From: Terriglobales bacterium | GTDB lineage: Bacteria > Acidobacteriota > Terriglobia > Terriglobales > Acidobacteriaceae | NCBI GenBank assembly: GCA_035573675.1 | Contig: DATMAB010000027.1 | Span: 186,001 to 250,000, forward strand | Length of the DNA: 64,000 bases | Direction: 5' to 3' | Shown: in pieces, positions 1 to 64,000 of the stretch | How positions within the stretch are numbered: position 1 is the first letter of the stretch | Layout: every line of letters starts with the position of its first letter | Translations under genes and position numbers: made by a program | Notes under the pieces: model-generated | Told to the model about the DNA's origin: nothing | Databases searched by the model: none | The model's input: the letters and a program-made list of their open reading frames with translations, nothing else

Positions 1-502
1 TGCTGCTGTTGACTGCCTGGAAGCCGGCAAAGAGCGTGTTCTGGATGGTAGTGTTGTCCACAAACCCGGAGCTTCGAGCGTAGATTACGCCGTCGCCCGA
101 TTGACCCTGCACGAGCAGTTCCCGCAGATAGCACACACTGAACTGGATGCACGCCACGCCCTCAATACCACCATTGATGGTAAAGCCCTGCACGGTCACG
201 TTGCGGGACTGGAGGATGTCCACCACGTCGTTGTCTGCCAGGTTCCCCGGCGTGGGGTCGTTGATGCTGGCCCCGGCCGTGCCTATCAGCGTCAACGTAT
301 CGAACCCGTCGATGACCACATTCTCATTGCACGTACCCGAAACCGTGACGGTGTGCGGCCCTTGCTTGCTGAGCCCGGCCAGGGCTGCATTGATGGTCTT
401 CTTCTTGTTGCAATCCACGGTGACGTCGGCCGCGTATGCCGAACCCGCTGTGAGCAGCAATACCCAAACCGCCGCAAGCACGTAAGCTGTGCGGAGTCTC
501 AT
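1..502 (-). CDS. Secreted right-handed beta-helix protein, partial (runs off left edge)
   Basis: The frame opens with ATG at 502-500 and stays open to base 1, so the C-terminus lies outside the window. Residues 1-25 form a clear Sec signal peptide (MRLRTAYVLAAVWVLLLTAG then SAYA, cleaved before ADVTVD). The visible mature part has short repeating beta-strand turns (TVTVSGTCNENVVIDGF, NVTVQGFTINGGIEG) typical of parallel beta-helix proteins that bind or cleave polysaccharide. It is a close paralogue of the gene at 1398-2318, aligning from the first residue (shared SKQGPHT, TVSG.CNE, GASINDPTP, GFTINGG). The 85 bases upstream of both starts are also nearly identical. The two genes point away from each other. 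Function is unknown; an exported surface or carbohydrate-related role is inference. Confidence 0.85.
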   Translation of the reverse strand, partial: MRLRTAYVLAAVWVLLLTAGSAYAADVTVDCNKKKTINAALAGLSKQGPHTVTVSGTCNENVVIDGFDTLTLIGTAGASINDPTPGNLADNDVVDILQSRNVTVQGFTINGGIEGVACIQFSVCYLRELLVQGQSGDGVIYARSSGFVDNTTIQNTLFAGFQAVNSS

Positions 503-603
503 ACTGTCCCTCCTGGGAAACGAATTGTCTTGTGAACGGCGCGCTCCGCAGAGGGGAGTGTGAGCGCGACAAAAGGACCGCGGAGTCGCCCTGTGGGCCG
601 GTC

Positions 604-632
604 ATGGTATTCCTGCACCTCACGCTTGTCAA
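604..632 (-). promoter_or_regulatory. Sigma-70-type promoter of the left beta-helix gene
   Basis: Read on the minus strand, TTGACA (632-627) and TACCAT (609-604) are separated by 17 bases. The leader then runs about 95 bases to the ATG at 502 and is conserved with the leader of the paralogue. The TTGACA overlaps a TAACTCCTT motif that recurs at 1091-1129. Confidence 0.6.
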
Positions 633-656
633 GGAGTTACACCTTGCTCTGTGACG

Positions 657-716
657 TGGGCCATCGAGTTATCTGGTCATGTGGTCATCGAGTCATCTGG
701 TCATCTTGTCATCGTC
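657..716. repeat. Short tandem repeat of the unit (g)gtcatctg
   Basis: About five imperfect copies of an 8-10 base unit of the type gtcatctg / gtcatgtg / gtcatcga lie here and overlap the last codons of the minus-strand gene ending at 693. A second block with the same unit is at 20448-20480. The blocks look like an interspersed simple repeat, not an operator. Confidence 0.6.
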
Positions 717-1013
717 ACCTCGAAAAGTGGACTTGGCGATCTGCAGCGACCACAGCAAGAGGGACGCGGTGCGCGGGTCGAGGGACTGCTCCGTCAGGGC
801 GCGGGCGACCTGCATAGCGGCGCAGGCCACGGCCTCGTCGTCCCGGAGGGCGGGCAGGAGGCCGTTTTTCTGCGGATAACGGGCCCGGAGGTGGGCGTAA
901 CAGAGCCTTTTCCCCTTGATGGCGGGCGAGCCGCAGCGACGGCCATCCGCCTTGAAGTGATTGCAGCGTGGCGCGTTACGGGCCAGCTCGAGTTTTGCCA
1001 AGGAGTCGTTCAT
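693..1013 (-). CDS. Small conserved protein with CxxH / Cx2H zinc-like motif
   Basis: 106 residues, starting at ATG 1013, which has an AAGGGGG ribosome site 5 bases upstream; an in-frame ATG at 1037 lacks one. The N-terminal half carries RCNHFKADGRRCGSPAIKG and RLCYAHLRAR, i.e. C-x-H ... C ... C-x2-H, a pattern seen in many small acidobacterial hypothetical proteins and compatible with one zinc site. The C-terminal half is predicted helical (ALTEQSLDPRTASLLLWSLQ). No enzyme family is recognised. A DNA- or RNA-binding role is a guess from the metal-site spacing and basic charge. The gene lies between the two diverging beta-helix genes, and its upstream region has direct repeats that could be an operator. 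Confidence 0.65.
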   Translation of the reverse strand: MNDSLAKLELARNAPRCNHFKADGRRCGSPAIKGKRLCYAHLRARYPQKNGLLPALRDDEAVACAAMQVARALTEQSLDPRTASLLLWSLQIAKSTFRGDDDKMTR

Positions 1014-1048
1014 GGATACCCCCTTCCCCCTACCCAACTAATGGAATC

Positions 1049-1130
1049 AACGAGTTAGGGTGGCAAAGTCCCGGAAGATCCCCGGAAACAAAGGAGTTAG
1101 AGGCAAGTTCCCCGCAAATAAGGAGTTATA
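1049..1130 (-). promoter_or_regulatory. Direct repeats TAACTCCTT upstream of the small zinc-motif gene
   Basis: On the minus strand TAACTCCTT occurs at 1129-1121 and 1100-1092, and a variant TAACTCGTT at 1058-1050. The first two are each followed by an nTTTnCGGGGA block, giving a 29-base direct repeat. A possible TTGACT lies just upstream (about 1144-1139). The same motif overlaps the -35 box of the left beta-helix promoter. An operator role is inference. Confidence 0.35.
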
Positions 1131-1265
1131 TTCTCATAGTCAATACTTCACACAGCATATGACAATGAGATGCAGATGTCAAGAGGAAAGTTGCAGGAAG
1201 GCACGAACGATCTCACCTTCGTGAGCGCAGGGGCGCCGCGCATGTCACAGGCAACGGTGCGCGGC
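1131..1265. other. Intergenic segment without recognisable gene
   Basis: AT-rich at 1131-1190, then a mixed-composition stretch. I see no ORF with codon bias and no RNA fold worth naming. It probably holds the upstream control region of the beta-helix gene at 1398. Confidence 0.4.
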
Positions 1266-1293
1266 TTGACATGCGACTCGATGTGTCTATAGC
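1266..1293 (+). promoter_or_regulatory. Promoter of the right beta-helix gene
   Basis: TTGACA at 1266-1271 and TATAGC at 1288-1293 with a 16-base spacer. The roughly 100-base leader (1300-1397) is nearly identical to the leader of the diverging paralogue at 503-590, including cacaaggcgactccgcgg and the ribosome-site region cccaggagagacagt. Confidence 0.65.
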
Positions 1294-1397
1294 ATCCCGA
1301 TTCCACAAGGCGACTCCGCGGCCCTTTCTGTCGCGCTCAAGCTCCCCTTCGCGGAGCGCGCCGTTCACAAGACAATTCGTTTCCCAGGAGAGACAGT

Positions 1398-2318
1398 ATG
1401 AAACTCCGCACAGCCTACGTACTTGCGGCGCTTGGCATCCTGCTGCTGGCAGCGGTTTCCGCCCACGCCACGGACGTCAACGTGAACTGTGGCGCCAAGA
1501 AGAACAACTCCATCCAGGCGGCCATCAACTCGCTCAGCAAGCAGGGGCCGCACACCATCACCGTCTCCGGTGTCTGCAATGAGGCGCTGCTGATCGATCA
1601 ATTCGACAGTCTGAAGCTGGTATCCACCACCGGGGCCAGCATAAACGACCCGACACCGGCGGTGCCGGACGATAACGACGTCATAGACGTTGTTGGTTCT
1701 CGCCAGGTCAGGATCGAAGGCTTCACCATCAACGGGGGCGTCGAGGGCATCGCCTGCTTTGCCTACAGCTCATGTGTTCTGTGGAACAACACCGTCCAGG
1801 GAGCCGCAGACTCCGCTGTGTTCATCGGCCGCCAGAGCGCTGCAGAAATCCAAAACAGCACGCTTCAGGACAGCGCAATCGGGCTGACCACGATCTACGG
1901 GGGCGAAACTGTAGTTTTCAACTCCACCATCCAGGACAACCAGGATGTGGGTGTTTACGTGTCGAGCCACAGCTTGTTGCGTATCACAAACGGTGGGACT
2001 GGCCCGACTACCATCAGCGGCAACGCGAATGCTGGTGTATTTATGGAAATCAACTCCACAGTATTTGTCGGGCAAAACGCTGCGAACGTAACAGGAAACA
2101 CTGGTGGACCGGGAGTCGCGATGTTCATGGCGTCGGTTCTGCGGTTTGCCGGAACAGGCAACAGCATAAGCAACAATGGTGCGGGCGTTGATGTAGGCGA
2201 CTCATCGTTCGCCTTCGTCGGCGGAAACGCGACCATGACCGGAAACACCGGGGGCGATGTGTTGTGTAGCGGCACATTCAGCAACGCCACAGGTAAGTTT
2301 CCGTGCCACAATCCCTAG
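1398..2318 (+). CDS. Secreted right-handed beta-helix protein
   Basis: 306 residues with ATG start and CAGGAG ribosome site. Residues 1-24 are a signal peptide (KLRTAYVLAALGILLLAAVS, AHA|TDV). The rest is built from short parallel beta-helix turns rich in N, G, T and S (for example NNTVQGAADSAVFIG, NSTLQDSAIGLTT, NSTIQDNQDVGVYV), as in pectate-lyase-like or NosD-like folds. No catalytic site is recognised, so the likely role is surface or extracellular carbohydrate binding. It ends abruptly after the last turn without an anchor domain. It is the paralogue of the partial gene at 1-502 and forms an inverted pair with it. GC content is visibly lower than in the metabolic genes. Confidence 0.85.
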   Translation: MKLRTAYVLAALGILLLAAVSAHATDVNVNCGAKKNNSIQAAINSLSKQGPHTITVSGVCNEALLIDQFDSLKLVSTTGASINDPTPAVPDDNDVIDVVGSRQVRIEGFTINGGVEGIACFAYSSCVLWNNTVQGAADSAVFIGRQSAAEIQNSTLQDSAIGLTTIYGGETVVFNSTIQDNQDVGVYVSSHSLLRITNGGTGPTTISGNANAGVFMEINSTVFVGQNAANVTGNTGGPGVAMFMASVLRFAGTGNSISNNGAGVDVGDSSFAFVGGNATMTGNTGGDVLCSGTFSNATGKFPCHNP

Positions 2319-2370
2319 CGGCCGCCGGAAAGTGAGGTGACATCGTTACCGATGCAAGAAGATGGTTGCG

Positions 2371-2409
2371 CCCCAGGTCTGCGCGGAACCACATCGCGCA
2401 GACATGGGG
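2371..2409. repeat. Interspersed palindrome, GTCTGCGCG ... CGCGCAGAC type
   Basis: A long stem: CCCCA and GTCTGCGCG pair with CGCGCAGAC and TGGGG around a 9-base loop. Two further copies of the family are at 20288-20328 (inside a coding sequence) and 21390-21430. Confidence 0.75.
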
Positions 2410-2503
2410 TACAGTCACCAAATGCCCCTCTCTTTACATGACCCCATGACCCGATGAGCGAAGTGTAGAATTTACTGTTGTCCTTCTCTCTCGGGAGCCA
2501 GCC

Positions 2504-5242
<2,739 letters not shown>

Positions 5243-5246
5243 AGCT

Positions 5247-5275
5247 TTCACCGCCGAGAGCGCAGAGGACGCCGA
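5247..5275. repeat. Interspersed CACCGC(C/A)GAGAG...CGCAGAGG repeat
   Basis: A unit of the form ttcaccgccgagagcgcaga recurs, in either orientation, between many genes of the window: 5970-6003, 6428-6456, 9000-9025, 11346-11371, 18900-18930, 20406-20436, 20500-20526, 24000-24018, 25788-25810, 30460-30490, 35978-36008, 40916-40942, 51296-51326, 51340-51371 and 62080-62095. It is not coding. Confidence 0.7.
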
Positions 5276-5479
5276 GAAATGGAACAGTGTCATCCCTCGT
5301 TGCGGCAGAGTGGTTGCTTCGTGTGGAATGCCGTCATCCTGAGCGAGGGAGGGACCCAAGCGTTTTCTCCAGCTTGGGAAACCCGAGCGAAGGATCCGGG
5401 TTTCGTCGCTTGCCTGGTTCCGTTTCACTCAATACACTGAAACATTCACCCGTCTGTTCGGAATAGCACCGGAGGAATC

Positions 5480-5968
5480 ATGTCCTTATTGCAAGTCGGA
5501 GCGATGGCGCCCGACTTCGACCTGCCCGCGGTCACCGGCGAGCGCAAGCACCAGGTGAAACTCGCCGACTATCGCGGCAAGCAGCACGTCGTACTGGCGT
5601 TCTTTCCCGCCGCCTGGACGCCCACCTGAGCCATGCAGATGCCGGCGTACGACCGCGAGCTCGCCAGGTTCGCCGGCCTCAATGCCCAGGTGCTGGGCAT
5701 CAGCGTGGACTCGACCTTCTGCCACCTCGGCTGGCAGAAGCACGACATCGGTCTGCTGCACTACCCGCTGTGCAGCGACTTCTATCCGCACGGCGCGGTG
5801 GCGCGCGCCTACGGCGCCTTCCGCGAAGGCCCGCCCATCCCCGGCATCAACGAGCGCGCCGTGTTCGTGGTGGATAAGGACGGCAAGATCGCCTTCAGCC
5901 GCGTCTACGACCTGGGCGAGCAACCGCCCAATGCCGAGGTGTTCGCCGTGTTGGAAAAGCTGAAGTGA
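5480..5968 (+). CDS. Selenocysteine-containing peroxiredoxin (Bcp/AhpE-like), TGA = Sec at codon 50
   Basis: Reading through the in-frame TGA at 5627-5629 gives 162 residues, a complete thioredoxin-fold peroxiredoxin that reduces hydrogen peroxide or organic peroxides. The start ATG has a GGAGG site 4 bases upstream. The N-terminal half (VGAMAPDFDLPAVTGE ... YRGKQHVVLAFFPAAWTPT) and the half after the TGA (AMQMPAYDRELARFAG ... VLGISVDSTF ... LCSDFYPHG ... ERAVFVVDKDGKI) are both intact and in the same frame. The TGA falls exactly where the family motif P-x3-T-x2-C has its peroxidatic Cys (P-A-A-W-T-P-T-U). A bacterial-SECIS-like hairpin follows at 5641-5677. No Cys is found in the usual Bcp resolving position, so an external thiol probably recycles it. 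Without read-through it would be a dead gene. Sec machinery genes are not in this window. Confidence 0.85.
5641..5677 (+). promoter_or_regulatory. Bacterial SECIS element of the peroxiredoxin mRNA
   Basis: Twelve bases after the TGA, GCCGGCG (5641-5647) pairs perfectly with CGCCGGC (5671-5677). Inside, ACC (5652-5654) pairs with GGT (5667-5669), leaving a 12-base apical loop that begins with G (5655-5666). The loop starts 25 bases after the TGA. This matches the published bSECIS description: a 3-bp upper stem, a loop of 3-14 bases with G in the first two positions, and 16-37 bases from the UGA. Confidence 0.7.
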
Positions 5969-5969
5969 T

Positions 5970-6003
5970 TTCACCGCAGAGACCGCAGAGAGCGCAGAGA
6001 CAG
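5970..6003 (+). repeat. CACCGCAGAG-type interspersed repeat, forward copy
   Basis: Tandem CCGCAGAGA/GCGCAGAGA units. An inverted copy at 6428-6456 lies on the other side of the small gene 6026-6379, so the gene is bracketed by inverted repeats. Confidence 0.6.
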
Positions 6004-6025
6004 ACGAGGCTAACAGGCTGATACT

Positions 6026-6379
6026 GTGCGTGCGATCTTGATCAGCTCGTTGCTCGGGCTTTCGCTTGTGTCCGCTGCAGCTCAGGCCAGTCCTGGCGCA
6101 GTGGAGGGCACGGTTGTGGAAATGACCGGCGCAATCTTCCCTGATGCCACCATCTTGCTGATCAATCTGCGTACTCTTGAGATTGCTAAGGTTCGAAGCA
6201 ACGTGAACGGAAACTTCAGGTTTGAAGGCGTCCGCCCCGGCCGATACGAAGTGATTGCCAGTGACGTGAAGTCCAACTGCTTCGCATCCAAGCCGAAGAA
6301 GGTCAAAGTGCAGGCCGGCCAGACTCTCAAACTCTCTATCAAGCTCGATTTTGACCGGGAATGTAAGGTTGTCGAGTGA
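6026..6379 (+). CDS. Exported carboxypeptidase-regulatory-like (CarboxypepD_reg) domain protein
   Basis: 117 residues from a GTG start, with only a weak GAGG site. Residues 1-21 form a signal peptide ending ASAQASPG-like (LLGLSLVSAAAQAS). The mature part is a single transthyretin-like beta-sandwich: GAVEGTVVEMTGAIFPDATI, NVNGNFRFEGVRPGRYEV, and a closing VKVQAGQTLKLSIKL strand. This is the module found at the N-terminus of acidobacterial TonB-dependent receptors, here standing alone. Two Cys near the C-terminus (NCFA, ECKV) could form a disulfide. No partner gene is nearby. A cell-envelope binding role is inference. Confidence 0.75.
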   Translation: MRAILISSLLGLSLVSAAAQASPGAVEGTVVEMTGAIFPDATILLINLRTLEIAKVRSNVNGNFRFEGVRPGRYEVIASDVKSNCFASKPKKVKVQAGQTLKLSIKLDFDRECKVVE

Positions 6380-6427
6380 TTAGCACCACCTTATCCGCGT
6401 TTATCCGCGTGAATCCGCGGCGAAAAA

Positions 6428-6456
6428 TCTTCTCTCTGCGGTCTCTGCGGTGAGAG
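6428..6456 (-). repeat. CACCGCAGAG-type interspersed repeat, inverted copy
   Basis: Inverted relative to 5970-6003. It is preceded by a second common motif of the window (ttatccgcgtgaatccgcgg, 6402-6421) that recurs near 29259-29281, 30520-30542 and 42481-42511. Confidence 0.6.
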
Positions 6457-6459
6457 TCT

Positions 6460-7071
6460 TTATTTGGCCGCCCGGATCATCTCGTCGATCAGCGTGAACA
6501 GCTCCGAGCGGTCCACCACCTCGACGAACGGCTTGCCGCGCGTGGTATCGCTCACCACGTAGATGGTCGGCGTGTGCGAGACGCCGGTGCGCTGCCCCAG
6601 CGTGTAGTCGGCCTTCACCTTGGCGGCCAGCTCGCCCCGCGGATCCACCAGGAAGGGCAGCGGCGTCTTGTGCTCGGCGGCGAAGCGGTCGGCGAAGCTG
6701 CGCAGGTTCTCGCGCGTGATCTGCGGCTGGTTCTGGAAGATGAACTCGCGGAACTCGTCGCCCAGTTTCTTGGACTTGGTATCGAAGTAGCGCGCGAACA
6801 CGTGCGCGTCGAAGCTCCAGTTGTGCATGGGCAGCGGAAAGTCGTAACGCACCAGCGGGATCTTGTAGACGCGCGCCGCCTCGGCCAAAAGCGGGGCCGC
6901 CCGCCGGCAGTCCGGGCACTGCAGGTCTTCGAAGACCACGATGGCGACCTTCGCGCCCTTGGGCGGCTTCAGCGCCGCGCTCACCGGAGTCACCGCGGCC
7001 TGTTGTGCCACTGCGGCAACCGCCAACACCAGGGTCAAAACCAGGAAGAGAACCCGTTGCTTCTGAACCAT
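6460..7071 (-). CDS. Exported DsbA/thioredoxin-fold protein (CPDC)
   Basis: 203 residues starting at ATG 7071 with a GAGAGG site; an in-frame ATG at 7128 would add an implausible pre-sequence. Residues 1-22 are a signal peptide (RVLFLVLTLVLAVAAVAQQ). A thioredoxin-like domain follows, with VFEDLQCPDCRRAAP (Cys52, Cys55), an inserted helical domain (FAEE-like stretch RYFDTKSKKLGDEFREFI) and the cis-Pro loop VSHTPTIYV. This layout is that of DsbA-like thiol:disulfide oxidoreductases acting in the periplasm on exported proteins. A DsbB or VKOR partner is not adjacent. It is transcribed toward the carboxypeptidase-like gene. Confidence 0.85.
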   Translation of the reverse strand: MVQKQRVLFLVLTLVLAVAAVAQQAAVTPVSAALKPPKGAKVAIVVFEDLQCPDCRRAAPLLAEAARVYKIPLVRYDFPLPMHNWSFDAHVFARYFDTKSKKLGDEFREFIFQNQPQITRENLRSFADRFAAEHKTPLPFLVDPRGELAAKVKADYTLGQRTGVSHTPTIYVVSDTTRGKPFVEVVDRSELFTLIDEMIRAAK

Positions 7072-7183
7072 TGCCTCTCGACCTCTCAGGAAAGCTGGAC
7101 GCAGGAAGCCGTCCCCCACGCCTTTCATAGTAATGGATGCGCGCGGGCGGCGTCAGGTCACCTCGGCTTGGCGGCCAGGGCCC

Positions 7184-7942
7184 TCACTGGCGCGCGTCGT
7201 GCTTCCCGAACTTCCACGTGATCTGAACCTGCAAGCCTGCGTCGGGCGTGTGTCGAGTCGCGCCCAGTGGCACGCCCGCCTTGATCTCCCAGTGGTGATT
7301 CAGGGCCAAGATCACCTCCGGCACGATGGCCAGCCGGGTGACTCCTTCGCTGAACTCGCGCTCGCCCACCACTTCGAGCACCGGCTGCACCCGCTTTGAT
7401 ACGTGAAACATGGCCGCAAAGCGGTAGAAGAACGTCTTCTCCTTTTCCTCGAAGCGCGCCACTGGCGTCTCGTAACCCAGGTTAGTGTGGGTCCACAGCC
7501 GGCGCAGCAGGTGGGTGTCGATGTGGATGGCCGCGCCCAGTTCGTAGGCCCGCTCGGCGACCCGCTTGTCGCCCGTCGGCAGCTTGGCCTCGGGATTGAT
7601 GGACACCGCAAACTTACGGTGGCTTCCGCCCGCCAGCAGGTAACGGTAGGCGATCTCCACATTGCCCGGTCGGATGTCGGTGCGGCCGTCCTCCTTCCGC
7701 CGCGTGAGCGGCGTTGCGATGGAGAACTGCATGCGGGGCGCGAAGCCCCACTCGAACTCCACCGGGACCGCGTCATACACCGGCTGGTCGCGGAAGTACT
7801 GCGCCCCGAACTGCAGGTTCCCGCTGCCGCGGGCAAAAGGCGCCGCGAACTCTGTGTTGATGGGTTCACTGTCGTGCGCGAACGCTTCCGCGCAACAAAG
7901 CAGAAAGACGATGACGCAGCCTCGCCGGAAACAGGCGTGCAT
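7184..7942 (-). CDS. Putative outer-membrane beta-barrel protein
   Basis: 252 residues from ATG 7942, which has an excellent GAGGAGGAAGC ribosome site. Residues 1-24 are a signal peptide (GCVIVFLLCCAEAFAHDSE). The rest alternates polar and aromatic strands (LQFGAQYFRD, EWGFAPRMQFSIAT, VEIAYRYLLAG, FAVSINPEAKLPTG, VQITWKFGK), like the MetA-pathway/transporter-type barrel proteins often found next to metal-efflux genes. It ends in an aromatic strand followed by a short basic tail. The Cys-rich gene 34 bases upstream is probably co-transcribed, hinting at a metal-linked function; that link is inference. Confidence 0.7.
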   Translation of the reverse strand: MHACFRRGCVIVFLLCCAEAFAHDSEPINTEFAAPFARGSGNLQFGAQYFRDQPVYDAVPVEFEWGFAPRMQFSIATPLTRRKEDGRTDIRPGNVEIAYRYLLAGGSHRKFAVSINPEAKLPTGDKRVAERAYELGAAIHIDTHLLRRLWTHTNLGYETPVARFEEKEKTFFYRFAAMFHVSKRVQPVLEVVGEREFSEGVTRLAIVPEVILALNHHWEIKAGVPLGATRHTPDAGLQVQITWKFGKHDARQ

Positions 7943-7976
7943 GCTTCCTCCTCGGACCAAGCTCTGGTTGGGGATT

Positions 7977-8342
7977 TCAGCAGGAGGAAGCTGCGGGAGG
8001 TCCGCGTTCGGAGAGCGAGGGGGCCTCCGGCTCGGCGGGGGGCGCCGCCGAAACGCCGACGTGGAGCGGTTCTTCGAGAACCGGCGACCCGGCCAACTGC
8101 AGCGTGGGCTCGACCGTTCCCGCCACCAGAGAGACGCAACAGTCATGGCAGCAGTGTTCGGAACGGCTCGGCGGGCCGGGCTGGCGGGATTCTTGCTCGT
8201 GCGGACATCCGGGGCCGGCCATGCCCGGCTCGAGCTCCGCCCCGGCGGTGGCGGGCGCAGGCGGAGGCGCCAGCAGCACCAGCGCCACCGGCACGAACAG
8301 CAGGATGGCCGTCAGCCGTCGCACACGCTTACCCGAAGACAA
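7977..8342 (-). CDS. Small Cys/His-rich membrane-anchored protein
   Basis: 121 residues, apparently from a TTG start; no ATG or GTG fits better and the ribosome site is weak. Residues 9-31 are a hydrophobic signal or anchor (LTAILLFVPVALVLLAPPPA). The middle has GPGCPHEQE and SEHCCHDCCVSL, a dense cluster of soft-metal ligands. The C-terminus is Pro/Ala-rich and low in complexity. No known family is recognised. A periplasmic copper or other thiophilic-metal-binding role is suggested by the ligands and by the beta-barrel gene directly downstream. The compositional bias leaves some doubt that it is translated. Confidence 0.5.
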   Translation of the reverse strand: MSSGKRVRRLTAILLFVPVALVLLAPPPAPATAGAELEPGMAGPGCPHEQESRQPGPPSRSEHCCHDCCVSLVAGTVEPTLQLAGSPVLEEPLHVGVSAAPPAEPEAPSLSERGPPAASSC

Positions 8343-8439
8343 GAGTCTACCCCAGAGCAGATTGTTTCCCGCCAGAAAGGTTACGCGCCGGAGCGCTTTC
8401 CGTACGCAGTCCGGCGCGTGCTTAACACAGCGTTATCGC

Positions 8440-8460
8440 AGCGCCCGCCGCGGCGGCGCT
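8440..8460 (-). terminator. GC-rich palindrome downstream of the truncated globin gene
   Basis: AGCGCC pairs with GGCGCT around GCCGCGGC, itself a palindrome. It starts 12 bases beyond the globin stop codon. There is no U-tract, so factor-independent termination is uncertain. Confidence 0.3.
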
Positions 8461-8471
8461 AGGTCGTCACG

Positions 8472-8921
8472 CTACTTCACTTCCACGATGTCCTTCTCCA
8501 GCCCTCCGACTGCCGCCAGCACTTCGCCTTTCTCTTTGGCCGGCACCTGGAACTTGTCGAGCGTGGCCGTGAGCAGCTTGACCGACAAATCCCAATCCGC
8601 CTTGGTGATTTTCAGGCCGGCGTGCGCGGTCTTCATGTCGCGGCCGTGGTAGGCGCAGGGTCCGCCCGTGGCCTGGCACAGGAAGTCCACGATGTGCTGC
8701 CGCGTCTTGGTCACCGAGCTGGTGCTCAGCCCCTGGAAGAAGCGGCCCATCTGCGGATCGGTGGCCAGCCGGTTGAGAAAGTCGTCGGTGACGGCGGCGA
8801 TCGCGTCGTAGCCGCCCAGGCGTTTGTACAGCGATTCGGTCTTCTGTTGCGGCGCCGCCACGGCCAGCGTCGAGCTCACCAGCAGCACGCACAGCGCGAG
8901 TGATACGGATCTCTTGAGCAT
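8472..8921 (-). CDS. Exported group 1 truncated hemoglobin
   Basis: 149 residues. After a signal peptide (SVSLALCVLLVSSTLAVAAP) comes a 2/2 globin: ESLYKRLGGYDAIAAVTDDF, MGRFFQG and the proximal-heme segment MKTAHAGLKIT with His100. Phe-rich B helix and Tyr87-type residues typical of TrHbI are less clear. Such proteins bind O2 or NO; family members usually lack a signal peptide, so periplasmic export is notable. It has its own upstream region and is transcribed away from the EF-G-like gene. Confidence in the globin assignment is high; the substrate is unknown. Confidence 0.88.
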   Translation of the reverse strand: MLKRSVSLALCVLLVSSTLAVAAPQQKTESLYKRLGGYDAIAAVTDDFLNRLATDPQMGRFFQGLSTSSVTKTRQHIVDFLCQATGGPCAYHGRDMKTAHAGLKITKADWDLSVKLLTATLDKFQVPAKEKGEVLAAVGGLEKDIVEVK

Positions 8922-9197
8922 GGAATTGCCTCCCTTCGGAATCCGGATTCCTCCTCAGTACGAGCGGGACGCGGCAGTGGATTTTAGCATTGAAAAAAGA
9001 TTTCACCGCCGAGTGCGCAGAGGGACGCGTAATTACCCCGCGTTCTCGGCGGTGCATGGTCTTCGCCTTGAGCCTCTTTTTTCCCGTGTGTTAGCATCGT
9101 CGTTTCGATAACCCTCCGGCCGCGGGCCTGTGGGACGCGGCCTCCTGCCAGCCCCAGTGCTCCACAATCCAAGGGATGGCCGAAAAAGGAGCAGTGC

Positions 9198-11306
9198 GTG
9201 AAGGTCTACGAAACCGCCAACCTACGCAACCTGGCCGTAGTCGGACACTCCCATGCCGGCAAGACCTCGCTGGTGGCCGCCATGCTCTATACCGCCGGCT
9301 CCACCCAGCGCCTGGGCCGCGTCGATGAGGGCTCCACCGTCACCGACCACGATGAAGAAGAGATTGCCCGCCGGATGTCGATTTCCACCGGCGTGGCCTA
9401 TGCCGAGTGGGCGGGGAAGAAGATCAATCTCCTGGACACCCCGGGCTTCAACATGTTCGTGCACGAAGCCGAGATCGCCCTCGCCCTGCCCGCCGAATCC
9501 GCTCTGGTGGTAGTGGACGGCGTCTCCGGCGTCGAGGTGGTGACCGAGCGTGTATGGGGCTACGCCGAGCACCGCGAGCTGCCGCGCGCCATCGTGGCCA
9601 CGCGCATGGACCGCGAGCGCGCCGACGCCACCCGCGTCCTGGAATCGCTCACGGCTTCGTTCGGCCGCGCTGTCGTCCCGGTGCAGCTTCCCATCGGCAG
9701 CGAGAAGAATCTTTCCGGCGTCGTCGACCTGGTCCGCATGAAGGCTTACACCTACGACCTGGGCGGCAGCGGCAAGGGCAAGGAAGGCGACATCCCCGCC
9801 GGCCTGGCTGAGGCCGCCAAGGCCGCGCATGAAAAGCTGGTCGAGCTCATCGCCGAAGGCAACGACGCCCTGATGGAAGAGTTCTTCGACCAGGGCACCC
9901 TCTCCGAGGAGCACCTCACCCGCGGCCTGCGCGACGCCATCCGTGAGCACCGCGTCTTCCCGGTGCTGTTCGCTTCCGGGCTGGGCAACGTGGGCACCGA
10001 CCGCCTGCTGGACTTCATCGCCGAATACCCGCCCTCGCCCGCCGAGCGTCCGCCGGTCCAGGCGGCGGTTCCGAGCGGCAACGGCGAGCCCGCCACGCGC
10101 AAGATGGCGGACTCCGAGCCGCTCTCGCTGCAGGTCTTCAAGACGCTCGCCGACCCTTTCGCCGGCCGCATCTCGTACTTCAAGGTCGTCTCCGGCGTGC
10201 TGCATTCGGAAGCCACGGTGCAGAACTTCACGCGCGGCTCGAGCGAGAAGATGTCGCACATCTCCGTCATGCAGGGCAAGGAGGCCAAGGCCATCGCCGC
10301 GCTGCACGCCGGCGACATCGGCGGCGTCGCCAAGCTGCGCGACACCTTCACGTTCGACACGCTCGGCGACAAGGCCAGCCCCATCCAATACCCCAAGGTC
10401 GTGCTGCCCGAGCCCGCCGTTACTTTCGCCATCGAGCCCAAGAGCCGCGCCGACGAAGACAAGCTCTCCACCGGCATCCACAAATTGCAGGAAGAAGACC
10501 TGATGGTCCGCTTCTTCCGCGACCCGCAGACCAAGGAGTTCCTGCTGGCGGGCGCCGGGCAGCAGCACGTCGAGGTCATCGTCGCCAAGCTTAAGAAGCG
10601 CTATCACACCGAGGTCAACCTGAAGGCGCCCAAGGTGCCCTACCGCGAGACCATCCGCGGCAAGGCGGACGCCCACGGCCGCCACAAGAAGCAGACCGGC
10701 GGCCACGGCCAGTTCGGCGACTGCAAGATCAAGATGGAGCCCCTGCCCCGCGGCGGCAAGTTCGAGTTCGTCAATGAGATCTTCGGCGGCGCCATCCCCA
10801 AGAACTTCATTCCCGCCGTCGAGAAGGGCATCATCGAGGCCGCCGAGCGCGGCTACCTGGCTGGATATCCCGTGGTGGATTTCCGCGTCATCCTCTACGA
10901 CGGTTCCTACCACGACGTCGATTCCAATGAACTGTCGTTTAAGATTGCCGGCCGCCTGGCCTTCCGCAAGGCCATGGAGCAGGCCAAGCCCACGCTGCTC
11001 GAACCCATCATGAAGGTGGAGATCACCGTGCCCGACGAGTTCGCCGGCTCTATCATGGGCGACCTCAACTCGCGCCGCGGCCGCATCCAGGGCATGGACA
11101 ACAAGGCCGGCAAGACCATCATCCGCGCCGAATGCCCCATGGCCGAGATGCTCACCTACGGCACCGACCTCACCTCCATGACCCAGGGCCGCGGCTCCTT
11201 CACCATGGAGATGGACCACTACGACATCGTCCCCGCCCATCTCCAGGAAAAGATCATCGCCCAGGCCAAGGCCGAACGCGGCGAAATCAAGGAAGAAGAA
11301 GAGTAA
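9198..11306 (+). CDS. Elongation factor G-like GTPase (EF-G paralogue)
   Basis: 702 residues, GTG start with AGGAG at the right distance. G1 is GHSHAGKTS and G3 is DTPGF, where canonical EF-G has DTPGH. G4 is TRMDRE instead of NKMD. Domains II-V are complete (EF-G domain IV part with GGHGQFGDCKIK, domain V with GDLNSRRGRIQGMD). These substitutions mark the FusA2/EF-G-like branch, which is separate from the housekeeping EF-G of the str operon. In other bacteria such paralogues act in recycling or are stress-related. It stands alone, with no rpsL, rpsG or tuf nearby. Which role applies here cannot be told from sequence. Confidence 0.92.
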   Translation: MKVYETANLRNLAVVGHSHAGKTSLVAAMLYTAGSTQRLGRVDEGSTVTDHDEEEIARRMSISTGVAYAEWAGKKINLLDTPGFNMFVHEAEIALALPAESALVVVDGVSGVEVVTERVWGYAEHRELPRAIVATRMDRERADATRVLESLTASFGRAVVPVQLPIGSEKNLSGVVDLVRMKAYTYDLGGSGKGKEGDIPAGLAEAAKAAHEKLVELIAEGNDALMEEFFDQGTLSEEHLTRGLRDAIREHRVFPVLFASGLGNVGTDRLLDFIAEYPPSPAERPPVQAAVPSGNGEPATRKMADSEPLSLQVFKTLADPFAGRISYFKVVSGVLHSEATVQNFTRGSSEKMSHISVMQGKEAKAIAALHAGDIGGVAKLRDTFTFDTLGDKASPIQYPKVVLPEPAVTFAIEPKSRADEDKLSTGIHKLQEEDLMVRFFRDPQTKEFLLAGAGQQHVEVIVAKLKKRYHTEVNLKAPKVPYRETIRGKADAHGRHKKQTGGHGQFGDCKIKMEPLPRGGKFEFVNEIFGGAIPKNFIPAVEKGIIEAAERGYLAGYPVVDFRVILYDGSYHDVDSNELSFKIAGRLAFRKAMEQAKPTLLEPIMKVEITVPDEFAGSIMGDLNSRRGRIQGMDNKAGKTIIRAECPMAEMLTYGTDLTSMTQGRGSFTMEMDHYDIVPAHLQEKIIAQAKAERGEIKEEEE

Positions 11307-11738
11307 GACAGTGGCTAGGGGTCAGTGGCTCGTGCCTGGCGAAAGACCTCACCACGGAGACACGGAGGCGAGAATTAGCCGATGCCGATCCTGCTTCGTA
11401 TCAGGGTACGGCTTCAGCCGTGCCGTCTGAGATGCATAGGAGACCGGCTTTAGCCGCTGCCGAAAGTTTCTCACTCCAGTCCGTCCCATGCGGACTGCCA
11501 TTCGTCAGCTAGCACGATGATTGCGGGGAGCAGGCCTTCAGGCCTGCGGTCGGCAAATCCAAGTCCCGCCAGGGACGTCATTCGTTAGCTCAGCACGGAA
11601 GTGCTGGGTGACCAAAGGACAACGTTCGAGCGCCGCAGGCACGGCACCAACGAAGTCTGGACATTCCACAGCCCGCCGCCGTATCCTCTCGTTTCGCTTC
11701 GCCCTTACTGACACCTGACCCCTGGCCACTGACAACGG
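11307..11738. repeat. Gene-free stretch made of interspersed palindromes
   Basis: It holds a CACCACGGAGACACGGAGG copy (11349-11370), a tacggcttcagccgtgcc palindrome (11403-11425), a related ggctttagccg element (11443-11462), caggccttcaggcctg (11531-11546), and hairpins around tcccgccagggac and agcacggaagtgct (11567-11612). These belong to families repeated elsewhere in the window. No gene is seen. Confidence 0.6.
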
Positions 11739-11945
11739 ATGTCCAACTCCCACCAATACGAGCTTTGGGCCCAGAAGAAGGGGCAATGGGGCATGGTGGG
11801 CTCGTTCCGCGAGTTCGAGGTCGCCTCCGCCGTCCTGCGCAACTACAAGTACCGCACCCGCCTGGTCCGCGTCGCCTACGAGAACGGCGCTCCCGTGCTC
11901 AAAGAAGTCATCGCCGAAGTCGGCGCCACCCGGCAAGAACCCTAG
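11739..11945 (+). CDS. Small conserved hypothetical protein
   Basis: 68 residues, no signal peptide, one compact alpha/beta domain (SHQYELWAQKKGQWGMVGSF, RNYKYRTRLVRVAYENG, LKEVIAEVG). The pattern resembles small acidobacterial proteins of unknown function. The codon usage matches its neighbours and the frame is free of rare codons, so it is probably real despite lacking a clear ribosome site. It lies tail-to-tail with gltX. Confidence 0.6.
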   Translation: MSNSHQYELWAQKKGQWGMVGSFREFEVASAVLRNYKYRTRLVRVAYENGAPVLKEVIAEVGATRQEP

Positions 11946-12035
11946 CCGCAGGGTCGGGCTGCCGGACACGAATGTGACCGCCAGCCGGCGCTTGTTTAGG
12001 AGCAAGTGTCCGATCCGCTCGGACCGCGACTGCCG

Positions 12036-13550
12036 CTACTTCGAGGCCGTGGTCTTGGCGAACGCCTCCGCCCGCTCCCCCACGCTCTTGACATGTTGCG
12101 GAAGGTCGAGCGCACTGCCCTCTTCCAGGATGGGCACCAGCTTGTCGAAGGCTGGCCCGGAATGCGACCCGGTCAGGATGATGCGGATGGGATGGAACAA
12201 TTCCCTGCCTTTGGCTCCGGTCTCGGTTTTGATCTCGTTGACCATCGCATTGAAGCGCTCGGCGGTCATCGGGCCGGCCTCCTGCATCATGCGTCGCGCA
12301 AACGCTTCCATCACCGCCTTGGCCTTCTCCAGCGCCAGGACCTCGGCGTTGTCCGGCGAGGCCAGCGCCGCCGCGGCGTCGTAGCGAAAAATGAACGCCG
12401 CTCGCTCCGGCAATTGCTCCAGCCGATCCACGGACGGCGCCAGCAGCTCGACCAGCTTTTGAAACCACGCCCGCGCGGCTGCATCCGGCTGCTCCGGCAG
12501 CAAGCCTGCCGTCACAAAGAACGGCAGCGCCAGCTCCACGATGCGGTCACTCGGGCTCTGTTTCACGTAGTGCCGGTTCAGCCAGTTGAGCTTGTCCATG
12601 TCGAAGACCGCAGGCGATGGCGTCACGCGCTCGAGCTGAAACTCTTTCACAAGTTCCTCGCGCGAGAACACTTCGCGGTCGCCGCCCGAGGGCGCCCAGC
12701 CCAGCAGGGCCAGGTAGTTCATGAGCGCTTCCGGCAGCACCCCCATGCTGCGGAAGTTTTCGATCGAAGTCGCGCCGTGGCGCTTGGAGAGCCGCTCGCG
12801 GTCGCCGCCCAGAATCGTCGAAAGATGCGCGAACTCGGGCACCGGCCAGCCCAGCGCCTCATAGAGCGCCACCTGCTTGGGCGTGTTCGAAAGGTGGTCG
12901 TCGCCGCGGATGACGTGCGTGATCTGCATGGCGGCGTCGTCGATCACCACCACATAGTTGTAGACCGGCATGCCGTTGGAGCGCAGGATGATGGGGTCGC
13001 CCACGGCCTCGTGCGCAAACTCCACGTCGCCGCGTACCAGATCATGGAAGCGGATTGGATGCTCTGGAATCAGTAGCCGGATCGCGGCCGCTTCGCCCGC
13101 GGCGCGGCGACGCTTCGATTCCCCTGCATCGATCGTCCGGCACTTGCCCGAATAATGTTGCGGAAGATGCTCTGCGATGGCCCGTTGCCGCTCGCGCTCC
13201 AGCTCCTCCGGCGTGCAAAAGCAGAGATACGCCTTGCCCTCCGCAAGCAGCCGCTCGGCGTTTTGCCGGTAAAGCTCCAGCCGCTCGGACTGCCGGTAGG
13301 GCGCGTGCGGCCCGCCCACGTCCGGACCCTCGTCCCAGTCCAGTCCGAGCCAGCGCAGGTCGTCGTAAATCAGGTCTTCGAAGCGGGCCTCGCTGCGCTC
13401 CAGATCGGTGTCTTCGATGCGCAGGATGAACGTGCCGCGCTTCTGCCGCGCGAACAGCCAGTTGAACAGCGCCGTGCGGGCGTTGCCCACGTGCAGATGT
13501 CCGGTGGGAGAGGGCGCAAAGCGGACGCGAACCTTGTTTTCACGGGGCAC
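12036..13550 (-). CDS. gltX: Glutamyl-tRNA synthetase
   Basis: 504 residues, GTG start. Class I synthetase that attaches glutamate to tRNA-Glu. The HIGH signature is [11 protein letters not shown] near residue 17, and the KMSKS-equivalent is RLSKRHGAT. The core shows FAPSPTG, LRIEDTD and [12 protein letters not shown]. The C-terminal anticodon-binding helical domain is complete. There is no Shine-Dalgarno site; a TAACAT box about 7 bases upstream of the GTG suggests a very short leader. Whether it is discriminating or non-discriminating (also charging tRNA-Gln) cannot be read here. Confidence 0.97.
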
Positions 13551-13642
13551 GGAACGATGTTAGCAGAGGGATTTGATGATCTCTGGGTAGTGCGCCCACT
13601 GCGGACCCGGAAGTACCCGCACTTGATCCGTGTTCATCCTTG

Positions 13643-15037
<1,395 letters not shown>

Positions 15038-15110
15038 GGCCGCAGCATTAGAACGCAAATCGCCGCGGAAAGAAAACTGGAAGCGCCATCGAATACCCTC
15101 TTTGCAGAGA

Positions 15111-15224
15111 CGTTGCTTGCAACGTCTCCGCGACTGCGGAAGAAAACTGTGGGCCGCACTCAGCGCCATGGAGAGACGCGGCTTGCTGCGTCTCAGAGAC
15201 GTTGCACACAACGTCTCTACGGGA
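15111..15224. repeat. Cluster of three AGACGTTGC hairpins
   Basis: Three stem-loops in about 110 bases: cagagacgttgc/gcaacgtctc (15114-15137), gagacgcggcttgctgcgtctc (15174-15195), and gagacgttgcacacaacgtctc (15197-15218). They belong to a repeat family common in several bacterial phyla and are probably not specific regulators of pgi. Confidence 0.65.
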
Positions 15225-15237
15225 GAGTGATGGACGT

Positions 15238-16389
15238 CTAGTCCGGCGCGATCAAGAACGTCCGCGTAATGCGGTCGTGCCAGGCGAGCGAGTCCTCATC
15301 CACCAGCGACCACAGAAACCCTAGGCCGAGCGAGATGCAGGAGACCACCACGGCCAGCGCCCGGTTGCGCCGCTCGACGCGCCACGGCCGCTCGCCCTCG
15401 AAGGTGCGCAGCTCCAGGCGGGCCACGCGCATACCCGGCGTGGTCCCGCCGTAGACCAGGAACAGATACTGGTAGAGGCACCAGAAGGCGGTGGGCACGG
15501 CCAAGAGCGCTGCCAGCAGCAGCTTGCCCGCGGGCGGCGTCCCGGCAATCTGCAGGAAGACGGCGGCGAACAGGACGGTGGCTACCAGCACGACCAGCAC
15601 ATCCACCAGGGCGGCGAACAGGCGCAGCTCGATGGGAGCGACCGGCAGCGGCAGGTCGATGTTCTCGGCGTCAGCGGGCAGCGGCGCTTCGTCCGTCTCC
15701 AGGGCCAGCGCCAACTCCGAAGAGACGGCTTCGGCGGCTTCCTCGACGGGCGGCGCTTCCAGGATCTGGGGCGCGTCAGCGACCGGCTCTGCCAGCTCCT
15801 CGGTTTCAGCAACCGGGACGCTGGGCGCAGGGACTGGAGGCGGCTCCGGGACTCCCGGCGCGCGATACTCCACGCGCGCGGCCGGGCCCGCGGCCACCTG
15901 CAGGCGCGGGAAGACGATGACGTTGGGCGCTTCGGGGGCAGCGCCTTCCGCCTCGAAATTCAGGCTGAGTGAGGCGTTCTCGGCGCGCCGCCGCCGGCGC
16001 GACCGGTAGGCGTGGAGGCGCGAAGCCACTTCCTGCCGCCAGTCGGCGCCATTCGGCGGAGCCGAGCGATAGAGGTCCTGCGCCGTGGCGGTCGCGGTGA
16101 CCGGCGTGGCGGCAGCCATGAGCGGCGTCACCGGCGTGTCCCGGGCGGCGGTCGCCGCAGGCGCGCTGCCCGTCTCCAGGATCTGGTCGGCTTCGAAGGC
16201 GGAGGTGGCGCCGGCGAACTGCTCGGCGCGCGCTCCCTCCAGGGCTTCCCCTTCGAGCGATGCCGCGAAGCTCTCTTCGCTGGGCGTGTAATCTTCCGGG
16301 TCGATCAGGACGGCGACGTGGGAGCCGGCATCCGTGCCCTCCTGCGTGAAGCCGCAGGTGCACGGGTCTCCGCAGCGCGGACAGGCCAT
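15238..16389 (-). CDS. RDD-family membrane protein with N-terminal zinc ribbon
   Basis: 383 residues from ATG 16389 (MACPRCGDPCTCGF); in-frame ATGs at 16506 and 16530 would add 39-47 low-complexity residues overlapping lptD, so I prefer the internal one. The N-terminus has a CPRCGDPCTC zinc-ribbon-like knuckle. A long Ala/Pro/Glu-rich disordered linker follows. The C-terminal third is an RDD domain with transmembrane helices (LFAALVDVLVVLVATVLFAAVF, LLLAALLAVPTAFWCLYQYLFL). RDD proteins are thought to transport ions or small molecules or assist protein export; the exact role is unknown. It is divergent from lptD. Confidence 0.75.
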   Translation of the reverse strand: MACPRCGDPCTCGFTQEGTDAGSHVAVLIDPEDYTPSEESFAASLEGEALEGARAEQFAGATSAFEADQILETGSAPAATAARDTPVTPLMAAATPVTATATAQDLYRSAPPNGADWRQEVASRLHAYRSRRRRRAENASLSLNFEAEGAAPEAPNVIVFPRLQVAAGPAARVEYRAPGVPEPPPVPAPSVPVAETEELAEPVADAPQILEAPPVEEAAEAVSSELALALETDEAPLPADAENIDLPLPVAPIELRLFAALVDVLVVLVATVLFAAVFLQIAGTPPAGKLLLAALLAVPTAFWCLYQYLFLVYGGTTPGMRVARLELRTFEGERPWRVERRNRALAVVVSCISLGLGFLWSLVDEDSLAWHDRITRTFLIAPD

Positions 16390-16482
16390 GAGCAGATTGG
16401 GAAAAGCCGCCGAGAGCCGCGTGCGTGCCGGGGAAGCGGTTTGGCGCGCGGCATTCGGCCGTGCTACCTTCGAGCGCTTCCC

Positions 16483-18897
16483 ATGACGCGCCGCACTCGT
16501 TTTCATATCACGGCGGTCCTTCTCTGTCATCTGCTTCTCGCTACTCCGGTGTTTACCAGCCAGTCACCGCCCGAACCGTCCTCCGCCGGCCAGGAACCGG
16601 CTTCCGGGAGTGCGCCCGAGGGCGAGAGCGTCATCCTGCGCGCCCGCGAGCAGGAAAAGTCCGGCGAGCGGTTCGAGCTGCGCGGCGAGGTCGAGATCCT
16701 CTACGGCGACTTCGTTCTGCGCGCCGACCGCGTCTCCTACGACGCCGCCACCGGCCAGGCCACGGCCGAAGGCAACGTTCGGCTCGAGGGCGGCCCCCAC
16801 GCCGAGCACATCGAAGCCACGCGCGCCACCTACAACCTGCGCACCGAGACCGGGGAGTTCGAAGACGTCTCCGGCACCATCGGCGTCCGGCTGACTGGTC
16901 GCAGCATCACGCTGACCACCACCAACCCCTTCGCCTTCCGCGGACGACGGGTGGAAAAGACCGGCCCCAGGCGCTTCATCGTCCACAGCGGCATGGTGAC
17001 CTCCTGCGAGATGCCGGATCCGCGCTGGAGCTTCCACACCGCGCGCGCCGTCATTGAGGTCGACGAGACGGCGCGCATCTACAACAGCACCTTCCGCGTC
17101 AAGAAAGTGCCGGTGTTCTACTTCCCCTACGCGCAGCATCCGGTGGGCCGGGTGAAGCGGCGCTCCGGCTTCCAGGTGCCCACGTTTGGAACGTCCTCGC
17201 GCAAGGGAACGATCCTGGGCGAATCGGTCTATTGGGCCATCAATCGCAGCGCGGACGCGACCGTGGGCGCCGAATACTGGTCCGAGCGCGGGTGGGCGCA
17301 GCACGGCGAATTCCGCGCCCGCCCCAGCCAGACCTCGCGCGTCTATGCCAGCTACTACGGCGTGCTCGACCGCCAGGACCAGGACGGCCAGGACGTCCGC
17401 TTCAACGCTGAGGGCCACTTCCCGCGCGGCTTCCGCGGCGTGGCCGACCTGAACTACCTCAGCTCCTTCGTTTTCCGCCTGGCCTTCACGGAGACCTTCT
17501 CGCAGGCGGTGAACTCGGAGGTGAAGTCCAAGACCTTCCTCTCCAAGGACTGGAACGGCTTCTTCTTCAACGGTTTTGCCGCCCGCTACCAGAACTTCCA
17601 GAGCACCACGCCCGGCGACGTGGTCACTATTTGGCACGCGCCCAGCGTGGAAGTCTCGACCGTGGACCAGAAGCTGGGCGGCTCGCCCGTGTACTGGTCG
17701 CTGGATACCTCACTGGGCGGCCTGTCGCGCAAGGAGCCGGCCTTCCGCACCAGCGACATGGTAGGCCGCTTCGATATCTACCCTCGGGCTTCGCTTCCCC
17801 TGCATCACAAGGGGTGGTCGTTCCGTCCCGAGGTGGCGTTGCGCACGACGTACTACACGGAGCGGCAAGTCCTGACCGGCGGAACACTTTCCACGACCGA
17901 TGAAGCCGTGAACCGGCGCGCGCTCGAGACCGTGCTGGAGGTGCGTCCGCCGGCGCTGGGGCGCATCTTCGAGCGGCCGGTGCGGGGCGCGAAGCTCAAG
18001 CACGTGGTCGAGCCCAGGGTGATCTTTCGGCGCGTGAGCGGCGTCAACGCCTTTCCCAACATCATCCGCTTCGACGCCCGCGACATCCTGAGCGACACCG
18101 CCGAAATCGAATATGGCGTAGTGCAGCGCTTCTACGCCAAGCGGGTGGAGCCGCGGCCGGATTGCCCCGCGCTGCCCCAGGTCAGCGGGCCCTCCTACGA
18201 GGAGGACGTGTTCGGGGAACGGCCGCAGGTGGCCCTCGAAGAAGAAGACTGCGGCCCGGCCGAGGCCCGCGAAGTGGTCACCTGGGAGGTGGCGCAGAAA
18301 TATTTCTTCAACGAGGACTTCGGCGGCGCGCTGGTGAACGGCAAGCGCAACGTGTTCACCACCTCGGTGGATTTCGCCGGCATCGCTTTCCTGACCGAGC
18401 CGCGGCGCTTCTCGCCGGTGATTTCGCGGCTGCGGGTGCGGCGCGGGCCCAACACCGACGTGGAATGGCACCTCGACGTCGACCCCAAGGAGAACCGCAT
18501 CAACGCCTCGACGGCGCTGGTGAACCACCGCGTGCGCGAGTTCTTCCTGGGCTTCAGCCACGCCTACCTGCGCACGCCGGGCGAGATCTTCGTCTCCGTG
18601 CCCGGGAGCGTGCCCACGCCCGACCGCTTCAATCAGTTCCGCTTCCTGGCGGGCTGGGGGCATCCCAACAAGCGGGGCATCAGCACCGCGGCCAACATCG
18701 GCTTCGACGCTCACTTCAACTTCCTGCAGTACGCCGCCTTCCAGACCACCTACAACTGGGACTGCTGCGGGCTGAGCATGGAATACCGCCGCTTCGCCCT
18801 GGGCCAGGTACGCAACGAGAACCAGTACCGCTTCGCCTTCACCCTGGCCAATATCGGCAGCTTCGGTAACCTGCGCCGGCAGGAGCGGATCTTCTAG
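16483..18897 (+). CDS. lptD: LPS-assembly outer-membrane protein LptD
   Basis: 804 residues from ATG 16483. Signal peptide 1-28 (FHITAVLLCHLLLATPVFTS). Residues about 45-200 form an OstA/LptA-like beta-jellyroll (LRGEVEILYGDFVLRADRVSYD, TAEGNVRLEGGPHAE). The rest is the large LptD barrel (YFPYAQHPVGRVKRRSGF, LGESVYWAINRSADATVG, RFRFLAGWGHPNKRG-like strands). LptD with the lipoprotein LptE inserts LPS into the outer leaflet, so the organism is a diderm with LPS. The final strand is not the usual terminal Phe; the protein ends GNLRRQERIF, i.e. it does end with Phe, as barrel proteins often do. Confidence 0.92.
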   Translation: MTRRTRFHITAVLLCHLLLATPVFTSQSPPEPSSAGQEPASGSAPEGESVILRAREQEKSGERFELRGEVEILYGDFVLRADRVSYDAATGQATAEGNVRLEGGPHAEHIEATRATYNLRTETGEFEDVSGTIGVRLTGRSITLTTTNPFAFRGRRVEKTGPRRFIVHSGMVTSCEMPDPRWSFHTARAVIEVDETARIYNSTFRVKKVPVFYFPYAQHPVGRVKRRSGFQVPTFGTSSRKGTILGESVYWAINRSADATVGAEYWSERGWAQHGEFRARPSQTSRVYASYYGVLDRQDQDGQDVRFNAEGHFPRGFRGVADLNYLSSFVFRLAFTETFSQAVNSEVKSKTFLSKDWNGFFFNGFAARYQNFQSTTPGDVVTIWHAPSVEVSTVDQKLGGSPVYWSLDTSLGGLSRKEPAFRTSDMVGRFDIYPRASLPLHHKGWSFRPEVALRTTYYTERQVLTGGTLSTTDEAVNRRALETVLEVRPPALGRIFERPVRGAKLKHVVEPRVIFRRVSGVNAFPNIIRFDARDILSDTAEIEYGVVQRFYAKRVEPRPDCPALPQVSGPSYEEDVFGERPQVALEEEDCGPAEAREVVTWEVAQKYFFNEDFGGALVNGKRNVFTTSVDFAGIAFLTEPRRFSPVISRLRVRRGPNTDVEWHLDVDPKENRINASTALVNHRVREFFLGFSHAYLRTPGEIFVSVPGSVPTPDRFNQFRFLAGWGHPNKRGISTAANIGFDAHFNFLQYAAFQTTYNWDCCGLSMEYRRFALGQVRNENQYRFAFTLANIGSFGNLRRQERIF

Positions 18898-19133
18898 ATT
18901 CTCACCGCAGAGGCCGCAGAGATCGCCGAGGCTAAATGGAACCGGCTTCACCCCAAGCGGAACCGGCTTGCCGATTTCAGTTCCGAAGGAGCGGGCAGAA
19001 CTGTAGCCCACGGCGTCAGCCGTGGGTCGACGTGAAACAACCGTCGAGCCCCAGCGGGGCGAAAGAAGGAACGAAACCGAAAGCTGAGGCCTCGGATCCA
19101 TGATTTCCCACTGCTACGTTGTGATTTTTCCTC
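18898..19133. other. Intergenic segment with interspersed repeats
   Basis: It contains a CACCGCAGAGG copy (18901-18925) and a hairpin cccacggcgtcagccgtggg (19006-19025), with gagccccagcggggcgaaag (19050-19069) further on. No gene seen. Confidence 0.5.
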
Positions 19134-19160
19134 TTGACAAATGGCTATAAATGCTATACT
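19134..19160 (+). promoter_or_regulatory. Strong extended -10 promoter
   Basis: TTGACA at 19134-19139 and TATACT at 19155-19160 with a 15-base spacer and a TGC extension in front of the -10. It stands in an AT-rich island in high-GC surroundings. It would start a leader of about 240 bases ahead of the dehydratase at 19409. Confidence 0.55.
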
Positions 19161-19166
19161 TATGTC

Positions 19167-19408
19167 GGTCGAATTGACCGGTGGCAATAACTCCTTCGTC
19201 TGGAATATTTTGCCTCTAGGCTCTTTGACATCAATATTTTGCCTGAACCAGATTCGACAACCCCTGTGTTTTGAGGATTTTGCGCCAAAATACCGGGGGG
19301 GAGGGTCCGATAGACTCCGGACGGCAGTAGGGCTGCACATCGGCCGGCCGAAAGGACAGTCGCGAGAACGGGCGAATCCGGCAGCAAGCAGCGAGCATCT
19401 CTAGCGCC
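19167..19408 (+). other. Long 5' leader of the dehydratase gene, possibly structured
   Basis: The first half is AT-rich and carries ggtcgaattgacc (19169-19181), a palindrome. The second half has ggtccgatagactccggac (19307-19325) and cggccggccg (19339-19348). No short peptide rich in Ile, Val or Thr codons that would mark a classical attenuator stands out. Whether it is a riboswitch cannot be decided by eye. Confidence 0.3.
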
Positions 19409-20407
19409 GTGGCCAGCCTGCGGTGGTCGGAGGTCGAGCGTGCTCGGGAGATCGTCGGCCGCCATCTGAAGCCGAGCCGGCTGGTGGAGGCGGTCTCGCT
19501 CTCGCGAGCGACCGGGGCGCGGGTCTTTCTCAAGCTGGAGTCGGAGCAGCCCACGGGCTCGTTCAAGCCGCGCGGAGCGATCACGGCGCTGGCGTGCAAC
19601 CTGGAGCGCGGCCCGGTTGCGGGCGTGGTGGCAGCGAGCACGGGGAATCATGGCGCGGCCACCGCTTATGCGGCGCGCCTGCTGGGCGTGCCCGCGACCG
19701 TGTTCCTGCCGGCAGGTCCGAACCCGGTCAAGCGACAGCGCATCGCCGAACTGGGCGCGCATATTGTCGAGGGCGGGCGCGACCTGGTGGAGGCGCTCGA
19801 CCGGGCCGCTCTGTTCGCGCGCGAGCGCGGGCTTTACTTCATGGAAGACGGCCGGGATGTGGACATGCGGCCGGGCACGGCCACCATCGCCTGCGAGGCG
19901 CTGGAGCAGTTGCCGGACGCCGACGTGTTGTTCGTCCCCATGGGCGACACCACGCTCATCCGCGGCGTGGCCTTCGCCGCCAAGCATCTGAAGCCGGGAA
20001 TCCGGATCATCGGCGTGCAGGCCGAGCGGGCCCCGGCGTACACGCTCTCCTGGCGCGCCGGCAAGGCCATTGCCACCGAGACTTGCGACACCATCGCCGA
20101 CGGCCTGGCCACGCGCCGCCCGCTGGAAGAAAACGTGCGTGAGCTCCGCGAGCTGGTCGATGATGTGCTTCTGGTGAGCGAGGACGAGATGCTGGCTGCC
20201 ATCCGCCGCCTGCATCTCGATGAGCAGGTGGTGGCTGAGCCCGCCGGCGCGGCCACCACGGCGGCGCTGTTGCAGGAATACACGACTCCCACGTCTGCGC
20301 CGAACAGCGGGGCGCAGACATATGGCACCTTCGCGGGAAAGAATGTCGTGCTGCTGGTGACGGGATCGAATGTGGCGCCGGAGGTGCTGCGGGCGGCGAT
20401 GTCTTAA
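19409..20407 (+). CDS. PLP-dependent threonine/serine dehydratase-like protein
   Basis: 332 residues, GTG start. Fold type II PLP enzyme: the Schiff-base Lys lies in LESEQPTGSFKPRGA (about residue 54), the phosphate/PLP loop is AASTGNHGAATAYAA, and a Gly-rich loop TGSNVAPE closes the C-terminus. It lacks the ACT regulatory domain of biosynthetic IlvA, so catabolic TdcB-like or serine/threo-hydroxyaspartate dehydratase activity is likely. Residues about 294-307 (PTSAPNSGAQTYG) do not fit the family and are encoded by an interspersed palindrome that inserted in frame. The gene has an unusually long leader. Confidence 0.88.
   Translation: MASLRWSEVERAREIVGRHLKPSRLVEAVSLSRATGARVFLKLESEQPTGSFKPRGAITALACNLERGPVAGVVAASTGNHGAATAYAARLLGVPATVFLPAGPNPVKRQRIAELGAHIVEGGRDLVEALDRAALFARERGLYFMEDGRDVDMRPGTATIACEALEQLPDADVLFVPMGDTTLIRGVAFAAKHLKPGIRIIGVQAERAPAYTLSWRAGKAIATETCDTIADGLATRRPLEENVRELRELVDDVLLVSEDEMLAAIRRLHLDEQVVAEPAGAATTAALLQEYTTPTSAPNSGAQTYGTFAGKNVVLLVTGSNVAPEVLRAAMS
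20288..20328 (+). repeat. GTCTGCGCC-type palindrome inserted in a coding sequence
   Basis: GTCTGCGCC (20293-20301) pairs with GGCGCAGAC (20311-20319), flanked by CCCAC and a degenerated TGGCAC. Same family as 2371-2409 and 21390-21430. Here it is read through in frame as part of the dehydratase. Confidence 0.75.
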
Positions 20408-20526
20408 CCACAGAGGACACAGAGGGACCGAGGGAACAGCAAATCTGGTCATGTCGTCATCTGGTCATCTCGTCATCTGAAAGCCAAGACCCGATTCCCT
20501 GTGTTCCTCCGTGACCTCTGTGGTTA
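20406..20526. repeat. Inverted CCACAGAGG arms around a gtcatctg block
   Basis: The left arm taaccacagaggacacagag (from 20405) is imperfectly inverted at 20496-20527 (cctctgtggttag at the end). Between them are five units of the gtcatctg repeat (20448-20480). The whole could form a long hairpin between the dehydratase and larE. Confidence 0.6.
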
Positions 20527-20535
20527 GATAGACAC

Positions 20536-21366
20536 GTGAGTCTGGACGGCAAACGCGAAGTGCTGGATAGGAAGCTGCGCGGGCTAGGGCCGCTGCTGGT
20601 GGCCTACTCGGGCGGGGTGGACTCGGCGTTCCTGGCCTGGGCGGCGCGCGTGGCGCTGGGCGAGAAGATGCTGGCCGTGCTGGCGGATTCTCCCTCGCTG
20701 GCGCGGGCGCACCGCGCGGATGCGGTGGCGTTTGCCGAAGAGCAGCGCATTCCGCTGGAGATCATTGCCACCGAAGAACTCGACCGGCCGGAGTACGCGC
20801 GCAACGACGCCGCCCGCTGTTTCCATTGCAAGGACGAGCTGTTCACGGTTCTGGAGGGGCTGCGGCAGCAGCGCGGCTTTCAGGCGGTCGCCTACGGAGT
20901 GAACCTCGACGACCTGGGCGACTTCCGCCCCGGACAGCAAGCCGCACGGCAGCACGGCGTGGCCGCCCCGCTGGTGGACGCCGGGCTGACCAAGGCGGAG
21001 ATCCGCGAGCTGGCCCGGCAGAGCGGCCTGCGGGTGTGGGAGAAGCCGGCTTCGGCGTGTCTTTCCTCGCGCATCGAGTATGGCCGCCCGGTCACGCGTG
21101 AGGCGCTGGCGCAGGTGGAAGAGGGCGAGGACGCGCTGCGCGCGCTGGACTTCCGCCAGTTCCGCGTCCGCCATCATGGCGAGACGGTGCGCATCGAGAT
21201 CGCGGTGGAGGAGATGCCACGCGCCCTGACGCCGGAGATGGCGCAGGAGTTCACCCGCATCTTCAAGGCGCTGGGGTTCACCTACGTCACGCTCGACCTG
21301 GAGGGCTACCGCACGGGCTCGATGAACGCGGTGCTGCCGGCGGCGGCGCTGCGCAGGGCGCGGTAG
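20536..21366 (+). CDS. larE: ATP-dependent sacrificial sulfur transferase LarE
   Basis: 276 residues, GTG start. N-terminal PP-loop ATP-pyrophosphatase motif SGGVDS (residues 25-30), then NDAARCFHCKDELF, GVNLDDLGDFRPGQQAA and KPASACLSSRIEYG. The last carries a conserved Cys region that in characterised LarE supplies sulfur by becoming dehydroalanine. The product would thiolate the pyridinium dicarboxylate precursor of the nickel-pincer cofactor of lactate racemase. LarA, LarB and LarC are not adjacent, and LarE-like proteins are common outside that pathway, so the substrate is unproven. Confidence 0.88.
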   Translation: MSLDGKREVLDRKLRGLGPLLVAYSGGVDSAFLAWAARVALGEKMLAVLADSPSLARAHRADAVAFAEEQRIPLEIIATEELDRPEYARNDAARCFHCKDELFTVLEGLRQQRGFQAVAYGVNLDDLGDFRPGQQAARQHGVAAPLVDAGLTKAEIRELARQSGLRVWEKPASACLSSRIEYGRPVTREALAQVEEGEDALRALDFRQFRVRHHGETVRIEIAVEEMPRALTPEMAQEFTRIFKALGFTYVTLDLEGYRTGSMNAVLPAAALRRAR

Positions 21367-21389
21367 CGGGTTTGCCGGCGCTCGTCGAT

Positions 21390-21430
21390 CCCACGTTTGC
21401 GTCGAAAAGCGTGGCGCAAACATGGGGCAC
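21390..21430. repeat. GTTTGCG...CGCAAAC interspersed palindrome
   Basis: cccacgtttgcg and cgcaaacatggggcac form a stem around gtcgaaaagcgtgg. Third copy of the family seen at 2371 and 20288. Confidence 0.7.
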
Positions 21431-21445
21431 GACACCTCCGCTCAC

Positions 21446-21600
21446 CTGCCGAAACGCCAAGGACGCAACTCGGCTGGCAGCCGAGGGCGGTAACTGCCAA
21501 CAAAGCCACTTTGGTAACCCTGCGACCCCGTCAAGATACTTGCCTGCGACATCTAATTGGGTTAAGAGACGGTTAAACGCTGAGGTGGAGGCCAGTTTCG
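21446..21600 (+). ncRNA. Candidate structured leader RNA upstream of the 183-aa gene
   Basis: Two clean hairpins: CTCGGCT-ggc-AGCCGAG (21469-21485) and CAAAG-cca-CTTTG (21501-21513). Before the first is ctgccgaaacgccaaggacgcaa (GAAA loop-like segment, then GGACGCAA), reminiscent of part of a cyclic-di-GMP-I aptamer, but its P2 pairing and the GGTAGC/GGTTACC half are not convincing. It ends within 20 bases of the gene start. Confidence 0.35.
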
Positions 21601-21610
21601 GGGAGCGACG

Positions 21611-22162
21611 ATGATTCCGGAATCCCATCCGCTGCAGCAGTTCTTCCATGAGCTGGTGGAGCGCAAGTTCTCGGAAGACCTGAACCTGCGCAACGTCGAG
21701 CTGAGCCACTACGTAGCGGGCGTGCTGACCGAGTTCACCGAGGTGGAGCAGCTCTTCAAGATCCGCAACGCGGCCGGCAAGCCGCTGGACGACGTGGGCG
21801 AGATGCTGCTGGAGTCCGACCCGGTGTTCGGCCCGGCGCCCTCGTTCGACCGCGAGCGCCAGGTGCGCAAGCACATCGGCGACTACACGCTGTTCTTCAC
21901 CGGGATGTTTCCGGAGGCGGTGAACCGCTTCCGCCTGCGCCGCCACCGCCTGGAAAGCTTTGTGGACTGGATGAGGGCGGGCAAGGAGAGCTACTACATC
22001 GTGAGCAAGTTCGAGTTCTTCGAGTACGCCAAGGTGGCGCCGCTGTTCGCGCACCTGGCCAGAGAATTCGAGAGCTGCGTCTACGGGCTCAACATGGTGA
22101 AGAACGAGCTGGCGGCCATGCAGCATCCCATCGCGAGAAGGACGGAAGAACTGCTCATGTAA
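21611..22162 (+). CDS. Conserved hypothetical protein
   Basis: 183 residues, soluble, mostly helical. ATG start with a GGGGAGCGACG region upstream. Notable segments are MIPESHPLQQFFHELVERKF, VLTEFTEVEQLFKIRN, the conserved-looking GEMLLESDP, HIGDYTLFFTGMFPE and EFFEYAKVAPLFAHLA. I do not recognise a catalytic motif; the pattern is one I associate with acidobacterial hypotheticals. Its leader may be structured. It lies convergent with rsmD. Confidence 0.75.
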   Translation: MIPESHPLQQFFHELVERKFSEDLNLRNVELSHYVAGVLTEFTEVEQLFKIRNAAGKPLDDVGEMLLESDPVFGPAPSFDRERQVRKHIGDYTLFFTGMFPEAVNRFRLRRHRLESFVDWMRAGKESYYIVSKFEFFEYAKVAPLFAHLAREFESCVYGLNMVKNELAAMQHPIARRTEELLM

Positions 22163-22226
22163 CCGCGGATGCTACTCGCTTTCCGCTTTCCGCTCTCCGC
22201 CTTCCGCTCTCCGTAATCGACGCCCC

Positions 22227-22799
22227 TCACGCTGATTCGAGCTTGTAAAAGCTCAGCACGGTGTCGCCCTGATCGAGCCGGCGGAAGCGACGCAAGCGGC
22301 TGACGGCATCGCCGGGGTCGAAGCGGCGGTCGTGCTCAGCGATGACGATGCTGGAGGGGCCGAGGAGCTTCGAGCCTGCCAGGAAGCGCAGCGTCTGCTC
22401 ATACGCCCCGGTTTCACGATAGGGTGGATCGAGGAAGACGTAGTCGCAGGCCGCACTCTGAGCGTCGAGCCGGCGCAAGGCGGGCAGGACATCCTCCTCC
22501 AAGACGGCGAACCCCTGCGTGAGGCTGAGCGCCTTCAGGTTGGCGCGGATGCACTGGGCGGCGGCGCGCGCGGCTTCGACAAAGTACACCTGCCGCGCGC
22601 CGCGGCTGAGGGCTTCGATGCCGACAGCGCCGCTGCCGGCGTAGAGATCGAGCCAGGCGCTTCCCTCGAGCGGCGGTCCCGGGCCGGCGGCGAGGACGTT
22701 GAACAACGTCTCGCGCAGGCGGTCGGAGGTGGGACGCACTTTCAGACCGCGGGGCGCGGCCAGTTTGCGGCTGCGAAATCTTCCGGCGATCACCCGCAT
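22227..22799 (-). CDS. rsmD: 16S rRNA (guanine-966-N2)-methyltransferase RsmD
   Basis: 190 residues from ATG 22799 (MRVIAGRFRSRKL), the normal RsmD start; 26 more upstream codons are open but unlike the family. The Rossmann SAM-binding site is WLDLYAGSGAVGIEAL and the N6/N2-methylase active-site motif is VFLDPPY. PTSDRLRETLFNVL is a strong family signature. It methylates G966 of 16S rRNA during 30S assembly. It is divergent from the site-2 protease gene; a shared tgtatacaatg element at about 22843-22853 may hold -10 boxes for both. Confidence 0.95.
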   Translation of the reverse strand: MRVIAGRFRSRKLAAPRGLKVRPTSDRLRETLFNVLAAGPGPPLEGSAWLDLYAGSGAVGIEALSRGARQVYFVEAARAAAQCIRANLKALSLTQGFAVLEEDVLPALRRLDAQSAACDYVFLDPPYRETGAYEQTLRFLAGSKLLGPSSIVIAEHDRRFDPGDAVSRLRRFRRLDQGDTVLSFYKLESA

Positions 22800-22889
22800 G
22801 GAGACGCGCCGCGGAACCGCAAGCGGCCGGCGCGCGTCCAAGTGTATACAATGGGGGTGTAAGCGCAGCGCACGCAAGCTCGTCCTTCC

Positions 22890-23993
22890 ATGAGAAGTTG
22901 GTCGATTCCCGCAGGACGCTTATTCGGCGTCGAGGTCCGCATCCACCTGACCTTCCTGTTCCTGCTGCTGTTCGTGTGGATGACGGAAGCGCCGCAGGCC
23001 GGAGGGGTGGGCCGAGGGCTGGCGCTGGTGGGGCTGATCTTCGCTTCCGTGCTGGCACACGAGATGGGCCACCTGGCGATAGCCCAGCAGGTGGGGATGC
23101 CGGTAAGGGTCTCGCTGCTGCTGCCCATCGGCGGACTGTCCTTCAGCGAGGAGAGCAGCTTCAACCGGTCGGCGTCGCCGTTGCGGCGCGAGATACCCGT
23201 GGCCCTGGCCGGACCGGTGGTGAGCCTGGGCATCGCGATGCTGGCCATTATGCTGGCGCTGGCGCTCTCGCCGGAGGCGTTGATCTGGAAGCGTCCATAT
23301 CTGCACTCCGGGGACCTGCTGCGCAGCCTGGTATGGGTGAACCTGTACCTGGCGGCGCTGAACCTGCTGCCGGCGTATCCGCTGGACGGCGGCCGGGTGC
23401 TGCGGGCGCTGCTGGCGCAACGCATGGAACTGCTGCCCGCCACGCGCGTGGCGGTGACGGTGGGCCAGGTGTTCGCCATGCTGTTCATGCTGGCGGGCGG
23501 GGTGTGGAACTACTGGCTGACCATGGTGGGACTGTTCCTGTTTTTCGCGGCGCAGATCGAGGAACGCACCATGGTGTTCCAGTCGGTGCTGGAGACGGTG
23601 CGGCTGGAAGACGTGATGCTCACCGACTTCTCGACGCTCTCGCCGGCAGACACGCTGGAGGACGCGCTGAACAAGGCGGTGCACACGCTGCAGGACGACT
23701 TTCCGGTGGTGCGCGGCAGCGACATGGTGGGGGTGGTGTCGCGGCAGAAGATCGTGGAGGCGCTGCGCGCCAACGGCAACGCCTATGTGCAGTCCATCAT
23801 GAGCCGGGCGTTCGAGATCGCCGGCCGGGACGATTCCCTCGCCCTGGCCTTCCGCAAGCTCTCCGCCCGCGGCCTGACCATCCTGCCGGTGGTGGAGCAG
23901 GAGCGCCTGGTGGGCATCATCACCCTGCAGAACCTGATGCACAGCATCGGACTGCTGGCCGAGAGCCGCATGCTGCAAAAAGACCAGAGCTAG
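22890..23993 (+). CDS. Site-2 (M50) metalloprotease with two CBS domains
   Basis: 367 residues. The intramembrane zinc site is HEMGH (residues 57-61) with the third ligand in PAYPLDGGRV (Asp166). There are five to six transmembrane segments in residues 10-215, and a tandem CBS pair at about 235-365 (VEDVMLTDFSTLSPADTLEDA-like, and IMSRAFEIAGRDDSLALAF). This is the SpoIVFB/Rip3 class, in which CBS domains sense adenine nucleotides and gate cleavage of membrane-bound transcription factors or anti-sigma factors. No substrate gene is adjacent. Confidence 0.92.
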   Translation: MRSWSIPAGRLFGVEVRIHLTFLFLLLFVWMTEAPQAGGVGRGLALVGLIFASVLAHEMGHLAIAQQVGMPVRVSLLLPIGGLSFSEESSFNRSASPLRREIPVALAGPVVSLGIAMLAIMLALALSPEALIWKRPYLHSGDLLRSLVWVNLYLAALNLLPAYPLDGGRVLRALLAQRMELLPATRVAVTVGQVFAMLFMLAGGVWNYWLTMVGLFLFFAAQIEERTMVFQSVLETVRLEDVMLTDFSTLSPADTLEDALNKAVHTLQDDFPVVRGSDMVGVVSRQKIVEALRANGNAYVQSIMSRAFEIAGRDDSLALAFRKLSARGLTILPVVEQERLVGIITLQNLMHSIGLLAESRMLQKDQS

Positions 23994-23999
23994 CTCACT

Positions 24000-24090
24000 C
24001 ACCACCGAGACACAGAACGATTGACAATTGGTTCATTTGTTCATTGAGGATTGGCTGCAGCACTCGTCAATGACTCAATGTTCCAATCGT
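24000..24090. repeat. attgac...ggttcattg interspersed repeat
   Basis: The AT-rich element attgacaattggttcatttg with a returning caatgttccaatcgtgac end (24021-24090) recurs at 34118-34196, 40965-40990 and 55818-55852. It is preceded by a CACCGAGACACAGA copy. No gene. Confidence 0.55.
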
Positions 24091-24130
24091 GACTTGTGAT
24101 CTGGTCCGCCGCGCGCCTGCGGCAAGCTCC

Positions 24131-25720
24131 CTACACCTTGATGGCGCGGGCGGCGGTGACGGCCTCGATGGTGCGCAATTCTTCCAGCACCAGCGGAGGA
24201 ACGGGGTCGTCCACGTGGACCACGGCGATGGCCTGGCTGGATTTGCCGTCGCGCTCGCGGCGGCCGAGGGAGAAATCGGCGATGTTGATGCCGTGCTGGC
24301 CGAGGATGGTGCCCACGCGGCCGATGACGCCGGGGACGTCGCGGTTGCGCAGGTAGATGAGGTGTCCTTCGAGCGGGGCTTCGATGTCGATCTCGTCCAC
24401 GGCCAGCAGGCGCGGCCGGTTGCCATGCAGCACCGCGCCTTTCACCAGGCGCTCGCCGGCGCTGGTCTTGAGCAGGACGGAAAGCACGCTGCCGGCGCCG
24501 CCGCCGGGAGTCTTCTGCTTCTTCGATTCGTGCAACTGGATGCCGCGCTCGGCGGCCAGCGAGGCGGCGTTCACCAGGTTGGCCTTTTCGGCCAGCATCT
24601 GGTTGAGGATGCCCTTGATGGCGGCGTTGCGGATGAGGTCGGTCTTCCACTCGGCGAGCACCCCGCTGTAGCGCAGCGAAATCTCTTCCAGGTTGCCGTC
24701 GGCCACCTGGGCGAGGAAGGCGCCCAGGCGCTCGCCCAGAACGATGTAGGGCTGCATCTCGACGTACTCTTCGTGCGAGACCGAGGGCACATTGACGGCG
24801 TTCTGGATGACGCCGCGCTTGAGGTATTCCTTCACCTGAAGGGCGATCTGGTAGCCCACGGCTTCCTGCGCCTCGCGCGTGGAGCCGGCGATGTGCGGGG
24901 TGACGACGACGTTCTCCAGGCCCAGGAGCGGCGAATGTCGGGGCGGCTCCTCGGCGAAGACGTCGAGGGCGGCGCCGGCGACCTGACCGGACTGGAGCGC
25001 CGCCGCGAGCGCGGCTTCGTCGATGAGCTCGCCGCGGGCGCAATTGATGAGGCGCACGCCTTTTTTCATCCTGGCGATGGCTTCGGCGCTGATCATGCCG
25101 GCGGTCTGCGGGGTCAGGCCGACGTGCAGCGTCAGGTAGTCGGCGGCGGCGAACACGTCGTCCAGCGATTCCAGCTCCACGCCCAGCTCGCGAGCCACGG
25201 CGGTGGAGATGAACGGGTCATGCGCGAGCAGCGGCATGCCGAAGGCGCGGGCGCGGCGCGCGACCTCCATCCCTACGCGGCCGAGGCCGACGATGCCCAG
25301 CGTCTTGCCGCGCAGCTCGGTGCCCTGCAGGGATTTCTTCTCCCACTTGCCGGCGCGGGTGAGTGCGTCGGCGCGCGCGAGGTGGCGGGCGAGCGCCAGC
25401 ATCAGCCCGAGCGTGTGTTCTGCCACGGCAACCGCGTTGGCGCCGGGGGTGTTCATCACCGCGATGCCGCGGCGGGTGGCGGCGTCGAGGTCGATGTTAT
25501 CCACACCCACGCCGGCGCGGCCGATGACCCGCAGCTTCTTGGCCGCTTCGAGCAGGCGGGCGTCCACATCCACCGCCGAGCGCACGATGAGGGCGTCGGC
25601 GTTCACGACTTCGGCGGCGAGGTCCGTGATCTCTTCCGGCGTCACCAGCTTCCAGCGCGACTCGGCGCGGAAAACGTCGAGGGCGGCAGGAGAGATTTTT
25701 TCGGCAATGACGACCTTCAT
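24131..25720 (-). CDS. serA: D-3-phosphoglycerate dehydrogenase
   Basis: 529 residues, the long SerA type: substrate/NAD domains (1-310), an intervening ASB domain and a C-terminal ACT domain (VPGVIGRVGTILGQHGINIA) that usually binds serine for feedback inhibition. NAD site GLGRVGMEVARRARAFGM, catalytic Arg in INCARGELIDEAAL, Glu in DVFAEEPP, His in VVTPHIAGSTREA. It catalyses the first step of serine synthesis from 3-phosphoglycerate. The class V aminotransferase and an unrelated membrane protein lie upstream in the same direction, 252 bases away. Confidence 0.96.
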   Translation of the reverse strand: MKVVIAEKISPAALDVFRAESRWKLVTPEEITDLAAEVVNADALIVRSAVDVDARLLEAAKKLRVIGRAGVGVDNIDLDAATRRGIAVMNTPGANAVAVAEHTLGLMLALARHLARADALTRAGKWEKKSLQGTELRGKTLGIVGLGRVGMEVARRARAFGMPLLAHDPFISTAVARELGVELESLDDVFAAADYLTLHVGLTPQTAGMISAEAIARMKKGVRLINCARGELIDEAALAAALQSGQVAGAALDVFAEEPPRHSPLLGLENVVVTPHIAGSTREAQEAVGYQIALQVKEYLKRGVIQNAVNVPSVSHEEYVEMQPYIVLGERLGAFLAQVADGNLEEISLRYSGVLAEWKTDLIRNAAIKGILNQMLAEKANLVNAASLAAERGIQLHESKKQKTPGGGAGSVLSVLLKTSAGERLVKGAVLHGNRPRLLAVDEIDIEAPLEGHLIYLRNRDVPGVIGRVGTILGQHGINIADFSLGRRERDGKSSQAIAVVHVDDPVPPLVLEELRTIEAVTAARAIKV

Positions 25721-25972
25721 GGGCGCAGAGAATACGTTACGCGGCTGAGGAGAGTTCGTCGAGAGCGAACCTCAACGCCAAAAGCTCAACCACAAAGGAC
25801 ACAAAGGCAGCACGAAGGAGCCTGGGCAAGCGATCCGCTGATCGAAAAACGGACGCGGAACCTGTCTTGCTTTCTTTCTTTTTGCCTCAGAGGCTAAAGC
25901 CCTATGTCCTCCCGCACTGTGACGGCACGGCTGAAGCCGTGCCCCTCCGAAAGACAGGAGATGGCAACGCTT
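25721..25972. repeat. Intergenic repeats between serA and the aminotransferase
   Basis: CCACAAAGGACACAAAGG (25790-25807) is followed by a composite element: cagaggctaaagcccta (25888-25904) and cggcacggctgaagccgtgc (25923-25942), then ccctccgaaag. Similar composites are at 28690-28730, 32457-32550 and 36796-36899. Confidence 0.55.
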
Positions 25973-27157
25973 CTAGCGCGCGCTGGTTGCGGCGTGGGTT
26001 TCGGCGGCGCGGAAATAGACTTGCTGGGCGACACGCAGGCCGGCGCCGAGTTCCACCGGTGCGCCGACGCGCAGCAACACCTGCTCCAGCGCGGCGAGCA
26101 CGGCGACCGTATCAAGATAGTCGTAGTAACCGAGGTGGGCGATGCGGAAGAGCTTGCCTTTCATTTCGCCCTGGCCGTTGGCCACCACAGCGCCGAACGA
26201 CTCGCGGAACTCCTTGACGATGACGCCGGAATCCATGCCGGCGGGCGGCATGATGGCGGTGAGCGCAGCGGCGGGCTGGGAGGCGAACAGCTTGAGGCCG
26301 AGCGCCTGGGCGGCGGCACGGGTCATCTCCGCGGCCAGCTCGGCGTTGGCGATGAGCGCAGCGCGCCCGGCGGCCAGGTCGCCTTCGCCCGAGGCGCGGA
26401 TGTAATCGAGCGCGGCGGCCAGCCCGGCGATCAACGAGATTGCAGGCGTGAACGCCGATTCGCCCTTGGCGTTGGCTTTGCGCTCCTGGCGCAGGTCGAA
26501 GTAGTAGCGCGGGGATTGCGTGGTTTCCATCCGCTGCCAGGCGCGCTCGCTGACGGCCAGGTAGGCGAGGCCGGGCGGGATCATCACGGCTTTCTGGGAG
26601 CCGCCGATGATGAGGTCGATGCCCCAGCCATCCACATCGAAACGCGTCGTGCCCAGGCCGGTGATGGCGTCCAGCACCAGCAGGGCGTCGCTGGCGCGCG
26701 TGAGGCGGGCCACGGCTTCCACGTCGTGGCGCACGCCGGTGGAGCTTTCCGTAGCCTGCAGAAAAACGGCGCGAACGTCGGGCGTGAGCCGGGCGCGGAC
26801 GGCATCGAGCGGGAACGTTTCCCCGTAGGGTGCGGAGACCACCTCGACCTGGCAGCGGAAAGCGCGGGCGAGGTCGCACCAGCGCTCGCCGAACTTGCCG
26901 GCAGTGAGCACCAGGACGCGGTCGCCGGGCGAGGTGAGGTTGGAGACGGCGGCTTCCATAGCGCCGGTGCCGGAGGCGGCCAGCACCACGACGTCGCTGG
27001 CCGTGCCGATGAACGCGCGCAGGTCGTCGAGCACGCGGCGGAAGAGGGCACGGAAGGCGGCGGTGCGGTGATGCATCTCGGCCGCGGCCATGGCGGACTG
27101 CGCCGCGGGCAGCAAAGGCGTGGGGCCGGGAGTGAAGAGCCGGGTCTTTCGCAGCAT
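25973..27157 (-). CDS. Class V aminotransferase (alanine-glyoxylate / serine-pyruvate type)
   Basis: 394 residues from ATG 27157 (MLRKTRLFTPGPTPLLPAA), the standard family start. PLP-binding Lys lies in IIGGSQKAVMIPPGL; LTAGKFGERW and SSTGVRHDVEAVA are further signatures. Enzymes of this group transfer the amino group from alanine or serine to glyoxylate, or act as the phosphoserine-type aminotransferase used by some bacteria together with SerA. The close same-strand position of serA (downstream) makes a serine/glycine role plausible but unproven. It starts 2 bases from the stop of the upstream gene, so the two are probably one transcript. Confidence 0.88.
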   Translation of the reverse strand: MLRKTRLFTPGPTPLLPAAQSAMAAAEMHHRTAAFRALFRRVLDDLRAFIGTASDVVVLAASGTGAMEAAVSNLTSPGDRVLVLTAGKFGERWCDLARAFRCQVEVVSAPYGETFPLDAVRARLTPDVRAVFLQATESSTGVRHDVEAVARLTRASDALLVLDAITGLGTTRFDVDGWGIDLIIGGSQKAVMIPPGLAYLAVSERAWQRMETTQSPRYYFDLRQERKANAKGESAFTPAISLIAGLAAALDYIRASGEGDLAAGRAALIANAELAAEMTRAAAQALGLKLFASQPAAALTAIMPPAGMDSGVIVKEFRESFGAVVANGQGEMKGKLFRIAHLGYYDYLDTVAVLAALEQVLLRVGAPVELGAGLRVAQQVYFRAAETHAATSAR

Positions 27158-27159
27158 GG

Positions 27160-28401
27160 CTACCTGAGGCGCAGGTTCTGCCAGTTTTCCGGGACGGCGG
27201 AGATGATGCGCCGGTCCTTGACGAACAGCACCACGCCGGAAGCAGGATTGTCGCGCTCGCGGACGATGAGCAGGCCGTCGCCGTCGGGGTTGTCGGGCGG
27301 GCCGCCGACCCACACGATGGTGCTGAGGATCCCTTTGGGCACGCGGGCGGCGATGGCCACCTGCGGGTACGTGGCGTCGTAGACGTTGAAGCCCTGAGCC
27401 AGCAGGATGACGCGCCGGGTGTTATCGTTCTGGTCAACAAGGACGTAGCCGGCGTCCCGCGGTCCGCCGGTGCCGGAGAAATCGCCTTCGACGCGGCCGC
27501 TCACCGTTTCGCGATTGCCGCGCAGCCAGGAACGGCCGGCCGGGTCGAAGTCGTCTTCGCCGGCCAGACGCCACCGGGCGGTTCCGTCCTGCCGCCGTTC
27601 GTAGATGCCCGCCATCTGGGGCGCATCTGCCGGCAGCACGCCTTCGGGCAGCGAGCCCTGCGCGGCTTGCACTTCCGCGGGCTCAGAACCCGGCGGATTG
27701 TAGGTGGCCGAGACGACGGCGGCGATGGCGGCAATGGCGCCCACGGCTACGGCCGTGCGCGTCACCCACTTGCGCTCGCCCTTGATGGCCGCGACCTTCA
27801 CCTTCTCCGCGCCCGGCATGTCTTCCAATTGGCGGGCCAGGACGGCCAGCGAGTCGATGTGGTTTTCCAGATGGCGTGCGGTGAAGGGGCCGGGGATGGA
27901 GAGCTCGCTCAGCTCCATGGCGCCGGTGCTCACGGTGAGGAAAGTCCCGCTGCCGCACATCAGCCGCTGCAGATGGGTGATGACCGGTTTGCCCCCCACG
28001 AACATGCGGGCCTGCGTGGGGTGGTCGCTGCGGGTGGTGAAGCGGGCGTCGAACATCTCGTCCGGGGTGCGCACGACCACGCGGCCCTCGGTGGCGCGCG
28101 CGCCTTTGGGCACCACCGACAGGGTGAAGCTGGCCGGGGCCTCCATGCGCACCATGACCCCGGGCGTGTTCTCTTGACGGGAGAAGCGGATCACCGTGGG
28201 CAGCTTGCCGGAGTTGCCGGAGACCACCAGGTCATCGCCGTCGCGGAAGATCTCTCCCTTCAGGCGCCTGGCCAGGACGGCGGCGTCGGCCTTGAGCTCC
28301 TCGTAGCCGGCATAGGTCTGCCGGGTCTTCATGGAGTGCAGCAGAGCGCCGACGACGGCGACCACGAGCACGATGGCGAACGCAATGGCGATGGGCGACA
28401 T
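27160..28401 (-). CDS. Two-segment membrane protein of unknown function
   Basis: 413 residues from ATG 28401 (MSPIAIAFAIVLVVAVVGAL); an upstream open stretch covers a simple repeat and is not credible. N-terminal helix at 4-22, then about 190 soluble residues (DGDDLVVSGNSGKLPTVIRF, PDEMFDARFTTRSDHP). A second membrane helix lies near residues 208-228 (VAVGAIAAIAAVVSATY), followed by a C-terminal domain with DGDGLLIVRERDNPASG. The first soluble part resembles hypothetical proteins that assess surface-exposed lipid; no family is named. It is followed directly by the aminotransferase gene. Confidence 0.7.
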   Translation of the reverse strand: MSPIAIAFAIVLVVAVVGALLHSMKTRQTYAGYEELKADAAVLARRLKGEIFRDGDDLVVSGNSGKLPTVIRFSRQENTPGVMVRMEAPASFTLSVVPKGARATEGRVVVRTPDEMFDARFTTRSDHPTQARMFVGGKPVITHLQRLMCGSGTFLTVSTGAMELSELSIPGPFTARHLENHIDSLAVLARQLEDMPGAEKVKVAAIKGERKWVTRTAVAVGAIAAIAAVVSATYNPPGSEPAEVQAAQGSLPEGVLPADAPQMAGIYERRQDGTARWRLAGEDDFDPAGRSWLRGNRETVSGRVEGDFSGTGGPRDAGYVLVDQNDNTRRVILLAQGFNVYDATYPQVAIAARVPKGILSTIVWVGGPPDNPDGDGLLIVRERDNPASGVVLFVKDRRIISAVPENWQNLRLR

Positions 28402-28759
28402 AAGGACGAGCGCTTTCCGAGCGCATGATACCCCGGGGAAGGAGGCGAAGCAACGCGCGGCATCAGGGACGACAAGGCGGAGAAGCCGGGCGGGAAGGGG
28501 GCAGCACGATTGGGTAATTTTGTGATTTGGTAATTTGGTGATTTGGTGATTGAAGGGCCCAAGATCCCGGCGCGGTGAAATCAACGAGGAGGGGGATTGA
28601 GGGTTCGGTCACTCACGGCAGGGCGAACTCACTAGAGCGTGCAGCGTGCTTCAGAGATGATATGTGACTCCCGCGAAAGCGTCCCTCAGTGGGACCCCGT
28701 AACGGCACGGCTGAAGCCGTGCCCTTTCAAAGCCAGCAGGTCGCCAATTCGTCCAATCG
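28402..28759. other. Intergenic region with two simple-repeat blocks
   Basis: 28508-28553 contains five units of the form ttggtgatttg/ttggtaatttg. 28691-28724 carries the palindrome cggcacggctgaagccgtgc. No coding potential or RNA gene is apparent in the remainder. Confidence 0.5.
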
Positions 28760-28765
28760 TATAAT
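28760..28765 (+). promoter_or_regulatory. TATAAT box 6 bases before a start codon
   Basis: A perfect -10 hexamer lies 6 bases upstream of the ATG at 28772, so transcription would begin at or within a base or two of the ATG. The yqeY mRNA is probably leaderless. No Shine-Dalgarno site is present. Confidence 0.55.
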
Positions 28766-28771
28766 CGCGCC

Positions 28772-29245
28772 ATGGGCCTCTCCGATCAGATCCAGAACGA
28801 CATGACCGCGGCCCTGCGGGCGCGGGACGAGCGGCGGCTCTCCTGCCTGCGCATGGTGAAGACCGCGCTGAAGAACAAGGAAGTGGAGAAACGCGGCAAG
28901 CTCGACGACGCCGAGGTGCAGCAGGTGCTGGCTACGCTCATCAAGCAGCGCAAGGACTCCGTGGAGCAGTTCACCAAAGGCGGGCGAGCCGACCTGGCGG
29001 AGAAGGAGCAGGCCGAGATCGGCATCATCGAAGGCTACCTGCCGAAAGCCGCGGGCGAGGCGGAGATCACTGCGGCCGTGCGCGCGGTGATGGAGGAGAT
29101 GGGCGCGGCGTCAGGATCACCGCCGGGGATGAAAGACATGGGCGCGGTGATGAAGAACGTCATGGGCAGGTTCCAGGCCGCGGGGACGCGCGTCGAGGGG
29201 AAGACGGTCAGCGAGATCGTGAAGCGGGAGCTGGGCGGGAAGTAA
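28772..29245 (+). CDS. GatB/YqeY domain protein
   Basis: 157 residues. It is the full YqeY family: SLSDQIQNDMTAALRARDE-like start, RLSCLRMVKTALKNKEVE, EGYLPKAAGEAEI, and the C-terminal KDMGAVMKNVMGRFQAAGTRVEGK. The domain is shared with the tRNA-binding tail of the GatB amidotransferase subunit, but the free-standing protein has no agreed function; a tRNA-related role is inferred in the literature. Single gene with apparently leaderless start. Confidence 0.92.
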   Translation: MGLSDQIQNDMTAALRARDERRLSCLRMVKTALKNKEVEKRGKLDDAEVQQVLATLIKQRKDSVEQFTKGGRADLAEKEQAEIGIIEGYLPKAAGEAEITAAVRAVMEEMGAASGSPPGMKDMGAVMKNVMGRFQAAGTRVEGKTVSEIVKRELGGK

Positions 29246-29281
29246 GGCTCTTCGCCGCGGATGAACGCGGATAGACGCGGA

Positions 29282-29866
29282 TCAGGATTGGTCCACAAGT
29301 CTCAGTGCGCGCCCGACCCGAAGGAACAAGTTCAGCAGATAGACAACCGGGAGCAAGTACCAGTATTTGCGTCTAAGGTAGAGTGAAAGAAAGCGCTTCG
29401 ACCAGTCGTCAGCAACGTCTTCGCGCTCCCGGAACTCCGGCCTGAGAGCTTCGTGCACATGATGCCCGAGCTCGTGATAGACAACCTCGCCCACAATCAT
29501 TTCGCGGATAAGTGGAATTTTCCAGCGCAGAGACCTCTCTGACCCTTGCACGATCCGATCCACAAAGATTTCGACCCAGGCAGGTTGGTTGTTCCTCTTG
29601 TGATGATACGCACCGCGCGCATCACTCACACGAAACTTCCTCCCGCGTGCCGTCGTGCTTTCCCGTCGACGGTCATGAGAGAGTGCGCTGCTATTCGTCA
29701 AGACGATGCAGTCCAAGCCGCGCAGATACTTGGCCGAAACCGCTTCGATGAGCCGTGAGACAAGAATGTACGCATCGAACGGCGGCTCGTACCCGGAGTA
29801 GAAATTCTGAATCCGGATGGACCCGGGTTCGGCTGCCGGCTCGTTGTGGACCTCTTGCTTGCTCAC
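29282..29866 (-). CDS. Putative zinc metallopeptidase (HELGHH)
   Basis: 194 residues, GTG start overlapping the rnhA stop by 4 bases (GTGA), so it is translationally coupled. HELGH (residues 131-135) follows an amphipathic helix (LIREMIVGEVVY), and the acidic segment REREDVADDWSKRF 12-20 residues later could provide the third ligand, as in SprT/IrrE-like gluzincins. N-terminal 1-30 is polar, with no signal peptide. The C-terminus has a hydrophobic stretch (YWYLLPVVYLLNLFLRVG) that may be membrane-associated. GC and codon use are lower than in the RNase H gene, suggesting a later acquisition. Substrate unknown. Confidence 0.7.
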   Translation of the reverse strand: MSKQEVHNEPAAEPGSIRIQNFYSGYEPPFDAYILVSRLIEAVSAKYLRGLDCIVLTNSSALSHDRRRESTTARGRKFRVSDARGAYHHKRNNQPAWVEIFVDRIVQGSERSLRWKIPLIREMIVGEVVYHELGHHVHEALRPEFREREDVADDWSKRFLSLYLRRKYWYLLPVVYLLNLFLRVGRALRLVDQS

Positions 29867-30441
29867 TTCAGCGCTCGCACTCGAACTCTTGTGCCCTCGG
29901 GCAGCGTGTTTTCCAGCACCACTACGCCATCTCGCACCACGCCGCCGACTTCCTGGGATTTCGGTTTGCCGGAGCCTTTATCCATGGCGTCATTGGCCAG
30001 GCGGTCGGCGGCGCGGTTCTGCTCGCGGGGCACGTGCTCGATGGCGAACCAGTCGAGTTGCGCCGCCAATCCTCGCGCCCGCTCAAAGAGAGGTCGCAGC
30101 TCAGGGCTCTTGACCTTGTACTGGCCGCGCATCTGGCGGACCAGCAATTCGGAATCGGCGAGCACGCGCAGCGCGCTGTGGCCGTGCGCGCGGGCGTAGT
30201 CGAGAGCCGCGATCAGCCCGCGGTACTCGGCGTGATTATTCGTCTGGTGGCCGAGGTACTCGCTCAGCTCGGCCAGTTTCCTGCCGGAGGCGTCCTCGAT
30301 GACCACCCCATAGGCGGCGGGGCCGGGATTGCCACGGGCACCGCCATCCACGCGGGCGACGAGATGGTCGGCCGGCGGCGCGGCGGAAGGCCTTTCAGCT
30401 TCAAACAGCAATCCGGGCTTACGCGCGGGGCGGCGAGACAT
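29863..30441 (-). CDS. Ribonuclease HI family protein
   Basis: 192 residues from ATG 30441. RNase H fold with the catalytic carboxylates visible: Asp32 in VDGGARGNPGPAAYG, Glu72 in NNHAEYRGLI, Asp96 in VLADSELLVRQM, and a last Asp in NRAADRLAND. This is the compact RNase HI type that lacks the basic handle. It would cut the RNA strand of RNA-DNA hybrids. The C-terminus has an extra 30-residue beta extension (VRDGVVVLENTLPEGTRVRV) not needed for catalysis. The HExxH gene overlaps its stop. Confidence 0.92.
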   Translation of the reverse strand: MSRRPARKPGLLFEAERPSAAPPADHLVARVDGGARGNPGPAAYGVVIEDASGRKLAELSEYLGHQTNNHAEYRGLIAALDYARAHGHSALRVLADSELLVRQMRGQYKVKSPELRPLFERARGLAAQLDWFAIEHVPREQNRAADRLANDAMDKGSGKPKSQEVGGVVRDGVVVLENTLPEGTRVRVRALK

Positions 30442-30554
30442 GGGGGCAGTGTAAAGCAAACCATAAAGGACACGAAGGCAGCACGAAGGATCGGGGACGC
30501 TATGTTTGTGGCAGCCCTATCCGCGTTCATCCGCGTGAATCGGCGGCGAAGCTC

Positions 30555-31310
30555 TTAGCGCCCGTCGGCCAAACGGGTGGCCAGACGCTCGGGCAGTTTG
30601 GCGGTCTGAATGCGCTTCTGCGCCCCGGCGATGTTATACGGCACACGGTGGAAGGTGATGCTGTAGTCGGAGGTGTCGAACAGGGCGAAGGCGGCGCGCG
30701 GGTCGCCATCGCGCGGCTGGCCGACCGAGCCGGGATTGATCATGTAGCGGGCGGTCTTGCGCAACGGGATCTGGTAGCTCTCCTTCTCGCTTCCCAGGCG
30801 GTAGCTGGGACGAATGGTCTCGACCACGTCGGCCTCGAGCGAAAACGCGCCCTGGATGTGGGTGTGGCCGAAGAAGGTGAGCGGGAGCTGGGTGCGCAGC
30901 AGGGGCTCGACGGCATCCCGAATCACGATGACGTACTCATCTTCGTCGAGCGGCGAGCCGTGCACGAACTGGGCGTCGGCAAGCGAGTCCAACTTCAGCG
31001 GGCCCTGGGGAAGCTGCTTGAGCCACTCCAGGTTCTCCGGCGTGAGCACCTGCTTGGTCCAGAGCGCCGCCAGGCCGGCCACGGGATTGAAGCTCTCGAC
31101 GCCGGTGACGCCGGAGCAGGCCTTGTCGTGGTTGCCGCGGACGGTGAGGCACTTCAGGGCGCGGCAACGGTCGGTGACTTCGTTGGGAGCGGCGCCGTAG
31201 CCCACCACGTCCCCCAGGTTGACGATGGCGTCGTGTGCCGGAGCCGCAGCCATGGCGGCCTCGAAGCCCTCGAGGTTGGAATGGATGTCGGCGATCAGGA
31301 GCAGGCGCAC
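30555..31310 (-). CDS. Calcineurin-like metallophosphoesterase (YfcE/MJ0936 type)
   Basis: 251 residues from GTG 31310, placing the first strand RLLLIADIHSNLEGF at the N-terminus; the frame is open 13 codons further but those overlap a TATAAT box. Metal-binding motifs are complete: D-x-H (ADIHSN), GDVVGYG, GNHDKA, and the paired His in FFGHTHIQGAF. The family hydrolyses cyclic or linear phosphodiesters with Mn or Ni. The C-terminal MINPGSVGQPRDGD signature is that of the single-domain YfcE group. Substrate unknown. Confidence 0.9.
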   Translation of the reverse strand: MRLLLIADIHSNLEGFEAAMAAAPAHDAIVNLGDVVGYGAAPNEVTDRCRALKCLTVRGNHDKACSGVTGVESFNPVAGLAALWTKQVLTPENLEWLKQLPQGPLKLDSLADAQFVHGSPLDEDEYVIVIRDAVEPLLRTQLPLTFFGHTHIQGAFSLEADVVETIRPSYRLGSEKESYQIPLRKTARYMINPGSVGQPRDGDPRAAFALFDTSDYSITFHRVPYNIAGAQKRIQTAKLPERLATRLADGR

Positions 31311-31337
31311 GGGGTTGACAGGGTTTCGAGTCGCGAG

Positions 31338-31343
31338 ATTATA
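31338..31343 (-). promoter_or_regulatory. TATAAT -10 box of the phosphoesterase gene
   Basis: On the minus strand TATAAT (31343-31338) would give a start site near 31331, about 20 bases before the GTG at 31310. Confidence 0.4.
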
Positions 31344-31390
31344 AATCACCCCCTCGCAAGAGCCACATGCCCGGCGTCACCTGCGGATGG

Positions 31391-32386
31391 TTACCTGTGG
31401 AGCGCTACGGGGCAGCGTACAAGGTGCCCGGGAGCCACTTCCTCGAGCGGGGGCAGGGCGGCGGCGCACTGGGAAACGCGAATCGGGCAGCGGGGCTCGA
31501 AGGGACAGCCCGGCGGCGGCGCGGTGACGGGCGGCACCGTGCCCTCGATGGAGGCCAGCGGACGGCTGCGGTCGGTGCGCAGCGTGGGCACCGCGTTCAG
31601 CAGCCCGCGGGTGTAGGGATGCAGGGGGCGCGTGAAGATTTCGGGCGCTGAAGCCGATTCCACCAGGCAGCCCGCATAGAGCACCGCCACGCGGTCGGCG
31701 ATGCTGGAGACGACCCCGAGGTCATGCGAAATGAACAGCATGGCCAGGCCGAACTTGTGCCGCAGCTCCTTCAGCAGATCCAGGATCTGCGCCTGGACGG
31801 TGACATCGAGCGCGGTGGTGGGCTCGTCGGCGATGAGCAGTTGCGGGCGGTTGACGATGGCCATGGCAATCATCACCCGCTGGCGCATCCCGCCGGAAAG
31901 CTGGTGGGGATAGTCGCGGGCGCGCTGCTCGGGCTCGGGGATGCCGACGTCGCGCAGCGCCTCGACGGCGCGCTGCGTTGCTTCGTTTCTGACGGCGGAC
32001 GGCTGACGACCGACGACTGACGACTGCGCATGCGCCAGCACCGCTTCCGCCACCTGGTCGCCCACGCGCATCACGGGGTTGAGCGCGGTCATGGGCTCCT
32101 GGAAGATCATGGCGATGCGCGCGCCGCGCACCTGGCGTATCTCTTCCTGCGAGCAGGCGAACAGGTCCTGGCCGTTGAGCGAGGCGCGGCCGCGCACGCG
32201 GGCCTGCGGCGGCAGCAGGCGCAGCAGCGAAAGCGCCGCCACCGACTTGCCCGAACCCGACTCGCCCACCAGGCCGAGGGTTTCGCCGGCAGCGATCCCC
32301 AGGCTCAGGTCGCGCACCGCCGCGTGCCACGCGCCGGCACCAGGAAATTCGACCGTGAGGTTGCGGACCTCGATCATCGTGGGCAC
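31391..32386 (-). CDS. Oligopeptide/dipeptide ABC transporter ATP-binding protein (DppD/OppD-like)
   Basis: 331 residues. Walker A GESGSGKS (41-48), Q-loop in [12 protein letters not shown], signature LSGGMRQR (163-170), Walker B LLIADEP, H-loop ISHDLG. The C-terminal oligopeptide-transport extension has [12 protein letters not shown] and the Cys cluster [15 protein letters not shown] that often holds an iron-sulfur centre. The permease and binding protein are not next to it, which is unusual for Dpp/Opp operons. Residues about 120-135 ([12 protein letters not shown]) are encoded by an interspersed repeat that inserted in frame between the Q-loop and signature. Confidence 0.92.
31989..32025. 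repeat. ctgacgac-type simple repeat inside the ABC ATPase
   Basis: gacggctgacgaccgacgac and its neighbours are five degenerate units of (c)gactgacga. It is in frame and gives a Ser/Val/Arg-rich loop. Confidence 0.6.
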
Positions 32387-32599
32387 GGTGTCATCCTAGC
32401 AGCGCCGGCCCCCAGCCCGGCCACGAGAGGCAGCTCTCCGTTGGGAGGATTTCTCTCCCTCAGGGGCTAAAGCCCACTGTTTACCAGGCCTTGGACGGCA
32501 CCCTTCGACTTCGCTCAGGGCAGGTTCTGAAGTCACGCCCCTCCGAAAACCGTCCTCAAGACCAGTCCTAGGTACGCCGAACTCGCTACTCGGCACTCG
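32387..32599. repeat. Composite palindromic element
   Basis: The composite runs from tccctcaggggctaaagccc (32456-32475) to cacgcccctccgaaaa (32533-32548). Between them is the element cacccttcgacttcgctcag (32501-32520). Same family as at 25888 and 36796. No gene seen. Confidence 0.5.
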
Positions 32600-33439
32600 C
32601 TACTGTCCGAGAATGATGGGCAGCCCGTTCTTGGGATTCCCAATCACCACCACCTTGCTGTTGCCGCTTTCGGCGAGCTTTTCCGTGGCCTCGATGCCCT
32701 TCCACACCAGCAGTTGCTCGCTGATGCCCTGGGCCACGGTGCGCTGGAAGTCGCGGATGCCTTCGGCTTCGATGCGCTTGCGCTCCGCCTCCTGCTTCTC
32801 TTTCTGCAGGCGGAAGGACATGGCCAGCGATTCCTGCTCGGCGCGCTGCTTGGCCTCGATGGCTTGCTTGAGGGTGGCGGGAAGCTGGATGTCGCGCAGC
32901 AACACCGCCTCCACCACGATGCCGCGCTTGGACAGGTCCCGCTCCAGTTCGGTGCGGATCTGTTCCGCCACCTGCTCGCGGGCGCTGCTGTAGAGCGCAT
33001 TGGCGGAATGGGCGGCGGTGACGGAGCGTATGGAGGAACGCAGCGTCGGCTCGACCACGCGCTCGATGTAATCCGGCCCGATACTCTGGTAGACCTTGGC
33101 GGCCTCGCCGGGAGTGAGATGGAAGATCAGGGAAGTGTCCAAACCGACGACGAGGCCCTCGCTGGAAGGCACGCTGGCCGTTTCCTTGATCTGCTGGGTG
33201 CGTACTTCCATGATGTGATTGGCCTTCAGAGGATTCACCAGGTGAATCCCTTCGGGCAGTACGTCGCCGGTCACGCGGCCGAACAGCGTCAGCACGCCCA
33301 CGTGCCCGGTAGGCACGGTGGCCACCGCCGACCAGAGCAAAATCAAGAGGAACAGTCCGACAACAACGCCGACTACCAGGCGGGCGGCGCTGCCGCCTAC
33401 GTCCGCCACCCGATCGCGCGAGAACTCAAAGTCCTTCAT
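32600..33439 (-). CDS. SPFH/prohibitin-family membrane protein (HflC-like)
   Basis: 279 residues from ATG 33439 with a strong GAGGAGGAAG site. One N-terminal membrane helix (AARLVVGVVVGLFLLILLWSAV), then the SPFH domain (VPTGHVGVLTLFGRVTGDVL, GLVVGLDTSLIFHLTPGEAA) and a long coiled coil rich in Glu, Lys and Arg (KQAIEAKQRAEQESLAMSFR, KEKQEAERKRIEAEG). Such proteins assemble into rings at the inner membrane that scaffold proteases such as FtsH. No protease gene or second SPFH gene is adjacent. The Q-rich tail ILGQ ends the protein. Confidence 0.9.
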   Translation of the reverse strand: MKDFEFSRDRVADVGGSAARLVVGVVVGLFLLILLWSAVATVPTGHVGVLTLFGRVTGDVLPEGIHLVNPLKANHIMEVRTQQIKETASVPSSEGLVVGLDTSLIFHLTPGEAAKVYQSIGPDYIERVVEPTLRSSIRSVTAAHSANALYSSAREQVAEQIRTELERDLSKRGIVVEAVLLRDIQLPATLKQAIEAKQRAEQESLAMSFRLQKEKQEAERKRIEAEGIRDFQRTVAQGISEQLLVWKGIEATEKLAESGNSKVVVIGNPKNGLPIILGQ

Positions 33440-33736
33440 GTTGCTTCCTCCTCGGGCGCGATTGTATGCGCGAGGCGATGCGGCGGAATGAAAATCGGCA
33501 CGCCCTGGACCGACGCAAGCGGCTCGCCAAAGCGAGGCAGAGCGCGCCTTGGGATGACATGAAGTGCTTCGGATGCGGATTTTCCCTGGATTTTCACAAT
33601 CCCAAATGGGCGCAAACCGCGCTCCGAGCGGCTGACAATCACATGGCCCACGCGGACTGCACACTTTCTGCGGCTTCCCCCTGTGGACAGTCTGCAAGTT
33701 GTTGAAACTGAAAGTGATACAGGCGCGTCTTTTCTC
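33440..33736. other. Intergenic part upstream of the structured RNA
   Basis: Apparent reading frames here run on as an N-terminal extension of the SPFH gene but lack a plausible start and conserved sequence. gtggacagtctgcaagttgttgaaac (33683-33708) is AT-richer. Nothing else identified. Confidence 0.4.
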
Positions 33737-33764
33737 TTGACTGGATTCGCAGGAAGAGTAGAAA
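33737..33764 (+). promoter_or_regulatory. Promoter in front of the candidate ncRNA
   Basis: TTGACT (33737-33742) and TAGAAA (33759-33764), 16-base spacer. The predicted start is near 33771. A second TTGACA is at 33777-33782 without a good -10. Confidence 0.45.
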
Positions 33765-33770
33765 GGCAGC

Positions 33771-34125
33771 CGTTCTTTGACAGTTTCCTGGTTTCGCCGG
33801 TTGGTGGTGAGTCCGGGGCTCGAGCCAGATCACCGCAGTCGCTCTCGAGGTGACAGCGCGGAGGGTCGGTGAGGGTCTAAAGCGAGCCGCTGGTCGAGAG
33901 GAACGGGAAGCGAGGTCAAAGGCAAGATAGGACCCCGAGGCGTTGACCGGTTTTCCCGGTTGGCGGTGAGCCCGGAGCCCGAGCTTCAGGGGAAACCCTG
34001 ACTAAGGATCGCGCGTCGCGACCCGCAAGGAAGCGGCGAAAGCAGGTCGGCAAGGGTCTAACGCGAGCTACTGGCCGAGGAGAACAGGTTCAGCAGAACC
34101 TCGGGGTCCTTAGTTTTTATTGACG
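33771..34125 (+). ncRNA. Candidate structured non-coding RNA with two related modules
   Basis: Two modules share blocks: CCGGTTGG(T/C)GGTGAG(T/C)CCGG at 33797-33816 and 33956-33975, and GGGTCTAA(A/C)GCGAGC followed by TGG(T/C)CGAG and GAACnGG at 33873-33907 and 34054-34088. Module 2 is enclosed by an 11-bp perfect stem: GGACCCCGAGG (33930-33940) with CCTCGGGGTCC (34099-34109), followed by a T-rich tract (ttagtttttatt). Inside it is a TCAGGG-GAAA-CCCTGA tetraloop hairpin (33986-34001). No long ORF with codon bias is present. The enclosed length of about 180 bases recalls 6S RNA, but I cannot assign a family. Confidence 0.5.
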
Positions 34126-34196
34126 ATTTTTTCATTGAATCATTGACGATTGGTCCGCGGGCAATGGTCAATGAACAAAATGAACCAATCGTCCAT
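34118..34196. repeat. attgacgat...ggttcattg interspersed repeat
   Basis: Inverted-repeat-like element: cattgacgattggtccgcgg and aatgaaccaatcgtccattc are nearly self-complementary across about 50 bases. Related copies at 24021, 40965 and 55818. Confidence 0.55.
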
Positions 34197-34201
34197 TCCT
34201 T

Positions 34202-34207
34202 TATAAT
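34202..34207 (+). promoter_or_regulatory. TATAAT box 8 bases before the amidase start
   Basis: TATAAT at 34202-34207, ATG at 34216. Predicted transcription start coincides with or lies just before the ATG, so the mRNA is near-leaderless. Confidence 0.55.
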
Positions 34208-34215
34208 CGCCCGCC

Positions 34216-35979
34216 ATGTCTGGGCTTCTCTCTGACCGCCGCGCCTTTCTATCCTTCCTTTCCACCTTCGGTGTGACCTCGACGTTGTTTCCCGGCGTGC
34301 TGTGGGCCGCGGCCGAAGGCAAGAAGGAAGTCACCAAGGAAATGATCGCCAATGCCGCTGCGCTGGCCGGCATCGAGATCGCCGACGAGCACAAGGACCT
34401 GATGGTCAAGGGCCTGAACGAGCAGCTCGCGAACTTCGAGGCCATCCGCAAGCTGCAACTCGCCAACTCGGTAGAACCGTCGCTGCTGTTCGATCCGGTT
34501 CTGCCCGGAATGAAATTCGCGACCGTGAAGCGCCCCATGCGCCTGAGCCCGGCGACCGCCGGCGCTGTGCCCAAGAACCTGGAAGAGGTCGCGTTCTGGA
34601 GCGCGCGGCAGCTTGCGGCGCTGGTACGGGCGCGGCGGGTATCCTCGATGGCGCTCACAGAGATGTATCTCGAGCGGCTGAAGCGTTACGACCCGCTGCT
34701 CAAGTTCGTGGTCACGCTCACCGAAGACCGGGCCCAGGCGCAAGCCCGGGAAGCCGACCGCGACTTGGCCCGCGGCCGCTGGCGCGGCCCGCTGCACGGG
34801 TTGCCCTGGGGCGCCAAGGACCTGCTCGCCGTGAAAGGCTATCCCACCACCTGGGGCGCCAACGGGTTTGAGAAGCAGACCTTCGACGAGGACGCCGAAG
34901 TGGTAAAACGCCTGGATGCCGCGGGCGCCGTGCTGGTCGCTAAACTGACCCTGGGCGCGCTGGCCCTGGGCGACGTGTGGTTCGGCGGCATGACCCGCAA
35001 TCCCTGGAAGCCCGAGCAGGGCTCGAGCGGCTCGTCGGCTGGATCGGCTTCGGCGACCGCCGCCGGGTGCGTGGCGTTTGCCATCGGCTCAGAGACGCTG
35101 GGCTCGATCTCTTCGCCCTCGACGCGCTGCGGCACCACCGGGCTGCGTCCCACGTTCGGACGCGTCCCGCGCACAGGAGCCATGGCGCTGGTGTGGAGCA
35201 TGGACAAGCTGGGCCCCATTTGCCGCGCGGTGGAGGACTGCGCCATGGTCTTCGACGCCATCCGCGGGCCCGACGGTCGCGACCGCACCGTGCGCGACCT
35301 GCCCTTCAACTGGGATGCCGCGCTCGATCCCCGTACGCTGCGCGTGGGCTACTTCCGGTCACAGTTCGACCGCAAGCCGCCCAAGGACCGCGAAGAAAAA
35401 CCGGAGGACAAGGAACGCCGCGAAGAAGCCATGCGTTTAGACATGGCGGCGCTCGAAGTTTTCACCAGGCTGGGCATCAAGCTCCTCGAAGTGGAACTGC
35501 CCGGACTGCCGTACGACGCCATGCTTACCATGCTCGAATCGGAATGCGCCGCGGCCTTCGACGAGCTGACGCGCAGCGGCCGTGACAAGCTCCTGGTGGG
35601 CCAGAAGGAGAACGACTGGCCAAACATCTTCCGCGTGGCCCGCTTCATCCCGGCGGTCGAATACGTGAACGCCAGCCGCGCGCGTACTCTGGGCCAGCAG
35701 GCCATGGCCAAGGTGTTCGAGAAGGTGGATGTAGTGGTGGCGCCCACGACTGGACCGCAGTTGATTGCGACGAATCTGACCGGCCATCCGGCGGTGATCC
35801 TGCCCAACGGCTTCCGCACGGACGAAACGCCCACCAGCTTGACGTTCCTGGGAAATCTCTACGGAGAAGCCGCAATGTTGGCCGTGGCCAGGGCGTATCA
35901 GGAAGCAACCGAGTGGCATCTACAGCGGCCTAAGCTGGATGAGGCGCTCGAGAAGACAAGAGCAGAAACGAAAAGCTAA
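34216..35979 (+). CDS. Exported amidase (amidase-signature family)
   Basis: 587 residues. N-terminus SDRRAFLSFLSTFGVTSTLF is a Tat-like signal (twin Arg) with Ala-rich cleavage region before AEGKKEV. The amidase-signature catalytic triad is visible: Lys in PWGAKDLLAVK, cis-Ser and nucleophile Ser in GSSGSSAGSASATAAG. Preceding 100 residues before the domain are longer than in GatA and helical. It is a generic C-N hydrolase, not a tRNA amidotransferase subunit because GatB/C genes are absent and the signal predicts export. Substrate unknown. Confidence 0.9.
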   Translation: MSGLLSDRRAFLSFLSTFGVTSTLFPGVLWAAAEGKKEVTKEMIANAAALAGIEIADEHKDLMVKGLNEQLANFEAIRKLQLANSVEPSLLFDPVLPGMKFATVKRPMRLSPATAGAVPKNLEEVAFWSARQLAALVRARRVSSMALTEMYLERLKRYDPLLKFVVTLTEDRAQAQAREADRDLARGRWRGPLHGLPWGAKDLLAVKGYPTTWGANGFEKQTFDEDAEVVKRLDAAGAVLVAKLTLGALALGDVWFGGMTRNPWKPEQGSSGSSAGSASATAAGCVAFAIGSETLGSISSPSTRCGTTGLRPTFGRVPRTGAMALVWSMDKLGPICRAVEDCAMVFDAIRGPDGRDRTVRDLPFNWDAALDPRTLRVGYFRSQFDRKPPKDREEKPEDKERREEAMRLDMAALEVFTRLGIKLLEVELPGLPYDAMLTMLESECAAAFDELTRSGRDKLLVGQKENDWPNIFRVARFIPAVEYVNASRARTLGQQAMAKVFEKVDVVVAPTTGPQLIATNLTGHPAVILPNGFRTDETPTSLTFLGNLYGEAAMLAVARAYQEATEWHLQRPKLDEALEKTRAETKS

Positions 35980-36016
35980 CCACAAAGGTCACGAAGGGAG
36001 CACGAAGGGATTTGAC

Positions 36017-36038
36017 AGGGCCCGCCTCGGCGGGCCCT
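36017..36038. terminator. Perfect hairpin between convergent genes
   Basis: AGGGCCCGCC (36017-36026) and GGCGGGCCCT (36029-36038) form a 10-bp stem. It lies between the amidase and the convergent DUF1264 gene and may stop transcription from both sides. A U-tract is missing. Confidence 0.4.
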
Positions 36039-36112
36039 GCTGTTGGTGACGGCTGACGGAGGTCCTTCGCTCAGGATGAGCGCCCGACGGCGCGGACGCC
36101 GCAGAAGCGCGA

Positions 36113-36691
36113 TCACTTCTTCTCGTAGTTCTTCCATTCCGCCATGGTCATGGGCTTGTGGCCCACGGCCTGGGCGATGGACATCTTCCCGTTGGGCAGC
36201 TTGCCGTCCCAGTAGAAGTGATAGATCAGGCCGTCGGTCGTGGCCACCAGGTCCGCCACGCCCTTGGCCTGGTCGTCGGGCAGATCCAGCACTTTCACGC
36301 GGCCGCCGGCGATCTCGACGGCGTGGTCGTGCCAGTTCTTGTTCCAGGTCTTCAGCGGCATGCCGTTGCGCGTCATCGACTTGGCATAGATCCACTCGAT
36401 CTGGGAGAGCATGGCGTTGGGCTCGGTGGATTCGTAGATGAGGCACACGATCTGCGGCGGGTCGGGCGCGTACACCTTGCAGTAATGGTGGTAAGGACCG
36501 TGCTCCTTGCCATCCACCAGGTGGGGAGCCACGACGTGGACGTCGTAGCCGGTCGAGGGACGGGCCATGGGTGCCTCGGGCGCGGGCGAGGCTGCGGCGA
36601 CAGGCTGCGCGGTGATGCGGCGGGAGCCAACCAGGACGCCGAGCAGGAAACAGGCGAACAGCAGGACTGCAAAGAGGAAGGTGCGTTTCAT
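36113..36691 (-). CDS. Exported DUF1264 (OBAP-type) protein
   Basis: 192 residues. Signal-anchor 1-22 (TFLFAVLLFACFLLGVLVG). The rest matches the DUF1264 pattern: YDVHVVAPHLVDGKEHGPYH, KVYAPDPPQIVCLIYEST, NAMLSQIEWIYAK, and a His-rich WNKNWHDHAVEI. Relatives are plant oil-body-associated proteins and uncharacterised bacterial exported proteins. The many His (HHYC, WHDHAV) could bind metal, but no activity is established. Single gene, well-separated. Confidence 0.85.
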   Translation of the reverse strand: MKRTFLFAVLLFACFLLGVLVGSRRITAQPVAAASPAPEAPMARPSTGYDVHVVAPHLVDGKEHGPYHHYCKVYAPDPPQIVCLIYESTEPNAMLSQIEWIYAKSMTRNGMPLKTWNKNWHDHAVEIAGGRVKVLDLPDDQAKGVADLVATTDGLIYHFYWDGKLPNGKMSIAQAVGHKPMTMAEWKNYEKK

Positions 36692-36795
36692 GGGATTGCC
36701 TCCCCGATGGTCAACTCTTCCGGGTCAGGCGGCCCCTCGCGGACTGGGCGCCTTGCCACGGCGCGAAACCTTAGTCGAAGTGCCGGTGGCCGTCA

Positions 36796-36899
36796 ACTCT
36801 CGTCCGGGGCTAAAACCCGCGATTTCTGAAGCAGCCCCTTCGGCACGGTCGCTGCGCTAGTCGGCCTGAAGGCCGACCTACCGAGGCGCGCCCCTCCGA
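36796..36899. repeat. Composite palindromic element upstream of the Sec-AhpD gene
   Basis: It runs from ccggggctaaaacccgc (36804-36820) through cagccccttcggca (36832-36845) and gtcggcctgaaggccgac (36861-36878) to gcgcccctccgaa (36888-36900). Same family as at 25888 and 32457. Confidence 0.5.
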
Positions 36900-36981
36900 A
36901 TGCCCAGTGTGATGTTTCGGCCTCGACGCATCGTGCGCTACCCTGAAGGCATCTTTCCCCTAGAGGAGGTGGAACGCACTC

Positions 36982-37548
36982 ATGGCACGCATCGCCGGAA
37001 TCGAGGGAAGGCAGGCGCCCTGGCTCATCCGCATGGTCATGGGCAAGGTGCGCAAGAGGATGGGCAAGGACCTGACGCCGATGAAAATCCAGGCGCGGGT
37101 GCCGCGGGTCTTCTGGGTCAACTTCCTCACCGAGCTGTTGCTGGGCCAGCGGGCGAAGGTCCCTTTGCGCCTGCGCACGCTCATCCAGATCCGCACCGCC
37201 GCGCGCGTGGGCTGCCCGTTTTGAATGGATATCAATTCTGCCGTGGGCAGAAACAATGGGCTTACCGATGACGAAATCGCGCGCATCCTGAGCAGCAGTG
37301 AAGAAGGCTTCACAGAGCCTGAGCGGCTGCTGTTGCGCATGGCCGACCAGCTCGCTGCGACGCCCGCCAATGTTTCGGAAGATCTCTTCGCGGCATTGCG
37401 CCGACACTTCAGCGACGAGCAGTTGATCGAATTCGCGGCCGCCGCCGCCCAGGAGAACTATCGCGCGCGTTTCAATCGAGCCTTCGACGTGGGCAGCGAC
37501 GGGCTGTATTGTGTAATTCCGACAAGGACCGCAGCCGCGGACGATTGA
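36982..37548 (+). CDS. Selenocysteine-containing AhpD/carboxymuconolactone decarboxylase-family protein, TGA = Sec at codon 81
   Basis: Reading through the TGA at 37222-37224 gives 188 residues, the full length of this CMD subfamily. The segment before the stop ends RTLIQIRTAARVGCPF and the next codons read MDINSAVGRNNGLTDDEI in the same frame. In homologues the site is GCPFC(M/I)DI, the CxxC redox pair of AhpD-like proteins; here it is Cys78-Pro-Phe-Sec81. The C-terminal signature LIEFAAAAAQENYRARFNRAFDVGS is complete. A SECIS-like hairpin starts 11 bases after the TGA. AhpD-type proteins reduce peroxiredoxins or act as peroxidases. A GGAGG site precedes the ATG by about 12 bases. Without read-through both halves would be non-functional. 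Confidence 0.88.
37236..37252 (+). promoter_or_regulatory. Bacterial SECIS element of the AhpD-like mRNA
   Basis: TTCTGCC (37236-37242) pairs perfectly with GGCAGAA (37246-37252) around the loop GTG (37243-37245), whose first base is G. The loop begins 18 bases after the TGA. This satisfies the bSECIS model for loop size, G position and distance. Confidence 0.75.
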
Positions 37549-37560
37549 CGGCTGCTTCGT

Positions 37561-38382
37561 TTACGATGCAAGCTGCACCAGCGGTTGGGACTGTGTGAAC
37601 TTCCATGCAGCCGTGCGAGCCAAGACGCGCTCAAAGACGGTGGAGACGCCGTCCGCTCTAATCTCAGGAAATTCGTCATAGGTGCGCCCCTCCAGTACCC
37701 GGCCGCTTCGGGACTTCTGTTTTCCACCCCACTGTTTGAAGAAAAACGGAACATCCTGTTGGAGGCACTGGTCTCTGATAGAGAGAGCCCACTCGGCCCT
37801 CATTAGTCTTGCGCCTGGCCCACTCTCCCCTCCGACAATCACCCAATGGATGCCTTCGAGGTTGATGCGGCCCAGGTCTTCCAGCAGCGGCTCTACGGAG
37901 AGAAACCGCACTCGTGCCGGCGCGGCAATGAGCTCAGGGACTCGCGGAAGGCCGTAGCGCCGATCTTCCACACTTACGCCCCACCAGATGTTCGGCATAG
38001 CGGCTGCGAAACTCAGACGCGAACTCAACAACTGGCGCAACCGCGTGGCCCGCTTTGTGAGTACCTGAAAGGTATGCCATCTTGCGGCGACCATGACGGA
38101 GCAGACGGCCTCGATGTAATCGTCCGGCACGCCATCGTGAAATAGATCGCTCATCGAATTGACAAATACCATTTTGGGCTGCCGCCACTCCAACGGCTCC
38201 AAGAGCTTCTCAGGCACCAGCCTCAGGTCGAACCCGTGTTCATAGGGATGGCCGTTTACGCCACGGAATCGCTCCGCAAACCGTTCGGCATAGCAGTGCT
38301 TGCAGCCCGGGCTGACCTTCGTGCAGCCGCGAACCGGGTTCCACGTGGCATCTGTCCATTCAATTTTGGAATCGAGCGACAT
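37561..38382 (-). CDS. Gp37/Gp68-family (DUF5131) three-Cys-motif protein
   Basis: 273 residues. N-terminal SKIEWTDATWNPVRGCTKVSPGCKHCYAERF gives Cys20, Cys27, Cys30 in a C-x6-C-x2-C motif, like an iron-sulfur or radical-SAM-like centre. Later family marks are FVNSMSDLFHDGVPD, VLTKRATRLR, GVSVEDRRYG and VIVGGESGPGARLM. The family is named from mycobacteriophage Gp37/Gp68 and occurs with a TcmP partner, as here 12 bases upstream. The biochemical role is unknown; a nucleic-acid modification or phage-defence role is speculation. Base composition is lower in GC than the surroundings, suggesting horizontal transfer. Confidence 0.9.
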   Translation of the reverse strand: MSLDSKIEWTDATWNPVRGCTKVSPGCKHCYAERFAERFRGVNGHPYEHGFDLRLVPEKLLEPLEWRQPKMVFVNSMSDLFHDGVPDDYIEAVCSVMVAARWHTFQVLTKRATRLRQLLSSRLSFAAAMPNIWWGVSVEDRRYGLPRVPELIAAPARVRFLSVEPLLEDLGRINLEGIHWVIVGGESGPGARLMRAEWALSIRDQCLQQDVPFFFKQWGGKQKSRSGRVLEGRTYDEFPEIRADGVSTVFERVLARTAAWKFTQSQPLVQLAS

Positions 38383-38394
38383 TGACGCCGCCTC

Positions 38395-39165
38395 CTAAGA
38401 CATCCCTGGCAAACGTGGTTGGTCTGTGCCGTATGACAGTACGTCTTTCCAAAAGTCGTAGGCTAGTTTATGGCGCGAGAAGAGCGCGAGGTAATAGAGG
38501 GGAAGATTCTTCTCGGCTGACCGAACCATCTTCATGTTGTACAACTCTTGCGGCAAGTATCTGAGTGTTTCCATTCGTTCGGCAAATTGTCTAGCAAGGA
38601 ACTTGGGAAATTCGACGCCTTCCTGTTGCGCTTTAGGCCAGGCGGAACGCCAGCCGCTAGATCCCAGGAATTCGTCAATCTTGCGGGATTCGGCCGTTGT
38701 ATACAGCGGGTAGTTCAGGTTCGCATCCATGTAGACCGCGAGTAACACAAGAAAATCCACACGCCTCGATGAAATCCTCCTCAATGTCTCGAACTTGATT
38801 CCGATGTTGAAGGGGTCCACAAAGCACAGGGTCAAGACTTTGTGGCGTTGGGAACCCACCGGGATTTCCTTACAAATCTCGTTTACGCGCTGGTTGCAGT
38901 CACCGCGAACAAAGCTCACTTTAGCTGCGGGTGCGGTCTTGGCGACCCTCACCTTCAAAGCGGCAAGAAGATCGTTTCTCTTCTCGCAAAAGATGTACTT
39001 GTCGAAGGGATCCTCTACTAACAAAGCTAGTATTGGCGATGCCGCGAGAATGGTATTCGAGTCACGGATACGGCTGTAACCAGAGCCTGCGTACAAATCG
39101 ACGTAGACTCTCTCATCCCATTTGTTTTTCATCCCTGTCGAAAAGAGTTTGGCGTACATTGCCAT
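38395..39165 (-). CDS. tcmP: Three-Cys-motif partner protein TcmP (5' end disrupted by a likely 1-base frameshift)
   Basis: 256 residues from ATG 39165, but the family start lies upstream. In this frame PEVGPWAEDKYRL, a TcmP hallmark, directly precedes the ATG (39204-39166) with no start codon before the upstream TAG. In the next frame an ATG at 39242 with a GGAGG site reads MAKVVTVEDACYA and would join it if one C were added to the CCC run near 39205. Core: RVYVDLYAGSGYSRI, DKYIFCEKRNDLL, VLTLCFVDPFNI, i.e. a SAM-dependent-methyltransferase-like Rossmann domain. It pairs with the Gp37/Gp68 gene downstream. Lower GC than neighbours. Confidence 0.85.
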   Translation of the reverse strand: MAMYAKLFSTGMKNKWDERVYVDLYAGSGYSRIRDSNTILAASPILALLVEDPFDKYIFCEKRNDLLAALKVRVAKTAPAAKVSFVRGDCNQRVNEICKEIPVGSQRHKVLTLCFVDPFNIGIKFETLRRISSRRVDFLVLLAVYMDANLNYPLYTTAESRKIDEFLGSSGWRSAWPKAQQEGVEFPKFLARQFAERMETLRYLPQELYNMKMVRSAEKNLPLYYLALFSRHKLAYDFWKDVLSYGTDQPRLPGMS

Positions 39166-39263
39166 CAGGCGGTACTTGTCCTCCGCCCAAGGCCCAACTT
39201 CCGGGCATAACAGGCATCTTCGACCGTCACGACTTTCGCCATTTGTTCGCTAGCCTCCGTGGA

Positions 39264-39269
39264 TTATAG
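39264..39269 (-). promoter_or_regulatory. TATAAT -10 box for tcmP and Gp37/Gp68
   Basis: TATAAT on the minus strand lies 21 bases upstream of the ATG at 39242, supporting that upstream start. Confidence 0.45.
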
Positions 39270-39316
39270 CCCAATTTTTCAGACATTCCCGGGACTCGGA
39301 ACCAAGGGCCTAACGG

Positions 39317-40900
39317 CTACAGCGGAATATTCCCGTGCTTCTTGGGCGGGTTCTTGTCGCGCTTGTTTTCCAGCATTTCCAGCGCGTCAATGATCTTCTT
39401 GCGGGTCTCGCTGGGGCGGATGACCGCGTCCACGTAGCCGCGCTCGGCGGCGATGTAGGGATTGGCGAAGCGCTCGCGGAACTCTTCCACTTTCTGGGCA
39501 CGTAGCGCGGCCACGGCGGCTTCGCCGGTCAGTCCGTTGAAGCCCTCCTTGGCGGCGCGGTCAAGTTCGCGCTTGTAGACGATGTTCACCGCGCCCTCGG
39601 GGCCCATGACGGCGATCTCGGCGGTGGGCCAGGCGTAGTTCACGTCGGTGCGGATGTGCTTGGAAGCCATGACGCAATACGCGCCGCCGTAGGCCTTGCG
39701 GGTGATCACGGTGACTTTGGGCACGGTGGCTTCGGCGAAGGCGTAGAGCAGCTTGGCGCCGTGGCGGATGATGCCGCCGTATTCCTGATTAGTGCCGGGC
39801 AGGAAGCCGGGAACGTCCTCGAAGGTGACCAACGGGATATTGAAGGCGTCGCAAAAGCGCACGAAGCGCGCGCCCTTCACCGACGCATTGATGTCGAGCA
39901 CGCCGGCGAGAAACGCCGGCTGGTTAGCCACGATGCCCACGGGCCGGCCATTCAGGCGCGCGAAGCCCACCACGATGTTCCTGGCGTAGTGCTCGTGGAC
40001 TTCGAAGAAGTATCCGTCGTCCACCACGCGCTGGATGACGTCCTTGATGTCGTAGGGGAGGTTCGACTCGGCAGGCACGATGCGGTCCAGCTCTTCGTCG
40101 GCGCGGTCGATGGGGTCGGAGCACGGGCGCCGCGGCGCGTCTTCGAGATTATTCGACGGGATAAAACTCAGCAGCTCACGGACGAGCGACAGGCACTCGG
40201 CGTCGTCGTGGGCCACGAAGTGGGCCACGCCCGACGTCTCATTGTGGGTCATGGCGCCGCCGAGCTGTTCCTTGGTGACTTCCTCGTGGGTCACGGTCTT
40301 GATGACGTCCGGCCCGGTGACGAACATGCACGCCGTCTTTTCCACCATGAGGATGAAGTCGGTGATGGCCGGCGAATACACCGCGCCGCCCGCGCAGGGG
40401 CCCATGATGGCGGAGATCTGCGGGATCACGCCCGAGGCCAGCGTGTTCCTGAGGAAGATATCGGCGTAGCCGGCCAGCGACATGATGCCTTCCTGGATGC
40501 GGGCGCCACCACTGTCGTTGAGCCCGATGACGGGAGCGCCCACGCGCATGGCCAGGTCCATGATCTTGCAGATCTTCTGCGCGTTGGCTTCGGAGAGGGA
40601 GCCGCCGAACACGGTGAAGTCCTGCGCGAACACGAACACCAGGCGACCCTCGATGCGACCGTAGCCGGTGACGAACCCGTCGCCCAGGACCTTCTGCTCC
40701 TGCATGCCGAAATCGGTGGAGCGGTGGGTGACCAGCTTGTCGGTCTCTTCGAAGGTGGCGTCGTCGAGCAGAAACTCGATGCGCTCGCGCGCCGACATCT
40801 TGCCTTCTTTGTGCTGGCGCGCTCGGCGATCGGCGCCGCCGCCCGCTTCAGCGAGGGCGTCGCGCTTCTTTAGCTCCGCGAGTTTCTGTTCCAAATCCAT
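39317..40900 (-). CDS. Acyl-CoA carboxylase carboxyltransferase beta subunit (propionyl-CoA carboxylase type)
   Basis: 527 residues from ATG 40900 ([20 protein letters not shown]). Crotonase-fold carboxyltransferase with [47 protein letters not shown] and [12 protein letters not shown], which form the two oxyanion holes. It transfers the carboxyl from biotin to propionyl- or methylmalonyl-CoA (PccB) or serves a decarboxylase (MmdA). No biotin carboxylase or biotin carrier gene is adjacent, so the substrate is left open. A TATAAT box at 40916-40911 would start transcription only about 4 bases before the ATG. Confidence 0.93.
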
Positions 40901-40910
40901 GTCGGGAAGG

Positions 40911-40916
40911 ATTATA
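40911..40916 (-). promoter_or_regulatory. TATAAT box 10 bases before the carboxylase start
   Basis: The predicted start lies near 40904; the ATG is at 40900. No ribosome site is needed or seen. Confidence 0.5.
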
Positions 40917-41010
40917 GCCACAGAGGCACAGGGACACCGAGGACGACTGATGGCGCAGCTCACCGCAGCATTGATTCAATGATTCAATCGCTCACTGATG
41001 CCACGCGGTC

Positions 41011-41631
41011 TTACTGCAGCGCCGTGTTGGGTTCCCAGCGGTACTTCTTGCCATTCCAGAACACCACCGAGCTGAGGACCGAGGTCTCTTCGGTGCTGAG
41101 GGCGTTGATGGTCTTTTTCTTGTACTCGATGCGGGTCAGGCCCAGGCGGTCGAAGGGGATATTGATAAGCACGAACTTGGCCTTGGGGGTGGCGGCGCGC
41201 CAGGCCTCCGTGCCCGCGCCGTGGATCACCAGCAGGAAGCGGTTGCGCAGCGGGTCGCGCATGTTGAAATCCCAGGTGATCTTGGGGTCGCCGAAGCCGA
41301 AGTAGGCGTTGTGCGGGTCGAGCACCTTGAAGCCGTAGTCCCGCTGATCGACCAGCGGGTTCTTGGAGCGGCCCACGATCACGCAGTCTTCCACCTGGTC
41401 GCCGTTCAGGTCGACGGTAATCAGGGCCGGAGCAAAATCGTCCACCACGGCGAACTCGGGCCCGAACTGCTTCTTCACCAGCTCGTCCACCCAGGCGGGT
41501 AGCGCGGGCGCGGCCTTGGGCGGCGCCGTCACCGTGGGCGGTTTGGCGGGCTCGGGCGTCTGCTGCTGCGCGGCAGCGCCCGACATCAGGATCAGGAGGA
41601 CGAGGGCAGACGCGCCAAGTACAGCTCGCAT
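41011..41631 (-). CDS. Exported hypothetical protein
   Basis: 206 residues. Signal peptide 1-21 ([20 protein letters not shown]), a Pro/Ala-rich linker, then a domain whose core [25 protein letters not shown] resembles an FG-GAP-like calcium loop (D-x-N-x-D). Later strands are [30 protein letters not shown] and [13 protein letters not shown]. No family is recognised. It is probably a periplasmic or extracellular protein. Confidence 0.75.
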
Positions 41632-41766
41632 AGGCTGAGTGTAGCGCTGCCGGCCGGGAAAACAAGGGGCCGTGCCGCCGCGGGCAACAGTGTGGGATAT
41701 CCCGGCGCTCGTTCGGGCATCTTACAAGCTGGTTTAGACTCTCCCCCCGTGTTGCCAGGAGGCACG

Positions 41767-42474
41767 ATGTCCGCCGCGCAGCCGAGGTTCATCCCGCTCG
41801 ACTATCAGCGCCCCACCCCCGAAGAGCAGCGGGCGCGGCTGGCCGCTTTCGCAGAGACCATGCGGCGGCGACGCACGGTGCGCGAGTTCTCGCCCGACCC
41901 GGTGCCCTTGGAGCTGATCGAACGCGCCATCCGCGTGGCCGCCGGCGCTCCCTCGGGTGCCAACCAGCAGCCCTGGCGCTTCGTGGTGGTCAGCGATCCG
42001 GCCGTCAAGCGCGAGATCCGCCTGGCCGCGGAGGAGGAAGAGCGCGCCTTCTACGAACATCGCGCCCCCAACGAGTGGCTGGAAGCGCTGGCGCCGCTGG
42101 GTACGGACTGGCACAAGGAATTCCTCGAGGTCGCGCCCTATCTCATCGTCGTTTTCCGCCTGGACTATGCACTTGAAACGGGGCCGGGCGGAGAGGAAGT
42201 CCACCGTAAGCACTATTACGTGATGGAATCGGTGGGGCTGGCCTGCGGGTTCCTGCTGGCCGCACTGCACATCGCGGGACTGGCAACGCTGACGCACACG
42301 CCCAGTCCCATGGGCTTCCTCAGCCGCATCCTCAAGCGGCCCAAGAACGAACGGCCGTACCTGCTGATCCCCGTAGGTTATCCGTCGAGAGACGCCAAGG
42401 TGCCGGACATCACGAAGAAGCCGCTGAGCGAGGTGTTGGAGGTGCTGGGCGAGGTTGCAGCCGAGCAGCCCTGA
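41767..42474 (+). CDS. Nitroreductase-family FMN oxidoreductase
   Basis: 235 residues from ATG 41767 with AGGAGG. FMN-binding Arg stretch [20 protein letters not shown], then [38 protein letters not shown] and [14 protein letters not shown]. This is the iodotyrosine-deiodinase-like branch of the nitroreductase family, active on nitro, halo or enone groups with NAD(P)H. It is lone, preceded by an unrelated minus-strand gene. Physiological substrate unknown. Confidence 0.92.
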
Positions 42475-42513
42475 CGCGGGCCCGATCCGCGTGAGATCCG
42501 CGTGGACCGGCGG

Positions 42514-44460
42514 CTAAAGTGTTGCTGTCTTCTCCATGATGTGCCGCTTCGCGCGATCAACAAAGGCGGCCAGCGGCATGTCCTCGGTCTTCTCTTTGCC
42601 GCGGGTGCGCAGGTTGACGCTGCCGGCCTGCGCTTCCTTGTCTCCTACCACCAGCATGTACGGGACCTTCTGCAGGGCATGCTCGCGGATCTTGGCGTTC
42701 ATCTTCTCGTTGCGCGCGTCCAGATGCACGCGCACGCCCGCGGCTTCCAGTTCCTTCGCGACTCTCCCGGCGTACTCGTGGTGCCGCTCGCTGATGGGAA
42801 TCACGACCGCCTGCACCGGCGCCAGCCACAGCGGGAACGCGCCTGCGTAGTGCTCGAGCAGCACGCCGAAGAATCGTTCCACCGAACCGTAAAGCGCGCG
42901 ATGCACCATGACCGGCTGCTTGCGTGAGCCGTCCTCGGCCACGTACTCCAGGTCGAAGCGCTCGGGAAGGTTGAAGTCGAACTGGATGGTGGTGAGCTGC
43001 CACAGCCGCCCGATGGCGTCCACCAGCTTGATGTCGATCTTGGGACCGTAGAATGCCGCTTCCCCGGGGATGAACTTGTACTCGAGCTCCCGCCGCTTGA
43101 GCGCGTTCTCCAGCGACCGATTGGCCATCTCCCACTGCTCGTCGCGCCCGAGGAAGTTCTTGCGGTCTTTGGGATCCCAGGTGGAAAGCTCCACCACGTA
43201 CTGCTCGAAGCCGTAGGTCTTGAGCACCGCCAGGGCGAAGTCGAGGCAGGCGACAATCTCGTCCTCGATCTGCTCCGGGGTGCAGAAGATGTGGGCGTCG
43301 TCCTGGGTGAAGCCGCGGACGCGCAGCAGGCCGTGCATCACGCCGGAAAGCTCGTAGCGGTACACCGTGCCCAGCTCGCCCAGGCGCATGGGCAGGTCGC
43401 GGTAGGAGCGCAGCCCGGTCTTGTAGATGAGGATGTGCCCCGGACAGTTCATGGGCTTCACGCGGTAGTTGGCGTCGTCCATTTCCATCGCGGGGTACAT
43501 GTTCTGCGCGTAGTAGCCCTCGTGCCCGCTGGTCTTCCACACGTCCACGCGCAGGATGTGCGGCGTATAGACGAGCGAGTAGCCGCGCTTCAGGTACTCC
43601 TCGCGCAGCCAGTCTTCCATCTGCTTGCGGACGATGCCGCCCTTGGGATGCCAGAAGATCAGCCCCGGCCCGGCCAGGTCCTGGATGGAGAACAGGTCCA
43701 GTTGCTTGCCCAGCACACGGTGGTCGCGCTTCTTGGCTTCCTCCATCTGGTGCAGGTACTGGTCGAGTTCCTTCTTCGAATAGAACGAGATGCCGTAGAT
43801 GCGCTGCAGTTGGGCGTTCTCTTTGCTGCCCAGCCAGTAGGCCCCGGCCACGTTCAGCAGCTTGAACGCCTTGATGCGCCCGGTGGAGGGGATGTGCGGC
43901 CCGCGGCAGAAGTCCAGGAACTTTCCCGTGCGATAGATGGAGATGGTCTCGTCCGGCCGGGTGAACTGCTCGATGAAGTGGCACTTCATGAAGTCGCCTT
44001 CGGCGCGGAAACGCTCCAGCCACTCCGCCCGCGGCAGGTGCTCCTGGGCGTAGGGGATGTCCTGTTCCACCAGCTCCTGCATCTTCTTTTCGATGCGCTC
44101 CAGGTCCTCCTGCGTGAACGGCTGCTCGCGATAGAAGTCGTAGAAAAAGCCGCTCTCGGTCGCCGGACCGTGGCCCAGCTTGGTCTCCGGGAAAAGCTCC
44201 AGCACCGCCGCCGCCAGAAGGTGCGCGGAGGAATGGCGGAAGACTTCCAGCGCCTCCGGGTCTTTCTCCGTCAGGATGCGCAGCACAGTGTCTTTTTCCA
44301 GCGGGCGAGTCAGGTCGATGAGGTCGCCATTGGTCTTCGCCACCAGCGCCGACTCGGCCAGCCGTGGCCCGATCGACCGCGCGATCTCCAGCGGAGTCGT
44401 TCCCTTGGGCACCGACTTGACGCTGCCGTCGGGGAGCTGGACCTGGATGGTTTCAGACAT
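42514..44460 (-). CDS. thrS: Threonyl-tRNA synthetase
   Basis: 648 residues from ATG 44460. TGS domain 1-65 (VQLPDGSVKSVPKGTTPLEIA), editing domain with HSSAHLLAAAVLELFP, class II core with motif 2 (FRRD-type region ELGTVYRYELSGVMHGLLRVRGFTQDDAHIFC), zinc/threonine site around MNCPGH, and motif 3. C-terminal anticodon domain PVQAVVIPISERHHEYA. It charges tRNA-Thr and edits Ser-tRNA-Thr. No infC or rplT is adjacent, unlike in many bacteria. Confidence 0.98.
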   Translation of the reverse strand: MSETIQVQLPDGSVKSVPKGTTPLEIARSIGPRLAESALVAKTNGDLIDLTRPLEKDTVLRILTEKDPEALEVFRHSSAHLLAAAVLELFPETKLGHGPATESGFFYDFYREQPFTQEDLERIEKKMQELVEQDIPYAQEHLPRAEWLERFRAEGDFMKCHFIEQFTRPDETISIYRTGKFLDFCRGPHIPSTGRIKAFKLLNVAGAYWLGSKENAQLQRIYGISFYSKKELDQYLHQMEEAKKRDHRVLGKQLDLFSIQDLAGPGLIFWHPKGGIVRKQMEDWLREEYLKRGYSLVYTPHILRVDVWKTSGHEGYYAQNMYPAMEMDDANYRVKPMNCPGHILIYKTGLRSYRDLPMRLGELGTVYRYELSGVMHGLLRVRGFTQDDAHIFCTPEQIEDEIVACLDFALAVLKTYGFEQYVVELSTWDPKDRKNFLGRDEQWEMANRSLENALKRRELEYKFIPGEAAFYGPKIDIKLVDAIGRLWQLTTIQFDFNLPERFDLEYVAEDGSRKQPVMVHRALYGSVERFFGVLLEHYAGAFPLWLAPVQAVVIPISERHHEYAGRVAKELEAAGVRVHLDARNEKMNAKIREHALQKVPYMLVVGDKEAQAGSVNLRTRGKEKTEDMPLAAFVDRAKRHIMEKTATL

Positions 44461-44707
44461 AGCGCGAAAATCCAAAGTTTAGCATGCGACGTTCAGGGCT
44501 TTGCGAGAGTGAGGAGCTATCGTGTGCTGCGGCGAGAATCCGAAGCCGGAGTGTGCCGGGAACCTTCGAGAGCAGCGGCATTCCGCTCTTGTTCGCGGAG
44601 CTGTTTGCCCGCCTTCTTGAGTGAGAGGCAGAGGTCGCGCAGCTCGGATGCGAGCTTGAGACGCCGGGTCACGGCTGCGGGCGAATAGTCAACCAGCTTC
44701 GAAAATC
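44461..44707. other. Gap between thrS and the radical SAM gene
   Basis: A minus-strand frame (about 44517-44680) encodes TRRLKLASELRDLCLSLKKAG and a charged tail and may be a small gene from GTG near 44680. It continues upstream into the radical SAM gene in another frame, so I do not call it. Confidence 0.3.
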
Positions 44708-45766
44708 TCAGCCCTTGATCTGCACCAGTTCGCTCTTGCCCGCAGGCTTGGGCGCCCAGCGCACGCCTTCGGGCGAGCGCGGATCGAGCCGCCGCGCCAG
44801 AGCGCCGATGGCGATGGAGCTGCGCATGATGTGCCCGGGCTTCAGGCCCAGGGCCAGCGGGATCTCGCCCAGCCACTTCAGCCCCACGCTGGCGGCGCAG
44901 CCGCACTGGCTGCAGTCGGGATCGCCGCCAAAGATGCAGGGCTCCACCCGGCTGGTGAGGTCGGCGGAGTAGTTCACCGACATCTGCGCGAAGACACAGT
45001 CCTTGGGGGTCGCGGGCGGGGTGACGAAGGCATGCGCCACGCCTTCCGGCATGAGCAGCTTGGGATACTTCTTGCCCAGCGCCGCCAGCTCTTTCGCCAC
45101 CTGCGGGCGCGCCTCCAGCGGGATCATTTCCGGCGTCTGCTCGCCCCGCTGCGGCGTGTACAGGCTGGCCCAGATCTTGTTGCACTCCGGCCGCGCGTTC
45201 CAGAAGGCCACGTACTCGTCCAGGTAGCGGTGGCGGTCGATCATCGGCCGGGTGATGGTCCAGTGGATGTTGACCTCGCAGCCTTCGATGTTCTTGAGGA
45301 TCTTCTCATAGGTGGCCGGCTTGCGGCGGATGTCATGGTGCTCGGGTAGCCCGTCGACGGAGACGGCCACGCGCGTCCGTGGGATGCTCATCCACTCCAC
45401 CGGCACGCGGATCACCGCGCTGGTCACCACCATGGCGAACACGTTCATGGCGCTCAGCCGCGGCAGGATGCGGCTCAGCTCGCGGTGCCGCACCAGCGGC
45501 TCGCCGCCCACCAGCGAAACGTGCATGGGCTTGTGCTTCCTGACCAGCCCGACCACGCCTTCCACCAGGTCGTCACCACGCAGGTCATTGAGGTCGCGCA
45601 AGGTGGTTCCGCCGCCCAGGTGGGTGTCGCCGTAGGCGTAGCATCCCGGACAGCTCAGCGGGCACTCACGCGTGATCTCGATGGAAAGGAACGGGACCTT
45701 CCCGGTAAGGATCTTGCCCCAGGCGCCGACCACCTCATGGGCCTGGATGCTGCGACGACGGTCCAT
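44708..45766 (-). CDS. Radical SAM protein with Cys-rich C-terminal region
   Basis: 352 residues, AGGAGG 5 bases upstream. The [4Fe-4S]/SAM motif is ITRECPLSCPGCYAYG (Cys35, Cys39, Cys42), followed by SLVGGEPLVRHREL, SVDGLPEHHDIRR and, at the C-terminus, a second Cys cluster VEPCIFGGDPDCSQCGCAAS. This suggests an auxiliary cluster of SPASM/Twitch type as in peptide-maturase or HpnH-like enzymes. No precursor peptide gene is visible beside it. The substrate is unknown. It sits next to a divergent-looking LysR gene but is co-oriented with it. Confidence 0.9.
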   Translation of the reverse strand: MDRRRSIQAHEVVGAWGKILTGKVPFLSIEITRECPLSCPGCYAYGDTHLGGGTTLRDLNDLRGDDLVEGVVGLVRKHKPMHVSLVGGEPLVRHRELSRILPRLSAMNVFAMVVTSAVIRVPVEWMSIPRTRVAVSVDGLPEHHDIRRKPATYEKILKNIEGCEVNIHWTITRPMIDRHRYLDEYVAFWNARPECNKIWASLYTPQRGEQTPEMIPLEARPQVAKELAALGKKYPKLLMPEGVAHAFVTPPATPKDCVFAQMSVNYSADLTSRVEPCIFGGDPDCSQCGCAASVGLKWLGEIPLALGLKPGHIMRSSIAIGALARRLDPRSPEGVRWAPKPAGKSELVQIKG

Positions 45767-45965
45767 CGTTCCTCCTGCGGGAAATGGGTGTGCAGCGAAC
45801 CGGGCCGAAGACGGGGGGCCCGATGGGTTCGTTAGATGCCGGTTTTCCCGCCGCGGTTCTCGCCGCCGGTAGGGGCGCGGTGAGAACTGCGTCCCGGCAT
45901 TCTACGCTATTGAAGTGAGCGGGCGAGTGAAATCCCGCCAAGCGGAGAATGGCGCACCTGAACGG
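45767..45965. other. Intergenic, no gene seen
   Basis: Mixed composition. The segment 45894-45920 (ggcattctacgctattgaagtgagc) is AT-rich and could hold the radical SAM promoter upstream of its ribosome site. Confidence 0.3.
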
Positions 45966-46916
45966 TCAGCCTGCGGCAGCGATGCGCGGGCCGCCGCCGG
46001 CCCCGCGCAGCGCGGCGCGAAAGGGCGATTTCTCATCCGCCAGCATGGTGATGAAGTCCTCGATGTAGCCCGGTGGCTGGGCGCGCCGCAGTGTGACTGC
46101 GCTCCACTGCCGCCGGCACCCCTGGCGCGTCATCGGTCGCGCCGCAATCTCCCGCTTCGTCAGGCAGGGCGCCACCGCCCAGCGCGCCAGGAAGCCCACA
46201 CCCAGCCCGGCCTTTACCATCTCCACCACCGCTTCGGTCAGCGGCATCTCGAGCACTGCAGCGGGTTCGACGCCGGCCGGCTTCAGGTACAAGTTCAACA
46301 GGAAGCTGTCCTCCCGCGGCGGATAGATGATCACTGTCTCTCCCGCAAGCTGCTGCGGGCGGATGAATTCCGCCCTGGCCAGGGGATGTCGCGGGGGCAG
46401 CACGACCACCAGTTCATCCTCGAATAGCGGCCGTATGCGCAGGCGCGGATCCGGTCCCTGCATGCTGGTGATGGCCAGGTCGAGCCGGCCCTCGAGCAGC
46501 GCCTCCACGGGCCGGTGCGTCGCCTGAGCATCGATGCGCACCTCCACGCCGCCGTGCCGCTGGCGGAACTCGCGCAGCAGCTCCGGCAGCCAGTGGTAGC
46601 AGGTGTAGCACGCGGTGCTCAGGCGCAGCACGCCGCCTTCGCCCCGGCCCTGCCGCCGGATGCGGCCTTCCGCGCCCTCCAGCTCGGCGAGTACGCGCCG
46701 GGCTGTTTCGAGCATCTGCTCGCCCGCAGGCGTCGGTTGCATGCGCCGCCCCAGGCGCAGGAACAGCCGCGCGCCCAGCTTCTCTTCCGCGTCGCGCAGT
46801 TGATGGCTCAGCGCCGACTGCGTCAGGTGCAGCCGCCGCGCCGCCGCCGTCACGCTGCCCTCCTCGGCCACCGCGGCCACCAGCTTCAGGTGCCGCACGT
46901 CCAGTTGCACGCCCAT
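45966..46916 (-). CDS. LysR-family transcriptional regulator
   Basis: 316 residues. N-terminal winged helix-turn-helix (LDVRHLKLVAAVAEEGSVTAAARRLHLTQ, SALSHQLRDAEEKLGARLF), then a periplasmic-binding-like effector domain (LRLSTACYTCYHWLPELL, LDLAITSMQGPD). HTH and effector region resemble MetR-type regulators. The ATGAG-N5-CTCAT palindrome 7 bases upstream of its start (46923-46937) is the likely autoregulatory site. The divergently transcribed metallo-beta-lactamase-like gene is the probable target. Confidence 0.92.
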   Translation of the reverse strand: MGVQLDVRHLKLVAAVAEEGSVTAAARRLHLTQSALSHQLRDAEEKLGARLFLRLGRRMQPTPAGEQMLETARRVLAELEGAEGRIRRQGRGEGGVLRLSTACYTCYHWLPELLREFRQRHGGVEVRIDAQATHRPVEALLEGRLDLAITSMQGPDPRLRIRPLFEDELVVVLPPRHPLARAEFIRPQQLAGETVIIYPPREDSFLLNLYLKPAGVEPAAVLEMPLTEAVVEMVKAGLGVGFLARWAVAPCLTKREIAARPMTRQGCRRQWSAVTLRRAQPPGYIEDFITMLADEKSPFRAALRGAGGGPRIAAAG

Positions 46917-46922
46917 GGGTCC

Positions 46923-46937
46923 ATGAGTCTATCTCAT
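46923..46937. promoter_or_regulatory. LysR-type operator palindrome
   Basis: ATGAG (46923-46927), 5 bases, CTCAT (46933-46937). It is a perfect dyad in the gap between the LysR gene and the divergent metallo-beta-lactamase gene, fitting the T-N11-A type. Confidence 0.5.
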
Positions 46938-46990
46938 GCTTTGAATGAAAAGAAACAATGTGATTAATGGATGGTTCCCGTCGTCCAATG

Positions 46991-47014
46991 CTCCTGAGCC
47001 GGACGGCTCAGGAG
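46991..47014 (+). promoter_or_regulatory. Hairpin covering the ribosome-binding site
   Basis: CTCCTGAGCC (46991-47000), loop ggac, GGCTCAGGAG (47005-47014): a perfect 10-bp stem. Its 3' arm includes GGAG, the ribosome site 6 bases before the GTG at 47021. It could block translation until opened. Confidence 0.5.
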
Positions 47015-47020
47015 CGTACC

Positions 47021-47809
47021 GTGAAGATCGAGCGTCTGGATCACGACCTGTATCTCGCCCGGGGCGAAGCCCTGGACTCCAACGCCACCATCTATGTCTC
47101 GAACGGCGAAGCCCTTCTCGTGGACGCCCTCGGAGGCCGTCCCGACGCCCAGCAGCTCAAGGCTTTTGTCGAGGGAGAGCTGGGCAAGCGGGTTCGCTTC
47201 ATCCTGGCCACGCACTACTTCAGCGATCACTTGGCCGGTCTCAATCTCTTCCCTGAAGCGCAGGTCCTCGCCCACCGCAACTATCGCCACACCTTCGACA
47301 GCGAGCAATACCGCAGCGACGAGGAGCGCAGTTTCTTCCGCCGTCCCGACATCCTCCTCGGCGACAGCCTGCTGCTGCACTGGGGCCGTTTCACCCTCGA
47401 CGTCTTTTACAACCCCGGCCACACCATGAGCACGCTGGGGGTGGAGGTTCCCGAGGCCGACCTGTTGCACGTCGGCGACACGCTGGTGGGCAACCTCGTC
47501 TATTTCCTGTACAGCACGCCCGAACTGCTGGCTCAGGCGCTGCTCAACTTGAAGCGTCGCGGTCGCGGACGCCTGCTGGCCAGCCATCAGGGACTGGCCT
47601 CGCCCGTGGCCCTCGACCATGGCCTGCACTACCTGCAGCGCCTGGAAGAACGCGTGCGACAGGCACGGCAGCAGTCCGATCCGAAACAAGCCATCCTGGG
47701 CATCGCTGCCGCCGAGTGCTTTCCCGCGGGCGTCACGCCGACGGACTTCGAATCGTTCTTCCACCGCCGCAACCTCAACTCAGTGATCGACCGGCGGCTC
47801 TATGAATGA
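47021..47809 (+). CDS. Metallo-beta-lactamase-fold hydrolase
   Basis: 262 residues from GTG 47021 (MKIERLDHDLYLARG); ATGs at 46967 and 46988 would place the SD hairpin in the coding part. Fold marks are VSNGEALLVDALGG, LATHYFSDHLAGLNLF (His65, Asp69, His70), NPGHTMSTLGVEV, LLHVGDTLVGN and LLASHQGL. The usual second zinc His (HxHxDH) is Phe67, so one zinc site is altered. Divergent from LysR, whose operator lies between them. Substrate unknown. Confidence 0.88.
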   Translation: MKIERLDHDLYLARGEALDSNATIYVSNGEALLVDALGGRPDAQQLKAFVEGELGKRVRFILATHYFSDHLAGLNLFPEAQVLAHRNYRHTFDSEQYRSDEERSFFRRPDILLGDSLLLHWGRFTLDVFYNPGHTMSTLGVEVPEADLLHVGDTLVGNLVYFLYSTPELLAQALLNLKRRGRGRLLASHQGLASPVALDHGLHYLQRLEERVRQARQQSDPKQAILGIAAAECFPAGVTPTDFESFFHRRNLNSVIDRRLYE

Positions 47810-47907
47810 GCGCGTTGTCCATTCCGGCGAATGGCCCCGCCGATTTGAATTGGAGCGCAAGAAGCGGAGAGGGCGCGGAAATTTTTCCCGGCTAAGGTCG
47901 GGCTCGC

Positions 47908-48834
47908 ATGAGTGAGTACGTTGTTGTCCCCAAAACGGTGGTGGCAGCCGACCGTCCTCTGGCAGATTGGAGGACGGTCGCTGCCCTTGCCGTCACGCTG
48001 GTGCTGTGGGCGTCGGCGTTCGTCGGCATCCGCGCCGGACTGCGCGGATACGCGCCCGCCGAACTGGCCCTCCTCCGCTACCTGGTGGCCTCCGCCGTGC
48101 TCGCTGTCTATGCCCTGCGCACGGGATTCCGCCTGCCCGCGCGCGCGGACTGGAAGCGTATCGCGCTGGCCGGCGCTCTCGGGTTCACGCTGTACAACCT
48201 GGCTCTCAACACCGGCGAACTGCGTGTCACCGCCGCCGCCGCCAGCTTCGTCGGCAACACCGTTCCGGTGTTCAGCGCGCTGGCCGCGGCCTTGCTGCTG
48301 CGCGAGCGCCTGCGCCCCGGGGCCTGGGCCGGCATCCTGATCAGTTTCACCGGCGCCGCGCTCATCTCCGCCGGCGAAGGCGGAGGCCTGCGCCTGGAAC
48401 CCGCAGTCTTGCTGGTGCTGGTTGCGGCACTGGCGCAGTGCGCCTACTTCATCCTGCAGAAGCCTCTGCTCGCCCGCATGAGCGCCTTCGAGTTCACCGC
48501 CGCCGCCCTCTGGGTGGGAACGCTGTTCATGCTGCCTTTCCTTCCGTCCCTGATCGTCCGCCTGCCGCCGGCGCCGCTCGCAGCGACCCTGGCTGGGGTC
48601 TACCTGGGCGTGTTCCCAGCGGCCATCGGTTACGTCACCTGGGCCTACGTATTGGCCCACATGCCGGTGGCCCGCACCGCCAGCTTCCTTTATCTGGTTC
48701 CGCCCATCGCCACCGGGATCGGGTGGCTGTGGCTGGGCGAGCTGCCGTCGTGGCTTTCGCTGGTGGGCGGAGCGGTCGGCATTCTGGGCGTGGTGCTGGT
48801 GAACCGCAGCGGAGCCGCAGTCTCCCGGAGATGA
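47908..48834 (+). CDS. EamA/DMT-family drug/metabolite transporter
   Basis: 308 residues with ten transmembrane helices in two EamA repeats ([40 protein letters not shown], and [40 protein letters not shown]). Family members export amino acids or other metabolites by proton antiport; substrate cannot be predicted. The stop overlaps ATGA with an upstream start of the next gene; the two are co-transcribed. Confidence 0.9.
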
Positions 48835-48836
48835 CC

Positions 48837-50459
48837 ATGCCTCGCGCGTGCCTGGCCGGGCTGGCGGTGCTGGCTCTGACCTGTGCCGCGCGTGCCGATT
48901 CCCCGGTCGTCAGCGTTTCCACTCTCCACATGCCGCGCCTCACACGTCCGCCCACACTGGAGGATTTCGCGGAGATGCGCCCGACCCCCGACCTCGCCAC
49001 GCAAATGCTGCGGGTCACCGGCTTTGTGCAGCGGTTTCCCGTGGACAGAGCGCCGGTCAGCCAGCCCACGGAGGTCTATCTCGGCTACGACCAGCGGCAC
49101 CTCTACGCCGTGTTCGTCTGCTTCGACCGCGAGCCGCAGAAGATCCGCGCCCGTATGAGCGCGCGCAACGAAATCTTCAGCGACGACTTCGTCACCATCC
49201 AGCTCGATACGTTCCGCGACCAGCGCCGCGCCTACGTCTTCGGCTCCAACCCGCTGGGCATCCAGGGCGACGCCATCTGGGTGGAGGGCGTGGGCTTCGA
49301 TCAGAGCTTCGACACAGTCTTCGATACCCGCGGCACGCTGACCGAGCAAGGTTACATCGTCTGGATCCGCGTGCCCTTCAAGAGCCTGCGCTTCCCGGCC
49401 ACGCCCCGCCAGACCTGGGGCATCCTGCTCACCCGTGACATCCCGCGCGGCAGCGAGGAGAGCTTCTGGCCGCAGTACACCCTGCGCATCGAGGGCCGCC
49501 TGAACCAGTTGGCCACCCTCGAAGGCCTGGAGAACGTCTCCCCGGGCCGCAACATCCAACTCCAGCCCTACGGCGCCTTCCGCTCCTCGCGCGCGCTGGA
49601 CCCCCTGGCCGCCGGCTTCGTGCGCGAGCCCGCCGCTGTCGATGGCGGACTGGACGCCAAATTCATCTTCCAGGACCGCCTGGTGCTCGATACCACCATC
49701 AACCCCGACTTCAGCCAGGTGGAATCTGATCAGCCGCAGGTCAGCGCCAACCAACGCTTCGAGTTGTTCTTCCCCGAGGAGCGCCCGTTCTTCCTGGAAA
49801 ACGCCAGCTACTTTGACACGCCCATCCAGCTCTTCTTCACCCGCCGCATCGCCGACCCGCAGTTGGGAGCGCGGCTGACGGGAAAGGTCGGCCGCACCAG
49901 CATCGGCGCGCTGGTGGCCGACGACCAGTCTCCCGGCCGCCGCGTGCCCGCCGCCGACCCGCTGGCCGGCACACGGGCTTACTTCGCCATCCTGCGCGTG
50001 AATCGCGACCTGTGGGCGCAGTCGTCCCTGGGCATGATCTACACCGACCGCGAGTTCCACGGCAGCTACAACCGTGTCGGCGGCGTGGACGGGCGCTTCA
50101 AAGTCAACGCCAACTGGGTAACCGGGTTCCAGGCGGTGGCCAGCTCCACCCGCCGCCTCGATGGCTCCACCCTAACTGGATCGCCGGCACCGGGACCAAC
50201 TTCGCCGGGCAGGCTGCCGCGCCTGGAGAATCTTTCCGTCGGCGACTATGGCATTACGTTACGCCCGACGCGCCACCTGCTCATCGACAACGGTTATCTG
50301 AGCACGCGCCTCATCCAGCGCCACGCCGGCCGCAGTATCTTCAACAACCACATCCTGCGCTCGCGCTGGAACTACCAGTTCACGCCCCGGCTCTCTACCC
50401 GCGTCATCCTGCAGTATGAGACGCTGCTGGCCAACCCCGCGGTTAGCACTTGGCATTGA
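48837..50459 (+). CDS. DUF5916/CBM9-like outer-membrane protein, C-terminally truncated
   Basis: 540 residues from ATG 48837, which has GGAG 6 bases before it. Signal peptide 1-21 (LAGLAVLALTCAARADSP). The N-terminal domain is CBM9-like (EVYLGYDQRHLYAVFVCFDR, FVTIQLDTFRDQRRAYVFG). The middle carries DUF5916 strands (VSANQRFELFFPEERPFFLE). Relatives are about 700-850 residues with a full barrel; this one stops after LLANPAVSTWH, inside the barrel. The stop is created by an interspersed repeat (agcacttggcattgagccgt, from 50446) that appears to have replaced the C-terminal third. It is probably non-functional or altered. Confidence 0.8.
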   Translation: MPRACLAGLAVLALTCAARADSPVVSVSTLHMPRLTRPPTLEDFAEMRPTPDLATQMLRVTGFVQRFPVDRAPVSQPTEVYLGYDQRHLYAVFVCFDREPQKIRARMSARNEIFSDDFVTIQLDTFRDQRRAYVFGSNPLGIQGDAIWVEGVGFDQSFDTVFDTRGTLTEQGYIVWIRVPFKSLRFPATPRQTWGILLTRDIPRGSEESFWPQYTLRIEGRLNQLATLEGLENVSPGRNIQLQPYGAFRSSRALDPLAAGFVREPAAVDGGLDAKFIFQDRLVLDTTINPDFSQVESDQPQVSANQRFELFFPEERPFFLENASYFDTPIQLFFTRRIADPQLGARLTGKVGRTSIGALVADDQSPGRRVPAADPLAGTRAYFAILRVNRDLWAQSSLGMIYTDREFHGSYNRVGGVDGRFKVNANWVTGFQAVASSTRRLDGSTLTGSPAPGPTSPGRLPRLENLSVGDYGITLRPTRHLLIDNGYLSTRLIQRHAGRSIFNNHILRSRWNYQFTPRLSTRVILQYETLLANPAVSTWH

Positions 50460-50520
50460 GCCGTCAGCGGTCCGACTGGACCGTTCAGGGACCAAATGGG
50501 AAGTGCTAAGTGCCATCCCC
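50446..50520. repeat. agcacttggca ... gctaagtgcc element
   Basis: gcacttggcattgagccgtc at one end and gggaagtgctaagtgcc at the other are inverted copies. It truncates the preceding gene. Confidence 0.5.
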
Positions 50521-50535
50521 TCACGCGCGTTCAGC

Positions 50536-50541
50536 TAGAAT
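50536..50541 (+). promoter_or_regulatory. TAGAAT box 8 bases before the next start
   Basis: TAGAAT at 50536-50541, ATG at 50550. Near-leaderless arrangement. Confidence 0.4.
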
Positions 50542-50549
50542 CAAGGTAG

Positions 50550-51287
50550 ATGTCCCAAACCCTCCAGGCCGAGACTAAGCCGGCCGCGGAAATCGTCCGC
50601 GGCACACCGGTGTCGCAGGCGCCGAACGGCATCTGTTTCGCCGCCGTGGGCGAAACCGGCGTGGCCGCTGCGAACCTGGACCGCATCATCGCCGCGGTCC
50701 CGGGCGCCATCGCTGCAGCGCTCGACCGCAAGGCCTACTACTTCGTGCCGCTGACCCTGGACCAAGGCGAGGACACGGTCATCGCGGATCGCTATGACGT
50801 CACGCTGAGCGACCAGGCCGTCTGCCACCGCAACGTGACCCTGGGCGACGCGCAAGCGGTGTTCATTTCCACGCGCCTTTCCGAAGACCGCTTCACCCTG
50901 GCCTTCGAGTTCTACATCAATGTGGGACACGCGTTCGTGGAGCGCGCCGGCGTGCCTGAATCGTTCTCCCGGCTGGTGTGGCAGCAGGTGGAAGAGAAAG
51001 CGCGCGGCGAAACCTCGCTCGATGCCTGGGAGCTGCGCAAGCTTGCGACCGCTCCCGGCTCCGACCAGGAAAAGCACAAGACGGAGTACTTCACGGCCGC
51101 GTTCTCGGACGCCATCGCCATCTACCTGCTCTCGCTCTACCTGGATGTGGACTACCACGAATTGCGCGAGCGCGACTATCCGCTGCTGCAGCCCCGCGCC
51201 CTGGCCGAACGCCTGCGCAAGGTCTCCGAACTCTTCCCGCCTAATCCCGGATTTGAGTTTGCCGTGTACTACCGGCGGAGGGGATAA
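50550..51287 (+). CDS. Conserved hypothetical protein
   Basis: 245 residues, soluble, alpha/beta. It has NGICFAAVGETGVAAANLDR, a central beta region (YDVTLSDQAVCHRNVTLGDA) and a helical C-terminus (SDAIAIYLLSLYLDVDYHEL, RLRKVSELFPPNPGFEF). A Cys-x-His motif (VCHRNV) could be a metal or catalytic site. The pattern recalls acidobacterial hypotheticals; no function is assigned. Upstream of ruvA, with a repeat between. Confidence 0.7.
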   Translation: MSQTLQAETKPAAEIVRGTPVSQAPNGICFAAVGETGVAAANLDRIIAAVPGAIAAALDRKAYYFVPLTLDQGEDTVIADRYDVTLSDQAVCHRNVTLGDAQAVFISTRLSEDRFTLAFEFYINVGHAFVERAGVPESFSRLVWQQVEEKARGETSLDAWELRKLATAPGSDQEKHKTEYFTAAFSDAIAIYLLSLYLDVDYHELRERDYPLLQPRALAERLRKVSELFPPNPGFEFAVYYRRRG

Positions 51288-51295
51288 AGCTTCTT

Positions 51296-51371
51296 CACCG
51301 CCGAGCTCGCAGAGCACGCCGAGACAGCATCAGCCACAAAAGCTCGGCGATCTCCGCGGTTTCGGCGGTTA
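51296..51371. repeat. Two inverted CACCGCCGAG arms
   Basis: Left arm ttcaccgccgagctcgcaga (51296-51315), right arm cgcggtttcggcggttaa (51356-51373) inverted. It separates the hypothetical gene from ruvA and overlaps the ruvA -10. Confidence 0.55.
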
Positions 51372-51384
51372 AAATGTCGCCAGC

Positions 51385-51972
51385 ATGATCGCCCATCTCC
51401 GCGGACGGCTTATTTCCAAGCATCCCAACCAGGCTGTGGTGGAGGCCGCGGGCGTCGGCTACGACGTGAACATCTCCATCCCTACGTTTTCCGGTTTGCC
51501 CGACGTGGGCCGCGAGGTGGCGCTCTTCGTCCACACCCACGTGCGCGAAGACGCGCTCGCGCTCTACGGCTTCCTGCACGCCGAAGAGAAGCAGCTCTTC
51601 GAGCGGCTGCTGCAGGTCTCGGGTATCGGGCCCAAGCTGGCCATCACGGTCTTGAGCGGGATGCCCGCGGAACAGCTTGTGGCGGCCATCCGCTCGGGCG
51701 ACGTGGCCCGGCTCACACGCATCCCCGGCATCGGTAAGAAGACCGCCGAGCGCATGGCCCTGGAGCTGCGCGACAAACTGGACGCGCTGGCCGGCGCCGT
51801 GCCCGCCGCGCCGGCGGCTTCGCCGGTCGAAGAAGACGTGCTCTCGGCGCTGCTCAACCTGGGCTACGGACGCCCGCAAGCCGAACGCGCCCTGGCCGCC
51901 GCCACCCGCAACGGCAAAGCCGATACCTTCGAAGCGCTGTTCCGCGAAGCTCTGGCCGCATTGACCCGCTAG
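51385..51972 (+). CDS. ruvA: Holliday junction branch-migration subunit RuvA
   Basis: 195 residues. OB-fold 1-62 (IAHLRGRLISKHPNQAVVEA), two HhH motifs (LLQVSGIGPKLAITVLSG, LTRIPGIGKKTAERMALEL), and the C-terminal RuvB-contacting domain after a Pro/Ala-rich linker (EEDVLSALLNLGYGRPQAER). With RuvB it moves Holliday junctions. RuvB and RuvC genes are not adjacent. TAAAAT at 51370-51375 is 9 bases from the ATG. The gene ends directly against the convergent protease-like gene. Confidence 0.97.
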   Translation: MIAHLRGRLISKHPNQAVVEAAGVGYDVNISIPTFSGLPDVGREVALFVHTHVREDALALYGFLHAEEKQLFERLLQVSGIGPKLAITVLSGMPAEQLVAAIRSGDVARLTRIPGIGKKTAERMALELRDKLDALAGAVPAAPAASPVEEDVLSALLNLGYGRPQAERALAAATRNGKADTFEALFREALAALTR

Positions 51973-52641
51973 CTACTGCTTTCCGGGCTCCAGCCAATTC
52001 GGCGGCTTGATGAAGGTGGCCTCGACGTCCAGGGTGCCGGCGAGCTCAGCGGCGTCGTCGCGGCCCTTGACGAAGGTGACGCGCTGCTGGTCGCCTTCGG
52101 CAAAGGGATCGAGCAGACGGAACTCTCGGATCTCGAACAGGCGGGCGCCGGTGGGCGCGATGTACTCGTCATAGATCACGCCCTGAACCAGGTAAGCGTG
52201 GCCACGCCACAGCAACAGGAAAGGATGCCCGCGGCGCAGCGCCAGGATCATCCAGTCGGCCTGCGCGGGCGGGCCGGGGAGGAAGCGCGCGGCCAGCCGC
52301 ACCTTGCGGCCGTCATCGAGCACGTATTCGCCGTTGATCGCGGAGGCAAGCTTTTCCGCGTCGCCGAGGGGCGAAACGCAGACCGTGCCGGCGTAGGCGC
52401 GCAGCAGCCAGAATTCCTGGCCGAGCTTGACGTCCTGGCGCTGGAGCAGCGTCTCCACACCGGCGGCCCATGACCAGTTGTCGCACTTCTGGCCGGCGCG
52501 GGCGACGGCGAGGTCGCCGATCTGTTCTTCCTGTGCGGGCTTCACCGCCAACGGCATGCCCTTCAGCTTCTTCGGATCCTGTGCCGAGGCTGCCAGGGCG
52601 CAGAGCACCAGGACGGACAGGAGCCGCAGTGCGCGTGCCAT
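51973..52641 (-). CDS. Exported papain-like (C39-type) protein with Cys-to-Ser change
   Basis: 222 residues from ATG 52641; the in-frame ATG at 52647 is a possible alternative. Signal peptide 1-20 (LLSVLVLCALAASAQD). The catalytic segment is AGQKCDNWSWAAGVETLL. In related cysteine peptidases the motif is NWCWAA, so the nucleophile is Ser57 here, with a Cys four positions earlier. The distal His is in LLWRGHAYLVQGVIYDEY. Either it is an inactive homologue or it uses the shifted Cys. Stop codons of this gene and ruvA abut. Confidence 0.7.
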   Translation of the reverse strand: MARALRLLSVLVLCALAASAQDPKKLKGMPLAVKPAQEEQIGDLAVARAGQKCDNWSWAAGVETLLQRQDVKLGQEFWLLRAYAGTVCVSPLGDAEKLASAINGEYVLDDGRKVRLAARFLPGPPAQADWMILALRRGHPFLLLWRGHAYLVQGVIYDEYIAPTGARLFEIREFRLLDPFAEGDQQRVTFVKGRDDAAELAGTLDVEATFIKPPNWLEPGKQ

Positions 52642-52777
52642 GGGCACAGTCTAGCGCGGACGACCGCAGGAAGCTTGGGTGGAGTATGCCCCCTACACCG
52701 GGTATTTGCGAATCAACGGGTTGCGGCGCAAGGTCCGGGAGGTCCTAGATTTCAATTGTCAGTTCTTGTCGTTCTTA

Positions 52778-54142
52778 TCATTTGCCGATGCAAAAACTGC
52801 TGAAGATGAGATTGAGGATGTCGTCGGCCGTAGTCGCGCCGGTGATGGCATCGAGCGGCCGCAGCGCGTTGTAGAGGTCGAGCAGCAGCATCTCGTGCGG
52901 AAGGCCCTCGCGCGTGGCGAGTTCGGCGGCGTCCAGTGCCGCGAGCGATTCCCGCACCAGCCCCTGGTGGCGGACGCTGGTAAGGAAGCCGGCTTCCTGC
53001 TCGCCGGAAGCCGCGCCTCCCAACTGGCCGCGGATCTCGTGCCGCAGATCGGCGATTCCCGCGCCCGTGAGTGCGGAGGTTCGCACCCGCACCATGCCGT
53101 TCACGGCGGGTTGTGGCCGCGGAACATCGCCGGCGAGATCGATCTTGTTCTCCACCACGATGGCACGGCGCTCGGCCACGAGCTTTAGCAGTTCTTCCTC
53201 CTGCTCGGCGGGCGGGCGCGAGGCGTCGAGCACGACCAGAGCGAGGTCGCAATCGGCCAGCGCTTCAAGCGATTTGCGCACACCGATGCTCTCGGCCTCG
53301 TCGAGCGCGTCGCGCAGGCCGGCGGTATCGACCAGGCGCACCGGGATGCCGTCGAGCGCCACGGTCTCGCTCACCAGGTCGCGGGTGGTTCCAGGTGAGG
53401 CGGTCACGATGGCGCGCTCCCGCTCCACCAGCCGGTTGAACAGGCTCGACTTGCCCACGTTCGGCCGCCCGACGATGGCCAGCGTCAGCCCCTCGTGCAC
53501 GAGCTTGCCGTAGGCGAACGAGGCTTCGAGTTCGGCCAGCGGCGCGCGCACGCGGGCGATTCCCGCCAGAATCTGCTCCGCGGGCAGGACCGGCACATCG
53601 TCCTCGGCAAAATCGATGCCGGCTTCGAGCCGAGCGATCAGTTCCACGAGCGCCTGCTTGATGGGCGCCAGGCGGTGTGACACCGCGCCGCCCAGTTGCT
53701 GCGCCGCCACCTTGGCCTGGTAGAGCGTCTGCGACTCGATGAGGTCGCGCACTGCCTCGGCCTGCGTGAGATCCAGCCGGCCGTTCAGGAAGGCGCGCAG
53801 GGTGAACTCACCGGGTTCAGCCGGGCGCGCGCCGCGCTCTAGGCACAGCTCCACCACGTGCCGCAGCACGACCGGAGCGCCGTGCGTCGAGATTTCTACC
53901 ACGTCTTCGGTGGTATAGGAGTGCGGTTTCTGGAAGAAGGTTGCGACCACCTCGTCGATCCGCTCACCCGTCTCCGGCTCGATCAGCTCGCCGAACACGG
54001 CGCGGTTGGGCTCGAGGTCGTGCTTCAGGCGGAGCAGCGGCAACGCGATGCTGCGCGCTTCCGATCCCGAGAGCCGCACCACACCGATGCCGCCGCGGCC
54101 GGGCGGGGTGGAGATGGCGACGATGGTGTCCTCCAGATGCAT
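52778..54142 (-). CDS. mnmE: tRNA modification GTPase MnmE (TrmE)
   Basis: 454 residues. N-terminal THF-binding domain (TIVAISTPPGRGGIGVVRLSG), central helices, then the inserted GTPase domain with GRPNVGKSSLFN (G1), TPGTTRDLV (G2), DTAGLRDALDEAE (G3), and the C-terminal CIGK redox/formyl motif (FCIGK). With MnmG it makes 5-carboxymethylaminomethyl on U34 of several tRNAs. It heads the conserved origin block; a TACAAT box is 14 bases upstream of the ATG. Confidence 0.97.
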   Translation of the reverse strand: MHLEDTIVAISTPPGRGGIGVVRLSGSEARSIALPLLRLKHDLEPNRAVFGELIEPETGERIDEVVATFFQKPHSYTTEDVVEISTHGAPVVLRHVVELCLERGARPAEPGEFTLRAFLNGRLDLTQAEAVRDLIESQTLYQAKVAAQQLGGAVSHRLAPIKQALVELIARLEAGIDFAEDDVPVLPAEQILAGIARVRAPLAELEASFAYGKLVHEGLTLAIVGRPNVGKSSLFNRLVERERAIVTASPGTTRDLVSETVALDGIPVRLVDTAGLRDALDEAESIGVRKSLEALADCDLALVVLDASRPPAEQEEELLKLVAERRAIVVENKIDLAGDVPRPQPAVNGMVRVRTSALTGAGIADLRHEIRGQLGGAASGEQEAGFLTSVRHQGLVRESLAALDAAELATREGLPHEMLLLDLYNALRPLDAITGATTADDILNLIFSSFCIGK

Positions 54143-54272
54143 GCCGTGCTACGGTGATTGTAGTGGCTTTGCGAGCCGCGGCATGGGCCCCCTCCGGCGG
54201 GGGACGAGCCGGAGCCGGCTGTGAATCCAGCCCGCGGCCGGCGTCATCCAAACCCGTCACAGGAGAAACGCC

Positions 54273-54797
54273 ATGACCGTGACCGATGAGATCCTGGAAG
54301 CCAACCGGCGCTACGCTGAAACCTTCCAGCTCGGGCATTTGCCCATGCCGCCGGCGAAGAAACTGGCCATCGTTGCCTGCATGGACGCGCGGCTGACCGT
54401 GGAGCAGGCGCTCGGCTTGAAGACCGGCGACGCGCACATCATCCGTAACGCCGGCGGGATCGTGACCGAGGACGCCTTGCGTTCTCTCATCCTTTCCCAC
54501 TACCTGCTGGGGACGCAGGAGTTTGTGGTCATCAATCACACGGGTTGCGGCATGCAGACCTTTCAGGAGGAAGAGTTCCGCAATCGGCTGTGGCGGGAGA
54601 CGGGTGCACGGGCGGCCAGCCCGGCCCACTTCTTCGCCTTCCGTGACCTGGAAGAGAACGTGCGCGAGCAAGTACTCAAGATCCGCTCGCATCCCTGGAT
54701 CCCGGCGCACATCCCCGTGCGCGGCTTCATCTATGACGTGACCACCGGAAGGCTGAGTGAAGTGGAACCCGGCGCGCGCCAGAGCATACCGGCGTAG
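54273..54797 (+). CDS. Beta-class carbonic anhydrase
   Basis: 174 residues. Zinc ligands Cys36 and Asp38 region (ACMDARL), His89 and Cys92 (INHTGCGMQ) and the catalytic Asp-Arg pair of MDAR are visible. RNAGGIVTEDALRSL is a family signature. It interconverts CO2 and bicarbonate. ATG has GGAG 8 bases upstream. It is inserted between mnmE and the rest of the origin cluster, in the opposite direction. Confidence 0.94.
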   Translation: MTVTDEILEANRRYAETFQLGHLPMPPAKKLAIVACMDARLTVEQALGLKTGDAHIIRNAGGIVTEDALRSLILSHYLLGTQEFVVINHTGCGMQTFQEEEFRNRLWRETGARAASPAHFFAFRDLEENVREQVLKIRSHPWIPAHIPVRGFIYDVTTGRLSEVEPGARQSIPA

Positions 54798-54825
54798 GGC
54801 GAGCCAGTTGCCGCGTTGAGGTCGC

Positions 54826-55713
54826 TCACGATTTCGCCGGCGGGCTCCCACCGGGCTCGCTGCGCTCGCCGGCGCTCGCGCCCGTGGGACGGCCCAAGCG
54901 GGCGAATTGCGCCTGCATGGTCTCGTAGATGCGGTCGATCTTGCTGTGCAGTTGCGCGACCTCGAGCTCGGCCTTGAGGTTGATTTGGTAGTCGAGGTCG
55001 GCCTTGAGCCGGTCTTTCGCCGACTGCCGGTTCTGCGACATCATGATCACCGGCGCCTGCAACGCAGCGATGGTGGACAGCGCCAGGTTCAGCAGGATGA
55101 ACGGAAACGGGTCGAACGCCCTCGACGCCAGGATGAAGGCGTTGAGGAACATCCAGCCGATCAGGAAAGCGCCGAAGATGAGAATGAAGGTCCAGGAACC
55201 GCCGAACGAGGCGACGCGGTCGGCAATGCGCTCCCCGACGGTCATGCGCTCTTCTTCCTCCTCGTTGGCGTTGCGCGTGACCTGACTGCGCAGCAGCTCG
55301 TCGGTCGACCGCAGGCGGCGGCCCAGGACGGTGAGCAGATCGAGCGCCGCCGGGGGATGACGCTTGAGGAACTCGAGCAGGTGCTCGCGGTCGAGGGTGA
55401 GCACTTCGGTGTCCTCGACGGCCACGGCGGAAGCGGTGCGCGCGCCGCCATCGAGCAGGGAGATCTCGCCGAACAGGTCGCCCGGGCCGTTCTCCGCCAG
55501 GATGATCTTCTCGCCTTCGTAGTTCTCCACGAACACCTGGACGCTGCCGGAGCGCACCACGTAAAGGCAGTCGCCGGCATCGCCGAAGGAGAAGATGGTG
55601 TCGCCCTTGTCGAAATGCCGGGCGCTCAGGACCTCGGCCAGGGTGCGGCGCTGCTTCGCGCCCAGCAGGGAGAACAACGGGACTTCGGCCAGCAGTTCCA
55701 CTTCCGTCGCCAT
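54826..55713 (-). CDS. cNMP-binding / DUF1003 fusion membrane protein
   Basis: 295 residues from ATG 55713 with GAGGTG. Cyclic-nucleotide-binding domain 1-120 (FSFGDAGDCLYVVRSGSVQV, GPGDLFGEISLLDGGARTAS). DUF1003 follows with two transmembrane helices (FILIFGAFLIGWMFLNAFIL, FILLNLALSTIAALQAPVIM), then a coiled-coil tail (LDYQINLKAELEVAQLHSKI). Likely a membrane protein gated by a nucleotide ligand. Function is unknown. Confidence 0.88.
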   Translation of the reverse strand: MATEVELLAEVPLFSLLGAKQRRTLAEVLSARHFDKGDTIFSFGDAGDCLYVVRSGSVQVFVENYEGEKIILAENGPGDLFGEISLLDGGARTASAVAVEDTEVLTLDREHLLEFLKRHPPAALDLLTVLGRRLRSTDELLRSQVTRNANEEEEERMTVGERIADRVASFGGSWTFILIFGAFLIGWMFLNAFILASRAFDPFPFILLNLALSTIAALQAPVIMMSQNRQSAKDRLKADLDYQINLKAELEVAQLHSKIDRIYETMQAQFARLGRPTGASAGERSEPGGSPPAKS

Positions 55714-55829
55714 GGTCATCACCTCGCCGCGCTCGCCACGGCGGGCCGCGGTCCAGCGCATCATGCCAAGTTAAGGGAACGAGCGCCAGTCATTTTGTGG
55801 GAAGGCGCAGAAGGAAATTGACGAAAGAT

Positions 55830-58322
55830 TCATTGGTTCATCGAAGATTGGCGAGTCCCTTCGCGCGTGGTCAGCGAGACAAGGCGTCCCCCGCGGTCGA
55901 CCGAAGCCGGACGAGAGAGGCTTGCGGCCAGTTCATCCCAACGGATTTTGAGCTGCAACATGAACTGTTCAAAGGCAGGGTCGCCCTGTAGTTTGCGCAT
56001 GCTGGGGTTGGCGCGGAACAGGGGATAGTTCGGCATTCCGCTGTCAGCCAAACGCTTGAGCCACGCGACCGCCTCGGCTTTCCTCCCCAGCTCGGCTTGG
56101 GCACCCGCGATAAGGAAGGCCGCATGGTGGAAGTGGTCCGTGTCTTTGCCAAACTGGTACGCAGTGTCGATCTCGCGCAGGGCGTCACGCTGTTTGCCCT
56201 CGCGAGCAAAGAGCAGGGCCCGCGCCGCCGCCACATCTGCCAGGTCGGGCCCGCCGCCACGATGAGTTGCCGTGCCCTGCTTCAGCTTAAGGAGGTCCAC
56301 TACCTCCCAAGCCTCCTTCTGCCGGTCCAGATAGGCCAAAGTAACAGCCTTTTCGGCGTTCACGATGTTATTGCGCTCGAATTGTTCTAGGGCCTCGGCA
56401 AAGCGGCCCGATTGCCACAGCGCGCGCGCCATGCGGAACTTCGCACCTTCAAAATGCGGGTTCAGGCGCAGTGTGGCCCGGAACTCCTCAATCGCCTCCT
56501 GATGCAGACCGGCATGGGTCAGTTCGGAGCCGAGGCTTTGGTGGCCCTCGGCAAGATTGGGGTTCAAGACAAGGGCGTGACGGTAATCCGCCACTGCCTG
56601 GGCGATATCGAAGCCGCGCAGCTTGGTGTAGTACAGCCGGCCGCGAATCACGTAAGCCGGGGCGAGGTTGGGATCGAGCGCCAGGGCCTTGCCCAGGGCC
56701 ACGAAAGCCTTCTCGTCGTACTCGTTGCCACCCTGCCACGCAAAGATCTTTCCCACCGAGCCTGCGGCCAGGGCGACATAGGCGTCGGCGAAATTCGGAT
56801 CCAGGGCAATGGCTTGCTCGGCGTTGGCGATTGCGGCGTCGACATCCTCCACGCTGCGAAAGACCGATTGCAGCCGGTAGGTCGCCCGCAGATAGGCCTC
56901 GTAGGCCTGGGGATTCCGCGTGGCGGCCGATTCAAAGCGCTGCTGCTCCTGAGGCGTGAGCGTGAGCTGGATCTCGCGAGCGATCTCCCGGGCGACCTCG
57001 CGCTGGAGACGGATCACATCGGCGGCCGATGGGGTGTAGCTCTTGGACCACAGATGCTGGTCGGTCGAGCCGTCAATGAGCTGCACCGTAATGCGGGCCT
57101 GATCGTCGAAGCGCAAAACCGAGCCTTCAATCACCGCATCCACGTCGAGTTCGCGAGCGATCTCGCGCACCGACTTCGATGGCTCCCGATAGCGGCCGGC
57201 CGAGGTGCGGGATATCACGCGCAGCGAGACCAGCGACGCCATCTCATTGGTCAGCTCCTCGGTCATGGCCTCTGCAAAGTACTCCTGCGCGGGGTCGCCG
57301 GAAAGATTCTTCAAGGGCAACACCACCAGCGAGCGGATGTGGCCGGTGCGCGAGGGCACGTTCTGCCGGCGCAGAAGCCAGTACCCTGCGCCGGCCGCAA
57401 TCACCAGTAGGAGCACCACAGCGGGCACCAGGCGGCGCAGCCTCGGCCTGGCCGCCGCCGGCTGGACCACGACGCCCGTCGAAAGCTCGGTGGAAGCAAC
57501 CAGCCGGCGCAAGTCCACCATGAGCTCGCGGGCCGACTGGTAACGATTCTCCGGGTCCTTCTCCAGACACTTGAGGATGATGCGCTCCAACTCGGGACTG
57601 AGTTCCGGGTGCGCCGAACGCGGGGGGGCCGGCGGTCGGTTTAGGATGGCATCGGTGAGCGTAGTGGCCAGCTTCTGGTCAAAAGGACGTCGGCCGGTCG
57701 CCATTTCATAGAGCACGGCGCCCATCGCCCACAGATCGGTGCGGGCGTCCAGCGGCTCGCCCCGCAGCTGTTCCGGAGCCATGTAGGGCAAGGTGCCCTC
57801 CACGGCCTGGGCCGAACTCAGAGTAGCGGTGACGGTGTCAGCCCCCGCGGGTTGCAAGAGCTTGGCAAGCCCGAAGTCGAGCACCTTGACCTGCTTCTTG
57901 GGCGTCAGGCGAATGTTGCCCGGCTTGAGGTCGCGGTGAATAATGCCTTGCTGGTGGGCCTCGTCGAGCGCCGCTGCCACCTGCTCGGCCGCGCGGATGA
58001 GTTCCTTTCCCGGCAGGGGACCACGCTGAAGCAGAACATCGAGCGATTCGCCGGCCACATGCTCCATCACCAGGAAGTCGGCGCCGTCCTCATGATCGAA
58101 GTCGTGCACCGTGGCGATGTTGGCGTGATTCAGCCGGGCGAGGGCAAGGGCTTCGTTGCGGAAGCGGCGACGCGCGGATTCGTCGGAGAAGGTCCCGGCG
58201 GGAAGGAACTTGATGGCGACGTGGCGGTCGAGCCGGTCATCGTGGGCCCGGTACACCTCGCCCATACCGCCTTCGCCAATCTTCTCGACGATGGTGTAGC
58301 GACCTAGCCTGGCTCCAACCAC
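55830..58322 (-). CDS. Ser/Thr protein kinase with FlgO-like and TPR domains
   Basis: 830 residues. Kinase domain 8-270: G-loop GEGGMGEVYRA, Lys38, HRDLKPGN (129-136), DFGLAKLL, APEQ. One membrane helix near 300-320 (LVPAVVLLLVIAAGAGYWLL). It is followed by a TolB/FlgO-like domain (VVLPLKNLSGDPAQEYFAEA) and about seven TPRs (for example ADYRHALVLNPNLAEGHQSL, EEFRATLRLNPHFEGA). This layout is typical of acidobacterial one-component sensor kinases. The last codons (SSMNQ) fall in an interspersed repeat that supplies the stop. Ligand unknown. Confidence 0.93.
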   Translation of the reverse strand: MVGARLGRYTIVEKIGEGGMGEVYRAHDDRLDRHVAIKFLPAGTFSDESARRRFRNEALALARLNHANIATVHDFDHEDGADFLVMEHVAGESLDVLLQRGPLPGKELIRAAEQVAAALDEAHQQGIIHRDLKPGNIRLTPKKQVKVLDFGLAKLLQPAGADTVTATLSSAQAVEGTLPYMAPEQLRGEPLDARTDLWAMGAVLYEMATGRRPFDQKLATTLTDAILNRPPAPPRSAHPELSPELERIILKCLEKDPENRYQSARELMVDLRRLVASTELSTGVVVQPAAARPRLRRLVPAVVLLLVIAAGAGYWLLRRQNVPSRTGHIRSLVVLPLKNLSGDPAQEYFAEAMTEELTNEMASLVSLRVISRTSAGRYREPSKSVREIARELDVDAVIEGSVLRFDDQARITVQLIDGSTDQHLWSKSYTPSAADVIRLQREVAREIAREIQLTLTPQEQQRFESAATRNPQAYEAYLRATYRLQSVFRSVEDVDAAIANAEQAIALDPNFADAYVALAAGSVGKIFAWQGGNEYDEKAFVALGKALALDPNLAPAYVIRGRLYYTKLRGFDIAQAVADYRHALVLNPNLAEGHQSLGSELTHAGLHQEAIEEFRATLRLNPHFEGAKFRMARALWQSGRFAEALEQFERNNIVNAEKAVTLAYLDRQKEAWEVVDLLKLKQGTATHRGGGPDLADVAAARALLFAREGKQRDALREIDTAYQFGKDTDHFHHAAFLIAGAQAELGRKAEAVAWLKRLADSGMPNYPLFRANPSMRKLQGDPAFEQFMLQLKIRWDELAASLSRPASVDRGGRLVSLTTREGTRQSSMNQ

Positions 58323-58375
58323 AAACTCACCCGGCAGGCATGTTAGGACGGCGACTGAGGACCGTCAAACGGACG

Positions 58376-58936
58376 CTAGCGTCCTTTGCGGAAGCTCTTC
58401 ACGTGGGGGCTGGCGCCGGGTCGGGGAGCGCCCGGTTTGTAGTCCTTGGGGAAGATGACGACGTAGCGGCGTCCGCCCTCGCCCTGACTTTCACTGCGCA
58501 GATCGGGAAAGTCGCGCACGGCCAGATGGAGCACGCGGCGCTCGCGCGCGGTCATGGGACTGAACTCGTAGGGCATACCGGTCTTGCGGACCTTTTCGGC
58601 GGCGACCGCAGCCGTCATGCGCAGCTCTTCCAGACGCAGCGCTTTGTAGTTCTGGCAGTCGAAGCTGACCTTGTCGTGCTCTTCCGGCTCCAGGCGCAGC
58701 GCCTTGAGGGCGATGTGCTCCATCGCGCGCAGGAGTTCGGCGCCGCGTTCCAGCACCAGCGGACTGTCGGGGCCGGAAAGGTCCACCAGGATCTCGGGCG
58801 TTTCCCAATCGCGATCGGCGGGCACAGGCGGATCCACCACGATGCGGTAGCGCAGGCGGAAGCCGCCCTCGGTGACCAGCGTCTTCAGCAGGTGCTCGAT
58901 CTTGCGCGCCGCGGCGACCTTGTCTTCGATGGGCAT
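58376..58936 (-). CDS. jag: Jag/KhpB-type KH-R3H RNA-binding protein
   Basis: 186 residues. KH-like domain (about 35-115) and R3H domain (MTARERRVLHLAVRDFPDLR, SESQGEGGRRYVVIFP). It binds RNA and helps YidC-related insertion and cell division in other bacteria. It sits 38 bases downstream of yidC in the conserved gene order. A TATAAT at 58956-58951 is 14 bases upstream of its ATG, giving it a possible own short-leader promoter. Confidence 0.9.
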   Translation of the reverse strand: MPIEDKVAAARKIEHLLKTLVTEGGFRLRYRIVVDPPVPADRDWETPEILVDLSGPDSPLVLERGAELLRAMEHIALKALRLEPEEHDKVSFDCQNYKALRLEELRMTAAVAAEKVRKTGMPYEFSPMTARERRVLHLAVRDFPDLRSESQGEGGRRYVVIFPKDYKPGAPRPGASPHVKSFRKGR

Positions 58937-58950
58937 GGCGACGAAGGACG

Positions 58951-58956
58951 ATTATA
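58951..58956 (-). promoter_or_regulatory. TATAAT box of jag
   Basis: TATAAT on the minus strand 14 bases before ATG 58936; predicted leader about 8 bases. Confidence 0.4.
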
Positions 58957-58974
58957 AGAGCTCGGTCCGGCGTT

Positions 58975-60726
58975 TCATTTCTTGCGCTTCTGCTGCTTCT
59001 TTTCAATCTCGGCGCGCATCTCGCGCCCGAAGCTGGAGCGGTTGACCAGGATCTGCTGCACGAAGCTGATCACGTTGCCGGCCGACCAGTAGAGGCCCAG
59101 TCCGGCGGAGAGCGTGATGCTGATCACCCCCAGCATCACCGGCATCATCACGCTCATCATCTTCTGCTGCATGGGGTCCATGCCGGCCTGCGGCGTGATG
59201 CGCTGCACAAGGAACATGCTCACCACGATGCCGATGGGCAGCAGGTAGTACGGATCGGGCGCGGCCAGGTCCTTCACCCACAACCAGGGGGCGTGGCGCA
59301 GCTCGATGGCCACGGTCAGCATGGTGTAGAACGCGATCAGGAACGGGAACTGCAGCAGCAGCGGGATGCATCCGCCGGCGGGGTTGATCTTCTCGCGCTT
59401 GTAGATGGCGGCGATCTCCGCGTTCATCTCCTGCTTCTTGGGATCGTTGAACTTGTACTTTTTGTACTTTTCCTGGACCGCCTTGATCTGCGGCGCCACC
59501 TTCTGCATCTTGAGCGCCGACTTCATGCTGGAAAGGCGCAGCGGCAGCAGGGCCACGTTGATGATCACGGTGAGGATAAGAATGGACCAGCCCCAGTTGG
59601 CGACCCAGTGGTCGTGCGTCCACTTCAGCCACAGGAAAAGCGGCCGCGCGATGAAGCCGAAGAAGCCGAAGTCCACCAGGCCCTTGAGGTCGGGCGCCCA
59701 GCCGAGGTCCGCAGCCAGGGGCGTGGCGTGCACCGAGCCCAATACGTCCAGACTCTTCGGACCGACGAAGATGCGGGTGCTGGTGACGCCGCGCGGGTCG
59801 CCCACCGCGGCTCCCAGGATGGGAACAGGTTTCTTGCCGCCCTCGGGCTTGGCCGGGTCTTCAGGAATCTCCATCCCTTCGTGCAGGGTGACGAGCGCGG
59901 CGTGACCCGGATCGTCGGGCAGGAACACGACGCCGAAATATTGGCCCTCGACGCCCGCCCAGTGGAGAGGGCCGGGCAGCGTGTTGCCGCCGCTGACTTT
60001 CTTGGGCTCCAGGCGCTCGATCTTGCCGCCGTTCTGCCAGACGATGCGTGCGTGCGCGAACTGCGCGGGAAGGTGCTGGTCGCCGAAGGCTGAAGGCCAT
60101 GCTGGATACGCCGGCTGCAGCGAGCCTTTGTAGGTGACCGACGTCTCGACGTGCACGACGTAGGAGTGGTCGAAGCGGAAGACCTTGCGGACACTGGTTT
60201 CGCCGTCGGCGTATTCGAAAATGATGTCCGCAGGCGCAGTGAGAGCGCCGCCGGCGCTGGCGACATAGAGCGCTTCGTTGAGCTTCTTGCGCAGGGTGGC
60301 GTCGTAGGTCCAGAGCGACAGCGGGTAGCCGTATTTCTCGGCCGAGAGCGTGTGCACCAGCTCGAGCGGCTGGCCACCGGGCTTGTCCTGGAATTTCTTC
60401 AGCACCCAGGACTTCACCTGCGCGCCGCGGTTGGTGAAGGTGATGCGGTAGAGGTCGTTCTCGATGACGGCCTCGGATTCGGCCTGCGCCTGAATGCCGG
60501 CCACGGGCGCCGCGGGAGCAGCTTGCGCCGCAACTGCGGGCGCGGGCGCAGCCGGCGGAGTCGCGGCCGGGGCCGGCGCGGTTTCCGGGGCCGGCGGCTG
60601 CGGCTTCTGCACGTAGCGCGAGACCAGCGGCTGCATCACCATCAGCACCAGGAAGGTGAGCGCGAAGGCCAGCAGCAGACGCCTCTCCATGCCGGGATCT
60701 TGCTGGGGGTTCTGGAACTCGCTCAA
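58975..60726 (-). CDS. yidC: Membrane protein insertase YidC
   Basis: 583 residues. N-terminal helix ([20 protein letters not shown]), Pro/Ala-rich linker, large periplasmic P1 domain ([20 protein letters not shown]), then the five-helix OXA1 core ([20 protein letters not shown] with the conserved Arg region, [34 protein letters not shown]). It inserts inner-membrane proteins with or without SecYEG. The start overlaps yidD by 4 bases, so translation is coupled. The C-terminal KKQQKRKK tail is basic and could contact ribosomes. Confidence 0.97.
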
Positions 60727-60971
60727 ATCGTGTCCGCCTTCAGTGAAGTGGAGGAGGCCGGTTCAGGGACGGGATCGTAGCCGCCGCGCACGAACGGATG
60801 GCAGCGCAACAAGCGCCACAGCGCCAGCGCCGACCCGCGCACCACGCCGTGGCGCTCCAGCGCCTCCAGCGCATATTCAGAGCAGGTCGGCGTGTAGCGG
60901 CAGGCGGGCGGCAGCAGCGGCGACAGCAGCCGCTTGTAGGCGCGCAAGAAAGATGTGAGCACGACCTTCAT
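60723..60971 (-). CDS. yidD: Membrane protein insertion efficiency factor YidD
   Basis: 82 residues. Family signature [37 protein letters not shown], here in segments; Cys-rich [13 protein letters not shown] and [16 protein letters not shown] are both present. Helps YidC-dependent insertion. Overlaps rnpA upstream and yidC downstream by 4 bases each. Confidence 0.96.
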
Positions 60972-61360
60972 GTCTCGATGGGCTGCCTCACCAGCCTGCG
61001 GATGGCGGTGAACGCGCTCTCCGTTTCCGCCACCAGCAGCGCGAAGTCCAGGTCCAGCGCCGAGCGCTTGGGATGGATCACCAGGTCGACGGGCGCATCC
61101 AGCAACATCAGCCGGCGGCGCACCGCCTCACGCAGGCGCCGGCGCAGGCGGTTGCGCGTCACCGCGCGGCCCAGCACCTTGCCCACGGTGAACCCGACGC
61201 GCGGGCCTCCGTTCTGCTCACGACGGCGAAAGAACACGGTCATGTGGCCGGCGAAATGCTTGCGCCCCTGGCGATACACCTGGTCGAAGTCGGCACGGCG
61301 CAGCAGGCGCACCGAGCGCGGAAAGCGCTGCGAGCGGGCCGACTCTGTGCCGTGAACCAC
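60968..61360 (-). CDS. rnpA: Ribonuclease P protein component
   Basis: 130 residues, GTG start. RNase P protein signature [14 protein letters not shown] and [14 protein letters not shown] region is clear; [19 protein letters not shown] is the N-terminal RNA-binding part. With the RNase P RNA it matures tRNA 5' ends. It lies 16 bases after rpmH and overlaps yidD by 4, the usual order. Confidence 0.95.
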
Positions 61361-61376
61361 AATCAGAAACGCGCGC

Positions 61377-61532
61377 CTACTCGCGGAAGCCGGGACGCAC
61401 GGAGACGCGCTTGCGTCCGCGGGCGCGGCGCCGAGAGAGCACCTTGCGGCCGCCCTGGGTCCTCATGCGCTTGCGGAAACCGTGCGTCTTCGACCGCCGC
61501 CGGCGGTTGGGCTGAAACGTACGCTTGGGCAT
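61377..61532 (-). CDS. rpmH: Large ribosomal subunit protein bL34
   Basis: 51 residues, too short for most automatic callers. Starts [20 protein letters not shown] and ends VRPGFRE; it matches bL34 (usually 44-52 residues), with the conserved KRTFQPN...RTHGFR-like core and Arg-rich tail. Gene order rpmH-rnpA-yidD-yidC-jag is the standard origin cluster. Its promoter region (61533-61653) is divergent from arsC. Confidence 0.97.
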
Positions 61533-61653
61533 GGATGATTGCGCTCCTGCTCAGATCAACGCTGTGCGAACGAACGCTCAGTATAAAGGATGGCGCGCAG
61601 GGGCGGCAAACCGGGAGACTGTAACCGCGCGTTAATATTGGCGGGGTACCATC

Positions 61654-62079
61654 ATGCCCATGTCCAAACCCCGTGTTCTGTTTCTCTGCACCGGCAACTC
61701 GGCGCGCAGCCAGATGGCCGAAGGCCTGCTGCGCGAGTGGGCGGGCGAGCGATTCGAGGTGTTCAGCGCGGGCACGTACCCCGTCGGGGTGAATCCGCTG
61801 GCCATCGAGGCCATGAACGAGTTAGGCATCGACATCTCGGGCCAAAAATCCAAGAGCGTGGACCAGTTCGCCGGCCAGCCGATGGACTACGTCATCACGG
61901 TGTGCGACCTGGCCAAGCAAAGCTGTCCCGTATTCCCGGGCGCGCGGCAGGTGTTGCACTGGAGCATCGAGGACCCAGTTTCGTCGCTGGGCTCGCGTGC
62001 GGAGCGCCTGGAGGTATTCCGCCGCGTACGCGACCAGATCGCAGCGCGAATCCGGGAAGAACTGCTCCCGCAAGGCTGA
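61654..62079 (+). CDS. arsC: Arsenate reductase, LMW-PTP/thioredoxin-coupled type
   Basis: 141 residues. P-loop CTGNSARSQMAEGLL (Cys12) and the second redox pair VCDLAKQSCPVFPG (Cys84, Cys91). This triple-Cys arrangement is that of the thioredoxin-dependent ArsC (S. aureus pI258 type), which reduces arsenate to arsenite. It could alternatively be a tyrosine phosphatase, but the Cys84/Cys91 pair favours ArsC. No arsB or arsR is nearby. It interrupts the usual rpmH-dnaA intergenic region. Confidence 0.88.
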   Translation: MPMSKPRVLFLCTGNSARSQMAEGLLREWAGERFEVFSAGTYPVGVNPLAIEAMNELGIDISGQKSKSVDQFAGQPMDYVITVCDLAKQSCPVFPGARQVLHWSIEDPVSSLGSRAERLEVFRRVRDQIAARIREELLPQG

Positions 62080-62409
62080 GCGCAGAGGTCGCAAAAGAAA
62101 AAGCTCAGCCCCGGATGGACATGGATGCGCACGGATCAGGATCAACGTGACTGTTTGCAGTTCTTCGTTCACGGTTCATCGTTCGCTCTTCACAATTCGC
62201 CCATTGCAAATCTCCGCTCGACGTTCCTACCTGCACCACTCTCGCGCTATTAACCCATTAGGGACTTGACGAATCCCCGGCGGTGCGTTCAATAGAGGCG
62301 ACACTGACGAATCGATTCTGCGCTCGCGTTCCCCGGAGAAAAGTTTTTCGTGCTAGGATGCAGCGCGGTTTGAATTCATCCATCATCAGAAAGTTTCTTA
62401 GGCTCGCAC
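62080..62409. other. arsC-dnaA intergenic region
   Basis: It has a GCAGAGGTCGCAAAAG repeat fragment (62083-62098), an AT-richer part with repeated gttc words (cacggttcatcgttcgc, 62170-62186) and a TTGACG at 62266-62271 that may be the dnaA -35. No clear DnaA box is seen (no TTATCCACA). The region 62340-62400 is AT-rich and runs to the dnaA start. Confidence 0.4.
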
Positions 62410-63783
62410 ATGTCGCTCTCATCCGCCGCAGCCGCCGCCGCCAATCCATGGGCGCGCATCCTGGACCGGCTGCAACAGAAGGTCACGCGCCACTCCTATG
62501 ACACCTGGCTGCGGCCCACGCGCTTCAGCCACACGCGCGGCAAGATCCTTGTTGTGCGCGTGCCCACGCCCGAATTCGCTCACCTGGGCGACAAGTACGG
62601 CGACGTCATCCACGAAGCCATCGAGATGCTGGGCATGGACTATGAGGACGTGGAATTCGTCACGCCCGAGCAGGACCCGGCGGCGACTCCGGTGCGCCAG
62701 GATGGCGGGTTTGCAGCCGTGGGCACCAGCGGCCGTGCCGTGCAGGGGCGCTTCGACTGGGACGGCGCCGCGCAGCTCAACCCGCGCTACACTTTCGACG
62801 CCTTCGTCATCGGCGCCGGCAACCAGTTCGCGCACGCCGCGGCGCTGGCCGTGGCCGAGCGTCCCTCGCGCGCCTACAACCCGCTGTTCCTGTACGGCGG
62901 CGTGGGCATGGGCAAGACCCACCTCATGCAGGCCATCGGGCACGAGATCAAGCGCCGGGAACCGCAGCGCTCCATCGGCTATCTCTCGAGCGAGAAGTTC
63001 ACCAACGAGGTGATCCACTCGCTGCGCTACGACAAGATGTCCAGCTTCCGCGACCGCTTCCGCAACATGGACGTGCTGCTCATCGACGACATCCAGTTCC
63101 TGGCGCAGAAGGAGCGGACGCAGGAGGAGTTCTTCCATACCTTCAACGCGCTGCACGAGGCGCAGAAGCAGATCGTGATCGCCAGCGACCGCCCGCCCAA
63201 GGAGCTGGCGGAGATCGAGGACCGGCTGCGCTCGCGCTTCGAGTGGGGATTGATCGCCGACATCCAGCCGCCCGACCTGGAAACCAAGGTCGCCATCCTG
63301 CAGAAGAAGGCGGAAGGGGAGCGCGTGCCTCTGCCCACCGACGTGGCCCTCTACATCGCCTCCAACATTCGCTCCAACGTGCGCGAGTTGGAAGGGGCGC
63401 TGATCCGGCTGATCGCCTACTCCTCGCTCACCGCTACGCCTCTGAACCTGCAGACGGCACAGCAGGTCCTGAAGAACATCATCGACGCGCAGACGCGCAA
63501 GGTGACCATCGAGGCCATCCAGAAGGCGGTGGCGGAACAGTTCGGCATGCGGGTGGTGGAAATCAAGGCGCGCAATAACTCGCGCGCTGTCGTCTATCCA
63601 CGGCAGATCGCCATGTACCTGGCCAAGCATCTGACGGAGTGCTCGCTGCCGGAAATCGGCCGCCAGTTCGGCGGCAAGCACCACACCACGGTCATGCATT
63701 CCGTGGACAAGATCGAGCACGTCCGCAAGACAGACAAGGATTTGAACAGGCTGCTTAACAAGCTGACCGAGACCCTGACTTAA
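62410..63783 (+). CDS. dnaA: Chromosomal replication initiator DnaA
   Basis: 457 residues. Domain I (1-85, [20 protein letters not shown]), short domain II, AAA+ domain with Walker [10 protein letters not shown] near 163-171, Walker [21 protein letters not shown], sensor and box-VII segments, and domain IV with the signature [17 protein letters not shown] that binds DnaA boxes. It starts replication at oriC. It is divergent to the rpmH cluster, the common origin arrangement, with arsC between. Confidence 0.98.
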
Positions 63784-64000
63784 TGCGGCGCGGCCTTGAC
63801 CGGCTTTTCCACCCCGGCACCGTAATGACTGCTGTGGAATGCCTGTGGAAGACGTGGGAAAAGGCCGACCGCCGACCACGACATCTTGGGTTGTTCAGCC
63901 GGAAGAGCTCCGGACGGCCGTCCTCGACACATGAAGTTTGACCTGGAAGGTATAGGTTATAAGTCGTTTGGACTTGATTCCCACATTTCCCCAACGCCTG
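63784..64000. other. Region downstream of dnaA, possible oriC
   Basis: Contains ctgctgtggaatgcctgtggaa (63830-63851), in which two TTCCACAG words appear on the minus strand, like degenerate DnaA boxes, plus ggcttttccacc (63801-63812) and an AT-richer tract tataggttataagtc (63950-63964). dnaN is expected next and is not in the window. The call rests on synteny more than on box quality. Confidence 0.35.

Follow-up and report, generated by a model that had tools for sequence, protein, structure and literature searches.

The window, by which we mean the whole 64,000-nucleotide stretch analysed here (G000:C27:186001-250000), comes from a 3.16 Mb genome that is 99% complete, and the locus of interest within it is a gene of the AhpD-like/CMD fold carrying one TGA in an otherwise open frame (Table 1). 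Taking that TGA as selenocysteine (Sec) gives a protein of 188 residues in a single frame, with homologues at 22-92% identity. The Pfam CMD profile (PF02627) matches residues 45-105 (E 3e-11, 43.5 bits against a gathering score of 23) and crosses the TGA. The frame and the match together confirm the proposal of an earlier, first-pass annotation that the frame runs unbroken through this codon. That the TGA replaces the second Cys of a CxxC site, as the same annotation had it, is borne out by the homologues, in which the site aligns with Cys.

Table 1. Positions of features in the window
Feature	Position	Strand	Basis or details
AhpD-like/CMD-fold selenoprotein gene	36982..37548	+	ATG 36982, in-frame TGA 37222-37224, terminator TGA 37546-37548; 188 aa with Sec81; Pfam CMD, homologues, AlphaFold and PDB folds
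UGA read, almost certainly, as Sec; residue 81, second position of CPFU (CxxU)	37222..37224	+	TGA at the aligned second Cys in relatives; Sec machinery in the genome
CPFU redox motif, Cys78-Pro-Phe-Sec81	37213..37224	+	
Probable ribosome-binding site, GAGGAGG	36964..36970	+	about 11 nt before the ATG; read from the sequence
Bacterial SECIS-type hairpin, TTCTGCC[GTG]GGCAGAA	37236..37252	+	7 bp; loop GTG, G first, starting after 18 bases from the UGA; conserved position and G-first loop, compensatory changes, stem codon bias
Peroxiredoxin (AhpC/TSA) with TPTU at the peroxidatic position	5480-5968; TGA 5627-5629	+	AhpC/TSA, E 1e-32
Acido-Lenti-1 RNA (RF01687)	11562-11608	-	just over the gathering score

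Relatives were collected by phylum-wide and family-wide searches, and all 47 with a readable CxxU codon, drawn from several families of the phylum, have TGA at this position. The gene-complete near relatives that we read, from many genera, each have a single TGA, which invariably aligns with the second Cys; near-clade matches lacking it come from genes cut off at a contig end or from a broken copy (L080, L017/L043). The motif is CPFU in the query clade, CVFU, CEFU, CLFU or CPFU in its sister clade, and CDYU, CEYU or CRYU in a more distant clade. The first-pass annotation had named a Cys codon at 37222 as the finding that would overturn its reading; relatives from independent genomes have TGA there instead. 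The Cys homologues that it suggested aligning do exist, with Cys at the site in L091 (CAFC) and CxxC in L025, L033, L044, L101 and L104. As judged from these alignments, the gene has what is expected of a selenoprotein, an in-frame UGA at a redox site where homologues have Cys. A search of genome contigs for related loci returned only two weak ones.

A genome lacking Sec altogether is ruled out, since the machinery whose presence the annotation had proposed checking is all there: SelA (565 bits), SelB (358 bits) and SelD (369 bits) score above their cut-offs, the SelA and SelB genes lie on the same contig as the window, and a tRNA-Sec with anticodon TCA (UCA) is present. Across genomes, selA was found in 41 of the 43 with a near-clade member versus 11 of 25 without one (Fisher p 3e-6, with related genomes counted as independent). 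In both selA-less exceptions, G399 and G458, selB scores above its cut-off and tRNA-Sec is matched above the gathering score, and we therefore take the missing SelA in each as an assembly gap. The SelD gene (L009, G000:C27:396936-397865) has an in-frame TGA of its own, in the context KAAGUASKL, and SelD is probably itself a selenoprotein.

Directly after the UGA lies a SECIS-type hairpin with G in its loop, again as expected of a selenoprotein gene, exactly where the first-pass annotation had placed a perfect 7-bp stem with loop GTG. The two strands of the window together have 1521 TGA triplets, and only 2 of them, the one at 37222 included, are followed at 15-26 nt by a hairpin of at least 7 Watson-Crick pairs whose 3-base loop starts with G. 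The folding energy of the hairpin alone is unremarkable and not significant (z = -1.35), and an Rfam search at the hairpin gave no match; SECIS elements of bacteria vary too much to be captured by one model. We regard the hairpin as more than a chance structure because of comparative evidence rather than energy: relatives have the same codon, the same hairpin and compensatory changes within it.

Among those relatives the position of the hairpin and its G-first loop are kept, and the stem leaves a clear mark on codon choice. We compared 38 sequences from the query and sister clades that encode Asp two codons past the TGA. The fifth codon of the downstream frame is TCT in 30 of the 31 cases where it encodes Ser, compared with 6% elsewhere in the same genes, and the ninth is AGA in 28 of the 30 where it encodes Arg, compared with 5% elsewhere. 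Where the Ser becomes Ala (GCT), the Arg becomes Ser (AGC), so that a U-A pair is exchanged for G-C at the price of two amino acid changes. Among 22 distinct sequences, pairing is kept in 95.5% of stem cells, and double changes occur in four of the seven stem pairs (14 double-change cells); none of 500 shuffles came up to the real alignment in double-change cells or in covariation score, and slid controls were all lower. The CxYU clade, in which the stem starts later and the loop lies two bases further on, has compensatory changes in five of seven pairs, with 10 double-change cells. One sequence, L015, was excluded from the pair count: read by eye, its stem is wholly different, yet it folds into a hairpin whose loop has a G. 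Comparison with L068, L071, L073 and L078 places this change within one genus, the L015 stem having a completely different sequence and a shifted loop while still folding, and it is a natural SECIS replacement.

Automatic gene calling would split 36982-37548 in two, at 37224/37225, and a second ATG directly follows the TGA, both of which would fit a pseudogene or a sequencing error in which the TGA either truly ends the gene or stands for a misread TGT or TGC. This carries a negligible probability against a TGA that recurs at the same codon in dozens of independent genomes, a conserved and covarying hairpin, an intact downstream protein and full Sec machinery in the genome; the comparative data refute such a reading for practical purposes, and the annotation is corrected to one gene. 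An open frame would be seen whatever the TGA encodes, which leaves decoding as some residue other than Sec, such as Trp, through a reassigned code or near-cognate readthrough. However, the position aligns with Cys in homologues, TGA also terminates this very gene, and the genome has both Sec machinery and further genes with TGA at a catalytic Cys (TPTU and TPGU in peroxiredoxins, AGUASK in SelD), so that we give this alternative next to no credence. Sec is almost certainly inserted at UGA 37222, and we consider it very likely that the product is a true selenoprotein with a CxxU redox role in general.

The AlphaFold model of the 188-residue protein has a pLDDT of 94, and its best matches among solved folds are the AhpD-like, peroxidase-related proteins 2prr (TM 0.85), 2oyo, 2ijc/2o4d (PA0269) and 3c1l, together with Bmp8. 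The profile match and the predicted helical fold place the protein in the CMD/AhpD-like fold family (PF02627). M. tuberculosis AhpD and P. aeruginosa PA0269 share the helical hairpin and have CxxC at the same place. Both are described as working through a proton relay made up of Glu, Cys, His/Tyr, Cys and His, of which the two Cys and the His do not vary among solved AhpD-like proteins (PMC3141380). They differ from the query in having Cys rather than Sec and in the relay itself: the Glu at -12 from the first Cys (Glu118) is Thr66 in the query, and the His at +4 from the second Cys or Sec (His137) is Asn85. Thus, of the first-pass assignment to an AhpD/CMD-family selenoprotein, the fold and the CxxU site stand, and the AhpD relay is absent; the name AhpD fits the protein in the former two respects only.

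Among the distinct sequences that we read, both relay residues are missing from 29 with CxxU, every one of them from the query clade or its sister (in one the sequence is too short for -12 to be read), and the classical AhpD mechanism is therefore not to be assumed for them. In the same set, 17 CxxU, 5 CxxC and 4 TxxC forms have both residues. Two CxxC sequences, L034 and L091, lack both. The idea that the relay was lost only in Sec forms is weakened by L091, a Cys form without it; L079 is a Sec form that retains both residues, and from the two we conclude that Sec and relay loss are not strictly tied. The survival of both residues in L079 makes the loss of the relay traceable, and the family as a whole sets side by side, in nature, AhpD-like sites that have Sec or Cys and that have or lack the relay, so that replacement of the relay by Sec could be tested.

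AhpD-like/CMD selenoproteins with CxxU appear in published surveys (PMC13188914, PMC2398784), in agreement with the first-pass statement that the kind was already known. The query is a member of this published kind, in an unnamed clade sister to NCBIfam NF053654. In the tree the query and sister clades are joined with support of 100/99, and the Cys form L091 falls beside the sister clade with weak support. By profile, the nearest named family is NF053654, the 'YciW-related (seleno)protein' (GroundWater_YciW), which shares with the query its length, CxFU, the Asp-Ile-Asn after Sec and the lack of the relay Glu and His; identity is 33-36%, and among the members examined the motif is CxFU-QDINAAV in place of CPFU-xDINSAV. 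The query scores 104 bits, below the NF053654 equivalog cut-off of 310, whereas the sister member L020 is above it at 324. It also falls below the cut-off for TIGR01926 peroxidase-related enzymes (35 against 81.8 bits). The AhpD-like selenoproteins of the surveys (TIGR01926 and PF02627 entries; AhpD-like 1/2 of the GOS survey) have in common with the query the CMD fold and Sec second in CxxU (PMC13188914, PMC2398784), but TIGR01926-type members (CxYU) retain Glu at -12 and His at +4, both absent from the query. What is mildly new is a clade mostly without the Glu and His thought to drive AhpD chemistry, and the gene adds to the known kind a selenoprotein clade that is well supported and whose hairpin is strict and covarying. 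Four CxYU AhpD-like selenoproteins (L024, L027, L037 and L041) have a C-terminal extension of about 100-140 residues that, from its sequence, resembles a GAF-type domain.

The machinery and the hairpin are both present, and we infer that SelB, together with Sec-tRNA(UCA), attaches to the hairpin just past UGA 37222, so that Sec is incorporated as residue 81. The product would be an all-helical AhpD-like/CMD-fold subunit with Cys78-Pro-Phe-Sec81 at the junction of two helices, acting most likely as a stand-alone thiol oxidoreductase or weak peroxidase. By analogy with the family, the Sec81 selenolate would be the nucleophile that attacks an oxidised substrate (a peroxide, a disulfide or a similar electrophile), Cys78 would resolve the product by forming a selenenylsulfide, and this could be reduced by cellular thiols or thioredoxin. 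Sec is ionised at neutral pH, and the protein may therefore do without the Glu/His relay by which AhpD activates its Cys. We somewhat favour peroxide or disulfide chemistry in particular. It is quite conceivable, if short of probable, that the CPFU-xDINSA sequences form a distinct clade in which Sec performs redox chemistry without a Glu/His relay, perhaps on a substrate other than peroxide.

Two more specific roles were weighed against this stand-alone function. As a classical AhpD, the protein would be the reductant of a partner peroxiredoxin (AhpC), possibly one of the Sec-peroxiredoxins of the same genome. The CxxU site and the fold are in keeping with such a role, as are the nine AhpC/TSA-type loci that the genome carries, of which two or more have TGA as the peroxidatic codon, but Thr66 and Asn85 stand where the relay Glu and His should be, M. 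tuberculosis AhpD is a poor structural match (TM about 0.5) and no peroxiredoxin gene is adjacent, which together make the role doubtful. Alternatively, a Sec enzyme of the same fold could carry out other chemistry, such as the reductive dehalogenation or decarboxylation of Bmp8, a CMD homologue described as dehalogenating (PMC7918430). The Bmp8 debrominase (6ohi/6ohj) is among both the closest solved folds and the sequence matches, shares the whole-chain fold (TM 0.80) and a CxxC site (CMYC in place of CPFU), and the missing AhpD Glu/His pair would suit a departure of this kind. Bmp8 differs in having Cys rather than Sec and a known pathway and substrate, and its identity to the query is 19%. 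Generic peroxidase-related structures, however, match equally well or better, and no pathway genes adjoin the locus. We consider Bmp8-like chemistry improbable. Within 1.5 kb in 23 relatives there are no conserved neighbours beyond the gene itself, the other large neighbour clusters being antisense or out-of-frame shadows of it, and a PADLOC run gave no match.

The first-pass annotation had called the protein the second selenoprotein of its window, and this holds: the peroxiredoxin with TPTU listed in Table 1 is there as well and is probably the other one meant. In the genome as a whole, five of the nine AhpC/TSA-type loci have a TGA inside an open frame, and TPGU and TPTU are clearly seen in two AhpC/TSA loci (L115 lies at G000:C27:164224-164610). 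On this sequence evidence, the genome looks rich in Sec peroxiredoxins.
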